From NCBI GenBank assembly GCA_003605035.1, contig QZKJ01000103.1, positions 1-64,000 on the forward strand: a stretch of 64,000 bases of DNA, read 5' to 3'. The notes beneath the pieces were generated by a model. It ran no database searches and was not told the origin of the DNA. It saw only the letters and a program-made list of their open reading frames with translations. A program made the translations under genes and the position numbers. The stretch is from Desulfurivibrio sp. GTDB taxonomy: Bacteria; Desulfobacterota; Desulfobulbia; Desulfobulbales; SURF-16. Positions 1-64,000 of this stretch are shown in pieces; the stretch's first letter is position 1, and each line of letters begins with the position of its first letter.

Positions 1-1115
1 AATGAAGGGGTGCCGAGCCGGCACCCCTGCTCGCTCTCCCTCTGTTTCCCGTCTGGGGGCTCATTTTTTTCAAGCTTCGCAGGCTTGCCGGAAGTACACG
101 TATAGATGGGGTCGCCAAAGTAGTGGATATTGGAAACCTCTTTGGTCTCCTTGGGCGTGGCGGTAAGACCAATCTGGGTGGCGCAAGTGAAATATTCGAG
201 GATCTCACGCCAGGCGGAGTCGATGGCGGCACTGCCGCGATGGCATTCATCGATCACGATCAGGTCGAAAAAGTCAGGGCTGAACTGTTTGTAGATGTTT
301 TGTACTTCTTCGGTACCGGTAACCGCCTGATAGAGGGAAAGGTAAATCTCGTAGGACTTGTTGGCCTGCCGCTTCTGAATCTTGGTCATGGCCGAACCGA
401 ACGGTTTGAAATCGTTGGTCATGGTCTGATCGATAAGAATATTGCGGTCGGCAAGAAACAGGATGCGTTTTTTCGCCTTGGACTTCCACAGCCGCCAGAT
501 GATCTGAAAGGCGGTAAAGGTCTTGCCGGTGCCGGTGGCCATCACCAGCAGAATGCGATTCTGGCCTCGGGCTATCGCCTCGATGGTCTTGTTGATGGCC
601 AGCAGCTGGTAATAGCGCGGACTTTTATCGCTGCCGTCGCTGAAATAATCCTGCGTAACCAGCGCATTCTGCTGGTCGTTCAGGCCACGTTGCTGCGCCC
701 ACCATTGCCACAGCGTTTCCGCAGCGGGGAATTCGTGGAGGGCAAGTTCACGCTCGATAACGCCGTCTGAGGCAATCTTGTTGTGAAACAAAAAGCCATC
801 GCCGTTGGAGCTGAACACAAACGGCACTTGCAGCATGTCGGCATAGCCCAACGCCTGTTGCATGCCATCGCCAACACTGTGGTTGTTGTCCTTGGCTTCG
901 ATAATGGCAATGGGAATATTCGGCTTGTAAAACAGAATATAATCGGCGCGCTTGTGCTTGGCCCGGGTATGCAGCTTGCCGCGCACGATGATCCGCCCGC
1001 GGGTCAAAGGGTATTCCTCCCTGATCTGAGTCGTGACATCCCAGCCCGCCTTCTCAAGGGCGGGCGTTATGTACTTTGTGCAGATATCGCGCTCGGAAAG
1101 TTGTTTTTTATTCAT
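1..1115 (-). CDS. hsdR: Type I restriction endonuclease subunit R (partial, apparently disrupted)
   Basis: Motor and nuclease subunit of a type I restriction-modification complex, which translocates DNA and cuts it. The first 339 residues read as a normal HsdR: an N-terminal PD-(D/E)xK nuclease (D58, then E73-A-K75), Walker A MATGTGKT at about 192-199, DECH at 289-292 and motif III TAT at 318-320. After the conserved GDPIYT (around position 99) the frame stays open to the window edge, but the residues no longer look like HsdR, where a family member would continue into the second helicase lobe. The gene may be interrupted by an insertion or be damaged. The start ATG overlaps the stop of the upstream XRE gene (TGATG), implying translational coupling. 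No hsdM or hsdS is visible; they could lie to the left. Confidence 0.85.
7..27. repeat. Perfect 9-bp stem-loop at window edge
   Basis: GGGGTGCCG at 7-15 and its exact complement at 19-27 enclose a 3-nt loop. It lies in the stretch where the hsdR reading frame stops resembling HsdR, so it may belong to inserted DNA rather than to the gene. No run of T follows in either direction. Confidence 0.5.
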
Positions 1116-1324
1116 CAGGCCAACTTCCCCTGTTCTTTCATCCGCTCACAAAAGGCTTCAAATTGCCTCCTTGCAAGCTTGAAGGGAACCGTCTTGCTGT
1201 TTTCCCAGCGGTTGATCGTGGAAAAACTCACGCCCAGCTCGTGGGCCAGCTCTTCCTGACTGAGCCCCAGTTGCTGGCGGACCTCTTTGACCATCACCGC
1301 AAAATTTTCCGGTGCCTTTGCCAT
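1115..1324 (-). CDS. XRE-family helix-turn-helix regulator, small
   Basis: A 69-residue DNA-binding protein that is nearly all one Cro/CI-type helix-turn-helix: [13 protein letters not shown] followed by the recognition helix FSTINRWEN. The frame is open to 1507, but family members start with the MAKxPENF stretch, so ATG 1324 is chosen. It immediately precedes and overlaps hsdR (TGATG), an arrangement common for small regulators or accessory factors of restriction systems. It probably controls the operon; no operator was identified. Confidence 0.75.
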
Positions 1325-1605
1325 GTCGGTTTGCCTCAATTCCGGGTGCGCCTCCGGTTCCCTGGCAGCGAGCGAACGTAATTTACCCAAAGTACAATCT
1401 TGGCCCTCAATATAGCAGGTGATAAGGCAGGTGGAAAGAAGAGAGTTGTCGCGTTTTTCATAATTTGCCGACACATCCTGCTGATAGCCGGTAAGTAACT
1501 CCCACAACAGACATCAGGACGAAAAAATTTACGCTTCGCCATCCCTGGCTTCGCGGCCTGCGGCCCGCATTTATTCCTTTCTCTACCGCCGCAACCTCCA
1601 ACGTT

Positions 1606-2754
1606 TCAGCGGCTTGCAAAAAGATTAATGTAGTCGCTATAGCGAAATTGTCGGTTGCGTGACTGTCCGGTTGCTTCAACCAGAATTTTTTCTTCCACAA
1701 AACGACTCATGAGATTGTTTGCCGCGGTAAAGGAAACCCCGGTCATGGTCGCGATATTATTGACCGTAATGATCGGGTGTGAATAGAGCGACTCAAGAAC
1801 GGTCAGGGCATTGGCAGTGGCGCGGCCAAAGGAGGCGACTATACGCCGCCGGTGATGCTCTCTGAGGGCCACAATCTGCCGGGCAGTCTCGGTTGCTTCC
1901 AGGGATACCTCGGAAACTGCGGTCAGAAAAAACTTGAGCCAGGTTTCCCAGTCCCCGTTATCGCGGATATTCTGCAGCAGATCATAGTAGCGCTGGCGAT
2001 GTTGTTTGAAATAATGGGAGAGATAGAGCACCGGCTTCAGCAGGATCTTGCTTTCAAAAAGCAAAAAGGAAATAAGCAGCCTACCTATCCGGCCATTCCC
2101 GTCTAAAAAAGGATGGATCGTCTCAAACTGGGCATGGATGAGGCCAATTTTCACCAGGGCCGGCATTGCGCCCTCGGCATGCACAAATTTCTCCAGGTCG
2201 GATAATGCCTGGGCCAGTTCAAAGGGAGATGGTGGGACAAATGTTGCCTCCGTCAGAGTGCAGCCGCCCGGGCCAATCCAGTTTTGACTGCGCCGCACCT
2301 CTCCCGGCTCCCGCTCGGCCCCTCTCACTCCCTCCAGAAGTCTGGCATGGATTTCCTTGATTAACCTTATGGAAAAGGGAAGCTCGGTAAGGCGGTTGAT
2401 GCCATACTTCATGGCATTGACATAGTTGAGCACTTCGTCGACATCAAGGGGACGATGGGCGCTCATTATATTGGCTTCTGCTTCGAGCAGGTCATTCAAG
2501 GAACTTTGGGTGCCTTCGATCTGGCTGGAGAGAACCGCCTCCTTCCGGACATACATAAAGACGAAAAGATCGGCATCGGGCAAAGTCTGGATTGAACCAT
2601 CAAGACGGCCCAATGCCCGGTCTGCCCGGGATACAAGCGACAGCAGATCGTCATCGAAATGGAGTGGGGGATCAGGCGGCAGAGGCGCAGGAATAAAGGC
2701 GGAATATCCAGTAGCTTGTTTGATATATCGTCCAGCACGGTGAGGATGCAACAT
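1606..2754 (-). CDS. Fic family protein (class II, putative AMP transferase)
   Basis: Probable protein adenylyltransferase of the Fic fold, 382 residues. The Fic core motif HPFLDGNGRIGR starts near residue 214 with its catalytic histidine. An inhibitory (S/T)xxxE(G/N) motif is present N-terminally (S76 with E80-G81), which defines class II, self-inhibited enzymes. A winged-helix-like C-terminal region (about 310-380) resembles that of Fic proteins with DNA-binding tails. The frame opens at a TTG (2787), but ATG 2754 matches the usual MLHPHRAGRY start. It stands alone between ssrA and the restriction genes, in what looks like an accessory region. The target protein is unknown. Confidence 0.88.
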   Translation of the reverse strand: MLHPHRAGRYIKQATGYSAFIPAPLPPDPPLHFDDDLLSLVSRADRALGRLDGSIQTLPDADLFVFMYVRKEAVLSSQIEGTQSSLNDLLEAEANIMSAHRPLDVDEVLNYVNAMKYGINRLTELPFSIRLIKEIHARLLEGVRGAEREPGEVRRSQNWIGPGGCTLTEATFVPPSPFELAQALSDLEKFVHAEGAMPALVKIGLIHAQFETIHPFLDGNGRIGRLLISFLLFESKILLKPVLYLSHYFKQHRQRYYDLLQNIRDNGDWETWLKFFLTAVSEVSLEATETARQIVALREHHRRRIVASFGRATANALTVLESLYSHPIITVNNIATMTGVSFTAANNLMSRFVEEKILVEATGQSRNRQFRYSDYINLFASR

Positions 2755-2992
2755 GGCCTGTACCTTTATGGTCAACTTTACCTGCAATAAGAATATCTTT
2801 TGAGATTTTATTAAATGCTGCCTTCAATATAAACGAAGGGGGCATTCTTGTAAACGGTTGGGTTATGTTAGCCGGCGGAGCCGCCTCGGTCCGGAGAGAT
2901 CCGGAAGCGGCGAAGGAAGCAGCAGTCATTGTGGAAGCGTCTGTTTCGTGCAATGCAACTCCAGAAGAAAAAGTTGCAACTACTTTGCAAAC

Positions 2993-3040
2993 AAAAAAAT
3001 AGCCGGGTTCAGAAAGAAGGGATCTTAATGAAACCGGCTA
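2993..3040 (-). terminator. Rho-independent terminator of ssrA
   Basis: Read on the minus strand, a long hairpin with arms TAGCCGGTTTCA and TGAACCCGGCTA (a single T bulge) is followed at once by seven T residues (2993-2999). It begins 7 nt after the encoded CCA of the tmRNA. Confidence 0.88.
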
Positions 3041-3046
3041 GTTAAA

Positions 3047-3407
3047 TGGTGGAGGCGGCGGGAGTCGAACCCGCGTCCGAAAATACTCCCCTGCAAGCGT
3101 CTACATGTGTATTCCTGCTTAAGTGCTTATCGCGCCTGGGTTCCACCAGGACCAGGAACTTTTGGCGCTATCCCGCTTTTTATTTCGCTTATCGGGCCAG
3201 TAGGCTCCTCCCGAAAGCTATCCCGCTAGTCGACGCTCCAATCAACCCCGCAGGAACGGGTTGGTGGAACGGTAGCTTATTTATGCTGCTACGGCATATG
3301 CATAGTCGTCTGCGACTATATTTAAAATTCCAACCGTTTAACGAGCAGTCAGAGACCTCGACATGCAGCCTGAGCTTGTATATCCCCGTCGAATCCGTTT
3401 CGCCCCC
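3047..3407 (-). ncRNA. ssrA: tmRNA (transfer-messenger RNA)
   Basis: Rescues stalled ribosomes with SmpB by adding a degradation tag. The 5' GGGGGCG (3407-3401) pairs with CGCCTCC near the 3' end, with one G-U pair, to form the acceptor stem. The discriminator A and an encoded CCA end at 3047. The T-arm sequence with GGTTCGACTCCCGCC is present. The tag reading frame lies at 3313-3281 and reads ADDYAYAVAA, then TAA. smpB is immediately upstream on the same strand and a strong terminator follows. About 361 nt, normal for a one-piece tmRNA. Confidence 0.95.
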
Positions 3408-3451
3408 TGTGTAAGTCTGATGTTTTGCCTTCCTGATCCGGGGTTGGCAAA

Positions 3452-3907
3452 TTATTTGTAGGTTTTCCGCAGCCGGTCCATCTCCCGGTCTGATTCCTTC
3501 TTTTTTAAAGACTGCCTCTTGTCATAGAGGGTTTTTCCTTTGCACAGACCGAGGCCCAGCTTTGCCAACCCCTTACCTGTAAAGTAAATCTTTATTGGTA
3601 TTAAAGCAAATCCTTTTTCCTGCACCTTGCCGACGAGTTTCTTGATCTCCCGGGCCGAGAGCAGCAGCTTTCTCTCCCGCATGGGATCCGGCGCGTCATA
3701 GGTGGCAAATGCATAGGGCGAGATATGCACGTTGAGCAGCCACGCCTCGCCGTTTCTGATCTTCACATAGCCGTCCCGCAGATTGACCCGGCCGGCCCGC
3801 AGGGATTTCACCTCCGAGCCCAGCAGCACCATGCCGGCTTCAATAACGGAGTCGACGGTATACTCATGGTAGGCCTTTTTATTGGTTGCGACGATTTTTC
3901 CTGACAT
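3452..3907 (-). CDS. smpB: SsrA-binding protein SmpB
   Basis: RNA-binding partner of tmRNA that delivers it to stalled ribosomes. 151 residues, standard size. It opens MSGKIVATNKKAYHEYTV, carries the conserved GSEVKSLRAGRVNLRDGYV block (about 31-50) and ends in the basic tail typical of SmpB (KKKESDREMDRLRKTYK). It lies 44 nt upstream of ssrA on the same strand, so the two partners of trans-translation are physically linked. ATG 3907 is the only sensible start. Confidence 0.97.
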   Translation of the reverse strand: MSGKIVATNKKAYHEYTVDSVIEAGMVLLGSEVKSLRAGRVNLRDGYVKIRNGEAWLLNVHISPYAFATYDAPDPMRERKLLLSAREIKKLVGKVQEKGFALIPIKIYFTGKGLAKLGLGLCKGKTLYDKRQSLKKKESDREMDRLRKTYK

Positions 3908-4045
3908 TTGACTCTATATCAATCGTAATTTTTTCGTTAATTCGTTAGGGGTTAAGGATTTTAGGCTGCAGGCGTTTAGGTTGAAAAAAAACAATATACC
4001 ATAACCTGCAGACTAAACAGCTACCGGCTACCCACCTGAATTCCC

Positions 4046-5857
4046 TTATATCAATTCGGCGGATCCGGTCACCCGGATCGCCTCCTCATGGGTGGTGACG
4101 CCCTTCATCACCTTGTGCCAGGCGTCCTCTTTCAGGGTGGTCATGCCCTCCCGTCTGGCCACCTTGGCGATCTCGCCGGCGCTGGCGCCCTGGCTGACCT
4201 GTTTTTTGATCGGCTCGGACACGGGGAAGATCTCAAAGATCCCGCAGCGGCCGATAAAGCCGGTGCCCCGGCACCTGCGGCAGCCCTGGCCCCGGCGCAG
4301 GGTCAGCTGGGGCTGGTCCGGCAGGGGAAAACCAAAGCCTTGCAGCTCGGCGGTGGGCAAAGTAAAGCTTTCCGCGCAATGGGGGCAGATGGTCCGCACC
4401 AGCCGCTGGGCCATGGCGCCCAGCAGGGTGGAGCAGACCAGAAAGGGCTGCACCCCGAGTTCCAGCAGACGGGTGATGGCCGACACCGCGTCATTGGTAT
4501 GCAGGGTGGAGAAGACCAGGTGGCCGGTCAGGGCCGCCTGGATGGCATTGGTGGCGGTCTCCAGATCGCGGATCTCGCCGATCATAATAATATCCGGGTC
4601 CTGGCGCAGTATATTTCGTAAAATGGTGGCAAAGGTGACGTCGATCTGCGGCTGCACGGAAATCTGGTTGAAGTCCTCATGGATCATCTCCACCGGATCC
4701 TCCACGGTGACGATATTGACCTCCGGCGAGGCAAGATTCTGCAGGGTGGAATAGAGGGTGGTCGACTTGCCGCTGCCGGTCGGGCCTGTCACCAGCATGA
4801 TGCCATGCGGCGCATTCATCATCTGCTGGTAAACGCTATAATCCCGGGCCGAAAAACCGATATCCCTGATATCCTTGAACATGATATCGGAACTGAGGAT
4901 ACGCATGACCGCCTTTTCGCCAAAGGCCACCGGAATGGTCGACACCCGGATCTCCGCCTCCTTGCCGCCCCGGTCCACCTTGATGCGGCCGTCCTGGGGC
5001 CGGCGCTTTTCGGCGATATCGAGGCGGGAGAGGAACTTGATGCGGGAGACGATGGCCGGATGCACCACCCTGGGCAGATCGTAAATGGTATGCAGCACCC
5101 CGTCAATGCGCAGCCGCACCCGGCTGACCTCCCGTTTCGGCTCAATATGGATATCGCTGGCCCGCTCATCAAAGGCATAGTTGAACAGGTGTTCCACCGC
5201 GGTCTTGATATTCTGGTCCGAAGAGCTGATCTCCCGGTTGGAGGAGATTCTGACCAGCTGCTCCAGGTTGCCCAGGTCCACCGCGGGGCCGCCCAGGTGG
5301 GTTTCCGCCGCGGAAATGGAGGACTTGAAGCCGAAAAACTCGGCCAGGATCTTCTGCAGATCCGACTTGGTCGACAGATAGGCCCGCACCTTGATCTGGT
5401 TGGCCTTTTCAATATCTTCCAGCAGGGCGCGGTTTCCCGGCTCATTGATGGCCACCTCCAGCACGCCGTTCCTCACGGCAAAGGGCAGCAGCAGGTGTTT
5501 CAGGGCAAAGGACTCGGGAATGGTCTTGGTGACCACATCGAGGTCAAGCTCCAGCGGATCAAGTTTCTTGAAGCGGATGCCCAGATCATTGGCCACGGCC
5601 CGGATGATCGTCTCCTCGGTGAGAAATTCCTCTTTCCGGCCCGGCAGCTCCAGGTTCAGGGAGACGATGATATCCACCAGATCAACTTCCCGAACGTACT
5701 TGCGCTTTCTGCCCCGCTCCTGATCCCTGATCAGGCGCATCAGGGCCTGGCGCTGCAGCTCCTCTTTCAGGATAACCATTTTCTGCTGGTCAACGGACAT
5801 CAGCCCCTGGCGCACCAGGACGTCCAGCAGATAGGTTTCATTGTCCAGATATTGCAT
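4046..5857 (-). CDS. pilB: Type IV pilus / type II secretion assembly ATPase (PilB/GspE family)
   Basis: Cytoplasmic hexameric ATPase that powers pilus extension or pseudopilus assembly. 603 residues. The N-terminal GspE_N/MshEN-like region is about 70-180. The ATPase core has Walker A GPTGSGKST at 358-366, an Asp box around 382-395 (VTVEDPVE), Walker B DIIMIGEIRD at 422-431 and a His box (LVFSTLHTNDA). A zinc-binding knuckle CPHC...CRRC lies near 495-535. This layout fits both PilB and GspE; no other pilus or T2S gene is nearby, so the symbol is provisional. It is transcribed away from purL with a 165-bp divergent spacer. Confidence 0.85.
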   Translation of the reverse strand: MQYLDNETYLLDVLVRQGLMSVDQQKMVILKEELQRQALMRLIRDQERGRKRKYVREVDLVDIIVSLNLELPGRKEEFLTEETIIRAVANDLGIRFKKLDPLELDLDVVTKTIPESFALKHLLLPFAVRNGVLEVAINEPGNRALLEDIEKANQIKVRAYLSTKSDLQKILAEFFGFKSSISAAETHLGGPAVDLGNLEQLVRISSNREISSSDQNIKTAVEHLFNYAFDERASDIHIEPKREVSRVRLRIDGVLHTIYDLPRVVHPAIVSRIKFLSRLDIAEKRRPQDGRIKVDRGGKEAEIRVSTIPVAFGEKAVMRILSSDIMFKDIRDIGFSARDYSVYQQMMNAPHGIMLVTGPTGSGKSTTLYSTLQNLASPEVNIVTVEDPVEMIHEDFNQISVQPQIDVTFATILRNILRQDPDIIMIGEIRDLETATNAIQAALTGHLVFSTLHTNDAVSAITRLLELGVQPFLVCSTLLGAMAQRLVRTICPHCAESFTLPTAELQGFGFPLPDQPQLTLRRGQGCRRCRGTGFIGRCGIFEIFPVSEPIKKQVSQGASAGEIAKVARREGMTTLKEDAWHKVMKGVTTHEEAIRVTGSAELI

Positions 5858-6022
5858 AAAAACGTTTTAAGTTTTACGAGTTAAATGTTAGATTTGAAAT
5901 TTGCAGCAGGTTACGGTTATCAACAGATTGTATCTTAACATGTAAATCATCAGGGTATCTCTAAAAAACAGGATTTTTTCAATCCCTTTTGGCAGTTCCC
6001 GCAAATTTTCTCGGAGTGGCAT

Positions 6023-9013
6023 ATGCTGGCACGTATCCAGGTTGGCATCAAACCTGTATTTATCGACTCATTCGGCGAAAAAATCAGAAAAAAAATCAGG
6101 AATGATCTGAAATTGCCGGTGGAAGCGGTGCGCACCATCAAGGTTTTCACGGTAGAGGCGGACATCAGCCAGGAAGAACTGCTGGCCGCGGCCAGCGGCC
6201 CGTTCTGCGATCCGGTCACCCAGGATTACTCCCTGAAACCGCTGGCGCTGGATTGGAACCTGAACTTTGACTGGCTGATCGAGATCGGTTTCCGGCCAGG
6301 GGTAACCGACAACGAAGGGCACACCTCGGCCCAGGCCCTGGAACTGCTCATCGGCCGCAAACTGAGCCGGGACGAGGCGGTGTACACCTCCTGCCAGTAC
6401 CTGATATCCGGCAAGATCAGCAGGGATGAGGCGGAGACCATCGCCACCAAAAGCCTGGCCAACGAACTGATCCAGCGCTTCACCCTTGTCTCCAAAGAGG
6501 ATTTTGTCAAGGCCGGCGGCCTCAAGCCCTATGCCCCCAAGGTCGTTGACAAAAGCGAGGCGAAAATCGCGGAAATCGATCTTGACGTGCCCGATGCGGA
6601 GCTGCTGCGCATCAGCAGGGATGGCGTGCTGGCGCTCACCCTGGAGGAGATGAAGCTGATCCGCGATTATCTGGCCCGGCCGGACGTGGTGGCAAGCCGC
6701 AGGGCGCACGGCCTGACGAGCAAGGTCACCGACGTGGAGCTGGAGGCCCTGGCCCAGAGCTGGTCGGAACACTGCAAGCACAAGATCTTTTCCGGCAACA
6801 TCGATTACGAAGACAAACAGACCGGCGCAAAGACCCGCTTCGCCAACCTGTTTGACACCTTCATCCGCCAGCCGACCAGCGACATCCGCGCCAAAATGGG
6901 CGAGCACGACTGGTGCCTGTCCGTGTTCAAGGACAATGCCGGGGTGATCCGCTTTGACGACAACTGGAATGTGGTGTTCAAAGTCGAGACCCATAACAGC
7001 CCCTCCGCCCTGGACCCATACGGCGGCGCGCTCACCGGCATTGTCGGGGTCAACCGCGACCCCTTCGGCACCGGCATGGGCGCCAAGCTCATCTGCAACA
7101 CCAACATGTTCTGCTTTGCCACCCCCTTTTACGACAAGCCGATCCCGGCCCGGCTGCTGCATCCGAAACGCATTTTCGAAGGCGTGCGCGAGGGCGTTGA
7201 ACACGGCGGCAACAAAAGCGGCATCCCCACGGTGAACGGCTCACTGTACTTTGACAACCGTTATGCCGGCAAGCCCCTGGTTTTCTGCGGCACGGTGGGC
7301 ATCATGCCGGCGGTGATCAACGGCCAGCCGTCCCACGAGAAAAAGGCCCTGCCCGGCGACATCATTGTCATGACCGGCGGCAGGATCGGCAAGGACGGCA
7401 TCCACGGCGCCACCTTTTCCTCCGAGGAGCTCAACGAAAATTCCCCGGCCACCGCGGTGCAGATCGGCGACCCCATCACCCAGAAGAAGATGTTCGACTG
7501 CCTGCTGAAAGCCCGGGACCGCGGCCTTTACCGCTGCATCACCGACAACGGGGCCGGCGGCCTCTCCTCCTCGGTGGGCGAGATGGGCGGCGACACCAAC
7601 GGCTTTGAACTCCATCTTGACCAGGCGCCGCTGAAATACGCCGGCCTGCAGCCCTGGGAGATCTTTCTGTCCGAGGCCCAGGAACGCATGACCCTGGCAA
7701 TTCCGCCGGAAAAGCTCGACGAGTTCCTGGCCCTGTGCCGGAAAATGGATGTGGAGGCCACGGTGCTCGGCACCTTCCGCGATTCCGGCAAATTCCACTG
7801 CCTCTTCCAGGGCAGGACCGTGGCCTTTCTGGACATGGAGTTCGTCCATGAAGGGCTGCCGCCCATGCAGATGGTCGCCCGCTGGCAGCAGAAAATCCAC
7901 GCCGAACCGCAGCTGCCCGCAGCCCCAGATCTGGGCGCCGAACTGAAGACCTTGCTCGGCCGGCTCAACATCTGCAGCAAGGAGTATGTGGTGCGCCAGT
8001 ACGACCATGAGGTGCAGGGCACCAGCATCATCAAGCCGCTCACCGGCGCGGCCAATGACGGGCCGTCTGATGCGGCGGTGATCCGGCCGGTGTTCGACAC
8101 CTTTGCCGGCCTGGTCATCTCCCACGGCATCTGCCCCCGCTATTCGGACATCGACACCTATCACATGGTGGCCTGCAGCATGGATGAGGCGGTGCGCAAC
8201 GCGCTCTGCGTGGGCGCCAGCCTGGATGTCATGGCCGGGCTGGACAACTTCTGCTGGTGCGACCCGATCCTCTCCGACAAAACGCCGGACGGCGACTACA
8301 AGCTGGCCCAGCTGGTGCGGGCCAACCAGGCCCTGGCCCACTATGCCCGGGCTTTTGGTGTGCCCTGCATCTCCGGCAAGGACAGCATGAAAAACGACTA
8401 TCTGGTGGGCAACACCAAGATCTCCATTCCGCCGACCCTGCTCTTTTCAGTGGTGGCCAGGATTGACGATGTGCGCAAGGCGGTGACCATGGACGTCAAA
8501 AAGGCGGGCGATCTGGTTTACGTGCTGGGGACCACCTATGCGGAACTGGGCGCCTCGGAATACGCGGATCGCCTTGGCGCCATCGGCAACACGGTGCCAA
8601 AGGTGCGGGAACAGGAGGCCCTGCCCCGTTACCACGCCCTGGAAGAGGCCATGGCCCTGGGGCTGGTGGCCTCCTGCCACGACTGCTCGGACGGGGGCCT
8701 GGGCGTGGCTCTGGCGGAAAGCAGCTTTGCCGGCGGCCTGGGCCTCGATCTCGATCTGCGCCAGGTGCCGGCCCAGGGCATCGACCGTGATGACGTGCTG
8801 CTCTTTGCCGAATCCCAGAGCCGTTTCGTGGTCACCGCTGCCCCGGAAAAATCGGCGGCCTTTGAAAAAATCATGGCAGACACCGGCTGGGCCAGGGTGG
8901 GCATGGTCACTGCCGAACCGCTGTTAACGGCCATTGGTCTTAACGGCAGCCGCGTGCTGGCCGAAAGTCTGGCTGATCTCAAAAAGGCCTGGCAGGAGAC
9001 CCTGGCGTTTTGA
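6023..9013 (+). CDS. purL: Phosphoribosylformylglycinamidine synthase, PurL
   Basis: Fourth step of purine synthesis: FGAR, ATP and glutamine-derived ammonia give FGAM. 996 residues, intermediate between the small PurL of Bacillus (about 740) and the E. coli type (about 1295). The N-terminal 90 residues look PurS-like (MLARIQVGIKPVFIDSFGEKI). The two AIRS-type halves follow, with the signatures HCKHKIFSGNIDY, VETHNSPSALDPYGGA and later CISGKDSMKNDY. No glutamine amidotransferase domain follows, since the protein ends soon after the second AIRS repeat, so a separate PurQ is expected elsewhere. It shares four bases with the next gene. Confidence 0.93.
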   Translation: MLARIQVGIKPVFIDSFGEKIRKKIRNDLKLPVEAVRTIKVFTVEADISQEELLAAASGPFCDPVTQDYSLKPLALDWNLNFDWLIEIGFRPGVTDNEGHTSAQALELLIGRKLSRDEAVYTSCQYLISGKISRDEAETIATKSLANELIQRFTLVSKEDFVKAGGLKPYAPKVVDKSEAKIAEIDLDVPDAELLRISRDGVLALTLEEMKLIRDYLARPDVVASRRAHGLTSKVTDVELEALAQSWSEHCKHKIFSGNIDYEDKQTGAKTRFANLFDTFIRQPTSDIRAKMGEHDWCLSVFKDNAGVIRFDDNWNVVFKVETHNSPSALDPYGGALTGIVGVNRDPFGTGMGAKLICNTNMFCFATPFYDKPIPARLLHPKRIFEGVREGVEHGGNKSGIPTVNGSLYFDNRYAGKPLVFCGTVGIMPAVINGQPSHEKKALPGDIIVMTGGRIGKDGIHGATFSSEELNENSPATAVQIGDPITQKKMFDCLLKARDRGLYRCITDNGAGGLSSSVGEMGGDTNGFELHLDQAPLKYAGLQPWEIFLSEAQERMTLAIPPEKLDEFLALCRKMDVEATVLGTFRDSGKFHCLFQGRTVAFLDMEFVHEGLPPMQMVARWQQKIHAEPQLPAAPDLGAELKTLLGRLNICSKEYVVRQYDHEVQGTSIIKPLTGAANDGPSDAAVIRPVFDTFAGLVISHGICPRYSDIDTYHMVACSMDEAVRNALCVGASLDVMAGLDNFCWCDPILSDKTPDGDYKLAQLVRANQALAHYARAFGVPCISGKDSMKNDYLVGNTKISIPPTLLFSVVARIDDVRKAVTMDVKKAGDLVYVLGTTYAELGASEYADRLGAIGNTVPKVREQEALPRYHALEEAMALGLVASCHDCSDGGLGVALAESSFAGGLGLDLDLRQVPAQGIDRDDVLLFAESQSRFVVTAAPEKSAAFEKIMADTGWARVGMVTAEPLLTAIGLNGSRVLAESLADLKKAWQETLAF

Positions 9014-10062
9014 GCAATTCCATTACCATCAACAGAATCCAGGACGGCCAGCAGGTGGAGGGGGTATTTCTCTTAAAAGAGATGACCCGGGCCGAGACCA
9101 AGGCGGGCAAGCCCTTTTTGACCCTCAAGATCATGGATAAAACCGGAGAGCTGACCGGCCGCATCTGGGATGAGGCCGAACGCTGGGAACAGGAGTGCCG
9201 CCCCGGCCAGGCGGTGACCATCAGCGGTCGGGCCCAGAGCTACAAGGGCAATCTGCAGCTCATCATCAGCGAAGTACGCCGCCTGGCCGAAGGCGAGGTG
9301 GATCTTGCCCAGTTTATCCCCTCCACCTCCGGCGATATCGACAAAATGGCGGCCGAGCTGGAAGGCTTTGCCCGCAGCGTGGATGATGCCGCCATCCGCA
9401 AGCTGTTGCTCAAATTTCTGCATGATGCGGAATTTTTTGAAAAATTCAAACGGGCCCCGGCGGCCAAGAGCATGCATCACGCCTATCTCGGCGGCCTGCT
9501 GGAACACACCCTGCATGTGGCAAGGCTGGCCGACCGGGTGGCTGCGCTCTATCCCTCCATCAACCGCTCCCTGCTCATGGCCGGCGCCATCCTGCACGAC
9601 GTGGGCAAGGTGGAGGAGCTTGCCGTCAGCGCGAGCCTCTTTGATTACACCGACCAGGGCAGACTCATGGGCCACATGGTGATCGGGGTGGAGATGGTGC
9701 AGGAAAAAATCAGCCGGATCAAGGAGTTCCCGGCCGACACCGCCATGAAGATCAAGCATCTCATCCTCAGCCATCACGGCAGATATGAATTCGGTTCCCC
9801 CTCCCTGCCCATGCTGCACGAGGCCTTTGTCCTCAACTTTCTCGATGATCTGGATGCCAAAATCAATTATGTGGAACGGCTGAGCGCCCAGGTGCCGGAG
9901 GACCGCTACCAGTGGAGCGAATACCAGCGCAACCTGGAGCGTTTTCTCTTTCTGTCCGGCCACGCCGCCGAGGGCAGGGAAGAGGAAAGCAACCCGGCCA
10001 AAAAGAAAAAGGCGGCCGCGGAGCCTGAGATCAGACAGCCGAGCCTCTTTGACAACATCTGA
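9010..10062 (+). CDS. OB-fold/HD-domain nuclease, YhaM-like 3'-5' exoribonuclease
   Basis: Probable 3'-5' exonuclease acting on RNA or ssDNA. An OB-fold (about 8-90) is followed by an HD domain (about 160-290) with HHAYLGGLLEHTL and ILHDVGK metal-binding motifs, the signature arrangement of YhaM/CBF1. The start is a TTG at 9010 overlapping the purL stop; the alternative ATG inside the OB-fold would delete its first strand. The C-terminal lysine- and glutamate-rich tail (EEESNPAKKKKAAAEPE) ends in a short QPSLFDNI peptide, which could contact a partner. 350 residues. Confidence 0.85.
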   Translation: MSNSITINRIQDGQQVEGVFLLKEMTRAETKAGKPFLTLKIMDKTGELTGRIWDEAERWEQECRPGQAVTISGRAQSYKGNLQLIISEVRRLAEGEVDLAQFIPSTSGDIDKMAAELEGFARSVDDAAIRKLLLKFLHDAEFFEKFKRAPAAKSMHHAYLGGLLEHTLHVARLADRVAALYPSINRSLLMAGAILHDVGKVEELAVSASLFDYTDQGRLMGHMVIGVEMVQEKISRIKEFPADTAMKIKHLILSHHGRYEFGSPSLPMLHEAFVLNFLDDLDAKINYVERLSAQVPEDRYQWSEYQRNLERFLFLSGHAAEGREEESNPAKKKKAAAEPEIRQPSLFDNI

Positions 10063-10100
10063 CAGCACACTTTTGCTGTTGACAATAACCTTCTACCCCC

Positions 10101-11096
10101 ATGCTCATATCGTTTCCGTCAGTCATCGGCCAGCCCAAGGCAAAACAGTTTCTGACCAGCTCCTTTGCCCGGCGCAAAACCGCCCATGCCTACCTGTTCC
10201 GCGGGCCGGCAGGGGTGGGCAAAAAGACCTGCGCCCTGGCCTATGCCGCCCTGATCAACTGCGCGGCCCCGGTTGGTGGCGATATCTGCGGGCACTGCCC
10301 GTCCTGCGTGAAGTACCGGTCCGGCAACCAGCCGGATCTGCTCGTGATCGAGCCCCAGGGCACCGCCTCGGCCCTGAAGATCGATCAGATCAGGGAGCTG
10401 AAAAAAACCCTGACCTATCCGCCGTTTGAGGCCCGCTTCCGGGTTGTGCTCATTCAGGATATCCACCTGACCATGCGCCGGAAAGAGGTGACCAACAGCC
10501 TTCTGAAAACCCTGGAGGAACCGCCGGCCGACACGGTGTTCATCCTCACCGGCGACGAGGCGGGCGACATCCTGCCCACCATCCTGTCCCGCTGCCAGAT
10601 TGTGCCCTTCTACCCGCTCCCTTACGACCAGGTCAGCCGGGCTCTGCTCGCGGACAGCATCGACGAGCAGACGGCCGCCTCGCTTGCCGCCATCAGCGAG
10701 GGCAGCCTGGGCCGGGCCCGACTGCTGCATCAGCAGGAGCTGCTGCCCCTGCGCCGGGAGCTAGTTGGCGGACTGCTCGAATTGGCCCCGCAGACGCCGG
10801 AGGCGGTGGAGGGGGTTTTTGCCCTGGCGGAAAAGGCGGCCAACACCAAGGACAACCTGGAAGAGCTGCTGGATCTCATCACCAGCTGGCTGCGGGATGT
10901 CCTGCTGGCCCACCAGGGACTCAGCGAGCGGATCATCAACAGCGATCTCTCCTCCCTGCTGCCGGCCGCCTGCCGCAGATGGAACCCGGACGAACTGACC
11001 GACAAACTGCAGCGCATCAACCAGGCCCGCCGGCAGCTGCTGCACAACTGCAACCGGACTTTGGTGTGCGAAGTCCTTTTCTTTGGGCTCCTTTGA
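10101..11096 (+). CDS. holB: DNA polymerase III delta-prime subunit
   Basis: Clamp-loader subunit. 331 residues. It opens with the typical SVIGQPKAKQFLTSSF. The P-loop is GPAGVGKKT (about 35-43). A zinc module CxxC-type stretch around 55-75 (INCAAP...CGHCPSC) and the SRC-like sensor motif ILSRCQIVPF (about 170) follow. It sits before ricT and metG, an order frequently seen in bacteria (often tmk-holB-ricT-metG), although no tmk precedes it here; the YhaM-like gene takes that place. Confidence 0.93.
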   Translation: MLISFPSVIGQPKAKQFLTSSFARRKTAHAYLFRGPAGVGKKTCALAYAALINCAAPVGGDICGHCPSCVKYRSGNQPDLLVIEPQGTASALKIDQIRELKKTLTYPPFEARFRVVLIQDIHLTMRRKEVTNSLLKTLEEPPADTVFILTGDEAGDILPTILSRCQIVPFYPLPYDQVSRALLADSIDEQTAASLAAISEGSLGRARLLHQQELLPLRRELVGGLLELAPQTPEAVEGVFALAEKAANTKDNLEELLDLITSWLRDVLLAHQGLSERIINSDLSSLLPAACRRWNPDELTDKLQRINQARRQLLHNCNRTLVCEVLFFGLL

Positions 11097-11170
11097 TGTT
11101 ATATAAGTGGTTTACACTGCGCCCAGCGGAAAACAGGCAAACATCCTCAACGGTATAAAACAACTTTACT

Positions 11171-12109
11171 ATGCAACAGGACCAGGACCAGACACCCGAA
11201 CCGGAAAAGGTGGAAAAGATCTACAGGATCCGCTTCCGGAAGAACGAGCAGATTTTTTCCGCCACCGCCCAGCTGGCAAATCTCAAACCCGGCGATGAGG
11301 TGATGATCCAGACCGACCACGGCCTGGAGCCGGCCAGGGTTACCGGCCTGGGGCCCCTGCTGGATCCCGCGGCCAAGCACCCCATCAAGACCGCCTACAC
11401 CCTGCAGCGCCGCTGCACCAGGGATGAAATTGAAAAGTACGACCGCTTGGTGGAACGCGAGCAGGAAGCCTTCTGGTTCTGCCAGAAACAGATTGTAAAA
11501 CAGGAGCTCTCCATGAAACTGATCAGGGTGGAGCGCTATTTCAACGGCAGCAAGATCATCTTCTATTTCACCGCGGAAAACCGGGTGGACTTCCGCCAGC
11601 TGGTTAAAGACCTGGTGCAGGAATTCCGCACCAGGGTGGAAATGCGGCAGATCGGCGTGCGCCATGAAACCAAGATGGTGGGGGGCCTGGGCTGCTGCGG
11701 GCTGGAGCTGTGCTGCGCCTCCTATATCAACAATTTTGCCCCGGTCTCCATCAAGATGGCCAAGGAGCAGAACCTGCCGCTCAATCCCGTCAAGATCTCC
11801 GGCATCTGCAACCGGCTGCTCTGCTGCCTGACCTATGAGTATTCCACCTATCGCGACATCAAGAAAGAGATGCCCCGGCCCGGCAAAAAGCTGATCGTTG
11901 AGGGCAAGACCTACAAGGTGATCCAGCAGAGCGTGCTTGACGAAACGGTGACGGTGATCGACCCGGATAATCCCGATATACCGCGGGTGCTGACCCGCAA
12001 GGAATGGGAAACCGTGCCCCAGAAAAGCCTCCGGCCGCTCAAGCCCGGCCGGCCGCGCAAAAAGATGCCGGGCAAACCCGAGAAAAAGGACAAAACCCCC
12101 GAAGAATGA
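11171..12109 (+). CDS. ricT: PSP1 domain protein, RicT (YaaT) family
   Basis: Member of the PSP1/YaaT family, which in Bacillus joins RicA and RicF to modulate RNase Y; in Gram-negatives the role is unclear. 312 residues. The PSP1 C-terminal domain (about 90-220) is clear, with the cysteine cluster GLGCCGLELCCASY and, further on, CNRLLCCLTYE, the cysteines proposed to ligate iron-sulfur clusters. The charged tail (KPGRPRKKMPGKPEKKDK) is probably disordered. Its stop overlaps the metG start (ATGA), so the two are translationally coupled. Confidence 0.9.
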   Translation: MQQDQDQTPEPEKVEKIYRIRFRKNEQIFSATAQLANLKPGDEVMIQTDHGLEPARVTGLGPLLDPAAKHPIKTAYTLQRRCTRDEIEKYDRLVEREQEAFWFCQKQIVKQELSMKLIRVERYFNGSKIIFYFTAENRVDFRQLVKDLVQEFRTRVEMRQIGVRHETKMVGGLGCCGLELCCASYINNFAPVSIKMAKEQNLPLNPVKISGICNRLLCCLTYEYSTYRDIKKEMPRPGKKLIVEGKTYKVIQQSVLDETVTVIDPDNPDIPRVLTRKEWETVPQKSLRPLKPGRPRKKMPGKPEKKDKTPEE

Positions 12110-14040
12110 CAACGATGAACACCTATATCACCACCCCGATCTTCTACGTCAATGCCCAGCCCCACCTGGGACACGCCTTTACCACCATAGTCGCGGACAC
12201 CTACAGCCGCTACCGCAGGCTGTGCGGGGATGAGGTGCTGTTGCAGACCGGCACGGACGAGCATGGCGACAAGATCGTGCAGGCAGCGGCCGGGGCCGGG
12301 GTTTCGCCCCGGGAGTATGTCGACCGCATCAGTGAGATGTTCCGGCAGACTTGGCCGCTGCTGGAAATCGAGCCGGACAACTTCATCCGCACCACCGACC
12401 CGGCGCACATCAAAACCGTGCAGGACATCCTGCAGCAGGTTTACGAGCGGGGCGACATCTACTTCAGCGAATATGCCGGCCTCTACTGCCGGGGCTGCGA
12501 GCGTTTTCTCACCGAAAAAGAGCTGGTGGACGGCAAGTGCCCGGACCATCAGCAGGCACCGGAAGCGATCAGCGAGCAGAACTATTTTTTCCGTATGAGC
12601 AGGTACCAGCAGTGGCTCATTGACCATATCAACCGCCATCCGGAGTTTATCACCCCGGAGCGCTACCGCAACGAGGTGCTCTCCTTTCTCAAGGAGCCGC
12701 TGGAAGACCTGTGCATCTCCCGGCCCACCAGCCGGCTGACCTGGGGCATCCCGCTGCCCTTTGACGACCGCTTTGTCACCTATGTCTGGTTCGATGCCCT
12801 GATCAACTATCTGACCGGCATCGGCTATCCGGACGGCGAAGGGTTTTCCCGCAACTGGGCGGTGGCCGAGCACATCATTGCCAAGGACATTCTCAAGCCC
12901 CATGCCATCTACTGGCCCACCATGCTCTGCGCCCTCGGCCTGCCCCCCTACCGGAAACTGCATGTGCACGGCTACTGGAACGTGGGGGAAACCAAGATGA
13001 GCAAAAGCCTGGGCAATGTGGTGCGGCCGGCCGACATGGTAGAGGCGTTCGGGGCGGACACGGTGCGCTATTTTCTGCTGCGGGAAATGTCCTTCGGCCT
13101 GGATTCAGGCTACTCGCAGGAGGCGCTGCTCACCCGGCAGAACTCGGACCTGGCCAATGATCTGGGCAACCTCTTCAGCCGTTCGCTGACCATGGTGGCC
13201 AGGTTCGCCGACAGCCGGGTGCCGGCTGCAGGCCAGCCAACAGCAAGCGACCTGGAGCTGCGCGAGGCGGCCTTGGCCATGCTCGCCACCTATCGCCGGG
13301 AAATGGACAATTTTGCCTTCAACCGCGCCCTGGCTGCGGTGTGGGAGGTGATCAGCCGGGCCAACAAGTATATTGTGGAAAACGCCCCTTGGGAACTGGC
13401 CAAGGAGGCGGACAAAAGGGAAAGACTTGACACGGTTTTTTATTATCTGCTGGAAACCCTGCGCCTCATTTCCCTGACCATTGCGCCGGTCATGCCGGCC
13501 ACGGCCGCGAAAATGCGCCAGGCCCTGGGCCTTGCCGCGCAAGCTGACCTGACCAGCCAGGCCGCTTGGGGACTGCTGGCCCCGCAGAGTGTCATCACCC
13601 TGCCCGAGGCGCTGTTCCCGCGGCTGGACAGCGGCAAAAAGAAGAAAACATCCGAACCGGCCCAGGCCGTTGATAAGGCAAAAAAGATTATGGCAACAGA
13701 AGAAATCCCGGCAGACGACAATCTCATCTCCTTTGATGATTTTAAAAAAATTGATCTGCGGGTGGCCGAGGTGGTGGCTGCCGAGAAGATCAAGAAATCC
13801 GACCGGCTGCTCAAGCTGACGGTCATGGCGCCGGAAGAAAGGACCATTGTCGCGGGCATTGCCGAATTTTACCAGCCTGAGCAGGTGGTGGGCAAACAGG
13901 TGATCATTGTCGCCAATCTCAAGCCGACCAAACTGATGGGAGTCGCCTCCCACGGCATGGTGCTGGCCATCAAGGATCAGGGATCTCTTTTTCTTTCCGC
14001 GGTTTCCTCCCAGGTAACGCCGGGCAGCAAGGTGTCATAA
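12106..14040 (+). CDS. metG: Methionyl-tRNA synthetase
   Basis: Charges tRNA-Met. 644 residues from ATG 12106, which overlaps the ricT stop; a second ATG at 12115 is also possible. It shows NAQPHLGHAFT (HIGH motif) near residue 20, a Cys-containing insert CRGCERFLTEKELVDGKCPDH and KMSKS at 297-301. The C-terminal 110 residues (from about DDFKKIDLRV) form a Trbp111-type tRNA-binding domain, joined by a lysine-rich linker. Longer open frame upstream of 12106 is in the ricT gene and is not used. Confidence 0.96.
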   Translation: MTTMNTYITTPIFYVNAQPHLGHAFTTIVADTYSRYRRLCGDEVLLQTGTDEHGDKIVQAAAGAGVSPREYVDRISEMFRQTWPLLEIEPDNFIRTTDPAHIKTVQDILQQVYERGDIYFSEYAGLYCRGCERFLTEKELVDGKCPDHQQAPEAISEQNYFFRMSRYQQWLIDHINRHPEFITPERYRNEVLSFLKEPLEDLCISRPTSRLTWGIPLPFDDRFVTYVWFDALINYLTGIGYPDGEGFSRNWAVAEHIIAKDILKPHAIYWPTMLCALGLPPYRKLHVHGYWNVGETKMSKSLGNVVRPADMVEAFGADTVRYFLLREMSFGLDSGYSQEALLTRQNSDLANDLGNLFSRSLTMVARFADSRVPAAGQPTASDLELREAALAMLATYRREMDNFAFNRALAAVWEVISRANKYIVENAPWELAKEADKRERLDTVFYYLLETLRLISLTIAPVMPATAAKMRQALGLAAQADLTSQAAWGLLAPQSVITLPEALFPRLDSGKKKKTSEPAQAVDKAKKIMATEEIPADDNLISFDDFKKIDLRVAEVVAAEKIKKSDRLLKLTVMAPEERTIVAGIAEFYQPEQVVGKQVIIVANLKPTKLMGVASHGMVLAIKDQGSLFLSAVSSQVTPGSKVS

Positions 14041-14044
14041 ACAG

Positions 14045-14797
14045 GTGGTAAAAGCAAAAAGCCAGCAGGGGGCTGACAGTTTTTCCGATTTTCTTCAGTT
14101 AATTGAGCAGGCAGCCGCAGGTTTTCCTGTGGAACTGCTGCCGCTTAGCGAAGAGAACGGCTGCGCGCCCCGGGCGGCCCTGCTTCTTGACCGCACCCTG
14201 GCCCCGACACGGAAAGAGGCGCTGGCCAGGGCGCTTGGCAGCGGGCGGCCGGAGACCCGGGAAAAGCAGCGGGCTGCCCTGCCGGACCAGCTCAGCCCGC
14301 TGCCTGCCATCGAACATTTCATCGGCTGCCTCCAGGCGGAGCTCAACCGGGTCAAACAAACCAGGCTGCCCTGTTCGCTCTTGCTGATCAGAGTTGCGGC
14401 GCCAGACGTGAGCTTTCCAAGGCAGGCGGCAGTAAACCTCACCAAGGAAATTGCGGGCGAGCATCACCTCGCCCCTCTTGACCACGCCACCCTGGCCCTG
14501 CTGCTGCCGGGGCTGAACCGCGACCGGGCCCTGCGCCAGGCCGGCGCCATTCAGCAAGTGCTTGCAGCGGAAACAGAGGTCAGGGTGAAAATCGGGCTGG
14601 CAGTCTGCCTGGCCAGGGCAGTGCCCGCGGCCAGGGAATTCATGGACATGGCGCTTGCCGAACTGCAGAAGGCGGAACAGCGAACAGGCGATATTTTCTA
14701 CTCCTTCCAGCAGCAAGAGGAGGATGACGCCTGCCAGGTAACCCCGGAAGAACGGGCCCAGCTTTTCAGCCTTCTGCACAAAGGGAAAAAAGAGTAA
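14045..14797 (+). CDS. Degenerate GGDEF-like protein of unknown function
   Basis: 250-residue soluble protein starting at GTG 14045, four bases after metG. The region 95-220 follows the layout of a diguanylate-cyclase fold (an HFIGCLQAELNRVKQTRLPCSLLLIRV strand-helix start, then a central hairpin, then a GLAVCLA strand) but has no GGDEF motif, so it is unlikely to make c-di-GMP. The N-terminal part includes a short alpha-helical region. It lies directly before the FlhG/MinD-like ATPase with 1-nt spacing, so the two proteins may work together. Family assignment is tentative. Confidence 0.6.
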   Translation: MVKAKSQQGADSFSDFLQLIEQAAAGFPVELLPLSEENGCAPRAALLLDRTLAPTRKEALARALGSGRPETREKQRAALPDQLSPLPAIEHFIGCLQAELNRVKQTRLPCSLLLIRVAAPDVSFPRQAAVNLTKEIAGEHHLAPLDHATLALLLPGLNRDRALRQAGAIQQVLAAETEVRVKIGLAVCLARAVPAAREFMDMALAELQKAEQRTGDIFYSFQQQEEDDACQVTPEERAQLFSLLHKGKKE

Positions 14798-14798
14798 T

Positions 14799-15551
14799 AT
14801 GACGGCAAACAAGCAGAAACCGCAGATCATCTGCATCAGCAGCGGCAAAGGAGGAGTGGGCAAAACCTCTTTTTCCATTAATCTTGCCGCCGCGCTGTCA
14901 GCCAGGTCCCGCCGGGTGCTGCTTATTGACGGCGACCTGGGGCTGGCCAACGTTGATGTCATGCTGGGCCTCAATGTCAGGCACACCCTGCGGGAAACCG
15001 TGGAAGAGGGGAGAGATCCCCGGGAGATTCTGGTGGAGATCATGCCGGGATTCTTTGTGCTGCCGGCCAGCTCAGGGGTGCCGGAAATGGCCAGCCTCTC
15101 CTACGAGGAGCAGGCGTTTCTTATCGACAGCCTTGAGCGGATGATCGGCAACTTTGACTTCGTGCTGGTGGACACCGCCGCGGGCGTCGGCGAGTCGGTG
15201 CTGTGGTTTAACAACTGGGCAGGCAAAAACATCACCCTGCTCTCGCCCGACCCTACCGCCATCACCGATGCCTATGCCTTGATCAAGATCATGAAAACCC
15301 GTTATAATAAAAAAGATTTCCATCTCATCATCAACAATGTCAAAAGCAGAAAGGAGGCGCAGGAGGTATTTGCCAACATGAGCGCCGTGCTGGAGAATTT
15401 TCTGGGCGTCAAACCCTGGTACCAGGGGGCGATTCCCCAGGACAGCGCCGTGGCCATGGCGGTGCGCCAGCAGAAACCCTTTCTCCTTGCCCAGCCGAAG
15501 GCAAGGGCCAGCTTGGCGGTGATGGAAATCTGCAACAAAATACTTTCTTAA
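14799..15551 (+). CDS. MinD/ParA-family ATPase, FlhG-like
   Basis: Deviant-Walker ATPase of the SIMIBI class. 250 residues. It has ISSGKGGVGKTSFSINLA (deviant P-loop with the signature lysine), LLIDGDLGLANVDVMLGL (switch I region, typical of FlhG/YlxH) and VDTAAGVGE (switch II). FlhG enzymes control flagellar number and position. MinD is less likely because no minC/minE is near and the C-terminal amphipathic helix is weak. It follows the degenerate GGDEF-like gene and precedes a MITE-like insertion. Confidence 0.82.
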   Translation: MTANKQKPQIICISSGKGGVGKTSFSINLAAALSARSRRVLLIDGDLGLANVDVMLGLNVRHTLRETVEEGRDPREILVEIMPGFFVLPASSGVPEMASLSYEEQAFLIDSLERMIGNFDFVLVDTAAGVGESVLWFNNWAGKNITLLSPDPTAITDAYALIKIMKTRYNKKDFHLIINNVKSRKEAQEVFANMSAVLENFLGVKPWYQGAIPQDSAVAMAVRQQKPFLLAQPKARASLAVMEICNKILS

Positions 15552-15584
15552 CGTGTCTCCACACTAAAATCATTCTATAATACA

Positions 15585-15712
15585 GAGCCTCTTGCAAAAT
15601 GAACGTCGTAGCGAGATCGAGAGAAAAATATTCCGGGCAAGGATGAGTGGTGAAATCGCCGCACAGGATATTTTTAACCGATCGGAGTAGATGTTCATTT
15701 TGCAAGAGGCTC
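15585..15712. mobile_element. MITE-like element, 128 bp
   Basis: Perfect 20-bp terminal inverted repeats (15585-15604 and 15693-15712) bound a 128-bp unit, and the pentamer ATACA flanks it on both sides (15580-15584 and 15713-15717), as expected for a target-site duplication. The interior is itself an imperfect palindrome, so the RNA would fold as one long hairpin. It encodes no protein and lies 36 bp upstream of the yggT start. Its right arm contains an ATG in the yggT frame, but the yggT start has its own ribosome-binding site. The parent transposase is unknown. Confidence 0.85.
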
Positions 15713-15747
15713 ATACACACGCTTCATTTTTTGCAAAGAGGAAAATC

Positions 15748-16050
15748 ATGTTTGTAATCGGCAATTTCATCAACGCCCTGGCCAACCTCATCAACTTTGT
15801 GCTGGGCGCCTACATGTGGGTCATCGTCGGCCGGGCGATTATTTCCTGGGTCAATCCTGACCCTTATAATCCCATTGTCCGCTTTCTCTATGACATCACC
15901 GAACCCGTGCTTTCCCGCATCCGGCGTCTTATCCCTTTTTCAGCCGGGGCCGGCATCGACTTTTCGCCGATGATCCTCATTCTTATCATTCTTTTTTTAC
16001 AGAGTTTTGTTGTGCCTACCCTGCATGGTATTGCCCGGTCATTTGGTTGA
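15748..16050 (+). CDS. yggT: YggT family membrane protein
   Basis: 100-residue membrane protein with two hydrophobic segments (about 5-28 and 68-92) around the conserved loop ISWVNPDPYNPIVRFLYDITEPVLSRIRRLIP. YggT proteins are linked to osmotic protection or cell division and in many bacteria neighbour divIVA-like genes, as here. The start at 15748 has a good AGAGG ribosome-binding site; the frame extends upstream into the MITE-like element, which is not used. Confidence 0.9.
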   Translation: MFVIGNFINALANLINFVLGAYMWVIVGRAIISWVNPDPYNPIVRFLYDITEPVLSRIRRLIPFSAGAGIDFSPMILILIILFLQSFVVPTLHGIARSFG

Positions 16051-16099
16051 GCGCGGTTTATCTTATCATGATTGACGAAATTGAAGGAGAGTACCCATT

Positions 16100-16903
16100 A
16101 TGTCACTGACGGCTGAAGATATACAGACCAAACAGTTCCACGTCCGTTTCCGAGGCTTTGATATAGAAGAAGTTGACACCTTTCTGGAGCGGGTGGCGGA
16201 AAATTTTGTCCTGCTCAACGCGGAAAAAAAAGAGCTGAAGGAAAAGGTCGAGAAACTGGAGATGGAAATCAATAAATTCTACTCCCAGGAGAAGACCTTT
16301 CAGCATGCCATCATCTCGGCCCAGCGGATTGCCGATGAAATGCTGGAAAAAAGCCGGCAGGAGGCCAATGCCCGGCGTGTTGCCGTGCAGGAGGAGGTTG
16401 ACCGGCTGCGCAAGCAGGGCAACGAGGAAAAGGAGACCCTGCAGCGGCAGATTGCCGCCCTGCAGGAAAACAAGGGCAAGGTCAAGGAGGAGCTGCGCAC
16501 CTATCTGCAGACCTATCTGACCTGGCTGGACAAGGATAGCGCCCTGGCGGAAAATACACCGATTTCTCTGCTGCAGTCTGATATCATGGATGACAGAAAG
16601 CCGGCCTCTGGCCAAAAAACCAGCCTGGGGCCGGGTGCCGTGGAGATGGATGGCATGTATGAGAAGATCGACCTGCCCGATGACCTGCAGCCGGCGGAAA
16701 TGGCCAGGATGCCCCAGCAGGCCCTGCAGGAGGACCGCGCCGGCGTACCTGAGGAAGAGGACGGGGAGCAACTCACCATGCCGGACCTGGAAGGGGATAT
16801 GCTCTTTGCCCTGGAAGACCCCCTGGATGCTGAAGAAAAGGAGCCGCGGCTGGACAGAGAGTCTGCCGACGACAAATTTTTCCATGACATCAGGTTGAAA
16901 TGA
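16100..16903 (+). CDS. DivIVA domain protein
   Basis: Coiled-coil membrane-curvature or polar-organiser type protein, 267 residues. The N-terminus ([34 protein letters not shown] block, residues 3-40) is the DivIVA lipid-binding motif. Long coiled coil follows to about 150 and an acidic, probably disordered tail to the end. It sits between yggT and yggU, the conserved context of DivIVA-like genes in deltaproteobacteria, and its stop overlaps the yggU start by four bases. Confidence 0.85.
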
Positions 16904-17196
16904 ACTTTCTCCGCCAGGTTGCGGATAATTCCGTTTCGCTGGATCTCTACATCCAGCCCAAGGCATCAAGAAACAGTATCTGCGGACTGCACGGCGATGA
17001 GCTCAAACTGGCCATCACCGCGCCGCCTCTGGACGGCAGGGCCAACAAGGCGGTTATCCATTATCTGGCCGAGCTTTTCGGGGTGGCGAAATCCTCCATC
17101 AGCATCCTGAGCGGCCAGCAGAGCCGCCACAAGCGCTGCCTGGTCCAGGGGCTCAGCTTCCAAGAGGCCAGCAGGATTGTGAACAGTTGTTTGTAA
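16900..17196 (+). CDS. yggU: DUF167 family protein YggU
   Basis: 98-residue protein of the UPF0235/DUF167 family, function unknown. Conserved core: [10 protein letters not shown]-type start, then [38 protein letters not shown] in two overlapping blocks (residues 30-70). It overlaps the divIVA-like stop (ATGA). Confidence 0.92.
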
Positions 17197-17221
17197 TCTC
17201 TGGAAACAGGCGGGGCAAACC

Positions 17222-17716
17222 ATGATCACCAGAATCGGCATCCTCTCTGATACGCACCTGATCAGACCGGACGAGCATTTCCGGCAGCTGGTGGAGATCT
17301 GCTTCGCGGATGTCCCCATTATCCTGCATGCCGGCGATCTGACCGATTTAAGTGTGCTGGAGGCCTTCAAGGGCAGGGAAGTCCATGCCGTGCATGGTAA
17401 TATGTGCCACTGTTCATGCAAAAAGATGCTGCCCGCTAAAAAAATCATACACATCGCCGGCTTTGATATCGGGCTGATCCACGGCACGGGGCTGCACCAC
17501 CACATGGAAGACCAGCTGCTGAGGGAATTCGACCATGCGGACTGCATCGTCTTCGGCCATACCCACCGGCCGGTCTGCCACCGTCTCTACGAAACCATGT
17601 TTATAAATCCGGGCAGCTTTCTCGGTTCCGGCCGCTACGGCGCACCCGGCACCTATGCCATCCTGGAGGCCGGAGAAACCATCACCGGCCAGATCCTGGA
17701 AGTGCCGCGGTTCTAA
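17222..17716 (+). CDS. Metallophosphoesterase, YfcE/MJ0936 family
   Basis: 164-residue calcineurin-like phosphodiesterase. Metal-binding motifs: ILSDTHL (D-x-H), HAGDLTD (GD), VHGNMCH (GN[H/M]), then LIHGTGLHHHM and VFGHTHRPVCH (GHTH). It is close to YfcE enzymes, which hydrolyse phosphodiesters in vitro. The physiological substrate is not known. It lies three bases before the HIT remnant. Confidence 0.9.
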   Translation: MITRIGILSDTHLIRPDEHFRQLVEICFADVPIILHAGDLTDLSVLEAFKGREVHAVHGNMCHCSCKKMLPAKKIIHIAGFDIGLIHGTGLHHHMEDQLLREFDHADCIVFGHTHRPVCHRLYETMFINPGSFLGSGRYGAPGTYAILEAGETITGQILEVPRF

Positions 17717-17719
17717 GCA

Positions 17720-17917
17720 ATGGAAAATCTCCGGACCCCGTGGCGGATGGATTACATACTGGGTGGACAGGGCCGCGCACCGGGCTGCATCTTTGCCCGG
17801 CAGCCGGCGCAGAGCCAAGATCCGCAGGATCTCACCAATCCCTGGCATATCGAGCAGACCTTCAGCCCGCTGCTCCCCGATTTCCTGAAACTCCGGCAAG
17901 ATCTCCATCATGAATGA
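17720..17917 (+). pseudogene. HIT-family protein remnant (N-terminus only)
   Basis: A 65-codon frame whose first 25 residues, MENLRTPWRMDYILGG...GCIF, match the start of bacterial HIT/GalT-type hydrolases, which normally continue with a zinc-ligand cysteine and about 130 more residues up to HxHxH. Here the protein goes on as unrelated sequence and stops at 17917, and no frame before mutS contains the catalytic motif. I read it as a decayed remnant kept in the operon; its stop overlaps the mutS start. A new short gene built on the old N-terminus is possible. Confidence 0.6.
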
Positions 17918-20591
17918 CACACCAAAAATAACCCCCATGCTCAGGCAGTATCTGGAAATCAAGGAGCAGCACCAGGATGCCATCCTCTTTTACCGGCTGG
18001 GCGATTTTTACGAAATGTTCTTTGACGACGCGGTCACCGCCTCCCGGGTGCTGGGCATTACCCTCACCAGCCGCAGCGGCAGGGACGACGAAAACAGGGT
18101 GCCGCTGTGCGGGGTTCCCTATCATGCCGCCTCGTCCTACCTGGCCAAACTGGTCAACAACGGTTTCCGGGTGGCGATCTGCGAGCAGGTTGAAGACCCG
18201 AAAGAGGCCAAGGGAGTGGTCAGACGGGAGGTGGTGCGGGTTATCAGTCCCGGCGTGGTGACCGAGGACCAGGTGCTTGATGCAAAATCAAACCGTTATG
18301 TGGCTGCCGTCTTCCGGCGGGAACAATGGGGCGTCAGTCTGCTTGATCTTTCCACCGGCGAGTTTCTGGTGGCGGAGTTCCGGGAACTGCCGGAACTGCT
18401 CGATGAACTGAACCGCCTGGCCGCAGCCGAACTGCTGGTGGCCGATGAGCAGGCCGCGGAAGTCGACGCAGTTTTCGAGCAGCTGCAGGCCGCCGCCTGC
18501 CGGACCAGCCGGCCGCTTGCCCTCTTTGACCCAGAGAACGCCAGGGAAGCCCTGCTTGAACACTTTCAGACCACGAGCCTGGCCGGTTTCGGCTGCGAGC
18601 AGCTGCAGGAAGGCATCTGCGCGGCCGGGGCCCTGCTGCAGTACATCCGGGAAACCCAGAAGACGGATCTCTCCCATATCGAACGTATCGTCCTGCTGGA
18701 ACGGGACAACGTGCTGCTGATTGACGACTCCTCCCGCCGCAATCTTGAACTGATGCAGACCATCATCGGCGCCAGCCGGGAAGGCTCCCTGCTGGCCACC
18801 ATCGATCTGACCCGCACGCCCATGGGCGCCAGGCTGCTCAAAAAAAATCTGCTCTTTCCCCTGCGCGACCTGGCGGAGATCAACCGCAGGCTTGACACGG
18901 TGGCCTTTCTGGTGGGTGAAAAGGCGCCAGCCGCCACTCCGCTGGCCGTGGCGGCGGCTGGCGCCGGCAGTGTTGCCGTGGTCAAAGGCGAAGGACTGCG
19001 GGCCAAACTGCGGGACATCCTGGCCGGCGTCTATGACCTGGAGAGGCTCAACAGCCGGGTGGTGCTGGGCACGGCCAACGGCCGGGACCTGACCTCCCTC
19101 AAGCAGACCCTGGCCCTGCTGCCGGAGCTGCGGTTGCTGGCCTCCCTGACCAGGGGCATTCTCTGCGAGGAGAGCCGCGATCTCGATCTGCTGGCCGATA
19201 TCCTTGATCTGCTCAACCGGGCGGTGCGGGAAGACTGCCCGGTTACCCTGCGGGAAGGCAAGCTTATTGCGCCGGGCTTTCACCGGGAGCTTGATGAGCT
19301 GGTCTCCATCATGCGCGACGCCAAAAAGCACATCCTGGCCCTGGAGGAAAAGGAACGGCAGCGCACCGGCATAGCCAAGCTGAAAATCGGCTTCAACAAG
19401 GTGTTCGGCTACTTCATCGAGGTGAGCAAGGGCCAGCTGGCCAACGTGCCCGATGATTTCATCCGCAAGCAGACCCTGGTCAATGCCGAACGCTTCATCA
19501 CCCCGGAATTGAAGGAATTCGAAAACAAGGTGCTCGGGGCGGAAGAAAAGAGAATCGAGCTGGAGTACCAGCTTTTCTGCCAGGTGCGGGAACAGGCGGC
19601 CGCGGCCAGCCCGCGCATCATCAGGGCCGCCTCTTTCATCGCCCGGGTGGATTTTTTCACCGCTCTGGCAGAAATCGCCCGGCGTTACCATTATGTCCGG
19701 CCCCAGGTCGATGAGGGCGAGGAAATCATCATCAAGGAAGGACGGCACCCGGTGATCGAGCGCTCGCTGCCGGCCGGTCGCTTTGTACCCAATGACATTC
19801 ACCTCGATCAGACCAGCCAGGAGGTACTGATCATCACCGGCCCCAACATGGCCGGCAAATCAACGGTGCTGCGGCAGACGGCGCTGATTGTCCTCATGTG
19901 CCAGATGGGCAGCTTTGTGCCGGCTGCCGAGGCGCGCATCGGCATGGTGGACCGCATCTTCACCAGGGTGGGCGCCATGGACGATCTGCGCCGGGGCCAG
20001 TCGACCTTCATGGTGGAAATGAATGAAACCGCCAACATCTTGAACAACGTCACGGAAAAGAGCCTGGTGGTGCTGGATGAAATCGGCCGGGGCACCAGCA
20101 CCTTTGACGGGCTGGCCATTGCCTGGGCCGTCACCGAGGAGCTGGTGAATAAAAACAGCAAAGGGGTGAAGACCATTTTCGCCACCCATTATCATGAGCT
20201 GACCGAGCTGGCGCTCACCCACAACCGCATCAAAAACTTCAACATCGCCGTGCGGGAGTGGGATGACAGCATCATCTTCCTGCACAAGCTGCTGCCGGGC
20301 GGCACCAGCAAAAGCTACGGCATCCAGGTGGCGGCCCTGGCCGGGGTGCCCAGACGGGTGGTGGAGCGGGCCCATGAACTGCTGCACAATATCGAAAAAG
20401 GGGAACTCAACAGCGAGGGCAGGCCGCGCATCGCCCCAGGTAAAAAAAGCAGGGCCAGGCACCCGAGTCAGCTCAATCTCTTTGCCGAACAAGATGACTC
20501 CCTCAGACAAAAGATCAAACAGATCGAGCCGGACCGCTTAACCCCCATTGAAGCTCTTCATCTTCTCTATGAGCTGAAAAATGCCACGTAA
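17910..20591 (+). CDS. mutS: DNA mismatch repair ATPase MutS
   Basis: Recognises mismatches and starts methyl-independent or MutH-type repair with MutL. 893 residues. The N-terminal mismatch-binding FYE motif is in GDFYEMFFDDA (about 31-41). The connector, lever and clamp domains follow, and the ATPase has GPNMAGKST near 643-651, Walker B LVVLDEIGRGTSTFDG and the His motif FATHYHEL. A C-terminal helix-turn-helix tail ends in PIEALHLLYELK. The end overlaps the next gene. Confidence 0.97.
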   Translation: MNDTPKITPMLRQYLEIKEQHQDAILFYRLGDFYEMFFDDAVTASRVLGITLTSRSGRDDENRVPLCGVPYHAASSYLAKLVNNGFRVAICEQVEDPKEAKGVVRREVVRVISPGVVTEDQVLDAKSNRYVAAVFRREQWGVSLLDLSTGEFLVAEFRELPELLDELNRLAAAELLVADEQAAEVDAVFEQLQAAACRTSRPLALFDPENAREALLEHFQTTSLAGFGCEQLQEGICAAGALLQYIRETQKTDLSHIERIVLLERDNVLLIDDSSRRNLELMQTIIGASREGSLLATIDLTRTPMGARLLKKNLLFPLRDLAEINRRLDTVAFLVGEKAPAATPLAVAAAGAGSVAVVKGEGLRAKLRDILAGVYDLERLNSRVVLGTANGRDLTSLKQTLALLPELRLLASLTRGILCEESRDLDLLADILDLLNRAVREDCPVTLREGKLIAPGFHRELDELVSIMRDAKKHILALEEKERQRTGIAKLKIGFNKVFGYFIEVSKGQLANVPDDFIRKQTLVNAERFITPELKEFENKVLGAEEKRIELEYQLFCQVREQAAAASPRIIRAASFIARVDFFTALAEIARRYHYVRPQVDEGEEIIIKEGRHPVIERSLPAGRFVPNDIHLDQTSQEVLIITGPNMAGKSTVLRQTALIVLMCQMGSFVPAAEARIGMVDRIFTRVGAMDDLRRGQSTFMVEMNETANILNNVTEKSLVVLDEIGRGTSTFDGLAIAWAVTEELVNKNSKGVKTIFATHYHELTELALTHNRIKNFNIAVREWDDSIIFLHKLLPGGTSKSYGIQVAALAGVPRRVVERAHELLHNIEKGELNSEGRPRIAPGKKSRARHPSQLNLFAEQDDSLRQKIKQIEPDRLTPIEALHLLYELKNAT

Positions 20592-22317
20592 ACTGCCTCT
20601 TTTCCCCATCATCATCCTCCTGCTTATTGTTTTCGCTTATCAGGGCAAGGCCGGGGCCGAGTCGCAGGTGACGGACCGCATCGCCAAGCGCTTTGAGCTG
20701 GCAGCCTGCCAGTATCACAATCTCACCTTCAATACAGGGGAGAAAAATCGCGACCGCTGGCTGCAAGGCGTCAAAGCACTGCAGACCGTCTTCCGCCTTG
20801 ATCCAGGCCATGCCAGGACGCCGCCGGCCCTGTTCATGCTTGGCCGCATGTATGAGGAAATGGCCGGCCGCTTTCAGGAGCCCCAGGATCTCAGCGAAGC
20901 TGCCGGCTACTATGAAGACCTGGCCACGCTGTTTCCCGGAGACCAGCTGGCCGATGACGCCCTGCTGAAGCTGGGCAATATCTGCCTGAAAAAAAAGATT
21001 AATGACAAAAAGGCCGAAACGATATTTGCCCGGATTATCACCGTTTACCCGGATGGCGATATGGCCCGGGAGGCGGCTCACCTGCTGCGCGAGATGAAAA
21101 AAAACGGCAACGCAGCTGCGGCCAGCGAAAAACATGGGCAACCTGCGACTGAGTATGCGACTGCGCAGCCAGTGGCTGAACAGCAGCCCGTGACCGAACA
21201 GCAGGTGGCTGAGCAGGCGGTGCCCGCGCAGCAAGTGGCTGAGCAGCAGCCCATGGCCGTTCTCAGCCAGCCCATCCGTTTCTGGTCTACCAAAAACTAT
21301 ACCAGGGTGGTTATTGAACCCTCTTTTCCCGTGCAGTTCAAAGAGAACTTTCTCAAGGCTGACGGCGAGCTGCCCCGGCGGCTCTATATCGATCTTTTCA
21401 ATACCCGCATCGCCCCGACCTTTCAGAACGCCATCCCGATCAGAGACGGTCTGCTCAAGCAGGTGCGGGGCGCCCAGTTTGACAAGAGTACGGTGCGGGT
21501 GGTGCTGGATACCGAATCGGTGCAGGACTACAAGATTTTCACCATGGATGACCCCTTCCGCGTGGTCATTGACGTCACCGGCACCAAACCCAGGCCGCAA
21601 ACCCCGCAGAAACTCCCCACCCTGGCCGAACAGTTCGGTCTGGGGGTGAAGACCATTGTCATCGACCCGGGCCATGGCGGCAGGGACCCGGGAGCGCTCG
21701 GTGTAAACGGCCTGCAGGAAAAGGAGGTGGTGCTCAAGGTGGCCAAAAAGGTGGCGGCCATCCTGGAAAAGGAGACGGCCTTCAAGGTCCTGCTGACCAG
21801 GGATCGTGACGTCTACCTGCCGCTGGAAGAACGAACCGCCATTGCCAACACCGAGGAGGCGGATCTCTTTGTCTCCATTCACGCCAATTCCGCCCCCAAC
21901 ATCCATGCCAGCGGGGTGGAAACCTATTTTCTCAGTCTGGCCACCAGTCGGGAAGAGATGCAGGCAGCGGCCCGGGAAAACGCCTCCTCGTCAAGCCAGA
22001 TCAGCGATCTGCAGAAGATCCTGCAGGATCTGATGCAAAACAGCAAGATCGAGGAATCCGCCCGTCTGGCCGGCAGTGTCCAGGGTGAACTGGTCAATGG
22101 CTTAAACAGCAAATACAGCGTCAAAAACCTCGGCGTCAAAAAGGCCCCCTTCATCGTCCTGATCGGCGCCCAGATGCCGGCCATACTCACGGAAATCGCT
22201 TTCTTAAGCAACAGGGACGAGGTCCGCCGCCTGCAGGATGAGCGGTATCTTGAGGCCATTGCCCGCTATATTGCCGCCGGCGTCCGGCAATACGCGGCAA
22301 AACTCAACGGCCTGTAG
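20581..22317 (+). CDS. N-acetylmuramoyl-L-alanine amidase, AmiC-like with AMIN and TPR-like regions
   Basis: Periplasmic zinc amidase that cleaves septal peptidoglycan. 578 residues with an N-terminal signal sequence (residues 5-26, ending KAGAES). A TPR-like helical region spans about 35-180. A Gln/Glu-rich linker of repeated AEQQPV/EQQV units is near 190-225. The AMIN domain, which guides such enzymes to the septum, covers about 230-340. Amidase_3 starts at about 358 with IDPGHGGRDPGA, then EKEV and SIHANS zinc and catalytic motifs. Start ATG 20581 overlaps the mutS stop. Confidence 0.9.
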   Translation: MPRKLPLFPIIILLLIVFAYQGKAGAESQVTDRIAKRFELAACQYHNLTFNTGEKNRDRWLQGVKALQTVFRLDPGHARTPPALFMLGRMYEEMAGRFQEPQDLSEAAGYYEDLATLFPGDQLADDALLKLGNICLKKKINDKKAETIFARIITVYPDGDMAREAAHLLREMKKNGNAAAASEKHGQPATEYATAQPVAEQQPVTEQQVAEQAVPAQQVAEQQPMAVLSQPIRFWSTKNYTRVVIEPSFPVQFKENFLKADGELPRRLYIDLFNTRIAPTFQNAIPIRDGLLKQVRGAQFDKSTVRVVLDTESVQDYKIFTMDDPFRVVIDVTGTKPRPQTPQKLPTLAEQFGLGVKTIVIDPGHGGRDPGALGVNGLQEKEVVLKVAKKVAAILEKETAFKVLLTRDRDVYLPLEERTAIANTEEADLFVSIHANSAPNIHASGVETYFLSLATSREEMQAAARENASSSSQISDLQKILQDLMQNSKIEESARLAGSVQGELVNGLNSKYSVKNLGVKKAPFIVLIGAQMPAILTEIAFLSNRDEVRRLQDERYLEAIARYIAAGVRQYAAKLNGL

Positions 22318-22383
22318 CCCGGGGAAAACCAGGCGCAATCAAACTGATCACCGGGGTACTGGTTCCCTGTCACGAAATCGGGG

Positions 22384-23136
22384 CTACCAGTTTTTCGCCA
22401 CCCGGGCCAGGGTGAGCACGTCCACCCGGGCCGCCCCTGCCTGCCTGAGGGTGCGGGCGCATTCATTCACCGTGGTGCCGGTGGTGAACACGTCATCCAC
22501 CAGTACGATATTCTTGCCGCAGACCTCCCGGGGGCTTGGCACCTGAAAGGCATCCCGCAGGTTCCTGCGGCGCGAAGCCCCATCAAGTCCGGTCTGGGGG
22601 ATGGTATCGCGCCGGCGTTTGAGGGCCGTTTTCCTGATCATCTTTTTCTCCGCCGGATAAAAGGCCAGGGCCAGCAGCAGGGACTGATTAAAGCCGCGCT
22701 GGCGCAACCGCCTGCTGTGCAGGGGAACCGGGATGATGCAGTCAGGGGTTACCAGATCAGCGCAGGGACGGCATTGCTCTTTGAATGTGCGGAAGGTCGC
22801 CAGCGCCGCCTTCCTGCCGCCGAATTTGAGTCCGAGGATCGCCTTGGCCGCGGTGGCGTTATACACCATGACGGCGCGCGCCCTGGTGAAATGCCATTTT
22901 TTTTTCAGACAGAGGGTGCAGAGATGATTTTCCCCGGCCGCAAACAGGATGCCGCAGCAGGGGCAGTAAGGCTCGTTGATAAATTTTATTTTACCAAGGC
23001 AGCGTTCACAGAAAAGGATGGCGGACTGCGGCAGAGCTGCGCCGCAGCTCAGACAGCTGGGGGGAAAGCAGAGATCGGCCAGGGCCTGCAAAGAGCTCCT
23101 GCCCGTCCCGGCTATCTTGCTAAAGATTGAATTCAT
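22384..23136 (-). CDS. comF: ComF family phosphoribosyltransferase-like protein
   Basis: 250-residue ComF/GntX family protein. Two zinc-binding Cys clusters in the first 85 residues (CFPPSCLSCG, CERC, CPCCG, CTLCLKKK), then a type I PRTase domain with the PRPP motif IVLVDDVFTTGTT (about 215-227). In naturally competent bacteria ComF supports transformation; here the role is unproven. The gene converges on the amidase gene and is read away from the CxxU mini-ORF on the other strand. Confidence 0.9.
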   Translation of the reverse strand: MNSIFSKIAGTGRSSLQALADLCFPPSCLSCGAALPQSAILFCERCLGKIKFINEPYCPCCGILFAAGENHLCTLCLKKKWHFTRARAVMVYNATAAKAILGLKFGGRKAALATFRTFKEQCRPCADLVTPDCIIPVPLHSRRLRQRGFNQSLLLALAFYPAEKKMIRKTALKRRRDTIPQTGLDGASRRRNLRDAFQVPSPREVCGKNIVLVDDVFTTGTTVNECARTLRQAGAARVDVLTLARVAKNW

Positions 23137-23209
23137 GGCGGCAACATGTTAATTATTATCTTTATCAGACCTGCCGTTTGTTTGCCGGGGTAAAAGGAAA
23201 AGGATAATA

Positions 23210-23365
23210 ATGAAATCCGTTTTGTATGCCATCATTGCCATGGCGGCCGCCATCTTCTTCATCAGGAAAATAATAAAAAGCAGCAACTGCACCCCTTGAC
23301 TGGTCATTTACGGATCCATCGGGGTGGGTCTTGCTACCTATTATCTGCTCAGCAGATTTCTGTAA
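23210..23365 (+). CDS. Candidate small membrane selenoprotein with CxxU motif
   Basis: A 51-residue frame if UGA 23297-23299 is read as selenocysteine. A good ribosome-binding site (AAGGA repeated, at 23194-23204) precedes ATG 23210. Residues 3-18 and 31-50 are hydrophobic and can form two membrane helices joined by a basic, polar loop that carries C27-T-P-U30. The 66 bases after the UGA remain open in the same frame. A 7- or 8-bp stem with a GGGG-rich apical loop begins 12 nt after the UGA, matching the size and position rules for bacterial SECIS elements. selD in this window also uses UGA, so the decoding machinery is likely present. No family is recognised. If the UGA were a stop, a 29-residue single-helix peptide would result. 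Confidence 0.5.
23312..23333 (+). promoter_or_regulatory. Putative SECIS hairpin of the CxxU mini-ORF
   Basis: Arms GGATCCA and TGGGTCT form 7 pairs (two G-U), and an additional U-G pair leaves the loop CGGG. The loop starts about 20 nt after the UGA, within the range known for bacterial selenoprotein mRNAs. Based on hand folding. Confidence 0.45.
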
Positions 23366-23385
23366 AATGTAGCAGAAATTTCTGC
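23345..23385. repeat. Palindromes and short direct repeat after the CxxU mini-ORF
   Basis: A perfect 14-bp palindrome (23372-23385, GCAGAAATTTCTGC) follows the related AGCAGATTTCTG (23351-23362) and an 11-nt CTGCT-C-AGCAG hairpin (23345-23355). Together they could act as an attenuator or end of the mini-ORF transcript ahead of mtnA; the following T-run (23399-23405) is separated from the hairpin by 13 nt. Confidence 0.4.
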
Positions 23386-23425
23386 AAAAATTGCGCCCTT
23401 TTTTTCGAGAGACCGTTTCCATATC

Positions 23426-24553
23426 ATGAAGGTAAAAAATACGCACTTTCGCACCATCTGGCCCGATGCCGCCGATAACACCATCATCAGGATCATTGAT
23501 CAACGGCTGCTGCCCCACCGCTTTGTCATCGAGGAACTGCGCACGCTGGACGACTTCTGCCGGGCCATCCGGGATATGCATGTCCGCGGCGCCGGCCTGA
23601 TCGGGGCAACCGCCGGCTTTGCCATGTATGCCGCCGCCCTTGCCGCACCCGCGGCTGAGGCCGAGGCGGACTCCTACTTCAGGGAGAGCGCGCAAAGGCT
23701 GGTGGCCACCCGGCCCACAGCCAGAAATCTCGCCTGGGCGGTGGAAAGGCAGCTCGCGACAATCGGCCGGCTCAAAGACCGGCAAGACCGCATCAGAACA
23801 TCCTTGCAGGTGGCCTGCCGGATTGCCGATGAGGACGCCTCTTTCTGCCAGCAGATCGGCGAACACGGTCTGAAACTTATTGCCGCCATCAGCAGAAAAA
23901 AAGGGGGGAAACCGGTCAATATTCTCACCCACTGCAATGCCGGCTGGCTGGCCTTTGTCGATTACGGTTCGGCCACGGCGCCGATTTACGCGGCCCATCA
24001 GGCCGGCATCAGGGTCCATGTCTATGTGGATGAGACCAGGCCCTGGCTGCAGGGCGCCCGGCTGACCGCCTGGGAACTGCGGGAGGAAGGGGTTCCCCAT
24101 ACCCTGATCGCTGACAACACCGGCGGCCATCTCATGCAGCACGGCATGGTGGATATGGTCATTGTCGGCACGGACCGCACCACCTCTACCGGCGATGTGG
24201 CCAACAAGATCGGCACCTACCTGAAAGCCCTGGCCGCCAGAGACAACAACATCCCCTTTTACGTAGCCCTGCCTTCCTCCACCTTTGACTGGGAGATTGA
24301 AGACGGCCTCCGCCAGATTCCCATCGAGGAGCGTTCCGGCGATGAGGTGAATTACGTCAGCGGCCTCTCAGCCGACAACAGGCTGGAAACCGTGCTGGTG
24401 CCGCCAGCCGGGACCAGATCGCTTAATTTCGGCTTTGACGTCACACCTGCCAGACTTGTCACCGCCCTGATCACCGAACGGGGGGTGGTGGCGGCCAGCA
24501 GGAAGGAAATTTTGCGGATGTTTCCGGAAAAAAATAAAATTAAAGGGAGCTGA
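23426..24553 (+). CDS. mtnA: S-methyl-5-thioribose-1-phosphate isomerase
   Basis: Isomerises methylthioribose-1-phosphate to methylthioribulose-1-phosphate in methionine salvage. 375 residues. Signature stretches: MHVRGAGLIGATAGFAM, NILTHCNAGWLAFVDYG (catalytic Cys), IVGTDRTTSTGDVANKIGTY (catalytic Asp) and FYVALPSSTFD. No other salvage gene is adjacent. It converges with the next gene, and the two 3' ends overlap by 14 bp. Confidence 0.94.
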   Translation: MKVKNTHFRTIWPDAADNTIIRIIDQRLLPHRFVIEELRTLDDFCRAIRDMHVRGAGLIGATAGFAMYAAALAAPAAEAEADSYFRESAQRLVATRPTARNLAWAVERQLATIGRLKDRQDRIRTSLQVACRIADEDASFCQQIGEHGLKLIAAISRKKGGKPVNILTHCNAGWLAFVDYGSATAPIYAAHQAGIRVHVYVDETRPWLQGARLTAWELREEGVPHTLIADNTGGHLMQHGMVDMVIVGTDRTTSTGDVANKIGTYLKALAARDNNIPFYVALPSSTFDWEIEDGLRQIPIEERSGDEVNYVSGLSADNRLETVLVPPAGTRSLNFGFDVTPARLVTALITERGVVAASRKEILRMFPEKNKIKGS

Positions 24554-25655
24554 TCACCCGGTCATGAAACAGGGGCCGGAACTCTCTGATCAGATTGTTC
24601 TCCCGGGAAGGGTGCACCCGGTTGGTCAGCAGCACCATCACCAGTTGCCGCTGCGGATCAATCCATAAAGAGGTGCCGGTAAAGCCGAGATGGCCGACAC
24701 TTTCCGGACTGATCCGGCTGCCGGCCGATGAACCGATGGGCGATGGGGTATCAAAGCCCAGGGCCCAGCTGCTTTCCGCAACCAGATCCTGGCGCCGGAA
24801 AAATTCCTTCAGCAGGGTACCTGAAAAATAAGGATGCGCGGCCCGGTCCTGCCAGATCTCAAGCAGAAAGGAGGACAAAAAAAGCACGCTGTCTATATCG
24901 CCAAACAACCCAGCCTGGCCTGCCACCCCTCCCAGCGCCCAGGTATTATCGTCTGAAACCTCACCTGCCAGTACCTTGCCGCGCCACGGACAGTTTTCCG
25001 TGGCGGCAAAATCACTTTTTCCCTTCTGCCGGGGATTAAAGACCAGCCGGTCGGCCAGCCCCAGTGGGGCCAACACCTTTTCCCTGACAAAGATATCTAG
25101 CGGCAGACCTGACTGCACCTCGACAATCATGCCCAGCAGCATAAAGCCTAAATCGCTGTACAGGGCCCTGCTGCCCGGGGGCCAGCCAAGGGGTTCCCGC
25201 AGGATGAGGTCAAGCAGGGTATTTTTTCTTTCTGATTCAGTAACATGAATGAGCTGCTGATAAAAGGGGTGGTGCGCGGCCAGGCCGGAGCAGTGATTGA
25301 GCAGTCGGCGCAGGGTAATATCTTTTTTATCAGGGGCAATATCCCTCTGCAGCAGCGAAGCCAGGGGCTCATCCAGCCCAATCTTTCCTGCCTGCACCAG
25401 ACAGAGCAGAGCCAGGGTGGTGGCCAGCGGCTTGGTCAAGGAGGCAAGATCGAACAGCGTCTGCCTTCTCATTTTTTTTGGCCGGGGCACCAGTGCGGCC
25501 TGGCCCCAGACGGCGGTAAAGGTTTTTTGCCCAAAACCGCGGTTTACGGCAACCCCGACCGCCACACCCGGGAAAACCCGGCGGCTGATGGCCTCCCTGA
25601 TAAGCGGATCTACTGTTTGAAAAAGTTCTGCCGCAAAAGAACCATCTTCCTTCAA
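24540..25655 (-). CDS. Serine hydrolase, beta-lactamase class C / penicillin-binding-like
   Basis: 371-residue enzyme of the beta-lactamase superfamily. The SxxK motif is S-L-T-K in FDLASLTKPLAT (about 70-81). YSDLGFMLLG stands for the YxN block and HLGFTGTSLWIDP for the KTG-like region near the C-terminus. No signal peptide is obvious. Its start overlaps the mreB stop by four bases, so it is probably expressed with mreB and may act on cell-wall peptides or esters, but the substrate is unknown. Confidence 0.85.
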   Translation of the reverse strand: MKEDGSFAAELFQTVDPLIREAISRRVFPGVAVGVAVNRGFGQKTFTAVWGQAALVPRPKKMRRQTLFDLASLTKPLATTLALLCLVQAGKIGLDEPLASLLQRDIAPDKKDITLRRLLNHCSGLAAHHPFYQQLIHVTESERKNTLLDLILREPLGWPPGSRALYSDLGFMLLGMIVEVQSGLPLDIFVREKVLAPLGLADRLVFNPRQKGKSDFAATENCPWRGKVLAGEVSDDNTWALGGVAGQAGLFGDIDSVLFLSSFLLEIWQDRAAHPYFSGTLLKEFFRRQDLVAESSWALGFDTPSPIGSSAGSRISPESVGHLGFTGTSLWIDPQRQLVMVLLTNRVHPSRENNLIREFRPLFHDRVISSL

Positions 25656-26677
25656 TTAATAAAAACCTTTTGGTAATCCTTGAGGTTTTCCAGGGCGATG
25701 CCGCTTCCCATGGCAATGGCCAACAGAGGATCCCTGGTCAGGTGACAGGGTATTTTGGTGGTATTTTCGATGAGGGTATCCAATCCCCGCAGCAGTGACC
25801 CGCCGCCGGCCATATAGATACCCTCGTCATAAATATCGGTAACCAGTTCGGTGGGGGTTTTGTCCAGGGCCCGGCGCACCGCCTCCACAATGGCTTTCAC
25901 CGGCTCCTGCAGGGCAATTCTGATCTCCTGGGGCGTCAGGGTAACCTCCTTGGGATTGCTGGTGAGGACGTTTTTACCGATAAGGGTAAAGGGTTCCAGC
26001 CCTGGCATATCAATGGCCGATCCCGTGGCTATCTTGCATTTTTCCGCGGTGTTCTCGCCTATATAAATCTTATGCTGGTGAAAGAGATGGCGGATGATCG
26101 CCTCATTGAGTTCATCTCCCGCCACCCGCAATGATTCACAGTAGGCCACCGATGACATGGTGATGACGGCAACCTCGGTTGTCCCGCCTCCTATGTCGAT
26201 GATCATCCTGCCCTTGTTCTGGAAGACATCAAGGCCGGAACCTATGGCTGCGGCCATCGGCTCTTCTATCAGGTAGACCTTGCCGCAGCCCACCTCTTCC
26301 GCCGCCTCGATAACCGCCTTTTTTTCCACCTGGGTTATGCCGGTGGGCACACAGATAACTACTTTGGGCTTAAAGAATCGGCTCATTTTCTGGATTTTTA
26401 GAAAAAAACTCCTGATCATGGCCTGGGTGATGACAAAATCGGCAATCACCCCGTCTTTCAGGGGCCGGATGGCGCTGATATGCTGGGGAGTACGGCCCAG
26501 ATATTTTTTGGCCGATGCCCCGACTGCCAGAATCTCTTTGGTATAGGTATTATAAGCCACCACCGAAGGCTCGTTCAGGACAATGCCCGCTCCCTTCAGA
26601 TAGATGAGGGTATTGGCTGTACCGAGATCCATTGCCATGTTTTTGGAAAACAACGCAGGTAATTTGAATATACTCAT
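25652..26677 (-). CDS. mreB: Rod shape-determining protein MreB
   Basis: Bacterial actin that guides lateral wall synthesis. 341 residues. Actin-fold motifs: MDLGTANTLIYLKGAGIVLNEPSVVA (phosphate 1), GRMIIDIGGGTTEVAVI (phosphate 2) and IYMAGGGSLLRGLD (adenosine). Usual mreC/mreD/mrdAB partners are not next to it; instead a GAF protein precedes and a serine hydrolase follows, each overlapping by four bases. A second mreB may exist elsewhere in a normal mre cluster. Confidence 0.94.
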   Translation of the reverse strand: MSIFKLPALFSKNMAMDLGTANTLIYLKGAGIVLNEPSVVAYNTYTKEILAVGASAKKYLGRTPQHISAIRPLKDGVIADFVITQAMIRSFFLKIQKMSRFFKPKVVICVPTGITQVEKKAVIEAAEEVGCGKVYLIEEPMAAAIGSGLDVFQNKGRMIIDIGGGTTEVAVITMSSVAYCESLRVAGDELNEAIIRHLFHQHKIYIGENTAEKCKIATGSAIDMPGLEPFTLIGKNVLTSNPKEVTLTPQEIRIALQEPVKAIVEAVRRALDKTPTELVTDIYDEGIYMAGGGSLLRGLDTLIENTTKIPCHLTRDPLLAIAMGSGIALENLKDYQKVFIN

Positions 26678-27603
26678 TTTTTATTAAGATATTCCTTAAA
26701 GAAAAGGTTGCTGAGCAGAGATATGGCCTTTTTTTCCTTGGCAAGCCACTTTTCACCCGCTTTTTTAACAAAAGCCAGGGCGCCTGTCTTTGTATTTTTT
26801 GGAGAAATTAAAGGCAGACACAAAAAGTTTGTCACATTTTCAAAAGGCTCCTCCCGGTTGACAATAAAGGATTTTTCACTTCTGCTTAATTTTTCTAAAA
26901 AAAGTTCTTTTTTATTTTTTATAACCCAGCCCATCAAGCCGTACTGATCAAAATAATCAAAAGAAAATTCTTTATACATATTTTTATTATTTATTCTGCA
27001 GTTAAACAAAACGATTTTTTCTTCATAAACAAAGACAAGCACTTCCAGATTTATCCTTTCACCCAGCAGTTCGATAAATTCCCTGGCAAATTCCTGTCTC
27101 TCCTTGACATTGACCATTATCTCAATGGTATTCAGCGAGAAGGTCAGGAGATTTTCCACTATATTTTTTTCATTGATCTCTTTTTCCGCATTGATCATGG
27201 AGACCAGCACCTGGGCCATCTGCCGCAGAATTTTTTCCTTCTCCTCGGTGAAGACATAGCTTTTTTTGCTGTCAACGCAAAGCACCCCGTAATTTTCAGG
27301 CAAAGGGATGGCCAGCAGCGATTTGATATCCTCATCCTTTTCATAAAATTTCAGGGTGGTCGCATCTCTCTTATCAAAATAACTGGCCAGCACCGATTTC
27401 TGCTCCCGGAAAACCCAACCAATAATACCTTCACCACTCAGCACCCGACAATCCTTTTTTATATTTCTGCTGAGTGAATAAAAAAAATAAAGAAGCAACC
27501 CTCCTCCATCACTGTCATCGATCAAAAAAAGACTGGTGGTATAGGACTCCATGGAGTTGGCAATCAGTTCGATAAATTCATATATTCGGGGCATTGCTTT
27601 CAT
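26674..27603 (-). CDS. Protein with two GAF-like domains, upstream of mreB
   Basis: About 309 residues with two GAF-like modules (roughly 10-150 and 165-300). The first contains LSGEGIIGWVFREQKSVLASYFDKRD and the GVLCVDSKK... FTEEKEKILRQMAQVL pattern, the second GLMGWVIKNKKELFLEKLSR. GAF domains bind small ligands or cofactors. No output domain is present. The start is uncertain: GTG 27615, ATG 27603 and ATG 27594 all lack a clear ribosome-binding site. AT-rich compared with neighbours. Its stop overlaps the mreB start, suggesting that a signal modulates MreB. Confidence 0.7.
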   Translation of the reverse strand: MKAMPRIYEFIELIANSMESYTTSLFLIDDSDGGGLLLYFFYSLSRNIKKDCRVLSGEGIIGWVFREQKSVLASYFDKRDATTLKFYEKDEDIKSLLAIPLPENYGVLCVDSKKSYVFTEEKEKILRQMAQVLVSMINAEKEINEKNIVENLLTFSLNTIEIMVNVKERQEFAREFIELLGERINLEVLVFVYEEKIVLFNCRINNKNMYKEFSFDYFDQYGLMGWVIKNKKELFLEKLSRSEKSFIVNREEPFENVTNFLCLPLISPKNTKTGALAFVKKAGEKWLAKEKKAISLLSNLFFKEYLNKK

Positions 27604-27615
27604 AGGAAAAAACAC

Positions 27616-28010
27616 TCAAGAATTTAACAGGTCAACTATTTAATTTTTCTCTATTTTTTATATCTGTCCGCCCATACTATTCTTATTGAATTTTTCTCAT
27701 TTTTAAACTATAGTTTTGCCACATATCATTTTGTTTTTCAGAGTAAATTACCATGTCATTCCGACCCTTTTTTTTGTAAGGTGTTTATTTTCTTTTGATA
27801 ACATGTTGAAAACTTTTTTCCCTTATTTTTTTCACCTTTTTTCAAAACTCTAGTTTTATTAAAATTAATAATAAAATTAGATCTTTAAGTCGTTTTCTAA
27901 CATTAGAACAGATTTAATAATAATAAAATAATTTTTTTAAATATATCTTATTTTTATACTTCCCTGTTTAAAAAAACAGCTCACCACCTCCAAACAAAAA
28001 AGGATTAATC
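27616..28010. other. AT-rich divergent spacer upstream of dnaN
   Basis: About 395 bp, very AT-rich, with many A and T runs, between the GAF gene (-) and dnaN (+). No canonical DnaA box (TTATNCACA) was found on either strand by eye; TTTGCCACA (27715-27723 region) is two mismatches away. It must hold divergent promoters and could include an unwinding element, but an origin cannot be claimed. dnaN has an AGGA ribosome-binding site at about 27999-28003. Confidence 0.5.
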
Positions 28011-29141
28011 ATGTCTCTCGTTCTCAATATCGCCAGAGAAGATTTTCTATCTGCCCTTTCCGCCATACAGAACGTTACGGGAAAACCAGGCACCATTGCC
28101 ATCTTGGCAAATATTCTGCTCAAAAGTTCCAACGATTCCCTGGAACTTACCGGGACAGACCTGGAAGTGGGTATCCGGCAGACCATACCGGCAGAGATCC
28201 TTTCCCAGGGCTCCATCACCCTGCCGTCCAAAAAACTCTTTGAAATAGTGCGGGAATCGAATTCAGAGCATATCTATCTTGAGGAGATAGAGAACAACTG
28301 GGTAAAAATCAAGGCGGATTCAAGTGATTACCATCTGGCGGGCATGGCCAGTGATGAATATCCCTCTTTTCCCGAGCACCGGTCCGAATCCCTGATTGAA
28401 ACAGATGCCGAGGATATAAAAGACCTTATTGAAAAAACGATTTTTTCCGTGGCCCTGGATACGGAAAGCAATTTTACCCTGACCGGCATCCTGGTGGAAA
28501 AGGAAATAAAGGGGGGTAAAGGATATCTGCGTATGGTATCCTCTGACGGTCACCGGCTCTCTCTCATGGAAAAAGAGGTGAAAGGTGATATTTCTCTGTT
28601 CAATCTCGATAAAACCACCATTATTCCCAGAAAAGGGGTGCAGGAAATAAAAAAATTCTGTGAACACCATGGAACCCTTTTCATCGGCTTTGAAGAAAAA
28701 CAGGTAGTAATCAAGGGCGATCATGCCATTCTGATCATCCGTCTCATGAATGGTGATTTTCCTGATTTCAGAAATCTGCTGCAGATCATCAACAAGGAAA
28801 AATTCATAGAAATAAACCGGCTTATTCTGCTGAACGCCATGCGGCGCATGAATCTTTTCACCGAAGACAGATTCAATGTGGTCAAATGCCATATTGAAAA
28901 CAACGAAATGATTTTGAGTTCCCAGAGCATGGATCTGGGCAGCGCTCAGGAAGTCCATCCTGTCAAGTATACGGGAGACCCCATAAAACTCGGTTTTAAC
29001 GGCAAATACTTCATTGATACCCTGCAGGTCATGACCTGTGAAAGTGTCAGGCTTTTTATAGAGGGCAAGGACAGACCCTGTCTGGTCTACTCGGGAAATG
29101 AGCCGGAATTTATCAGTATCATCATGCCCATGGAAATTTGA
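28011..29141 (+). CDS. dnaN: DNA polymerase III beta subunit (sliding clamp)
   Basis: Forms the ring clamp for replicative polymerase. 376 residues, the usual length of about 370, three DNA-clamp domains. Conserved stretches: KPGTIAILANILL, TGTDLEVGIRQTIPAEI, GEYPSFPE-like SDEYPSFPEH, and the C-terminal IIMPMEI (the peptide-binding MPM-type end). It is followed at a distance by gyrB and gyrA, resembling an origin-type neighbourhood, but dnaA and recF are absent. Confidence 0.96.
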   Translation: MSLVLNIAREDFLSALSAIQNVTGKPGTIAILANILLKSSNDSLELTGTDLEVGIRQTIPAEILSQGSITLPSKKLFEIVRESNSEHIYLEEIENNWVKIKADSSDYHLAGMASDEYPSFPEHRSESLIETDAEDIKDLIEKTIFSVALDTESNFTLTGILVEKEIKGGKGYLRMVSSDGHRLSLMEKEVKGDISLFNLDKTTIIPRKGVQEIKKFCEHHGTLFIGFEEKQVVIKGDHAILIIRLMNGDFPDFRNLLQIINKEKFIEINRLILLNAMRRMNLFTEDRFNVVKCHIENNEMILSSQSMDLGSAQEVHPVKYTGDPIKLGFNGKYFIDTLQVMTCESVRLFIEGKDRPCLVYSGNEPEFISIIMPMEI

Positions 29142-29144
29142 TTG

Positions 29145-29173
29145 TCTGCTAAAAAGTACTGGTAGCAGATTTT
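29145..29173 (+). terminator. Probable terminator after dnaN
   Basis: TCTGCTA (29145-29151) pairs with TAGCAGA (29163-29169) around an 11-nt loop, with TTTT following. It lies 3 nt past the dnaN stop and would separate dnaN from gyrB. Confidence 0.5.
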
Positions 29174-31873
<2,700 letters not shown>

Positions 31874-31884
31874 GAGAGGTCGTG

Positions 31885-31905
31885 CTGCCGGCGAGAAACC
31901 GGCAG
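31885..31905. repeat. Hairpin in gyrB-gyrA spacer
   Basis: CTGCCGG (31885-31891) and CCGGCAG (31899-31905) form a 7-bp stem with a 7-nt loop directly after gyrB. No T-run follows, so it is more likely an RNA processing or stability element than a terminator. A second near-palindrome, GCTTGAAGTGT/ACACTTGAAGC, lies further on in the same spacer. Confidence 0.4.
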
Positions 31906-31999
31906 ACCGGATGTTTGCGCTTGAAGTGTGCAATTGTCAGCCATGAGTAACCGGCAACACTTGAAGCTTCCATACTAATATTTTTGCAAAGCGATAGTT

Positions 32000-34489
32000 A
32001 TGACTGAAAACGAGGAAGTTGTATCACCGACCATTTCCATAGAAAAAGAGCTGAAGAAATCCTATCTCGATTATGCCATGAGCGTCATCATCGGCAGGGC
32101 TCTGCCGGATGTGCGCGACGGACTCAAACCGGTCCATCGCCGCTCTCTGTTCGCCATGCGGGAACTGAATAATTATCACAACCGGCCCTATCTGAAATCG
32201 GCCAGGATCGTCGGTGACATCATCGGTAAATTTCACCCCCATGGTGATACCGCAGCCTACGATACCATCGTCAGGATGGCCCAGGATTTTTCCATGCGCT
32301 ATCCTCTGGTGGACGGCCAGGGAAACTTCGGTTCCGTTGACGGGGATTCGCCGGCGGCCATGCGGTATACCGAGGCGCGCATGACCAGGCTTGATCAGGA
32401 GATTATTGCTGATCTGGAAAAGGATACGGTTGATTTCGTGCCTAACTACGATAATTCGCTGTCTGAGCCGGTGGTGTTCCCCACCAAGATCCCCAATCTG
32501 CTGATCAACGGCTCGGCCGGCATAGCCGTCGGCATGGCCACCAATATTCCGCCGCATAACCTCAACGAGGTCATGGACGGCATCATCGCCATGATCGATG
32601 ACCCGCATATCACGGTAAACGGCCTGATGGAGCACATCAGCGGACCGGACTTTCCCACCGGCGGCTTCATCTGCGGCAGGGCAGGCATCCGGGAGGCCTA
32701 TGAAACCGGACGCGGCGCGATTCTCATGCGGTCGAAAAGCCATATCGAGAAAAGCAAAAAATTAAACCGGGAATCCATAGTCATCACCGAAATTCCCTAT
32801 CAGCAGAACAAGGCCAGGCTGGTGGAGAAAATAGCCCTGCTGATCAAGGAAAAAAAGATAGAGTCCATTGCCGAGATACGTGACGAGTCCGACCGGGACG
32901 GCATGCGCATCGTCCTTGATCTGAAAAAGGATGAGATTGCCGATGTGGTGCTCAATCAGCTCTACAAGATGACCCCGCTGCAGAAGAGTTTCGGCATCAT
33001 CTTCCTGAGCATTGTCAATTCCAGGCCGGAAGTGCTTAATCTCAAGCAGATGCTGGAGTACTTTCTCCAGCACAGAAAGACGGTGGTTTACCGGCGCACG
33101 GATTTTGACCTGAAAAAGGCTGAGGCCAGGGCCCATATCCTGGAAGGACTGAAAGTAGCCATCAACAATATGGACGAGGTGGTGGCCCTGATCAGGGCCT
33201 CGGCCAATCCGCCGGAAGCCCGCCAGGGCCTCATGGAAAGATTTACTCTCTCCGAAATACAGGCCCAGTCCATCCTGGACATGCGGCTGCAGAAACTGAC
33301 CGGACTGGAACGGGGAAAGATCATCAGCGAGCTCGACGAACTGCTGGAAAAGATCGCTTGGTACAAAAAGGTGCTCGGCGATGAAAACCAGGTCATGAAG
33401 ATCATCCGCGATGAGTCGCTGGAAATTAAACAGCTTTATGGCGATGAGAGGCGCACCGAGATTATCGACGCCCCGGACGAGATCCTGCCGGAAGACATGA
33501 TCCAGCCGGAAGACATGGTGGTGACCGTAACCCACGGCGGCTATATCAAGAGAAATTCCGTTGATCTGTACCGCTCACAGCGGCGCGGCGGCAAGGGCAT
33601 CAAGGGCATTACCGCGGTCGAAGAGGATTTTGTCAACAATCTCTATCTTGCCTCAACCCATGATACCTTCCTCTTCTTTACCAACCATGGCAAGGTCTTC
33701 TGGCGCAAGGTTTATGAGATCCCCCTGGCCAGCCGGATTGCCCGAGGAAAGGCCATTGTCAATCTGCTTGAACTGTCAGCTGATGAACAGGTTGCCGCCA
33801 TCCTGCCGGTGCCGAGCTTTGACTGCAGCGACAGTCAATGCTATGTGCTGATGGTCACCAAGAAGGGTGTGGTGAAGAAAACGGTTATCTCCGAATTCGC
33901 CCGGCCGATGCGCAAGGGGAAAATAGCGCTCACCATCAGGGAAGACGATGAAATCATCAGCGCGGCCATCACCAACGGCACCAGTGAGATTCTACTGGTT
34001 TCCCACAAGGGCATGGCGGTGCGGTTCAACGAGGATGATGTGCGCAGCATGGGCAGAAACGCCTCCGGGGTACGCGGCATCAATCTGGCTGATAACGACC
34101 ATGTGGTGGCCGCGGTGGTCATTGCCAGCGATAATTCCATCCTGGTGGTGACGGAAAACGGTTTTGGCAAGCGCAGCCCGGTGGAAGAGTACCGGCTCAC
34201 CAGAAGAGGCAGCAAGGGCGTCTATGCCATCAAACCCAGTGAACGAAACGGCGACATCGTCGGCGCCTGCCAGATTACCGAGGAGGATGAGATCATGCTC
34301 ATCACCGATCGAGGCAAGATCATCAGGATGGACATGAGCACGGTCAGAGTGATCGGCCGGGCCACCCAGGGGGTTACCCTGATTAATCTGGAACCGGGGG
34401 AAAAGGTGGTGGCCATGGACAGGGTACCGGCCTCCGAGGCGGTGGATGATGACAATGAGGATGAGGAAACGGAAGAACAGAGTTCATGA
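32000..34489 (+). CDS. gyrA: DNA gyrase subunit A
   Basis: Cleavage-religation subunit of gyrase. 829 residues. Catalytic tyrosine is in [11 protein letters not shown] (about 120-130). The quinolone pocket reads [13 protein letters not shown], with Thr at the Ser83-equivalent, a natural variant seen in many bacteria. The GyrA box QRRGGKG lies near residue 532, which separates it from ParC. Six-bladed C-terminal repeats end in a Glu/Asp-rich tail. gpsA begins within the last four bases. Confidence 0.97.
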
Positions 34490-35511
34490 CCTTACTGCGG
34501 GAAGAACATATAGCGGTAATCGGGGCGGGAAGCTGGGGCACCGCCCTGGCCAAACTCTTGAGCGACAAGGGTCACCGGGTCCATTTGTGGGCCCACCGGC
34601 CGGAACATGTGGAGGCCATCAACCGCGAGCGGGAAAACCGAAAATATCTGCCCGGTTTTGCCTTAAGCGACAGGGTGGCGGCCTCTGCCGATCTGGGGGA
34701 GGTGATCAGCGGCAAGAATTTTGTCCTCATGGTGGTGCCCTCCCATGTCTTTCGCTCCGTTTTCCAACAGGTTGTTCCCCTTCTTGGCCAGGAAAGCGTC
34801 GTGGTTTCCGCCACCAAGGGCATTGAAAACGACAGTCTGATGACCATGAGCCAGGTCATGGACGATGAGCTGCGAAAAAACGGCAAAAGCGCCGGGATCG
34901 GGGTTCTCACCGGCCCGTCGTTTGCTAAAGAGGTGGCAGCAGGGGTGCCGACGGCCGTGACGGTGGCGGCCAGGAAAAAGGAGCTGGCGGCCAGGATTCA
35001 GGACATCTTTTTCACTGAGCGGTTCCGGGTCTATGCCAGCACGGATCTGATCGGCCAGGAACTTGGGGCGGCGCTGAAAAATATCGTGGCCATTGCCGCC
35101 GGCATCAGCGACGGCCTGGGCTACGGCACCAATACCAGGGCGGCGCTCATCACCAGGGGCCTTGCCGAAATTACCCGGCTGGGGGTGAAGATGGGGGCAA
35201 ATCCGCTGACCTTTTCCGGTCTGGGCGGCATGGGGGATCTGGTTCTCACCTGCACCGGGGATCTGAGCCGCAACAGAACGGTGGGGCTGCAACTCGGCCA
35301 GGGCAAAAAACTGCAGGCCATCCTGGCCGAGATGGAAATGGTGGCCGAAGGGGTGAAGACCACCCGCTCCGCCTGGAAGCTTGCCCGGCGGGAAGGGGTG
35401 GACATGCCGATTCTTGAGCAGATCTACCAGGTGCTCTACGAGGATAAATCCTGCCAGCAGGCCGTCATGGCGCTGCTCACCAGGGATCAGCGGGAGGAGA
35501 TGGAGTATTGA
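34486..35511 (+). CDS. gpsA: Glycerol-3-phosphate dehydrogenase [NAD(P)+]
   Basis: Makes sn-glycerol-3-phosphate from dihydroxyacetone phosphate for phospholipids. 341 residues. Rossmann motif VIGAGSWGTALAKLL (about 9-23), catalytic lysine region GAALKNIVAIAAGISDGLGYG, and GLGGMGDLVLTCTGDLSRNR. ATG overlaps the gyrA stop, so it is cotranslated with gyrA. Confidence 0.96.
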   Translation: MTLLREEHIAVIGAGSWGTALAKLLSDKGHRVHLWAHRPEHVEAINRERENRKYLPGFALSDRVAASADLGEVISGKNFVLMVVPSHVFRSVFQQVVPLLGQESVVVSATKGIENDSLMTMSQVMDDELRKNGKSAGIGVLTGPSFAKEVAAGVPTAVTVAARKKELAARIQDIFFTERFRVYASTDLIGQELGAALKNIVAIAAGISDGLGYGTNTRAALITRGLAEITRLGVKMGANPLTFSGLGGMGDLVLTCTGDLSRNRTVGLQLGQGKKLQAILAEMEMVAEGVKTTRSAWKLARREGVDMPILEQIYQVLYEDKSCQQAVMALLTRDQREEMEY

Positions 35512-35536
35512 GCAGGGGTTGCCGGTTTTACACGCA

Positions 35537-35556
35537 GGGCGGTTCGGGAACCGCCC
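35537..35556. terminator. Candidate bidirectional hairpin between gpsA and the ABC permease gene
   Basis: GGGCGGTT and AACCGCCC form an 8-bp stem with a 4-nt loop between two convergent genes. Short T-rich stretch AAATTTTC follows at 35570 on the plus strand; it is not a textbook U-tract. Confidence 0.4.
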
Positions 35557-35577
35557 CTGACGGAACCGAAATTTTCT

Positions 35578-36417
35578 CTATGCCTTTTTCCACCTTCTCT
35601 TTAAGGCAATGATAAAAAAATAAACGGTGCCAGCCATGATGATGATGGTGGCTCCCGCCGGGAAATCGAGCTGATAGCTGATGGCCAGCCCCCCGGTGGT
35701 GCAGAGCAGACAGAGCAGGATGGCCGTCACCATCATGTGCCACAGCCGTTTGACCAGCAGCCCGGCGCCGGCCGCCGGCAATGTCAGCATGGCCACCACC
35801 ATGACAATGCCCACCACCTGCACCAGCAGCACCACCGTGAGGGCGATCATGAGCAGCAGCAGCAGATCGAACAGCTTGACCCTGATACCGCTGATCCTGG
35901 CAAACTCCTCATCAAAACAGACCGAAATGAGCTTGTTGTAAAAGAGAAGCACCACGCTGACCACGATCAGATCGAGGATGCCGATAAGCAGCAGATCCTT
36001 TTGCGAAACCATCAGAATATCACCGAAAAGGTAGCTCATCAGATCTTCGTTGTAACCGCCGGTCCTGCTGATAAAAAAGATGCCGATCGCCATGCCGATG
36101 GAATAGATGGCGCTGAGCACCGTATCCTCCCGCTGACTGCCGTAGTGTTTGACCAGGGCAATCAGGCAGGCGGCCAGCAGAGCGGCGGCCACCGCTCCCT
36201 GCAAGGGGGTGACGGCGAAGGCGTATTCCTTTTGCAGAAAGCGGGCCGCGCCCATGCCGCCAAGGGTGCAGTGGGCAATGGCCCCGGCAATATAGGTGAT
36301 GCGGCGCACCGTCACGTAGGAGCCGATGATGCCGCAGGAAATGGAGGTCAGCAGCCCGGCAAACAGGGCATACTGCAGAAAGGAATATGTCTGCAAGTCC
36401 CTTAAAAATTGACCCAT
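35578..36417 (-). CDS. znuB: Metal ABC transporter permease (ZnuB/MntB family)
   Basis: Inner-membrane permease for zinc or manganese uptake. 279 residues with seven to nine hydrophobic helices and the signature regions GVMGSYVTVRRITYIAGAIAHCTLGGMGAARFL-like near 25-60 and RKVFDLLLLLMIALTVVLLVQVVGIVMVVAMLTLPAAGA in pieces near 175-215. It overlaps the ATPase gene by 16 bp. The substrate-binding protein (znuA) is not in the window, so the metal is uncertain. Confidence 0.85.
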   Translation of the reverse strand: MGQFLRDLQTYSFLQYALFAGLLTSISCGIIGSYVTVRRITYIAGAIAHCTLGGMGAARFLQKEYAFAVTPLQGAVAAALLAACLIALVKHYGSQREDTVLSAIYSIGMAIGIFFISRTGGYNEDLMSYLFGDILMVSQKDLLLIGILDLIVVSVVLLFYNKLISVCFDEEFARISGIRVKLFDLLLLLMIALTVVLLVQVVGIVMVVAMLTLPAAGAGLLVKRLWHMMVTAILLCLLCTTGGLAISYQLDFPAGATIIIMAGTVYFFIIALKRRWKKA

Positions 36418-37163
36418 GTATGACCTTTTTCGGAACAGCGGTGGTCATGGCGCACCATGGTCAGATCCGTGCCGTAAATATCCTTGATGCTCTTGCCGTC
36501 AATTTCACAGGTGGGATGGATATAGACCAGGCGGTTGACACAGATGACGGAACTGACATATCTGGAAACGAATCCCACATCATGGGAAACGACGATGATG
36601 GTCAGTTTTTTGTTTAATTCGCTGAGCAGATTATAGATATTCTGTTCGGCAAAACTGTCCACATTGGCGGTGGGCTCATCAAAAAACAGAAGCTCCGCCG
36701 ATGAGGCCAGAGCCCTGGCAATGAGGGTGCGCTGGCGCTGACCGCCGGACAGGTCGGCAAAGGCCGCCTGATGCCGGTCGTAAAGATCAACATCTCTGAG
36801 GGCCTGGGCGGCAATCTCCCGGTCTTCCCTGGTAAACGGCCCCCCCCATGATTTGCCGACCCGGCCCATCATGACCACGTCGAGGACGGAAACAGGAAAA
36901 AGCGGATCAAAAAGCCGGTGCTGGGGAACATAACCGATACGGTGGGAGGATTTTTCCGGGGATTTGCCTAACACGGTTATCGTCCCCTTGTCAGGTTTCA
37001 GCAGGCCGAGCATGAGGCGCAGCAGGGTGGTTTTCCCGCCGCCGTTGGGGCCGACCACGCCGATCATTTCCCGTTCCTTGACGCTGAAGGTGACATCTTC
37101 CAGAATGGCAGAGCTGCCGTAGGAAAAACTCATATTCTGGACATCAATGACGATTTTTTTCAT
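36402..37163 (-). CDS. znuC: Metal ABC transporter ATP-binding protein (ZnuC/MntA family)
   Basis: ATPase of the same importer. 253 residues. Walker A GPNGGGKTTLLRLM (about 40-47), signature LSGGQRQRTLIARALASS (about 140), Walker B ELLFFDEPTANVD, and the H-loop VVSHD. A 20-bp palindrome-like site is 26 nt upstream of its start. It is divergent from selD. Confidence 0.88.
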   Translation of the reverse strand: MKKIVIDVQNMSFSYGSSAILEDVTFSVKEREMIGVVGPNGGGKTTLLRLMLGLLKPDKGTITVLGKSPEKSSHRIGYVPQHRLFDPLFPVSVLDVVMMGRVGKSWGGPFTREDREIAAQALRDVDLYDRHQAAFADLSGGQRQRTLIARALASSAELLFFDEPTANVDSFAEQNIYNLLSELNKKLTIIVVSHDVGFVSRYVSSVICVNRLVYIHPTCEIDGKSIKDIYGTDLTMVRHDHRCSEKGHTWVNF

Positions 37164-37188
37164 AAGGAATCAAGGCGAACCACAAAAT

Positions 37189-37206
37189 CTGCCAGGCGCC
37201 AGGCAG
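37189..37206. promoter_or_regulatory. Near-perfect 18-bp palindrome upstream of znuC
   Basis: CTGCC-A-GGCGCC-A-GGCAG reads the same on both strands apart from the central symmetry of the A/A positions. Located 26 nt upstream of znuC in the divergent spacer with selD. It could be an operator for a metal regulator, but it does not look like known Zur or Fur sites. Confidence 0.3.
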
Positions 37207-37305
37207 TTTATCATTGTGCAACAGGCGGCTGTCTGCTTTAATTATGTTGATTCTGTTAACGGCTCCTAGATGTTACGGCATCATCTTTAATTCATCCAGA
37301 CAAAA

Positions 37306-38358
37306 ATGGCATCTGAAAAAAAAATAAAACTGACAGGCACGGTCAAGGCAGCCGGCTGAGCCGCCAAGCTCAGTCCGGGGGACCTGGACCAGATACTGTG
37401 CGGGCTTGAATTGCCCACCGATCCGAATCTGATAGTGGGCGCCGAAGGCTGTGATGATGCCGGCGTTTACCGGTTGACGGACGACTGCGCCCTGATTCAG
37501 ACGGTGGATTTTTTTACTCCCATTGTCGATGATCCGTATCGCTTCGGCCAGATTGCCGCGGCCAATGCCTTGAGCGATGTCTATGCCATGGGCGGCAGAC
37601 CGCTGCTGGCCATGAATCTTGTCGCCTTTCCCCTGGGCGAAATGGACAAGTCCGTGTTACAGGATATCCTGCGCGGCGGCCTGGAAAAGATCAAGGAGGC
37701 CGGGGCCCTGCTGGTGGGCGGTCACAGCATCGAGGACAAGGAGCTTAAATACGGGCTTTCCGTCACCGGCGTGGTGCACCCGCAGCGGGTCATGCTCAAT
37801 TCCGGGGCACGGCCGGGGGACCAGCTCCTGCTCACCAAACCGCTGGGCACGGGAATTCTCTCCACTGCCATCAAGGGCGGGCTGGCCGGCGAGGAGCTGG
37901 AAAAGCTGATCACCGAGTGCATGATCACCTTGAACCGCATCGGCGGCGACGCCATGGCTGAGGTGGGCGCCCATGGCTGCACCGACATTACCGGTTTCGG
38001 CCTGATCGGTCATCTCTTTGAAATGGCCCATGCCTCCAAGGTCACCATCACCGTTGACACCACAGCAGTACCGCTGCTGCCGCAGACCCATGACTTCGCC
38101 GCCATGGGCATCATCCCGGAAGGGGCCTACAAGAACAGAAATTTTTATACAAAATGGGTGACCAATCATCTGGCCGCGCTTGACCCCCTGGAGATGATTC
38201 TCTATGACCCGCAGACCTCCGGCGGTTTGCTTATCGCCGCTTCTCCCGAGCAGATTCATCATATCGCAGAAAAGATACGAGCCTCCTCTTCCTCCCTGCT
38301 CTGTGCGGTGATCGGCACAGTCAGCGCAGGGGAGCCGGGAAGAATCATTCTTAACTAG
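37306..38358 (+). CDS. selD: Selenide, water dikinase (selenophosphate synthase), selenoprotein
   Basis: Makes selenophosphate, the Se donor for selenocysteine and selenouridine synthesis. 350 residues if UGA 37357-37359 is decoded as Sec18: the start is MASEKKIKLTGTVKAAG-U-AAKL, where the UGA stands at the catalytic Cys17 site of the E. coli enzyme. Later motifs GAEGCDDAGVYRL (with metal-binding Asp), DFFTPIVDDPYRFGQIAAANALSDVYAMGG, GGHSIEDKE and DITGFGLIGHLFEMA are all present. A GTCC-GGG-GGAC hairpin lies 13 nt after the UGA, in SECIS position. Gene finders would start it at 37411 and lose the active site. Confidence 0.93.
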
Positions 38359-38370
38359 ATTGTCCCCGCC

Positions 38371-38401
38371 TTGACATTTTTTTGTTGAAAAAAAATAAAA
38401 T
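38371..38401 (+). promoter_or_regulatory. Candidate sigma70-type promoter for small lipoprotein gene
   Basis: TTGACA at 38371-38376 and TAAAAT at 38396-38401 with a 19-bp spacer, in an A/T-rich stretch. It is followed by a 116-bp leader to the start codon. The -10 element is only moderately good. Confidence 0.4.
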
Positions 38402-38517
38402 TTGTTTGTTTATCAAAAAAAGAGCTGTTATTATTTGTTAACGAGTTCTTTGTCGTATTTCTACACATTAATGAAAAAAATGAAGCTATTGAACTTAACC
38501 AACACAGGAGGAAGGAT

Positions 38518-38721
38518 ATGAAAAATTTTTTACCTTTACTGGTAGGAGCAGCATTTTTGGCAATGGTGAGCGTAAGCGGTTGCGCCCAGCAGGCAGGAAC
38601 ATCCGGTGAAACGATGTATAAACGTGTACCGGGCAAGGAACACCGGACGCATTTCCCTGAAGGCCATTCAGGCAGCTGTTACTATGATGAAAAAGAAGAT
38701 GTTTATTACTGTTCTAAATAA
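38518..38721 (+). CDS. Small lipoprotein of unknown function
   Basis: 67 residues. Type II signal peptide with LVGAAFLAMVSVSGC (lipobox VSGC, Cys22). The mature part is polar and Cys-poor except for CYYD and YYCSK near the end. The strong AGGAGGAAGGAT ribosome-binding site sits 5-12 nt before ATG. No family is recognised. Located between selD and a convergent TIGR03790-like gene; the first ends 116 bases upstream. Confidence 0.72.
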   Translation: MKNFLPLLVGAAFLAMVSVSGCAQQAGTSGETMYKRVPGKEHRTHFPEGHSGSCYYDEKEDVYYCSK

Positions 38722-38825
38722 TCAAAGCGACATTTCCGCATAATCAATACAAGAAAAGGTTTTTTTACACAATTGAGAAGTGTTGCCTGGTTTGATAGCT
38801 TCCTTTTTTATAACAACCTTTTCTC

Positions 38826-40082
38826 TTATCTTTTGCCCTGCACCACTTCTTCTGGTGCAGCGGCAAAAGGCTTATACAGAGGATCGCCGATCAGCACCAT
38901 CTTCCAGGAGAGGTGAGGCAGGCTGAAAAAATAACTCTCCGCCAAATTTTTACCGCCCAGGAGAAAGGCAAAAAAGAGATCCGGCGGTGGAAAGGCATTC
39001 ACGTAAGGTTCCCCCACCGGACCGATGGTGGCGGCAACCCCTTTTTCCAGCATCCTCTTGCACCAGACCTGGCTTCCCTCCTTTTTCAGCGTGCTGCATT
39101 CGCTGCTGGCGATATGATAGCCGATGGCCCCTTGCCGCCAGTTGAAGGCGTCAACGTAGCTGGCCAGACTGTACCAGCCGCAGTAAAGAGCGGCATCGCG
39201 GCCAACGCCCGGCTGAAACAGGGCGCTCTGTTCATCCACCACCACCTGGTTCATCCTGCCGCTTTGTCTGACCACCGTTGCAGCCCGATGAACAGCCCGG
39301 TCATACCAGCCGTAGCTGTCCACCTGTTTTAGTCCGGGATCCGGCCAGCGGGCATCAAAAAAGGCCTCGCCGCGCAGCCCTTGCTTTTCTGTGGCCAGGG
39401 CAGCAGTGATCATTCTGCTGACCAGTTCCGGGCTTGAGCCGTCAAGCCGGCTCACCATGAGCACCTCCTCCTGGTCGAAGGGCAGAAAATCGCCATGCTC
39501 ATCCCGGTAATAGGGGTTGGGCAGCCAGTGGGCCAGAGAATGCGTCTGCCTTACCAGGGTCAGCTCGGAATCCACTGCGGCCCGCATGTCATTTACCTTG
39601 GTGTAATAATTTATTTTTTGTTTGATGTCGTTGATCCTGCCGCGCAGTATATCCGGTACGGACTGATCTTTGCCATGCTCAAGCGAGAAGGTGATCTCCT
39701 CGATTTTTCTGGTTAATTCGGCAATGTTTTCGCTTCCCTGGTCGGAAATGGCAGGAGAGGAGATCTGCAGCGGCACGCCGTACATGGTCACCAGGCAGCG
39801 GATTTTGCCTGGCCGGCCGCCTTTGCCGAGAAAGGCAAGCACAGGCGCGGCGATCAGCTGGTCATAATCGCTGCGCCGGCAATCTTCCGCCGGATCAATG
39901 TCAATGGTAATGAGATTGGCGGCAGGGATGCGGCGCTGCTCCATATAGAACCTTGCCAGGCTGATGCCGGCCGGCTCCTGTCTGTTGGCAATGACCGCGA
40001 TTTCATCAGAGGTAAGGCCATGCGCCGGCCCTGTCGCAAAGAGCAGGGCGACAAGCATGATCAGGGCGAGGAGGGGGTTCAA
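38826..40082 (-). CDS. TIGR03790-like exported protein
   Basis: 418 residues with a signal peptide (MNPLLALIMLVALLFATGPAHG). Next comes IAVIANRQEPAGISLARFYMEQRRIPAANLITIDID, the start of the TIGR03790 family, and further conserved stretches such as LVTMYGVPLQI and a C-terminal YFFSLPHLSWKMVLIGDPLYKPF. Members are probably periplasmic and linked to surface or exosortase systems, but no function is established. It lies downstream of the phosphate transporter genes on the same strand with a 5-bp gap. Confidence 0.8.
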   Translation of the reverse strand: MNPLLALIMLVALLFATGPAHGLTSDEIAVIANRQEPAGISLARFYMEQRRIPAANLITIDIDPAEDCRRSDYDQLIAAPVLAFLGKGGRPGKIRCLVTMYGVPLQISSPAISDQGSENIAELTRKIEEITFSLEHGKDQSVPDILRGRINDIKQKINYYTKVNDMRAAVDSELTLVRQTHSLAHWLPNPYYRDEHGDFLPFDQEEVLMVSRLDGSSPELVSRMITAALATEKQGLRGEAFFDARWPDPGLKQVDSYGWYDRAVHRAATVVRQSGRMNQVVVDEQSALFQPGVGRDAALYCGWYSLASYVDAFNWRQGAIGYHIASSECSTLKKEGSQVWCKRMLEKGVAATIGPVGEPYVNAFPPPDLFFAFLLGGKNLAESYFFSLPHLSWKMVLIGDPLYKPFAAAPEEVVQGKR

Positions 40083-40087
40083 GGCTG

Positions 40088-41404
40088 CTACCTCCTGGCT
40101 GTCAGGACAATTTCAATGAGAGGGTCAAGAAAGAGGGAGCGGCCGATGACAAAAAAGATAATGGCCAGCAAGGCTGCGGCCGGCACGGTGATCAGCCAGG
40201 AGGCGAAGATTTTTTGGGTCACCGACCTGTTGATGCCGCCCAGACCGCGGGCCAGTCCGATACCCATGATGGCCCCCACCAGGGTATGGGTGGTGGAGAC
40301 CGGCAGGCTGAGCCGGCTGCAGATCAGCACGGTGGCCGAGGTGGCAATATCGGCGGCCACGCCGCGGGAAGGGGTGATTTCGGTGATTTTGGTGCCCACG
40401 GTGGCCATGACCTTGTGGCCGAAGGTGGCGAGACCGACGACGATGCCCGTGCCGCCCATGATCAGGATGGGAAGGGGGACGCCGACCTTCATCTCCACGG
40501 TGCCGTTTCTGATGATATGGGCGATGGCGGCAAAGGGACCGATGGCGTTGGCCACATCGTTGGCGCCGTGGGCAAAGGCCACGGAACAGGAGCTGACAAT
40601 GACCAGCGGCACGAAGATCTTTTCCACTTCCTCCAGCTGTTTGGGGATGGGCAGGGTGTCTTTGCCCCTCAGGTGGCGGCTGATCCAGATTTTTGCAATA
40701 AGGGCGCAGATCAGGCCGAGGAACAGGGAGATAATGAAGGAAGTGGTGCCGGTGAGCCAGTGCAGACCGCTGATGATATGATTGAGGCCCTTGTAGATCG
40801 TGGCCAGGGTAATAACGAAAACCAGTAAAAAGACAATGGGCGGGGCATAGATTTTGGCGGCCTCAGCCGGCTTTTCCTTGCCCAGGATTGAGGTGGTGAT
40901 AAATTTAAAGAGGACAAAGGCCACCAGGCCGCCGGCCAGCGGCGAGATAAACCAGCTGGCCACGATCTGACTCATCTTGTTCCAGTTGACCGATTGCCAG
41001 CCGGCGGCAACAATGCCGAAACCTGCCACAGCGCCGACAATGGCGTGGGTGGTGGAAACCGGCATGCCCACCCAGGTGGCGAAATGCAGCCAGAAAGCGG
41101 CGCAGAGCAGGGCCGCTGTCATGCCGATAATGAGCAGGGCGGCGGCTTCTCCCTCACGCAGTTCGGGCAGGGCGGCAATCATGTCCGGGTTGACAATTCC
41201 CGTGCGGATGGTTTCCGTTACGCTGGCGCCGACCAGCACCGCCCCGGAAAACTCGCAGATGCCTGCCAGGATAATGGCGTTTCTGACGGACAGGGCCTGG
41301 GAACCAACGGCATCGGCCATGGAGTTGGCCACATCGTTGGCCCCGATCGTCCAGGCCATGTAAAAACCGATGAGCCCTGTGAAGACTAAAATAAAGACAT
41401 CCAT
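40088..41404 (-). CDS. pit: Low-affinity inorganic phosphate transporter, Pit family
   Basis: 438-residue membrane transporter of the PiT family, with the duplicated signatures GANDVANSMADAVGSQAL (about 22-39) and GANDVANAIGPFAA (in the second half), and 10-11 hydrophobic segments. It cotransports metal-phosphate or protons with phosphate. The DUF47 accessory gene is 82 bp upstream, the usual pairing. Confidence 0.92.
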   Translation of the reverse strand: MDVFILVFTGLIGFYMAWTIGANDVANSMADAVGSQALSVRNAIILAGICEFSGAVLVGASVTETIRTGIVNPDMIAALPELREGEAAALLIIGMTAALLCAAFWLHFATWVGMPVSTTHAIVGAVAGFGIVAAGWQSVNWNKMSQIVASWFISPLAGGLVAFVLFKFITTSILGKEKPAEAAKIYAPPIVFLLVFVITLATIYKGLNHIISGLHWLTGTTSFIISLFLGLICALIAKIWISRHLRGKDTLPIPKQLEEVEKIFVPLVIVSSCSVAFAHGANDVANAIGPFAAIAHIIRNGTVEMKVGVPLPILIMGGTGIVVGLATFGHKVMATVGTKITEITPSRGVAADIATSATVLICSRLSLPVSTTHTLVGAIMGIGLARGLGGINRSVTQKIFASWLITVPAAALLAIIFFVIGRSLFLDPLIEIVLTARR

Positions 41405-41486
41405 GGTTAAACCTTGTTGCTATGTCTGACGAACCATTACGTTGTCTTGACAAGAAATCCGCTGGTGACCGGATGACAACAGCCTG

Positions 41487-42167
41487 TTATTTGACAATCA
41501 TCGCCCGCAGAAAATCGCCGGCGTTTTCCGCTTCATTGGCGATGGCGCCGATCTTGAGCAGCATTTTCTCATAAAAGATGATATCAAAGGTGCTGATCTT
41601 GTCCTCCAGCTGATAGATATCGATGCTCAGTGAGCGGGCCAGCCTGTCGGCCTTCCATTCTTCTTCGCCAAGGCCCTGGATGAGAGCGAGCACCTGCCGC
41701 GCCTCGGCGCCGCCGAAGGAGGCCTCGGCCAGGTTTTTGATTTCAACGGCTGCGGTGAGGAGGTTGCCGCTTACCTGGTACATCTGGTCAACCAGAGCAA
41801 AAAATTTGTCCTGCACATAGGGGTGCAGCCTGGTCTTGCGGATGCGGAGAATGACGGCAAAGTCCTGGGCGTAGTCAGCCATTTTTTCCTGACACTCGAG
41901 AAAACCGTCCAGCTCTTCCCGGTCCACCGGCAGAAAAAAACGGCGGGGAAGATCTTCGCGGATCTGGTGCTTGATCAGGTCAGCCTCATACTCGAGCTTG
42001 CTCACCCTGGCCTGCAGTTCATGGATAAGTTCGTAGTTTTCATAGACCAGGGCCTCCATGAGCGGCTTGATCATTTCCAGACACTCATGGACCTTTTTTG
42101 CGTGCTCAACAATGGGGCCGAAAGGGGATTTCTTAAACAGATTCTGAATGATTGCCATGCCTGTCAT
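41487..42167 (-). CDS. DUF47 family (PhoU-like) Pit accessory protein
   Basis: 226 residues, all-helical. Belongs to the TIGR00153/DUF47 group, whose members accompany Pit transporters and have a PhoU-like fold. Blocks such as [31 protein letters not shown] are typical. The gene precedes pit, supporting a role in phosphate uptake control. Confidence 0.88.
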
Positions 42168-42280
42168 CTCCTGCCAGAGAGAAAAATATCAATTTACTAA
42201 AAAAAAGAACGAAAATCAGGTATTGTTCGCGCATATTTCACGCGCTGCGCTGCTGCTGTCAACCTTGTGGACAACCTATC

Positions 42281-43582
42281 ATGAATTACTTGAAAAATCC
42301 AAGAAAGCAAACAGATTTCTCTCTGCCGGTTTTTGGCGGGTTTGTACAGATCGATGTGCTGTCAGGTTCACCAGAGCACAATCTGGCCAGGGTAGGAGAG
42401 CTGCTCGAAAGCCTTGCCCCGCCCCCGGGAGCAGTGATCGTGCTGCCGGAACTCTGGTCAGCCGGCTTTTATTATGAGGGGCTTGCCGACCAGGCGGCGG
42501 TAACCGGGCAGATGCTTGCCGGGTTAACGGAGCTGGCCGGCCGTTACCGGATCTGCCTTGCCGGCTCGCTGCCTGAGAAGAGGGTTGCAGCGGGCCGGGT
42601 GAGCTACTGCAACACCCTTTATTTCACCGGACCTGACGGGGTGCTGGGCGCCTATCGCAAACAGCAGCTCTTTGCCCCCATGGCCGAGGAGCGTTATTTC
42701 GAGCCGGGCGATAGTCCGCTGCCAGTGGCCACGCCCCGGGGGCTGCTGGGCGGTCTGGTCTGCTTTGATCTGCGTTTTCCGGATCTGTCCTTGGGGCAAG
42801 CGGCCCGGGGGGCAGGGGTGCTGCTGGTGAGCGCCCAATGGCCAGCGGCAAGGCTCGGCCATTGGCGCATCCTGCTGCAGGCCCGGGCCATTGAAAACCA
42901 GCTTTTTATCATTGGCTGCAACCGCTGCGGCACCACCAGCGACACGGTTTTTGCCGGCCATTCCATGGTCATTGGCCCGGACGGTTCCATCCTTGCCGAG
43001 GCGGGGGAGGGCGAGGAGGGCGGCGGGGCGGCGCTTGACCTTTCTCTTCTTGCCGGGGTCAGAGCCGCTTTTCAGACCGCGGGCCTCACTCCGTACCGTT
43101 TTCCGGATCAGGACAAGATCTGCCCCCTGGAAGGACTGCTTGAGAAAGTCGCCTGTTACCGGCAGGCGGGCCGCAGAATGGTGTTCACCAACGGCTGCTT
43201 TGATATCCTGCACGAGGGTCATGTCACCTATCTGGAGGCGGCCCGGCGGGAGGGGGACTATCTGGTGGTCGGCTTAAACAGTGATGCCTCGATCCGGGCC
43301 ATCAAGGGCCCTGACCGGCCGGTGAACAGTGAAACGAGCAGGGCCCGGCTGCTTGCCGCCCTCGGTTGCGTTGACCATGTGGTGCTGTTCGGCGAGGAGA
43401 CGCCCCTGGGGCTCATCACCGCCCTGCTGCCCGATGTGCTGATCAAGGGCGCGGACTGGCCGGTGGAGAAAATTGTCGGGGCAACGGAGGTGCTGGCAGC
43501 CGGCGGGCAGGTGAAAACCATCGAGCTGGTCGGGGAATTTTCCACCACCGGCCTGATCAGGAAAATCAGAACCCTGCAGTAG
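42281..43582 (+). CDS. Fusion of nitrilase-superfamily hydrolase and heptose 1-phosphate adenylyltransferase (RfaE2) domains
   Basis: 433 residues from ATG 42281. Residues 1-275 form a carbon-nitrogen hydrolase with the complete Glu-Lys-Cys triad: E57 ([10 protein letters not shown]), K127 (YRKQQLF) and C161 ([11 protein letters not shown]). Residues about 295-433 form a nucleotidyltransferase domain with HEGH at 311-314 ([12 protein letters not shown]) and [20 protein letters not shown], which matches RfaE2/HldC, the enzyme that adenylates heptose 1-phosphate for lipopolysaccharide core. The two parts sit in one open frame. The start is weakly supported, since no clear ribosome-binding site is visible. 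Confidence 0.9.
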
Positions 43583-43588
43583 CTTGCC

Positions 43589-44089
43589 TTATTCCCCACA
43601 GCAGAGATCCTGCCAGCCGGGGACCAGGTCTTCGCTGGCGAGACCAAGCTCTCCGGCAAACTCCTGCAGGGTCAGCCGGCTGCAGTTGATACATGATTTT
43701 CCCCCGTGCCCTTTGACGGAGCAGATCTCCTGCTCCAGGAATGAGAGCAGCGCTGCGGCAACCTTGCCGCGCACCTGACTGATATCCAGCTGTTCCGTGG
43801 CGGCAAAAAGCTTCAGGCGCTGCCAGTTGATGACGCTTCTCTGCAATCCGCGATAGATGCTTTTTTTTCTGTTCTCCGGCTGCAGGTCCCGCAGAATGAT
43901 GGTCTGGTAGCGGTTGATTACCGCCTTTTTCAGGGGAAAGCAGTCTTGTTTTTCCAACAGAAGGCCAGGTCCCTCCGGGTCGCTGCACAGATAGTACAGG
44001 GAGCCGTGCATCGCCACTTCCGGCATCTCGCCGCCGGCATCCTCAATGATGAAAACTTCATCCTCCAGATATGTTTCCTTGCTGCTCAT
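43589..44089 (-). CDS. Hypothetical protein with duplicated start region
   Basis: 166 residues, no family recognised. It begins with an acidic segment (MSSKETYLEDEVFIIEDAGGEMPEVA in pieces), has KHG-poor helical middle parts and a Cys-rich C-terminal section (CSVKGHGG...CINC, then a terminal CCGE) that could bind a metal. Upstream, a 17-bp tandem repeat (44087-44120) copies the ribosome-binding site and start codon, so ATG 44089 has an upstream out-of-frame twin at 44106. The gene is downstream of the GGDEF-EAL gene on the same strand. Confidence 0.65.
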   Translation of the reverse strand: MSSKETYLEDEVFIIEDAGGEMPEVAMHGSLYYLCSDPEGPGLLLEKQDCFPLKKAVINRYQTIILRDLQPENRKKSIYRGLQRSVINWQRLKLFAATEQLDISQVRGKVAAALLSFLEQEICSVKGHGGKSCINCSRLTLQEFAGELGLASEDLVPGWQDLCCGE

Positions 44090-44117
44090 GTTTCCTTGCT
44101 GCTCATGTTTCCTTGCT
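44087..44117 (-). repeat. 17-bp tandem repeat over a translation start
   Basis: The unit AGCAAGGAAACATGAGC (minus strand) occurs twice in full and again partly inside the gene, with the period of 17 nt. Each copy carries AAGGA and ATG. The upstream ATG (44106) reads only MSSKET before a TGA that overlaps the real start, so a six-codon leader peptide repeats the true N-terminus. Confidence 0.7.
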
Positions 44118-44196
44118 CGACTCCTAAGCGCCGCAACCCGGCGTATGGCCAGTTGTATAGCCGGTAATCGCGGTCCAGTCCAGGGAGTATTGTTTG

Positions 44197-45876
44197 TTAC
44201 AGGCGCCAGGGCGAAGAACTCAGCCACCCGTTGAATTCATTTTCCGAAAGAGGTTTGCTGATATAGTAACCCTGGGCCAGATCACAGCCCATTTCCCCGA
44301 GCATGTCAAAGAGCTCTTTTGACTCCACCCCTTCGGCCACCGTGGTCAGCTTGAGATCACGGGCAGCTGCCAGCATGTGCTTTACCAGTGAGGTGTTGAG
44401 GGAGGAGGAAAAGAGATTGACGATCAGGCTCTGGTCGATCTTGACGGCATCAACAGGCAGGGTCTGCAGATAGCTGGAAGCGGAGTAGCCGCTGCCGAAA
44501 TCGTCAATGGAGATTTTGGTGCCGATGTTTTTCAGGGAGGTGAGCACTTCGGCCGCTGTTTTCATGTCCGTGATCAGTGAGCGTTCGGTGATCTCGATTT
44601 CCAGGTTGGCGGCATTGATGTTGAAAAGTTTGATCAAGTCGATCAGTTCCGCGATCAGGCCGCGATCCTGGATATTATGGGAAGTAAGGTTGAGGGACAG
44701 GGTCAGCTCATGGCCGGCGCTCTTCCAGTGCTGCAGTTGCCGGAGACCGGCTTTAACGGCAAACAGGGCAAGGGGATGGATGAGCCAGGTTTTTTCCGCT
44801 TCCGGCACAAAGAGTTCCGGCGATAGCAGACCGTACTGGGGATGCTGCCAGCGGATCAGGGCCTCGGCGCCGACAATTTTCCCGGTGGCAATGGCAACCT
44901 TGGGCTGCAGAAAGAGAATAAGCTCATCCGCCAGCAGGGCTTCCTTCATGGTGCCCAGCAGCGATAGCCTTTTCACGCTGCCGGTGTCAAAATTTTTGTT
45001 GTAGGCTGAGTAGAGCAGGTTCTGTTCCTCTGCAAAATGGGCGGCAATACTGGCTTTTTGAATCATTTCGTCCGGGCTTTCCCCGTTTTCTTCATTGCTG
45101 ACCACGCCGACATGCATATTGATGATGACCGGGATTTCCTCGAAATAAAAGGGATCTTTCAGATTATGGGTAACCTGGCGGCACAGGTCGAGGAAATGCT
45201 GGAGTTCAAGATCGTGGGCCGCTATGGCCAGAATGTTGTTCTGCAGTTTATAGAAGGTGGCCTGGGGCAGGGAGGTGCTGCGGAGCCGGTCGGCGATCTG
45301 CAGACAGAGGACATTGGCTGACCGGTAGCTCAGGGTGTCGATGATCTGCTGCAGGTTGCTGATGATGATCACGGCCAGCGCCACCGGGGCCCTGCTGTTT
45401 CCCGGCCGGTCCAGAATCTGCCGCAGAAAAATCTGCAGGGACAGGTGATTGGGAAGGGCGGTCAGCGGGTCATGCAGTGACTGCTGCCGGGTCCGGTCTA
45501 TCTGGTCGTTGAACCACTGGGAGAACAGGCCGGTCAGGATGCCGGCAATCAGAAAGAAAAGGATGCGGAACAGCCAGTTGGTCGTCTCCTGGGGGATGTG
45601 CCGGGGCACATCCAGGGGCATATAGGGTCCGAGCAGCAGACCGGCGGCAAGGGCGGCAGTTATGCCGCCGGGAATCCTGAACACGGCGGCGGCGATGATG
45701 ATGGGCACATACATCAGATGCAGCCAGGAAAAACTGGTGCCGCCGGTGTAATAAACAATGGCGGTGACCGCCGCCAACAGAAGCAGGATGGTGAAAATCA
45801 CCCCGGCAGCTCTGGAGCCCGCCGGTTTCCTCCAGTTTTCAATCAGCGAGTGAAGGGGTAGTGATTCCGGGGGCAT
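44197..45876 (-). CDS. Membrane GGDEF(degenerate)-EAL protein, probable c-di-GMP phosphodiesterase
   Basis: 559 residues. N-terminus has four to five hydrophobic segments in the first 125 residues (MASE-like sensor). The GGDEF domain (about 130-290) lacks the GGDEF motif, having QNNILAI at that position, so it probably serves regulation. The EAL domain (about 310-555) keeps AEALIRWQHP, LEIEITE, SIDDFGSGYSA, VDAVKIDQ and VAEGVE, so it should hydrolyse c-di-GMP. It lies upstream of the hypothetical gene at 43589 on the same strand. Confidence 0.85.
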   Translation of the reverse strand: MPPESLPLHSLIENWRKPAGSRAAGVIFTILLLLAAVTAIVYYTGGTSFSWLHLMYVPIIIAAAVFRIPGGITAALAAGLLLGPYMPLDVPRHIPQETTNWLFRILFFLIAGILTGLFSQWFNDQIDRTRQQSLHDPLTALPNHLSLQIFLRQILDRPGNSRAPVALAVIIISNLQQIIDTLSYRSANVLCLQIADRLRSTSLPQATFYKLQNNILAIAAHDLELQHFLDLCRQVTHNLKDPFYFEEIPVIINMHVGVVSNEENGESPDEMIQKASIAAHFAEEQNLLYSAYNKNFDTGSVKRLSLLGTMKEALLADELILFLQPKVAIATGKIVGAEALIRWQHPQYGLLSPELFVPEAEKTWLIHPLALFAVKAGLRQLQHWKSAGHELTLSLNLTSHNIQDRGLIAELIDLIKLFNINAANLEIEITERSLITDMKTAAEVLTSLKNIGTKISIDDFGSGYSASSYLQTLPVDAVKIDQSLIVNLFSSSLNTSLVKHMLAAARDLKLTTVAEGVESKELFDMLGEMGCDLAQGYYISKPLSENEFNGWLSSSPWRL

Positions 45877-46100
45877 GGGCTGTTCCTGTTTGTGCTGACA
45901 TGGTTAAAATTTCGGCGAACGATGATGCTTTGTTCATTTTTTATTAAAGGTACTGACTGGTTATACCGATGTTAGATTTTACAGGAAAAGAGAGAAACCG
46001 TCCAGGAATGATTCCCAGTTGCTGATATCCATGAGCTGACAGAAGAGCGTTTACCGTTCCCGCAGGCCGGGCAACAATTGATAAGGGGGGAGGGGAACAT

Positions 46101-46769
46101 ATGTCGTATATCAAACCACTGCTGCTGTTTTTGGTTTTTTCCATGTTGGTATTGTGCGGGCAGGCCAGGTCGTTTCAGTCCGGTGAGGCGGGGATGTCCC
46201 CAGCCTACCTTGAGCCGGAAAGATTCCGCGTCGCTTCGGATGCCGATAAAAGCGAGGCTGACGAGCTGGTGCGGAAGATTCAGGCCATGGCGGACGACCT
46301 GATCGTCCTGCTTGCCGATCCTGATCCGCTAAATGGCACCCTGGCTGACGGACTGGTGGTCACTACCTTTGTGGATATCAACAATCTCTACAGAACCTCA
46401 TCTTTCGGCCGCTATGTGGCCGGGCAGCTGATGAACGAAATGCAGCGCTGGGCCATTCGGGTCATTGATATGCGTAAGAGCCTCAGTGTGGTGGTACAGG
46501 AAAAAAGAGGCGAATTCGGCCTGTCCCGCAACCCGGAGGAGATCCCTTCCGCCCATGAGGCCCGCGCCATGCTCACCGGCACCTATCTGGTGGGGGAGAA
46601 GGAAATTATCGTCAACGCCAGCATTGTCGATAACAGCCGGGGCGAACTCTTGTCCGGCACCACGGTTATTTTCCCGCGCAACGCGCTGGGCAACTGGATG
46701 CTGCGGGACAGCGCCTCTGCCAGGAAGCCGGCCGCCGGGGTGACTTACATGAAAAAACTTGAAATGTGA
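46101..46769 (+). CDS. FlgO-domain exported protein
   Basis: 222 residues. Signal peptide near 1-24 with no convincing lipobox (LVLCGQ). The body includes a FlgO-type domain with VTTFVDINNLYRTSSFGRYVAGQLMNEMQRWA in pieces, as in the outer-membrane proteins of Vibrio flagella. The ribosome-binding site is GGGGGAGGGGAA with an ATG at 46101. First gene of a four-gene cluster; the next also has the same fold. Confidence 0.72.
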   Translation: MSYIKPLLLFLVFSMLVLCGQARSFQSGEAGMSPAYLEPERFRVASDADKSEADELVRKIQAMADDLIVLLADPDPLNGTLADGLVVTTFVDINNLYRTSSFGRYVAGQLMNEMQRWAIRVIDMRKSLSVVVQEKRGEFGLSRNPEEIPSAHEARAMLTGTYLVGEKEIIVNASIVDNSRGELLSGTTVIFPRNALGNWMLRDSASARKPAAGVTYMKKLEM

Positions 46770-46827
46770 TGTGAAAACCTTTGTACTTTAAATTGGACAC
46801 TCAGCATTCACGCAAAGGGGGAAACAG

Positions 46828-47574
46828 ATGAGGGCAATCATGATAAAAGTTGCGGTCTGCACGACTCTACTGGCGCTGCTCAACTTGGCGGCTGCGGCCG
46901 GGGTTTCGGCCAGTGACGCGGGCGGTCAGCAGGAGACGGACATGTCTCCCTCCCCCCACGCCTTTGTCAAGATGGATGAAAATACCCAGGGCATGCAGGA
47001 AAACGGGCAGATGCCCGGCTCCCTCTCCAGATACCGGATTTATCAGTATATGCCGGAAAGTTCCCGTTCCCAGGCCACGGAAACCCAGCTCTCCGACATG
47101 TCCAAAGAGGTGGCGGGCAAGGTTTTTTACGAACTGCAGGAGGACGGGGAAAAGAATTATTCCGCCCGGGTTGCCGTGGTTGCCGCGGTCCCCTTGTCTG
47201 ATCTCAAACGCGATAGCGAGTTCGGCCGGGTCATGGCCGAGTATCTGCTGACCGACCTGGCTGACCGCGGGCTGAAGGTTACCGAATTACGGCTTGGCAA
47301 GGAGATCAACATTCTTGCCCAGACCGGTGAGTTCATTCTGACCCAGAATATCGGCGAACTCGCCAATATTGCGCCCGAGCTGGATTATGTGGTGGTGTCG
47401 ACCTTCAGCAATACCCGTAAAACCCTGATTATCCAGGGAAGACTGGTGAGCCTGCAGGATGGGCTGGTAAAATCATCCTGGCGCTATACCATGCCGCTGA
47501 CCAGGGATCTGCTCGCCTTTTTTCAGGCAGGCGATCAACCATCGACTATTGCGGTCAGGGGAATGAACAACTGA
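46828..47574 (+). CDS. Second FlgO-domain exported protein
   Basis: 248 residues. Type I signal peptide (MRAIMIKVAVCTTLLALLNLAAAAGVSA). After an N-terminal polar region, about 105-240 match the same FlgO/TolB-like fold: VVAAVPLSDLKRDSEFGRVMAEYLLTDLADRGLKVTELR in pieces, then a strand-rich part ending in YTMPLTRDL. It is divergent in sequence from the first copy, so they are paralogues, not a recent duplication. Probably outer-membrane associated. Confidence 0.68.
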   Translation: MRAIMIKVAVCTTLLALLNLAAAAGVSASDAGGQQETDMSPSPHAFVKMDENTQGMQENGQMPGSLSRYRIYQYMPESSRSQATETQLSDMSKEVAGKVFYELQEDGEKNYSARVAVVAAVPLSDLKRDSEFGRVMAEYLLTDLADRGLKVTELRLGKEINILAQTGEFILTQNIGELANIAPELDYVVVSTFSNTRKTLIIQGRLVSLQDGLVKSSWRYTMPLTRDLLAFFQAGDQPSTIAVRGMNN

Positions 47575-47629
47575 GACTGAGAGCTTGTTCGTAACGACTC
47601 TTGATTTGCCTGCCGGGGGAATGATCAAC

Positions 47630-48172
47630 ATGGAGACCTTGCACAAAAAACGAGCGGGATTTGCCGCCGCACTGCTGTTCCTGCTTTTGCTGTCCGCCCC
47701 CTTTGCTCCGCCGCTGCGGGCCATGGATGATGGCGCCGGTGAGATGATTGTCCGCGACGATGTCAAACGGATCAGCTACCAGCGCTATTCTAATCTGGCC
47801 GAGCTGGTCACCCTGATCTGTGATGATGCCGGCGCCGTCTTTCAGGGATTTTACGGGCCGAAAGCGGTGGAGGTGTCCCCCTTTGCCGTGATCAGCGATT
47901 ACCGTGTCTTTAAAATGACCATGCTGGGCATGACCATGGCGGATCAGATGGCCGCCATGATCAACCGTGGACCGGCGGCGGACCTCGAAGCAGAAGATGA
48001 GTTCACCCAGAAGATGGACGGCGTCATTGAGGAGATGGATGGTTACCTGCGGGTGCATATCAGCGGCAGGAATCTGCTCGGGGAAGGGCGCTCTTATGTG
48101 GTGAATGTGGAGATGTCCGAACCTGTTTACCGGTTCTTACATTCGTATGTGGAAAGCGACAGGAAAAACTGA
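47630..48172 (+). CDS. Exported protein of unknown function
   Basis: 180 residues. ATG 47630 is preferred because GGGGGA ends nine bases before it; the upstream TTG and ATG candidates lack a proper site. Signal peptide METLHKKRAGFAAALLFLLLLSAPFAPPLRA. The mature part is acidic, with several Met (MTMLGMTMADQMAAMI). No family is recognised. It lies between two FlgO-domain genes and the FliM-motif array gene, so a shared role is likely. Confidence 0.6.
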   Translation: METLHKKRAGFAAALLFLLLLSAPFAPPLRAMDDGAGEMIVRDDVKRISYQRYSNLAELVTLICDDAGAVFQGFYGPKAVEVSPFAVISDYRVFKMTMLGMTMADQMAAMINRGPAADLEAEDEFTQKMDGVIEEMDGYLRVHISGRNLLGEGRSYVVNVEMSEPVYRFLHSYVESDRKN

Positions 48173-48186
48173 CAAAGGGTCTGGTC

Positions 48187-50334
48187 ATGGCGGATGAAAA
48201 ACAGACAACCTCTGATCTTGATGACTGGCTCGAAGATCTGGATGATGCGGATGAATTTTCCGGTGAACTTGACCAGGAGAATATTGATGCCCTGCTGAGT
48301 AACGGCTTAGGCTCCGTTGCTGCCGAACCGGCGGCAGAGGCCCCGGCGGACAATGCCTCGGTGGAGCTGGATCAGGCCAATATCGACGCCCTGCTGGGTG
48401 GCCTGGATGCCGAACCGGCGGCAGAGGCCCCGGCGGACAATGCCGCAGTGGAGCTTGATCAGGCCAACATCGACGCCCTGCTGGGAGGCCTGGATGGCGC
48501 GCCGGCGGCAGAGGTCCCGGCGGACACTGCCGCGGTGGAGCTTGATCAGGCCAACATCGACGCCCTGCTGGGAGGCCTGGATGGCGCGCCGGCGGCAGAG
48601 GCCCCGGCGGACATTGCCGCGGTGGAGCTTGATCAGGCCAACATCGACGCCCTGCTGGGTGGCCTGGATGGCGCGTCGGCGGCAGAGGCCCCGGCAGATA
48701 ATGCCTCAGTGGAGCTTGATCAGGCCAATATCGACCTGCTGTTAGGAGCGGATGATGACGATGCCCCCCTGTCCGGCGAGGCGGAAGAGCTTGATCAGGA
48801 CAATATCGACGCCCTGCTGCGCGGTGCCGACCAGCAGGAAAAAGAGCCTACTGCCGGGGATTTTCTCGTGGCAGGCCCGGGCCAGGGGGCCGGTCCCGGT
48901 GAAGGGCTGGATGTGGATCAGGATGAGATTGATCAGCTTTTTTCCGGGCTTGACGATGATGAGACGGAAGAGCCCTTCCCCTCCGAGGAGATGGATCTGG
49001 CCGATGTGCTGGAAGAGGATGACGATTTCCAGGAGGTGAAGAACACCTCCCGGGGGAATAAGACGAAGACATCCTCCGGCGAAACAACCGTGGCCGGGGA
49101 CATGGACGAACTGCCCCATGAAATACCTGACCATCACCGGGGAGAAGGCGGGTTCCTTCCCTTTCTGCCTGTGTCGATAACCAAGACCGTTGCCTCGGCA
49201 ATCGCGGTATGTCTGGCCCTGGTGGTGGCCTCTGGCCTCTATTTTTTCCGGCCCGAGCAGGAAAAGGAGCCGGCGATTCCCATGCAGAATGGCGAACCGG
49301 TGGCGCAGGTGGAGGAGCCGCCGCCACCGCCGGCCGGGGTCAACCATATCCCGGTGGTCGCCGACATCCTGTATGCCATGCCGGAAACCGGCGGTGAAGT
49401 GGCTGTAACCCTGGCTGCCAAAGATGATGACAGCGACGCCCTTGCCTTTGCGGTGACCAGCCAGCCGCAGCATGGCCGTCTGTCCGGGGATGCGCCTGCG
49501 CTGGTTTATCTGCCGAACAAGGATTTCCCCGGCGAAGACCGCTTCGAGTACCAGGTCAGTGACGGCAAGGACAGCAGCGGTCTGGCCAAGGTGATTATTA
49601 CCGGGCCGAACCTGGCCAAGCTGGCGGAAGAACAGGAAAAGCAAAGGGCCGAGGCGGTGAAAAATCCTTTACAGCCGAGCAGGGCGGAGGTTCATGCCAG
49701 GAACAAGACCTATGACATGGCCAGTACCGACAAGGTGGTAATAGACTGGGGGAGGATCTGGCGCGAGGCAAATCACAGCCCTTTCAGCTCCAAGGTCTTT
49801 GTTGATATAGATGGTTCCCACCTGAAGGGCAGCCTGCGCAAAGTCGATGACGGCAGGTACGTCTACCGGCCGGATCCCTCTTTTACCGGCAAGGATGTGC
49901 TTCATTACCGTTTCAAGCGGGGCGGTCTGAGCTCCGGTCTGGGCAAGGTGACCTTGCGGGTCAGCCGCGGCGATCTGCCGCCGGAAATCCGCCTCGGAGA
50001 AATGGCCGGAACCTACCTGGTCGGTGAAACCGTCCGCATCGATGCAAGTCCAACCAGGGATGAAGCCAGAGGCCGGCTGAGTTTCCGGTGGGAGCAGATA
50101 TCCGGGGTGCCGGTGCAGATTAAAAGAAACAATGAGGAAGGATCCATTATTACCTTTGCCATGCCCTCCTCTTTTTACACCTCAACGGAGCCCGGCCCCG
50201 TGCTGCGGGTCACGGCAGTGGATGCCGCCGGGCAAAGTGATTCCCGGGAGGTCAAGGTGCGGACCGTCTCCCGCCGCAAGTCAGCCCTCTGGGGGATGGC
50301 GGACAACAGTGATGGGGCGGCTCTGTTGCGCTAA
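48187..50334 (+). CDS. Bitopic protein with FliM-like peptide array and extracellular cadherin/Ig-like domains
   Basis: 715 residues. Residues 1-330 are acidic and low-complexity and carry eight copies of a motif of the form LDQ(A/D/E)NIDALLxG: one near residue 24, five in a 29-residue tandem repeat (about 46-190), and two more near 200 and 240 (DVDQDEIDQLFSG). The motif resembles the start of FliM/FliY (LSQxEIDALL), which binds phospho-CheY. A transmembrane helix follows (about 335-355, SITKTVASAIAVCLALVVASG), then three cadherin- or Ig-like domains to the end (PVVADILYAMPETGG..., YPNKDFPGEDRFEYQVSDGKD). Function is unknown; an organising scaffold is inferred. Confidence 0.65.
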   Translation: MADEKQTTSDLDDWLEDLDDADEFSGELDQENIDALLSNGLGSVAAEPAAEAPADNASVELDQANIDALLGGLDAEPAAEAPADNAAVELDQANIDALLGGLDGAPAAEVPADTAAVELDQANIDALLGGLDGAPAAEAPADIAAVELDQANIDALLGGLDGASAAEAPADNASVELDQANIDLLLGADDDDAPLSGEAEELDQDNIDALLRGADQQEKEPTAGDFLVAGPGQGAGPGEGLDVDQDEIDQLFSGLDDDETEEPFPSEEMDLADVLEEDDDFQEVKNTSRGNKTKTSSGETTVAGDMDELPHEIPDHHRGEGGFLPFLPVSITKTVASAIAVCLALVVASGLYFFRPEQEKEPAIPMQNGEPVAQVEEPPPPPAGVNHIPVVADILYAMPETGGEVAVTLAAKDDDSDALAFAVTSQPQHGRLSGDAPALVYLPNKDFPGEDRFEYQVSDGKDSSGLAKVIITGPNLAKLAEEQEKQRAEAVKNPLQPSRAEVHARNKTYDMASTDKVVIDWGRIWREANHSPFSSKVFVDIDGSHLKGSLRKVDDGRYVYRPDPSFTGKDVLHYRFKRGGLSSGLGKVTLRVSRGDLPPEIRLGEMAGTYLVGETVRIDASPTRDEARGRLSFRWEQISGVPVQIKRNNEEGSIITFAMPSSFYTSTEPGPVLRVTAVDAAGQSDSREVKVRTVSRRKSALWGMADNSDGAALLR
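48322..48756 (+). repeat. Five tandem 87-bp repeats within the array gene
   Basis: Units start at 48322, 48409, 48496, 48583 and 48670. They encode 29-residue copies of AEPAAEAPADNA-type linkers plus the DQANIDALLGG motif. Copies 3 and 4 are nearly identical at the DNA level, so the array is likely to expand or shrink by recombination; the last copy has lost one motif residue (LLLGADD). Confidence 0.9.
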
Positions 50335-50342
50335 CCAGGCTC

Positions 50343-50996
50343 CTACCAGCGGCTTTTGAGCGCCGCCACGGTCTGCCGGTAGTCACCGGAGAAAACCGCG
50401 GAACCAGCCACAAAGATATTGGCCCCGGCCGCCGAAATGGCGCCGATGGTGTCTGGGCTTACCCCGCCGTCAATTTCAATGCCCGTCGTAAGGCCAAGCT
50501 GGTCGATGCGCGCCTTTAAGGCACGGATTTTATCCAGGGTGGAGGGAATGAAGGACTGGCCGCCGAACCCCGGGTTGACACTCATCAGCATCACCAGATC
50601 AACATCAGCGAGGATATGATCAAGGGTTGCCAGCGAGGTGGCGGGGTTCAGCACCACCCCAGCCTTTTTGCCGAGCTTTCTGATGTGCTGGATGGTGCGG
50701 TGCAGATGGGGGCACGCCTCGACATGCACGGTGATCCAGTCCGCCCCGGCCTCGGCGAAGGCGTCAAGGTAGCGGTCGGCATCGCTGATCATCAGATGCA
50801 CGTCCAGCGGGTGGCGGCAGATTTTGCGCACCGCCGCCACCACCAGCGGCCCGATGGTGATATTGGGCACAAAATGGCCATCCATGACATCCACATGGAT
50901 GACATCGGCGCCGGCCTGGATCACCTCGGCAATCTCTTCCCCCAGCCGCGCGAAATCGGCGGAAAGAATAGAGGGGGCAAGCATTTTGTTCTGCAT
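50343..50996 (-). CDS. rpe: Ribulose-phosphate 3-epimerase
   Basis: Interconverts ribulose 5-phosphate and xylulose 5-phosphate. 217 residues from ATG 50996, which has AAGGA upstream; longer frames upstream lie in the M16 peptidase region. Signatures: SILSADFARLGEEI, HVDVMDGHFVPNITIGP, MSVNPGFGGQSFIP and EIDGGVSPDTI. It follows the peptidase on the same strand. Confidence 0.96.
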   Translation of the reverse strand: MQNKMLAPSILSADFARLGEEIAEVIQAGADVIHVDVMDGHFVPNITIGPLVVAAVRKICRHPLDVHLMISDADRYLDAFAEAGADWITVHVEACPHLHRTIQHIRKLGKKAGVVLNPATSLATLDHILADVDLVMLMSVNPGFGGQSFIPSTLDKIRALKARIDQLGLTTGIEIDGGVSPDTIGAISAAGANIFVAGSAVFSGDYRQTVAALKSRW

Positions 50997-51054
50997 GAGA
51001 GTAAGTCCTTGTTCCAACGTTCCAGCGCTCAAACGTTTAATCGCTTGAACGTTA

Positions 51055-53733
51055 TTATTTCGCCCCGACGGTGACCATGACATAATGGTCGGGCTGGATG
51101 TAGCGGCGGGCCACCTCGAGCACCCTTTCCTCGTCGATCTTCTCGATCTCCTCAATGTAGCGGTTGCCGTAATCCTGTCCCAGCCCGTAAGTCTCGTTGA
51201 GACCCATTTCCATGGCCTGGGCGCCATGGGTCTGCAGCCCCATCTCATACTGGCTGATCAGCAGGTTTTTGGCCTTGATCAGTTCCTCATCGCTAACCGC
51301 TTCCTCCTGGATCAGATAGAGTTCTTTCCACAGCGCCTTGATGACCTCATCTCTTTTATCCGGGCTGGTGCCGATGTAAATGCCGAATGAGCCGGTCTCA
51401 AGGCCGAACAGGGAGAAGGCGGAAAGACTGTAGGCCAGGCTCTGTTTGTCGCGCAGCTCGTTGAAGAGCCTGCCGCTCTGGCCGCTCATGATGGTCTCGA
51501 TGATTTCCAGGGGGTATCTGTCTTCGCTGGCGAGCGGGACGCCGAGAAAACCGATGACAATATGCACCTGCTCCTTGTTGCGGGCAACGGAGAAGAATTC
51601 CGGCCGGGCCGGCGGGAGCGGGGCCAGGAAAGTCTCCTGGACCACATCGTTTTTCGATCCCGGGTTGGTCCAGGCGCCGAAATATTGTTCCGCCAGATCC
51701 CTGACCTCGTCAGCCTTGACATCACCGGCCACCGTCAGCACCATCTTTTCGGGAATGGCGTGATCCCGGTAGATTTTTTTCAGATTGCCGGTGGTGAAGT
51801 TTTTGAGGGCCGCTTCCGAACCAGCGGTGTTCAGGGCGTAAGGATGGCCCTGAAAGAGCAGGCGGTTGAATTCCCTGAAGGCCAGCGAGGGCAGGGAATC
51901 ATCCTGCTGTTTGAGCTGGGCCAGCAGCTCCGGCCTGATTTTTTCCGCCTCTGCCTCATCAAAGGCCGGGGTGATGAGGATATCCCGGAAAAGAGCGAGC
52001 CCGTCAGCAAAAAAGCGGGCCAGAAAATCGGCTTTCAGGCCGAAGGTGTTCTTGCCGTTGAAACCGGCCACCGAGCCTGCCATTTCAGCGATCGCCAGGG
52101 TAAGCTCCCGGGAGGACAGCTGTTCGGTGGCGGTGGGCAGCAGTTCGGTGATGAAGGCAAAAGCGCCATTGGTGGCCTCCGTTTCACTGCGCAGGCCGCC
52201 GGGAAAGATGGCCCGCACGGAAACGGTGGGGATGCCGGGGTCTTCCCGCACCAGCAGCGTGATGCCGTTGGCCAGCTGGAACCGGTGCACGTCATTGAGG
52301 TAGGAGTCGATGATCAGGGAGGGGGGCACGCTGTTTTTGGCGGCTTCCTCCGCCCTGGCGATGAGCTGGGCAAACATCCCGCTGTCCATGTCCATGGGGG
52401 CATCCAGCGGCAGCAGGCAGCCGGCGGAGATGTTTCTGGTGGTAAAATATTTCTGGGCCACCCGCATGACATCGTCGGCGCTGACCGAGCGCACCTTGAC
52501 CAGATATTCGTCCTCCCGCGGGTCGCCGGTGAGAAATTCAAAGGAGCCCAGGGTGCGGGCCTGCCCTTCCGCCCGTTCCAGGTTGAAGACAAAGTCGCTT
52601 TCCAGGTTGCGCTTCACCCGGTTGAGCTCGTCCTCGCTGACCCGCAGGTATTTGAGCCGGAAGAATTCTTCCAGCATGGCCTGCATGGCCTCGGGCAGTC
52701 TGGCGGCGTCCAGGGTGGCGGTGGCCTCCATCAGCCCTTTGTCCTTGGGGGTAAAGGCGGCGGCGCTGACCCGGTAGACCAGCCGCTTTTCATTGCGCAG
52801 CTCATTGAACAGGCGGGATGCCTCCCCCTGGCCGAGGATGGCGGCAATGACATCGAGCACCGGGGTGTCCGGATGGACAAAGGGCGTAACGGGAAAGGCC
52901 AAAGCCAGATGGGTCTGGTTGATGTCGTCCTTCTGCTGGAAAAAGCGGGGGGCATCCTGGTCCGGTTCCTGGGGCAGGGGGGGCTGGATATGCTCACCCT
53001 GGGCAATGTCGCCCATGAGATTCTTCACCGCGCTCAGCACATCGGCGTAACGCACGTCGCCCACCACCAGCACGGTGAAGTTCTCGGCATGATAATGGTC
53101 CTGCATATAGGAGAGAATGTCCTCCCTGGTAAAACCGGTGACGCTTGCCTCCGTGCCGATGACCGGCAGCCGGTAGGGATGGACGGTATAGGCCGTGGTC
53201 ATCAGCTGCTCGAAGAGCTTGGTTTCCGGCCGGTCGTTGCGCATGCGGATTTCTTCCAGGATCACCTTTTTTTCCCGCTCCAGCTCATCCGGGTCAAATA
53301 TCGAGTGGCGCAGTGCGTCGTTGAGCACATCCAGCCCCCTTTCCCAGAAGCGGGCGGAGAGGGTGGCATGGTAGACCGTGTATTCATAGGAGGTATAGGC
53401 ATTGATGCGGCCCCCCACCTCTTCGATGTCGCCGGCAACCCTGCCCAGGCCCCTGGTGGGGGTGCCCTTGAAGATCATATGTTCGATCAGGTGGGTGATG
53501 CCGGCTTCGTCGGGGTCTTCGTAAATGCTGCCGGCCTTTACCCAGATCTGCACGGTGGCGACCTTGGTCCCGGGCGTCTCCTTGACCAGGACGGTCAGCT
53601 TGTTGGGGAGGGTTTCCTTGTACAGATGGGATGAAAGTTGTTTGGCATTGCTGGTATGTGTCGTCATGATGATGGCAGTCACTAGTAAAATCAGTAAGGA
53701 AAATGGTCGTAATTTCATGGGAACGGTCCGCAT
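51055..53733 (-). CDS. M16-family zinc metallopeptidase, exported
   Basis: 892-residue pitrilysin-like peptidase with two M16 halves. Signal-like N-terminus (about 1-30). The N-terminal half has the inverted zinc motif HLIEH at 81-85 and the third ligand E near 160-161 (ILEEI), so it is active; the C-terminal half lacks the motif. Start ATG 53733 overlaps the lgt stop (TAATG); a second ATG at 53718 is possible. Broad peptide-degrading or processing role in the periplasm is likely. Confidence 0.9.
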   Translation of the reverse strand: MRTVPMKLRPFSLLILLVTAIIMTTHTSNAKQLSSHLYKETLPNKLTVLVKETPGTKVATVQIWVKAGSIYEDPDEAGITHLIEHMIFKGTPTRGLGRVAGDIEEVGGRINAYTSYEYTVYHATLSARFWERGLDVLNDALRHSIFDPDELEREKKVILEEIRMRNDRPETKLFEQLMTTAYTVHPYRLPVIGTEASVTGFTREDILSYMQDHYHAENFTVLVVGDVRYADVLSAVKNLMGDIAQGEHIQPPLPQEPDQDAPRFFQQKDDINQTHLALAFPVTPFVHPDTPVLDVIAAILGQGEASRLFNELRNEKRLVYRVSAAAFTPKDKGLMEATATLDAARLPEAMQAMLEEFFRLKYLRVSEDELNRVKRNLESDFVFNLERAEGQARTLGSFEFLTGDPREDEYLVKVRSVSADDVMRVAQKYFTTRNISAGCLLPLDAPMDMDSGMFAQLIARAEEAAKNSVPPSLIIDSYLNDVHRFQLANGITLLVREDPGIPTVSVRAIFPGGLRSETEATNGAFAFITELLPTATEQLSSRELTLAIAEMAGSVAGFNGKNTFGLKADFLARFFADGLALFRDILITPAFDEAEAEKIRPELLAQLKQQDDSLPSLAFREFNRLLFQGHPYALNTAGSEAALKNFTTGNLKKIYRDHAIPEKMVLTVAGDVKADEVRDLAEQYFGAWTNPGSKNDVVQETFLAPLPPARPEFFSVARNKEQVHIVIGFLGVPLASEDRYPLEIIETIMSGQSGRLFNELRDKQSLAYSLSAFSLFGLETGSFGIYIGTSPDKRDEVIKALWKELYLIQEEAVSDEELIKAKNLLISQYEMGLQTHGAQAMEMGLNETYGLGQDYGNRYIEEIEKIDEERVLEVARRYIQPDHYVMVTVGAK

Positions 53734-54527
53734 TACACGTTAGCTTCGTTTTTTACGTTAAAATAGAGAATTAATCCAGCACAAATCATTGCCGCGCTTA
53801 AAAGCTGTCCCCGGGTGATAAAGCCGGCCAGAAAGCCGATCTGGGCGTCCGGCTGGCGGAAGAACTCGCTGCAGATCCGGAAAAGGCCGTAGAGCACCAG
53901 AAAGGCGGCCAGCATGGTGCCGTGGGCCCAGCCACGGCGATATTTCACGGTTTTCAGGGGCCAGAGAATGACAAACAGCAGCACCCCCTCCAGCAGGGCC
54001 TCATAGAGCTGGGAGGGATGACGGGCCAGCGGTCCGGCCCCGGGAAAAACCATGGCCCAGGGCACGTCGCTCACTCGGCCGAAGAGTTCGGCATTGATGA
54101 AATTGCCGATGCGGCCCAGCCCCAGGCCAACCGGAGTCGTTACTACGTAGATGTCCGCTGTTTCCAGAAAGTTCAGCCCTTTTTTGCGGCAGTAGAGAAA
54201 GCCTGCCAGCACCAGGCCGATGACCGCGCCATGAAAGGACATGCCGCCGTGCCAGGTGGCGAGGACCTCCAGCGGATGCTCCAGATAGTAGGAAAAGTTA
54301 TAAAAAATAACATAGCCCAGCCTGCCGCCCAGCACCAGGCTGATAATGAGCACAAAGTTGAGGTTTTCAAATTCAACTCCCAGCTTCCTGAGCCGGAATC
54401 TGTCGATCTGGTGGCGGACGAGAAAGTAGGTGCTGAGGAAACCGAGGACATACATCAGGCCGTACCAGCGAACCTGCAGAGGTCCCAGCTTGATGAGCAC
54501 CGGATCTATGTGCGGAAATGAAAGCAT
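53733..54527 (-). CDS. lgt: Prolipoprotein diacylglyceryl transferase
   Basis: Adds diacylglycerol to the lipobox cysteine of prolipoproteins at the inner membrane. 264 residues, seven-helix protein. Starts MLSFPHIDPVLIKLGPLQVRWYGLMYVLGF, then HGGMSFHGAVIG, and the signature GRIGNFINAELFGR (about 140-153). It precedes and overlaps the M16 gene. Confidence 0.96.
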   Translation of the reverse strand: MLSFPHIDPVLIKLGPLQVRWYGLMYVLGFLSTYFLVRHQIDRFRLRKLGVEFENLNFVLIISLVLGGRLGYVIFYNFSYYLEHPLEVLATWHGGMSFHGAVIGLVLAGFLYCRKKGLNFLETADIYVVTTPVGLGLGRIGNFINAELFGRVSDVPWAMVFPGAGPLARHPSQLYEALLEGVLLFVILWPLKTVKYRRGWAHGTMLAAFLVLYGLFRICSEFFRQPDAQIGFLAGFITRGQLLSAAMICAGLILYFNVKNEANV

Positions 54528-55089
54528 ACCGCCATTAAACCTGAGAAAATTTGCTTGTCAAGTGATTGTGCGTGCAAAGGCGCTGCCTAAAGTGACCTCA
54601 GGGCCGCCGTTCTTCGGAGCTGCTCCGGGGCGGGCAGCCGGGCTGCCAGACCTTGTCAGCCGGAGGGCTCGCGCCACGATCCTGCCTGGTTTTCCGGCGG
54701 GCATCAGTGGTTTTATAAGCACCTTTTTTCTGCAAGGCAAGAAGAAATTTCCGGCCGCTGCTTACAAGAGATTGCCCGGCTAGGTCTTTATCGCGGCCGG
54801 AGACCTTGAAAAAAATTTCTGCCATTCTTAAATTTCTTTTCATTTTTCCCGTAAATGAATATCATTTTATAGTACATAAAGCTTCTTTCATTTCAGCCTG
54901 TGATCACCGGGTAATTGCGCCTGTTCCTGTTCTGCCCTTCTCTGCCGAGGGTTTTGCCATGGGGCACTGCTTCGTTTCCTTCCCGATCGCCGCCCCCGTT
55001 TCTCCCAAAACCCGATTACGGCAAGGGATTTTTTCCGTTTTCTCCCCGGGCAATGTCTTTGATCCAGTGGACTGGATGGACCTAACCGC
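54528..55089. other. Spacer between lgt and the sensor kinase gene
   Basis: About 560 bp between divergent genes. A minus-strand frame at 54843-54598 (81 codons) is open but loses any protein-like character in its second half and is not called. GC content falls around 54830-54890. A small hairpin (GGGCAGCCGGGCTGCC near 54633-54648) is present. No clear promoter was found for the kinase. Confidence 0.4.
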
Positions 55090-58000
55090 ATGAAAGCAAA
55101 AAAGATATTTACCCGGACAACCGCCAGTATCATCGCCAGCGCCGCAGTTATCATTGCCATCATCTACGTGGCCCACCTGTCCCATGAAAATTTCAGGGAA
55201 ACCGTCGTTTCCCAGATGGAGCAGCAGTTGCGGGCAACCAACGAGGCAACTGCCAGGGGCATGCAAGAATATGTTGCCGAGCATATTGAAATAATCCTTA
55301 AGGCGTTTGCTAGGGATCCCTATCTGCAGCAGCGAATTATTGAGCAGGCATGCAGAGGGGGGCAGATGCCGGAAAACGGCTACTGTCCCATCGAAAATTT
55401 TTATAAAATCCACCAGAGTGAGATCTACGGACTGGCCGTCTTTGACGCCAGAGGAGTTCTCCTGCAAAGTCATCCCGCCCTGGGAAACGAACAAGGCCTC
55501 ACTGCCGGGGAAAGGTCGGATATCGCCTTTGTGATCAACAGCCACCGATCACATATCAGTGAAACGTTTGTCAACGAGCGGGCCAAGCTCTCCATTTCCG
55601 TCTCTGAGCCGATTTTTGCCCATAAGGAATTTATCGGCATCGTCAGGTGGGTGATTGAGGTTGAAACCCTGGCCAGGCGTTTTATCAGCCCGATCAAGGT
55701 TGGGCAGAGCGGTTTTGCCTGGATGTTTGATGATAAACAGACGATCCTTTCCTATCCGAGAAGAGAATTCATCGGCATCGCGGTGCTGGATCTCATCAAA
55801 AAAATGCATGTGGAAAGAGGGGAAACATTTCCCGAAAACAGGACGGAAGAACATGTCAGGACGGAGCATGATTATCTGAACAGGGTGGCAAGCGAGCAGG
55901 AGGGGACCGGCATCTATACGAATTGTCTAACGGATGAGAACGATCTGATCGCCTTCTGGCGCATTCCCATCGGCGAGACGCACTGGAATCTTATCTTGAG
56001 CCTGCCTTATACGGAAATTGCCGGACCGATCAACCGCCATGCCAGAAATACCACCTTGCTGACCGGGATGCTGGTGCTGGTGCTGGGGACCGGCGGACTC
56101 ATGCTGTTCAGGAGTCAGAAACGCGCGGCCAGGCTTGAAATAGAGGCCAGGTATCTGCAGGAGATCGCCGATGGAGCCGAAGCGCTGCGGGAGAGTGAGC
56201 AGAAATTGTCCGGAGTGATCGAGTCGGTGCCGGATTACATGTGCATGGTGGATAAGCAGTTCAACATCATCTGGGCCAATGAGAATACCGAGTCAGTTTT
56301 CGGTACGGATATTCTCGGCCGGAAATGTTTTACCGTGTATCAGGACAGCAGCGAGGTGTGTGCCCCGTGCATCGTCAGGAAATGCTTTGAAGACGGCAGA
56401 ATCCATGAATTTGAAACGGATATTGTCATCAATGGCAGACAGACGAATTTCTGGTGCATCGCCAATGTTGCCGCCCGGGACGAACATGGCAAACCGAAGA
56501 TGGTGGTGGAGCTGCTGCGTGACATCACCCACCGCAAGCGGGCCGAATCAGAAATCAGGGCGAGCGAGGAGCGCTACCGCAAACTCTTTGAGGAGGCCCG
56601 GGACGGCATATTTCTCGCTGAGGCGGAAAGCGGCATCATTGTTGACTGCAATCAGGAGGCGGCCAGGCTGGTGGGCAGGGAGAAGTCCGAATTGATCGGC
56701 CAGCACCAGACAATCGTGCACCCGCCGGAGCGTGTAACGGGTGCTTTTTCCGCAAGTTTCACAGCGCATATCGCCGAAGGCGAGGGCAGTATTCTGGAGG
56801 AGGAGGTCATCACCGGCAGCGGTGACATCAAGATCGTGGCCATCAAGGCCAGCCTGGTCAATATCGGCGGCAGGAAGTACCTGCAGGGCATGTTTCGTGA
56901 CATCACCGAAATGAAACGGGCTGAGGAGAAGCTGCGGGAGAGCGAGAAGAATTATCGGGAAATCCTCGATGCCATGGGTGACTGGATCCATGTGGTGGAC
57001 CGTGACTTGAAAATCGTCTTGTTTAATGGCGCCTTCCGGCGGGTGAACAGGGAACTGGGGCTGGACGAGGAAGTGATCGGCCGCACTCCCATGGAAATTT
57101 TCCCCTTTCTGCCGGCAAAGGTTGTTGATGAATACCGCTGGGTATTTGACACGAATAAGGTGCTGGTCACCCAGGAAACCAGCAGAATAGGCGACAGGGA
57201 ATTTATCACCGAATCCCGCAAGATACCTCTGCTGGAAGAGGGCCGGGTGGTCAGGGTTATTTCGGTTATCCGCGATATGACCGAGCAGAAGCGGTTCGAG
57301 GTGCAGTTCTATCAGGCGCAGAAAATGGAGTCCATCGGCACCCTGGCGGGCGGCGTGGCCCATGACTTCAATAATCTGCTGATGGGCATTCAGGGCAGAA
57401 ATTCCCTGATGCTGATGGATATCGACTCCAGCCATCCGTATTATGGCCATTTAAAGGAGATCGAAAGTATTGTCTGGCGGGCGGCGGAGCTCACCAAGCA
57501 GCTTCTCGGTTTTGCCCGGGGCGGCAAATATGAGGTTAAACCGCTCAATTTAAATCAGATTATCAAGGTGCAGAATCATTTGTTCGGCCGCACCAAGAAA
57601 GAGATCACCATTCATGAAAACTACGCGGAGGATCTGTGGCCCGTGGAAGCCGATCAGGGGCAACTGGAGCAGGTGATCCTGAACCTTTATATCAACGCCT
57701 GGCAGGCCATGCCCAATGGCGGCGATCTTTTCGTGCAGACGGAAAATGTCACCCTGGATGAAAATTACCTGCGGCCCTATGCCGTGAAGCCCGGCAACTA
57801 TGTCAAGATCTCGGTGACCGATACGGGGGTGGGCATTGATGCCGCCATCCAGCCGAAGATCTTTGACCCGTTCTTCACCACCAAGGAGATGGGCCGGGGA
57901 ACAGGTTTGGGGCTGGCCTCGGCATACGGTATCATCAAGAATCATGGCGGCATCATCAATGTTTACAGCGTCAAGGGACAGGGCGCCACCTTCAATATCT

Positions 58001-58440
58001 ATCTGCCCGCCTCGGAAAAGGATGTCATTGCTGAAAAGAAGCTGTCGGAAGAGCTGCTCAAAGGAGAAGGGACGGTGCTGCTGGTGGATGATGAGCAGTT
58101 GATCATCGACGTCGGCACGGAGATCATCAAGAGTCTGGGCTATGAGGTGCTGACCGCCCGCAGCGGGCAGGAGGCCCTGGACGTTTACGCCGGCAACCGG
58201 GGCAGCATCGACATCGTTCTGCTGGATCTGGTCATGCCCGGCATGAGCGGGGGCGAAACCTTCGCCGCCTTAAAGGAGATCAATCCCGAGGTGCGGGTGC
58301 TGCTGTCAAGCGGTTACAGTATCAATGGCCAGGCTTCCTCCATGCTGAAGAGGGGCTGTAACGGCTTTATTCAAAAACCCTATAACATGAAGGATCTGTC
58401 CCAGAAAATTCATGAGATTCTGACCAGGGAAAAGAGGTAA
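55090..58440 (+). CDS. Hybrid sensor histidine kinase with dCache-like and PAS domains
   Basis: 1116 residues. Two membrane helices (about 10-28 and 319-341) bracket a periplasmic dCache-like sensor. Three PAS domains follow (about 370-485, 490-610, 615-740). The kinase H-box has His758 in GGVAHDFNN; the ATPase has N-box [15 protein letters not shown]1 DTGVGIDA and F/G2 boxes. A C-terminal receiver has Asp1046 ([15 protein letters not shown]) and the K in FIQKPY. Likely relays a signal to a downstream histidine phosphotransferase or acts alone; no regulator gene is adjacent. Confidence 0.92.
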
Positions 58441-58993
58441 TTTTTACCAGCGACTTTTCAGCCATTTTACCAAAAGTTTTTTTTGCCAAGTGCTCTTGCG
58501 GCAATCACCGTTGCCGGTTTACCAACTTCAGAACTCCTGATGATGTGACGCAATTTCAATAAGTTATGACACCGCTCCGGATTCTGGCCTGAGACCGGCA
58601 AAGTGCCTAAAATGCGCTAAAGTACTTAAAATGCCCTTGTGCCCCTTGCCTTTCCCTCTCCTGCCGGCAAACCTCTCCGGTTGCCAGTCATCCGCCAGTG
58701 GCTGCCTGCTGGAGAAAAACAGGGAAAAGGGAAGGTAATTTTTGACAGTCCTCTCACCCCGTGTTAAATAATTTGCCCATGCCTCGACGAGTTCGCTCTC
58801 TCCTGTAAGATTCCCCCGTCCTCTTTTTCAACGCGGCCATATCCTGCAGGTTGTCTCTGCCGGGGATAAAGACGTGCACAATGATCAGGATAATTTCCCG
58901 CCATGGCTATTGCCCGGCAGGTGACCCGGCAAAATCGGGTCTTGCCGGACAAGGCCGGGCGCGGTGTGGTAATAAAGAGGAAGGTTTGCGGAA
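58441..58993. other. Spacer between kinase and aldehyde dehydrogenase genes
   Basis: About 550 bp without a convincing gene. It contains the inverted copy of the ACTTTA-type repeat block (58590-58638) and a hairpin with arms GACCCG/CGGGTC (58922-58940) in an imperfect longer stem near the dehydrogenase. An A-rich GAGGAAGG ribosome-binding site precedes ATG 58994. Confidence 0.5.
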
Positions 58994-60439
58994 ATGACAG
59001 ACATAATCCATGTTGATCTCTTCATCAATGGCCAATGGTGCAAGGCCGCAGCCGGGGAAACGTTCGAGATTGTCAACCCGGCCACGGAAGAGGTGGTGGC
59101 CACGGCCTGGCAGGCCGGCCGGCCGGATACGGAGATGGCCATTGCCGCCGCCCGGCAGGGGCTGGCGGTCTGGCGCGGGGTGCCGCCCTGGGAACGCTCG
59201 GCGGTGCTGCGCAGGGCGGCCCGGCTGCTGGAGGAGAGAGGTGCGGACATCGCCCGGCGGGTGGTGCTCGATTGCGGCAAACCCATAACCCAGTCATTGG
59301 GCGAGGTGAAGAGCGCAGGGGAGATCATCGACTGGTTTGCCGACGAGGCCCGCCGGATCTCAGGCCAGGTGCTGGCCGGCAGAAGCATGCACAGCAGGCT
59401 GCATACCCTCTATGAACCCGTGGGCGTTGCCGCGGGTTTTACCGCCTTCAATTTTCCCCTGGTCCTGCCGTCCCGCAAAATTGCCGCGGCGCTCGCTGCC
59501 GGCTGCTCGATCATCTGCCGGCCGGCTGAGGAAGGATCGGCCTGTGCCGCGGAACTGGTCAGATGCTTTATCGATGCCGGGCTGCCGGCCGGGGTCATCA
59601 ACCTGCTCACCGGCCGGCCCGAGGAAATTGCCGACACCATCCTGGCCAGTCCGGTGGTCAGAAAAATCAGCTTTACCGGCTCCGTGGCAGTGGGCCAGCA
59701 GCTTATCCGGAGGGCGGCCGACACGGTGAAAAGGGTGACCATGGAGCTGGGGGGACATGCGCCGGTCATTGTCCATGCCGATGCTGACCCGGTGAAGGTG
59801 GCTGCCGGCGCGGTGGTGGCCAAGTTCCGCAATAACGGCCAGGTCTGCGTGTCGCCGACCCGTTTCTTTGTGCACCGCTCCCTGGAGGAACGCTTCACCA
59901 GCGCCCTGGTTACGGCAAGCGCCAGGCTGAAGATCGGCAACGGCATCGATCCAGCGGTGGACATCGGGCCGCTGATCAACCGCCGGCGTCTGCAGGCCAT
60001 GGAGCAGATGGTTGCGAAAACCGTTGACGAGGGCGGCATCGTGGTTTCCGGCGGCAGTCGGCCGGCAGGGATGAAAAAAGGTTATTTTTTTGAGCCGACC
60101 ATCATCAGCAACGTCAGGGATGACATGACGGTCATGCAGCATGAACCCTTCGGGCCGCTGGCGCTGATCACCGGCTTCGCCACCCTGGAAGAGGTGGTGG
60201 AACGGGCCAATGCCGTGGATTACGGACTGGCGAGCTATGTTTTCACCAACTCCCTGCAGCTGGCCCACCAGACCGTGTCCGCCCTGCAGGCCGGCATTGT
60301 CACGGTGAACGGCTGGTCCGGCAGTCTGGCGGAAATGCCCTTCGGCGGGGTGAAGTACTCAGGCTACGGCCGCGAGGGCGGATCGCTGGGCATCTTCGAA
60401 TATCTTGATGTGAAATTCTTCAACCTTAATTTCGACTGA
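58994..60439 (+). CDS. NAD(P)-dependent aldehyde dehydrogenase, succinate-semialdehyde type
   Basis: 481-residue ALDH family enzyme. Catalytic Cys is in NNGQVCVSPTRFFV (about 275-288) and the general base Glu in MELGGHAPVIV (about 250). NAD-binding SFTGSVAVGQQLIR is also seen. Closest in style to GabD-like succinate-semialdehyde dehydrogenases, but the substrate cannot be fixed from sequence alone. Standard length. It precedes the spermidine synthase-like gene. Confidence 0.9.
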   Translation: MTDIIHVDLFINGQWCKAAAGETFEIVNPATEEVVATAWQAGRPDTEMAIAAARQGLAVWRGVPPWERSAVLRRAARLLEERGADIARRVVLDCGKPITQSLGEVKSAGEIIDWFADEARRISGQVLAGRSMHSRLHTLYEPVGVAAGFTAFNFPLVLPSRKIAAALAAGCSIICRPAEEGSACAAELVRCFIDAGLPAGVINLLTGRPEEIADTILASPVVRKISFTGSVAVGQQLIRRAADTVKRVTMELGGHAPVIVHADADPVKVAAGAVVAKFRNNGQVCVSPTRFFVHRSLEERFTSALVTASARLKIGNGIDPAVDIGPLINRRRLQAMEQMVAKTVDEGGIVVSGGSRPAGMKKGYFFEPTIISNVRDDMTVMQHEPFGPLALITGFATLEEVVERANAVDYGLASYVFTNSLQLAHQTVSALQAGIVTVNGWSGSLAEMPFGGVKYSGYGREGGSLGIFEYLDVKFFNLNFD

Positions 60440-60476
60440 TTGCCGGTGGTCAGCAATTTTGGGAGCAGCCAGCAAA

Positions 60477-61187
60477 ATGTCTCGGCGGGGCGCTGATCCG
60501 GGCGAGCCGGCCGGCCCTTGGACCCTGGTGGACAGCGCCAGGGTGCCGGGCAACGGCGGCGAGCTGCGGCTCTACCAGCGTGACGGGGAGTTCTCCATCC
60601 GGGTGGACGAGGATGAGCTGATGAACAACCTGGTGCACGGCTCGGAGGATGCCCTGGCCAGGCTGGCCTGCGGCCGGATCAGGGGACGGTCCGCGCCCCG
60701 GGTGTTGATCGGCGGGCTGGGCATGGGCTATACGCTGGCAGCCGCCCTGCAGAGTCTAGGACCGGACGCCCGGGTGGTGGTGGCCGAGCTGGTGCCGGCG
60801 GTGGTGGCCTGGAACCGGGGAGCGCTGGGGGCGCTGGCCGGCCAGCCCCTGACGGACAAGCGGGTCACGGTGCGGGAGGCGGATGTGCGCAAGGTCATGC
60901 AGGCGGACAGGCGTGGTTTTGACGCCATCCTGCTCGATGTGGACAATGGCCCGGAGGGGTTGACCCGCCGGGAAAACAGCTGGCTGTACAGCCTGGAGGG
61001 CCTGAGCGTGGCCTTTGCCGCACTCAAGCCCGGCGGCGTGCTGGCCGTCTGGTCCGCCGGCCCGGACCCGGCCTTTACCCAGCGCCTGCACAAGGCGGGT
61101 TTCCTGGTGGAAGAGGTGCTGGTCAAACTGCATGGGGTGGCTGAAGGCGAGCGGCACACCATCTGGCTTGGCAGCCGGGAAGAGTGA
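60477..61187 (+). CDS. Spermidine synthase-like methyltransferase-fold protein
   Basis: 236 residues from ATG 60477 (an in-frame TTG at 60459 is possible). A Rossmann-like SAM or dcSAM-binding fold is seen: RVLIGGLGMGYTLAAALQSLG (motif I) and VVVAELVPAVVAWN (acidic residue), then DAILLDVDNGPEG. It resembles the SpeE-related proteins of deltaproteobacteria. It may be a polyamine synthase or an unrelated methyltransferase. Confidence 0.75.
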   Translation: MSRRGADPGEPAGPWTLVDSARVPGNGGELRLYQRDGEFSIRVDEDELMNNLVHGSEDALARLACGRIRGRSAPRVLIGGLGMGYTLAAALQSLGPDARVVVAELVPAVVAWNRGALGALAGQPLTDKRVTVREADVRKVMQADRRGFDAILLDVDNGPEGLTRRENSWLYSLEGLSVAFAALKPGGVLAVWSAGPDPAFTQRLHKAGFLVEEVLVKLHGVAEGERHTIWLGSREE

Positions 61188-61195
61188 TTAGAGGC

Positions 61196-61225
61196 AGTGA
61201 AAAGTGAGAAGTGAGAAGTGAAAAG
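61196..61225. repeat. AGTGAAAA-type repeat, left arm
   Basis: A 30-bp run of AGTGA(A/G)AAG units between the spermidine synthase-like and DUF1499 genes. Its approximate reverse complement lies at 61787-61818 on the far side of the DUF1499 gene, giving an inverted pair with about 80 percent identity. Confidence 0.65.
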
Positions 61226-61266
61226 GCGGAATCGTCAACGGCAGACCTGTTGACCGGAGGAGAGAT

Positions 61267-61746
61267 ATGATGAAAATGTTGCTGCCCGAGATGCTTGCCC
61301 TGCTCATGCTGCCCTGTCTGCTGCTTCTGATGGTCTCCTGCAGCGGTAAGCCGCCGGAGGCCAGGCTGGTTGACGGCCGGCTGCGTCCCTGTCCGCAGAG
61401 TCCCAACTGCGTGTCCAGCGAGGAGCAGCGGCCGGAGTCGCAGGTGGCGCCCCTGGCTTTCCAAGGCCCGCCTGAGGCGGCCTGGCAGGCCCTGACCGAG
61501 GCCATCCGGGAGGAGGGCGGCAAAATCCAGCAGCAGGAGGAGCACTATCTGTGGGTCACCTTCACCTCCAGGCTGTTCCGTTTTGTCGATGACGTGGAGT
61601 TCCGGCTGGTGGCCGCGGAACACCTCATTCATGTACGTTCGGCCTCACGGCTGGGCTATGCGGATCTGGGGGTCAACCGCAAAAGGGTGGAGAAACTGCG
61701 GGAGCTCTTCAAGCAGAAGCTGGGCGAGCAGGCTGGCCCGCTTTGA
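61267..61746 (+). CDS. DUF1499 lipoprotein
   Basis: 159 residues. Signal peptide with lipobox LLMVSC (Cys25). The mature part matches DUF1499: RPCPQSPNCVSSEEQ (about 40-54), then FVDDVEFRLVAAEHLIHVRSASRLGYADLGVNRKRVEKLRELF in pieces. Function unknown. Ribosome-binding site GGAGGAG is at 61257-61263. Confidence 0.88.
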   Translation: MMKMLLPEMLALLMLPCLLLLMVSCSGKPPEARLVDGRLRPCPQSPNCVSSEEQRPESQVAPLAFQGPPEAAWQALTEAIREEGGKIQQQEEHYLWVTFTSRLFRFVDDVEFRLVAAEHLIHVRSASRLGYADLGVNRKRVEKLRELFKQKLGEQAGPL

Positions 61747-61786
61747 CCAGCAGCTGTTCCTGGAATTACTATTTACCTTTCATTTT

Positions 61787-61818
61787 ACTTTTCACTTTTC
61801 ACTTCTTACTTTTCACTT
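61787..61818. repeat. AGTGAAAA-type repeat, right arm
   Basis: ACTTTTCACTTTTCACTTCT... runs across this stretch and is the approximate complement of 61196-61225, separated by about 560 bp that hold the DUF1499 gene. It ends directly before the ribosome-binding site of the next gene. Confidence 0.65.
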
Positions 61819-61825
61819 AGGAATC

Positions 61826-62425
61826 ATGAAGATTTCCATAATTCTCGCCCATCCGGACAAGGGCAGCTTCAACCACGCCATTGCCGGCGCCGTGCTGCAG
61901 GCGCTGGAGACAAACCGGCACCAGGTCTTTTTCCATGATTTATATGCCGAGCAGTTTGATGCCATTCTGCCGGCCGGGGAAATTGCCAGGGAGGCGGCGC
62001 TGCCCGCGGTGATTGCCGGCCATTGCCGGGAGATTGCCGCGGCGGACGGCATCATCATCATTCATCCCAACTGGTGGGGCCAGCCGCCGGCCATCCTCAA
62101 GGGCTGGGTGGACCGGGTGATCCGGCCCGGAGTGGCCTACGAGTTTCTCGAGGGCGACGGCGGCGAAGGGGTGCCGCACGGGCTGCTGAAGGCCCGGGCC
62201 GCCCTGGTGTTCAATACATCCAATACCGCGGCGGCCAGAGAGGTGGCGGTCTTCGGCGATCCCCTGGAGACCCTGTGGAAAAACTGTATCTTCGGCCTGT
62301 GCGGGATACGGGAGTTTCACCGGCGGATGTTCGGCATCATGGTGGTCAGCAGCGAGCAGCAGAGAAAAAAATGGCTTGCCGAGGCGGCGGAAATGGTCAA
62401 GAATGTCTTCGCCGTTGAGGCGTGA
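61826..62425 (+). CDS. NAD(P)H oxidoreductase, flavodoxin-like fold (MdaB/NQO type)
   Basis: 199 residues. Begins MKISIILAHPDKGSFNHAIAG (phosphate-binding loop) and has IIIIHPNWWGQPPAILKGWVDRVIRPG, the FMN or FAD and substrate region common to NQO and MdaB quinone reductases. Start 61826 has an AGGA site 5 nt upstream; the long upstream open frame is not coding. It probably reduces quinones or other electron acceptors in the cytoplasm. Confidence 0.87.
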   Translation: MKISIILAHPDKGSFNHAIAGAVLQALETNRHQVFFHDLYAEQFDAILPAGEIAREAALPAVIAGHCREIAAADGIIIIHPNWWGQPPAILKGWVDRVIRPGVAYEFLEGDGGEGVPHGLLKARAALVFNTSNTAAAREVAVFGDPLETLWKNCIFGLCGIREFHRRMFGIMVVSSEQQRKKWLAEAAEMVKNVFAVEA

Positions 62426-62499
62426 TCTGAAAATCCCTTGAGTGCGCCGTGCGCGGCGCTGTACGTCACGATATCAGGAGTTTGCAATAGGAAGAGAGA

Positions 62500-63582
62500 A
62501 TGAGTCATTTCTGGAGTGCGGTGGTGCACCGGCTTACCCCCTATGTTCCGGGCGAGCAGCCCAAGGTGGCCGGCCTGATCAAGTTGAACACCAATGAAAA
62601 TCCCTACGGGCCCTCGCCCAGGGTGCTTTCGGCCCTGCAGGCCGAGGTGGGGGACGGCCTGCGCCTTTATCCCGACCCCAATGCCGAGAGTCTGAAGAGC
62701 GCGGTGGCCGCCTGTTACGGGGTTACGCCGGCCCAGGTCTTTGTCGGCAACGGCTCGGACGAGGTGCTGGCCCATGCCTTTCTTGGACTGCTGCAGCATG
62801 AGCAGCCATTGCTGTTTCCGGATATCACCTACAGTTTCTACCCGGTCTACTGCGGGCTCTATGGCATTGAGTTTGAGGCAGTGCCGCTTACTGCCGACTT
62901 TGAGATCGAGGTCGCTGATTATGCGCGGCCCAACGGCGGCATCATTTTACCCAATCCCAATGCCCCCACCGGCCGGCTGCTGCCGCTGGCCAAAGTCGAG
63001 GCCCTGCTGGCCGGCAACCCGGATTCGGTGGTGGTGGTGGATGAGGCCTACGTGGATTTCGGCGGCCAGTCGGCCATTGCCCTGGTTGACCGCCATCCCC
63101 AGCTGCTGGTCATCCAGACCCTGTCCAAATCCCGTTCCCTGGCCGGCCTGCGGGTGGGCTTTGCCGTGGGCCACCCCAAACTCATCGAGGCCCTGGAGCG
63201 GGTCAAGAACAGCTTTAATTCATACCCCCTGGGCCGCCTTGCCATCCGGGGTGCGGTGGCGGCCATGGAGGACCGCCAGTACTTTGAGCAGACCAGGCAG
63301 ATGATCATGCGCACCAGGGAGGAGCTGGCGGGCAAGCTGCGCGGCTTCGGTTTTGAGGTGCTGCCGTCCGCGGCAAATTTTGTCTTTGCCCGCCATCCGG
63401 TTTGGGATGCGGCGGAACTTGCCGCCAGACTGCGGGAAAAAGCGATCATCGTCCGCCATTTCCGGCAGGAGCGCATCGAGCAGTTTCTCCGCATCACGGT
63501 GGGCACGGACGACCAGTGCGCCGCCCTGTGCCGGGCCCTGGCCCTGATCCTCGGCGGCGAAGCGGCCATAGTGAATAACTGA
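62500..63582 (+). CDS. hisC: Histidinol-phosphate aminotransferase
   Basis: PLP enzyme of histidine synthesis. 360 residues. Starts with [24 protein letters not shown]-lysine region [21 protein letters not shown] (Lys near residue 210), [10 protein letters not shown] (Asp). An ortholog of the short HisC family. No other his gene is adjacent. Confidence 0.93.
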
Positions 63583-63613
63583 CAGCAACCACCAATAAAG
63601 AAAGGAAGAAACC

Positions 63614-64000
63614 ATGGCAAAAAGATATCTGTGCCTCCTGGCAAGCGCCCTCATCCTGTTTACCGGCTGCGGGGGAAACGAGCAAGGCAGCGAAAGCAGC
63701 CAGGGTAAACAAACCGCGGTCGAGGCGGGTAAAGCCGCTGCCCCGTGCAAACTCGTTGAGCCCTGCGAGCTCATCAGCGGGGCTGAGGCGGCCAGTCTGC
63801 TCGGCGAGGCGGTCAAAGAGGGAAAATATGGTGAACAGCAGGCGGTGGGTCTGAAAAAATGTTTCTACGAGGCCGCCGCTTCCGATAAATTTCTGCAGAT
63901 CACGGTGCAGCAGCCCGACTTCATGGCGCCCCAGGTGCGGGCAGCGGGCCAGAGTCCGCAGTCCATTTTTGTCGAAACCAGAAAGATGCTGGCCGATGGC
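63614..64000 (+). CDS. Lipoprotein, cut by the window end
   Basis: Partial, at least 129 residues. Signal peptide with lipobox ILFTGC (Cys19) at the start, then a Gln/Ser-rich spacer, then CKLVEPCELISGAEAASLLGEAV, which resembles a group of small exported proteins (DUF3558-like). The AAGGAAGAAACC ribosome-binding site is good. The end is not visible. Confidence 0.7.
   Translation, partial: MAKRYLCLLASALILFTGCGGNEQGSESSQGKQTAVEAGKAAAPCKLVEPCELISGAEAASLLGEAVKEGKYGEQQAVGLKKCFYEAAASDKFLQITVQQPDFMAPQVRAAGQSPQSIFVETRKMLADG

Follow-up and report, generated by a model that had tools for sequence, protein, structure and literature searches.

On comparative evidence, a 51-codon frame at positions 23210-23365 on the forward strand of a Desulfurivibrio sp. 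contig is almost certainly a real, conserved and vertically maintained gene, whose in-frame UGA is decoded as selenocysteine (Sec). Positions refer throughout to the window, i.e., the whole stretch of 64,000 nucleotides that was analysed. The wider claim, that this 51-residue protein combines Sec decoding with a redox role in the membrane, is one that we favour on balance.

The frame starts with ATG at 23210, crosses the UGA at 23297-23299 and ends with TAA at 23363-23365, as read from the sequence. With TGA translated as Sec, the product is MKSVLYAIIAMAAAIFFIRKIIKSSNCTPULVIYGSIGVGLATYYLLSRFL (51 residues, frame 23210-23365, forward strand), and the coordinates, the translation and the C27-T-P-U30 motif are those that the initial annotation of this DNA had given; the good ribosome-binding site that it described is plausible as well. 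The features are:

23200-23204, forward strand: probable ribosome-binding site AAGGA, 5 nt upstream of the ATG (read from the sequence)
23210-23365, forward strand: putative selenoprotein gene, 51 codons plus TAA, with UGA as codon 30
23213-23278, forward strand: helix 1, residues 2-23, predicted first membrane segment (AlphaFold2)
23288-23299, forward strand: C27-T-P-U30 motif (alignments), with the UGA at 23297-23299
23291-23359, forward strand: helix 2, residues 28-50, predicted second membrane segment, with Y34 and the small residues G35 to G40 (AlphaFold2 and alignment)
23312-23331, forward strand: bacterial SECIS hairpin GGAUCCAU-CGGG-GUGGGUCU, inside the coding sequence
37327-38253, forward strand: selD, selenoprotein-type selenophosphate synthetase with one in-frame TGA (379.6 bits)

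Homologs that stop at the UGA had been named at the outset as a sign of a spurious frame; instead, homologs run through it in the family, the order, the class and a second group described below. With the 51-residue product as the query, 20 of the family’s 22 genomes (counting the own genome) yielded a homolog (E 9.9e-27 to 8.1e-6), each with exactly one TGA. Profile A1, built from 19 members and invariant at C27, P29, U30, Y34, G38 and G40, matched in 203 of the 242 genomes of the order and in 136 of the 148 good ones. A class-level search gave matches in 213 of 257 genomes, largely the same as those of the order search, and among the matches listed in it, 150 of 150 carried exactly one TGA. 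In a set of 28 genomes selected as weak or negative, 16 gave a match under E 1e-3; of these matches, 13 contain a single TGA, two contain no stop and one, with both TGA and TAA, is broken.

In a phylum sample of 395 genomes, profile A2 gave 34 matches at E ≤ 0.05, namely 15 in the own order, one in genome G295 and 18 weaker ones (best 9.2e-5, in G609, with no stop); at the five loci inspected out of these 18, no hairpin gene was seen. A pooled profile, A6, comprising 51 of the 88 Sec members introduced below and two Cys forms, matched 17 of the 395 genomes, i.e., the same 15 plus G295 and G609, and G295 is the sole convincing carrier outside the own order in this sample. A divergent form was found in 31 of the 150 genomes of G295’s order, which belongs to another class of the same phylum (E ≤ 2.3e-4); this second group surfaced only by a direct search around G295 and not with the phylum profiles. 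The best match carries exactly one TGA in each of the 31 genomes, and 30 of these genes were read. Searches of the PDB and of plasmids gave no match. Some genomes hold two or three copies of the family (e.g., G201, G078, G684 and G664), and the two equal-scoring copies in G201, on contigs C41 and C42, could stem from a duplication in the assembly.

Altogether we collected 88 distinct Sec members, 58 from the first group and 30 from the second, with TGA at the CxPU position. These were gathered by a pattern fixing C, [PA], U, [YH] at +4 and [GA] at +8 and +10, so conservation counts over the 88 are biased at those positions; the profile-found alignments and the members that do not fit the pattern provide a less biased basis. 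The latter read CPTU (L110), CPSU (L117), CPQU (L119), GRPU (L122) and CSSU (L123), and C, P and U rank among the most conserved positions in the member alignments. Past the UGA, 20-25 residues follow in 88 of 88 members (21 in 59 of them), under a collecting filter that allowed 16-60. Frameshifts in close relatives had been named as another warning sign, and the frame proved intact in the relatives inspected, with a single exception, L123, whose 5' end is broken.

Purifying selection operates on both sides of the UGA and past the hairpin, and does not extend beyond the stop codon. For 36 close pairs (37 genes), dN/dS was 0.21 up to the UGA, 0.24 in codons +1 to +12 and 0.29 in codons +13 to +20, and for 70 more distant pairs (52 genes) it was 0.22 before the UGA, 0.26 over the SECIS stretch and 0.20 beyond it. 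After the stop codon, read without realignment, we counted 0.66-0.68 substitutions per site at all three codon positions. Lack of conservation after the UGA, which the initial annotation had listed as evidence against the frame, is therefore not what was found: dN/dS stays low past the SECIS up to the stop. Synonymous change was lowest over the SECIS stretch in both pair sets, three short C-x-P codons aside, with a pS minimum of 0.248 vs 0.415 and 0.383 in the close pairs.

The stem-loop with a G-rich apical loop, anticipated 12 nt after the UGA, is present at 23312-23331 as a hairpin of eight pairs (G-U counted) with a 4-nt CGGG loop, starting 12 nt from the UGA. According to the legend of Fig. 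2A in PMC13188914, bacterial SECIS elements have a loop of 3-9 nt with a G within the first two positions, a stem of at least four pairs, a spacing of 16-37 nt and an energy of at most -7.5 kcal/mol; the window hairpin, with a UGA-to-loop spacing of 20 nt and -8.3 kcal/mol, falls within this rule. In the strict form used here, allowing no bulges, the rule holds for 56 of the 88 members (33/58 in the first group, 23/30 in the second) and fails for 32, including L004 and L005, where no hairpin fits it; among the controls it holds for 150 of 3302 TGA triplets found at other places in these loci, and for 187 of 1760 synonymous recodings. The hairpin codons, +4 to +12, are more stable than their synonymous recodings, with a mean folding-energy z of -1.79 in the first group (n=58, 56 below 0) and -1.52 in the second (n=30, 26 below 0), and p ≤ 0.05 in 32/58 and 13/30, respectively. 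Six control stretches gave z from -0.66 to +0.11 in the first group and from -0.84 to +0.20 in the second.

Comparisons in a fixed register gave a mixed picture. With 57 of the 58 first-group members (L003, a near copy of L002, being excluded), pairing was 79.8% vs 72.2% in shuffles, and covariation was 0.218 vs 0.111 ± 0.013, with its maximum at slide 0; with all 30 second-group members, the values were 63.3% vs 57.6% and 0.154 vs 0.090. Two of the five covariation measures were unremarkable against shuffles in both groups: 316 (first) and 273 (second) of 500 shuffles were as high for pairs changed on both sides, and 64 and 130 of 500 for further pair types. Sliding by +1 in the second group gave 15 double-changed cells vs 11 in the true register. 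RNAalifold found practically no consensus in the two SECIS alignments (two pairs at -0.09 kcal/mol in one, none in the other), our guess being that this is because the stems slip by a base between members. A fixed register thus seems too strict, and we therefore relied on the synonymous-recoding controls and the published SECIS rule. Single-sequence folding of the window hairpin was not significant (z -0.21), the 49-nt minimum-energy fold being a different structure, and of ten sequences one scored -3.20, one -1.88 and the rest from -0.88 to -0.17; since the single-sequence fold alone is not significant, the SECIS evidence is comparative.

Homologs with U or C at position 30 were sought, as the initial annotation had suggested: U is widespread, and Cys occupies the Sec position in two genomes of one genus, G022 and G035. 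The G035 form encodes ...DDGCPACLAVNAAIAAALLAIYLLNRFF and the G022 form ...DGCPMCLALNAAIAAALLTLYILNRYLG, the latter gene lying directly upstream of mtnA, like the window gene. In both, YGSIGVG has become NAAIAAA, i.e., the glycines of the SECIS stretch are swapped for alanine, so that helix 2 and its small residues persist. No hairpin satisfying the SECIS rule remains in either Cys form; in Cys form L120, the same stretch folds to -8.7 kcal/mol with a different shape. A search of the 395 phylum genomes with the Cys form returned eight, two of them weak matches and the other six members with UGA from the own order, and no further convincing Cys relatives. SelB is over the cut-off in both Cys-form genomes, so the change from Sec to Cys did not follow a loss of Sec decoding. 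With Cys versions seen in no more than two genomes, both of the same genus, the chemistry may depend on Sec.

The machinery for Sec decoding is present, as expected: the selD gene in the window is itself a selenoprotein gene, and the own genome encodes SelB (362.9 bits) and tRNA-Sec (71.1 bits vs a gathering score of 47). We also followed SelB in a hand-picked sample of 61 genomes, made up of 27 with the gene, two with Cys forms and 32 without a match. SelB was over the cut-off in 27 of 27 genomes with the gene and in 22 of the 32 without a match, the latter meaning that the gene is dispensable or was partly missed. Ten of the 61 genomes have no SelB over the cut-off and all ten are without the hairpin gene; several of these assemblies are incomplete, and in G030 and G219 contig ends carry SelB-like fragments. 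Five of five tested genomes of genus g46 (G100, G138, G141, G175 and G213) have neither SelB over the cut-off nor the gene, and three of the five are at least 92% complete, an apparent lineage-wide loss of Sec decoding.

The annotation’s hydrophobic, helix-like peptides on each side of the UGA correspond to two helices in the AlphaFold2 model (seven sequences), spanning residues 2-23 and 28-50 at modest confidence (mean pLDDT 71.2, pTM 0.35). In this model Sec30 sits in the first turn of helix 2, and a helix dipole at the first turn would favour the selenolate. Across the 88 members, the loop averages 2.66 K/R vs 0.58 at the N-terminus and 0.89 at the C-terminus, exceeding both ends summed in 62 and equalling them in 24. 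By the positive-inside rule, this excess of positive charge predicts a cytoplasmic loop.

These features suggest a working model. The SECIS hairpin just after the UGA would signal recoding with SelB, tRNA-Sec and selD, giving a product with two membrane helices, C-x-P-U in the short loop between them and Sec at the start of helix 2. Cys27 and Sec30 could form a reversible selenenylsulfide, and the helix pair would probably act either as a homodimer or docked on a larger membrane partner via the small-residue face of helix 2. Electrons might then pass between cytosolic thiols or redox carriers and a membrane partner or quinone, in a working mode akin to the TM1-CxxC-TM2 half of DsbB, with Sec and probably in the opposite orientation. 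As judged from motif and topology, from which we infer the function, a thiol/selenol redox role in the membrane is likely, and a DsbB-like electron relay is a tentative version of it, by analogy, that is less likely than not. Speaking against an obligate C-U pair, member L122 has G-R-P-U and no Cys. In this member (genome G068), S-G-R-P-U replaces C-x-P-U, with Sec retained and the partner Cys absent.

Upstream of the window gene lies a divergent comF-like gene (PF00156 and PF18912 over cut-off, TIGR00201 under its cut-off), and mtnA (TIGR00512 over cut-off) begins 60 nt past the stop. A 14-nt palindrome, GCAGAAATTTCTGC, stands at 23372-23385 between the selenoprotein stop and mtnA; it is terminator-like on the minus strand only, with a T-run further downstream on the plus strand. 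Across the 88 loci, mtnA is next downstream in at least 26, typA/bipA next upstream in at least 26 (four of them second-group) and comF divergent upstream in at least 19, these being lower bounds because the open-frame script misses neighbours (e.g., mtnA after L110, L112 and L117); BipA domains were confirmed for the L036 copy only. The synteny is common to both groups, which argues for old vertical descent, and mtnA, typA/bipA and comF look like housekeeping genes in an inherited order rather than a pathway. In three of three loci of one second-group genus (L149, L165 and L166), the stop of a rubredoxin gene lies 0-1 nt upstream of the gene start (PF00301 E 2.3e-17 at L149), likely a translationally coupled pair. 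Rubredoxin is the only redox neighbour recognised and, outside that genus, no fixed operon partner was seen among the loci inspected. The initial annotation’s membrane selenoprotein thus stands, while its redox-active oxidoreductase partner is still a conjecture, with no fixed operon partner besides rubredoxin. More speculatively, the family may represent the DsbB principle reduced to a single CxPU hairpin of ~51 residues: near-core, nearly obligate for selenium, and coupling the redox state of cytosolic thiols or rubredoxin to the membrane in sulfate reducers and related bacteria. In this full form the picture is doubtful.

The alternatives depart from the preferred reading at different points. 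Were the UGA a stop, the gene would encode a 29-residue peptide and the downstream conservation would reflect an RNA element. The conservation of YGSIGVG does look partly RNA-driven, being lost in the Cys forms and accompanied by lowered synonymous change, but the codon-type selection continuing past the hairpin to the stop, the narrow range of post-UGA lengths in all 88 members, the Cys homologs that read straight through and the absence of the gene from all ten genomes of the 61 that have no SelB over the cut-off render this reading highly improbable.

Other alternatives accept the selenoprotein and differ on its role. The CxPU hairpin could bind or move a soft metal, or sulfane/selenide, in the manner of MerT and MerF, i.e., handle metal(loid)s or reduced chalcogens; MerF carries CCxTP at a membrane-helix edge. 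Among catalogued selenoproteins there is also a MerT-like type with C/SxxU (PF02411; Table 1 of PMC13188914). Yet PF02411 is absent from the 20 Pfam families matched by 53 members at E ≤ 0.1, no mer-type gene was recognised by eye among the listed neighbours, and near-core presence in the order (136/148 good genomes) would be odd for metal resistance; we consider this role quite unlikely. Somewhat less unlikely, though still improbable, is an accessory role as a small subunit of a large respiratory complex in the membrane, with CxPU as a structural element or redox sensor and not a carrier. Small oxidase and reductase subunits resemble the protein in size and hairpin form, and there are weak, isolated matches to CydS (E 0.002) and CoxD_Bacillus (E 0.00066). 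These matches, however, come from one and two of 53 members and we read them as a likeness common to membrane helices in general; genes for a respiratory complex were not recognised alongside, and C, P and U belong to the best-conserved positions. A thiol/selenol redox hairpin therefore remains our preferred reading.

The initial annotation did not recognise the family, and the window protein indeed lies under the cut-offs of all Pfam and NCBIfam models; the best E among the other members scanned was 4.6e-4, with model cut-offs not shown. We know of no other two-helix membrane-hairpin selenoprotein, and among the matches listed in a search of literature titles and abstract beginnings, none concerned such a family. 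In Table 1 of a 2026 catalogue of 119 selenoprotein families (PMC13188914), compared by name, motif and Pfam/NCBIfam model rather than by the sequences behind the accessions, and with some entries listed without a motif, no entry is recognisable as the hairpin family. None of the nine new families named in the text of the deep-Sep paper is described there as such a protein. As the paper states, the deep-Sep screen retains a candidate only if it has a known Sec homolog, or if two or more of its ten best hits are Cys homologs; screens relying on Cys homologs would lose families of this sort, whose Cys forms here come from two genomes. The present family adds to the selenoproteome a member that is near-core in one order (136/148 good genomes) and common to an order of another class (31/150), and at ~51 residues the protein is small enough for chemical synthesis.

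Among catalogued selenoproteins, the MerT-like one (PF02411, C/SxxU; PMC13188914 Table 1) is likewise a membrane protein with a CxxU-type motif, and differs in that the hairpin protein has no PF02411 match (53 members, E ≤ 0.1). KCU-star/DUF466, the CC/Se motif family NF041239, the SelW-like family and the hypothetical DG, DW and DF families share Sec via UGA plus SECIS, and some of them CxxU, but in the members scanned against NCBIfam none of their models was matched. As far as PMC13188914 describes them, DG carries GUxG and DW GxU, not CxPU, and DF is listed without a Sec motif; for DF, in contrast to the hairpin family, the deep-Sep paper reports no TGA homologs from other bacteria. The closest likeness in form is to DsbB (PF02600), whose TM1-CxxC-TM2 half likewise consists of two helices, with a CxxC-type pair where helix 2 begins. 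Residues 1-45 of Cys form L124 align with positions 5-49 of PF02600 (E 0.083, 13.7 bits, below the cut-off of 22.1), and one of 37 members matches NF002552 (DsbB) at E 4.6e-4, with the model cut-off not shown. DsbB itself is a four-helix protein with two Cys pairs in the periplasm and a site for quinone. The hairpin protein has 51 residues vs the 148 positions of the profile, Sec in place of the second Cys, a predicted cytoplasmic loop and no second Cys pair. With its two predicted helices, one pair and a PF02600 score below the gathering cut-off, it is accordingly not filed as DsbB.
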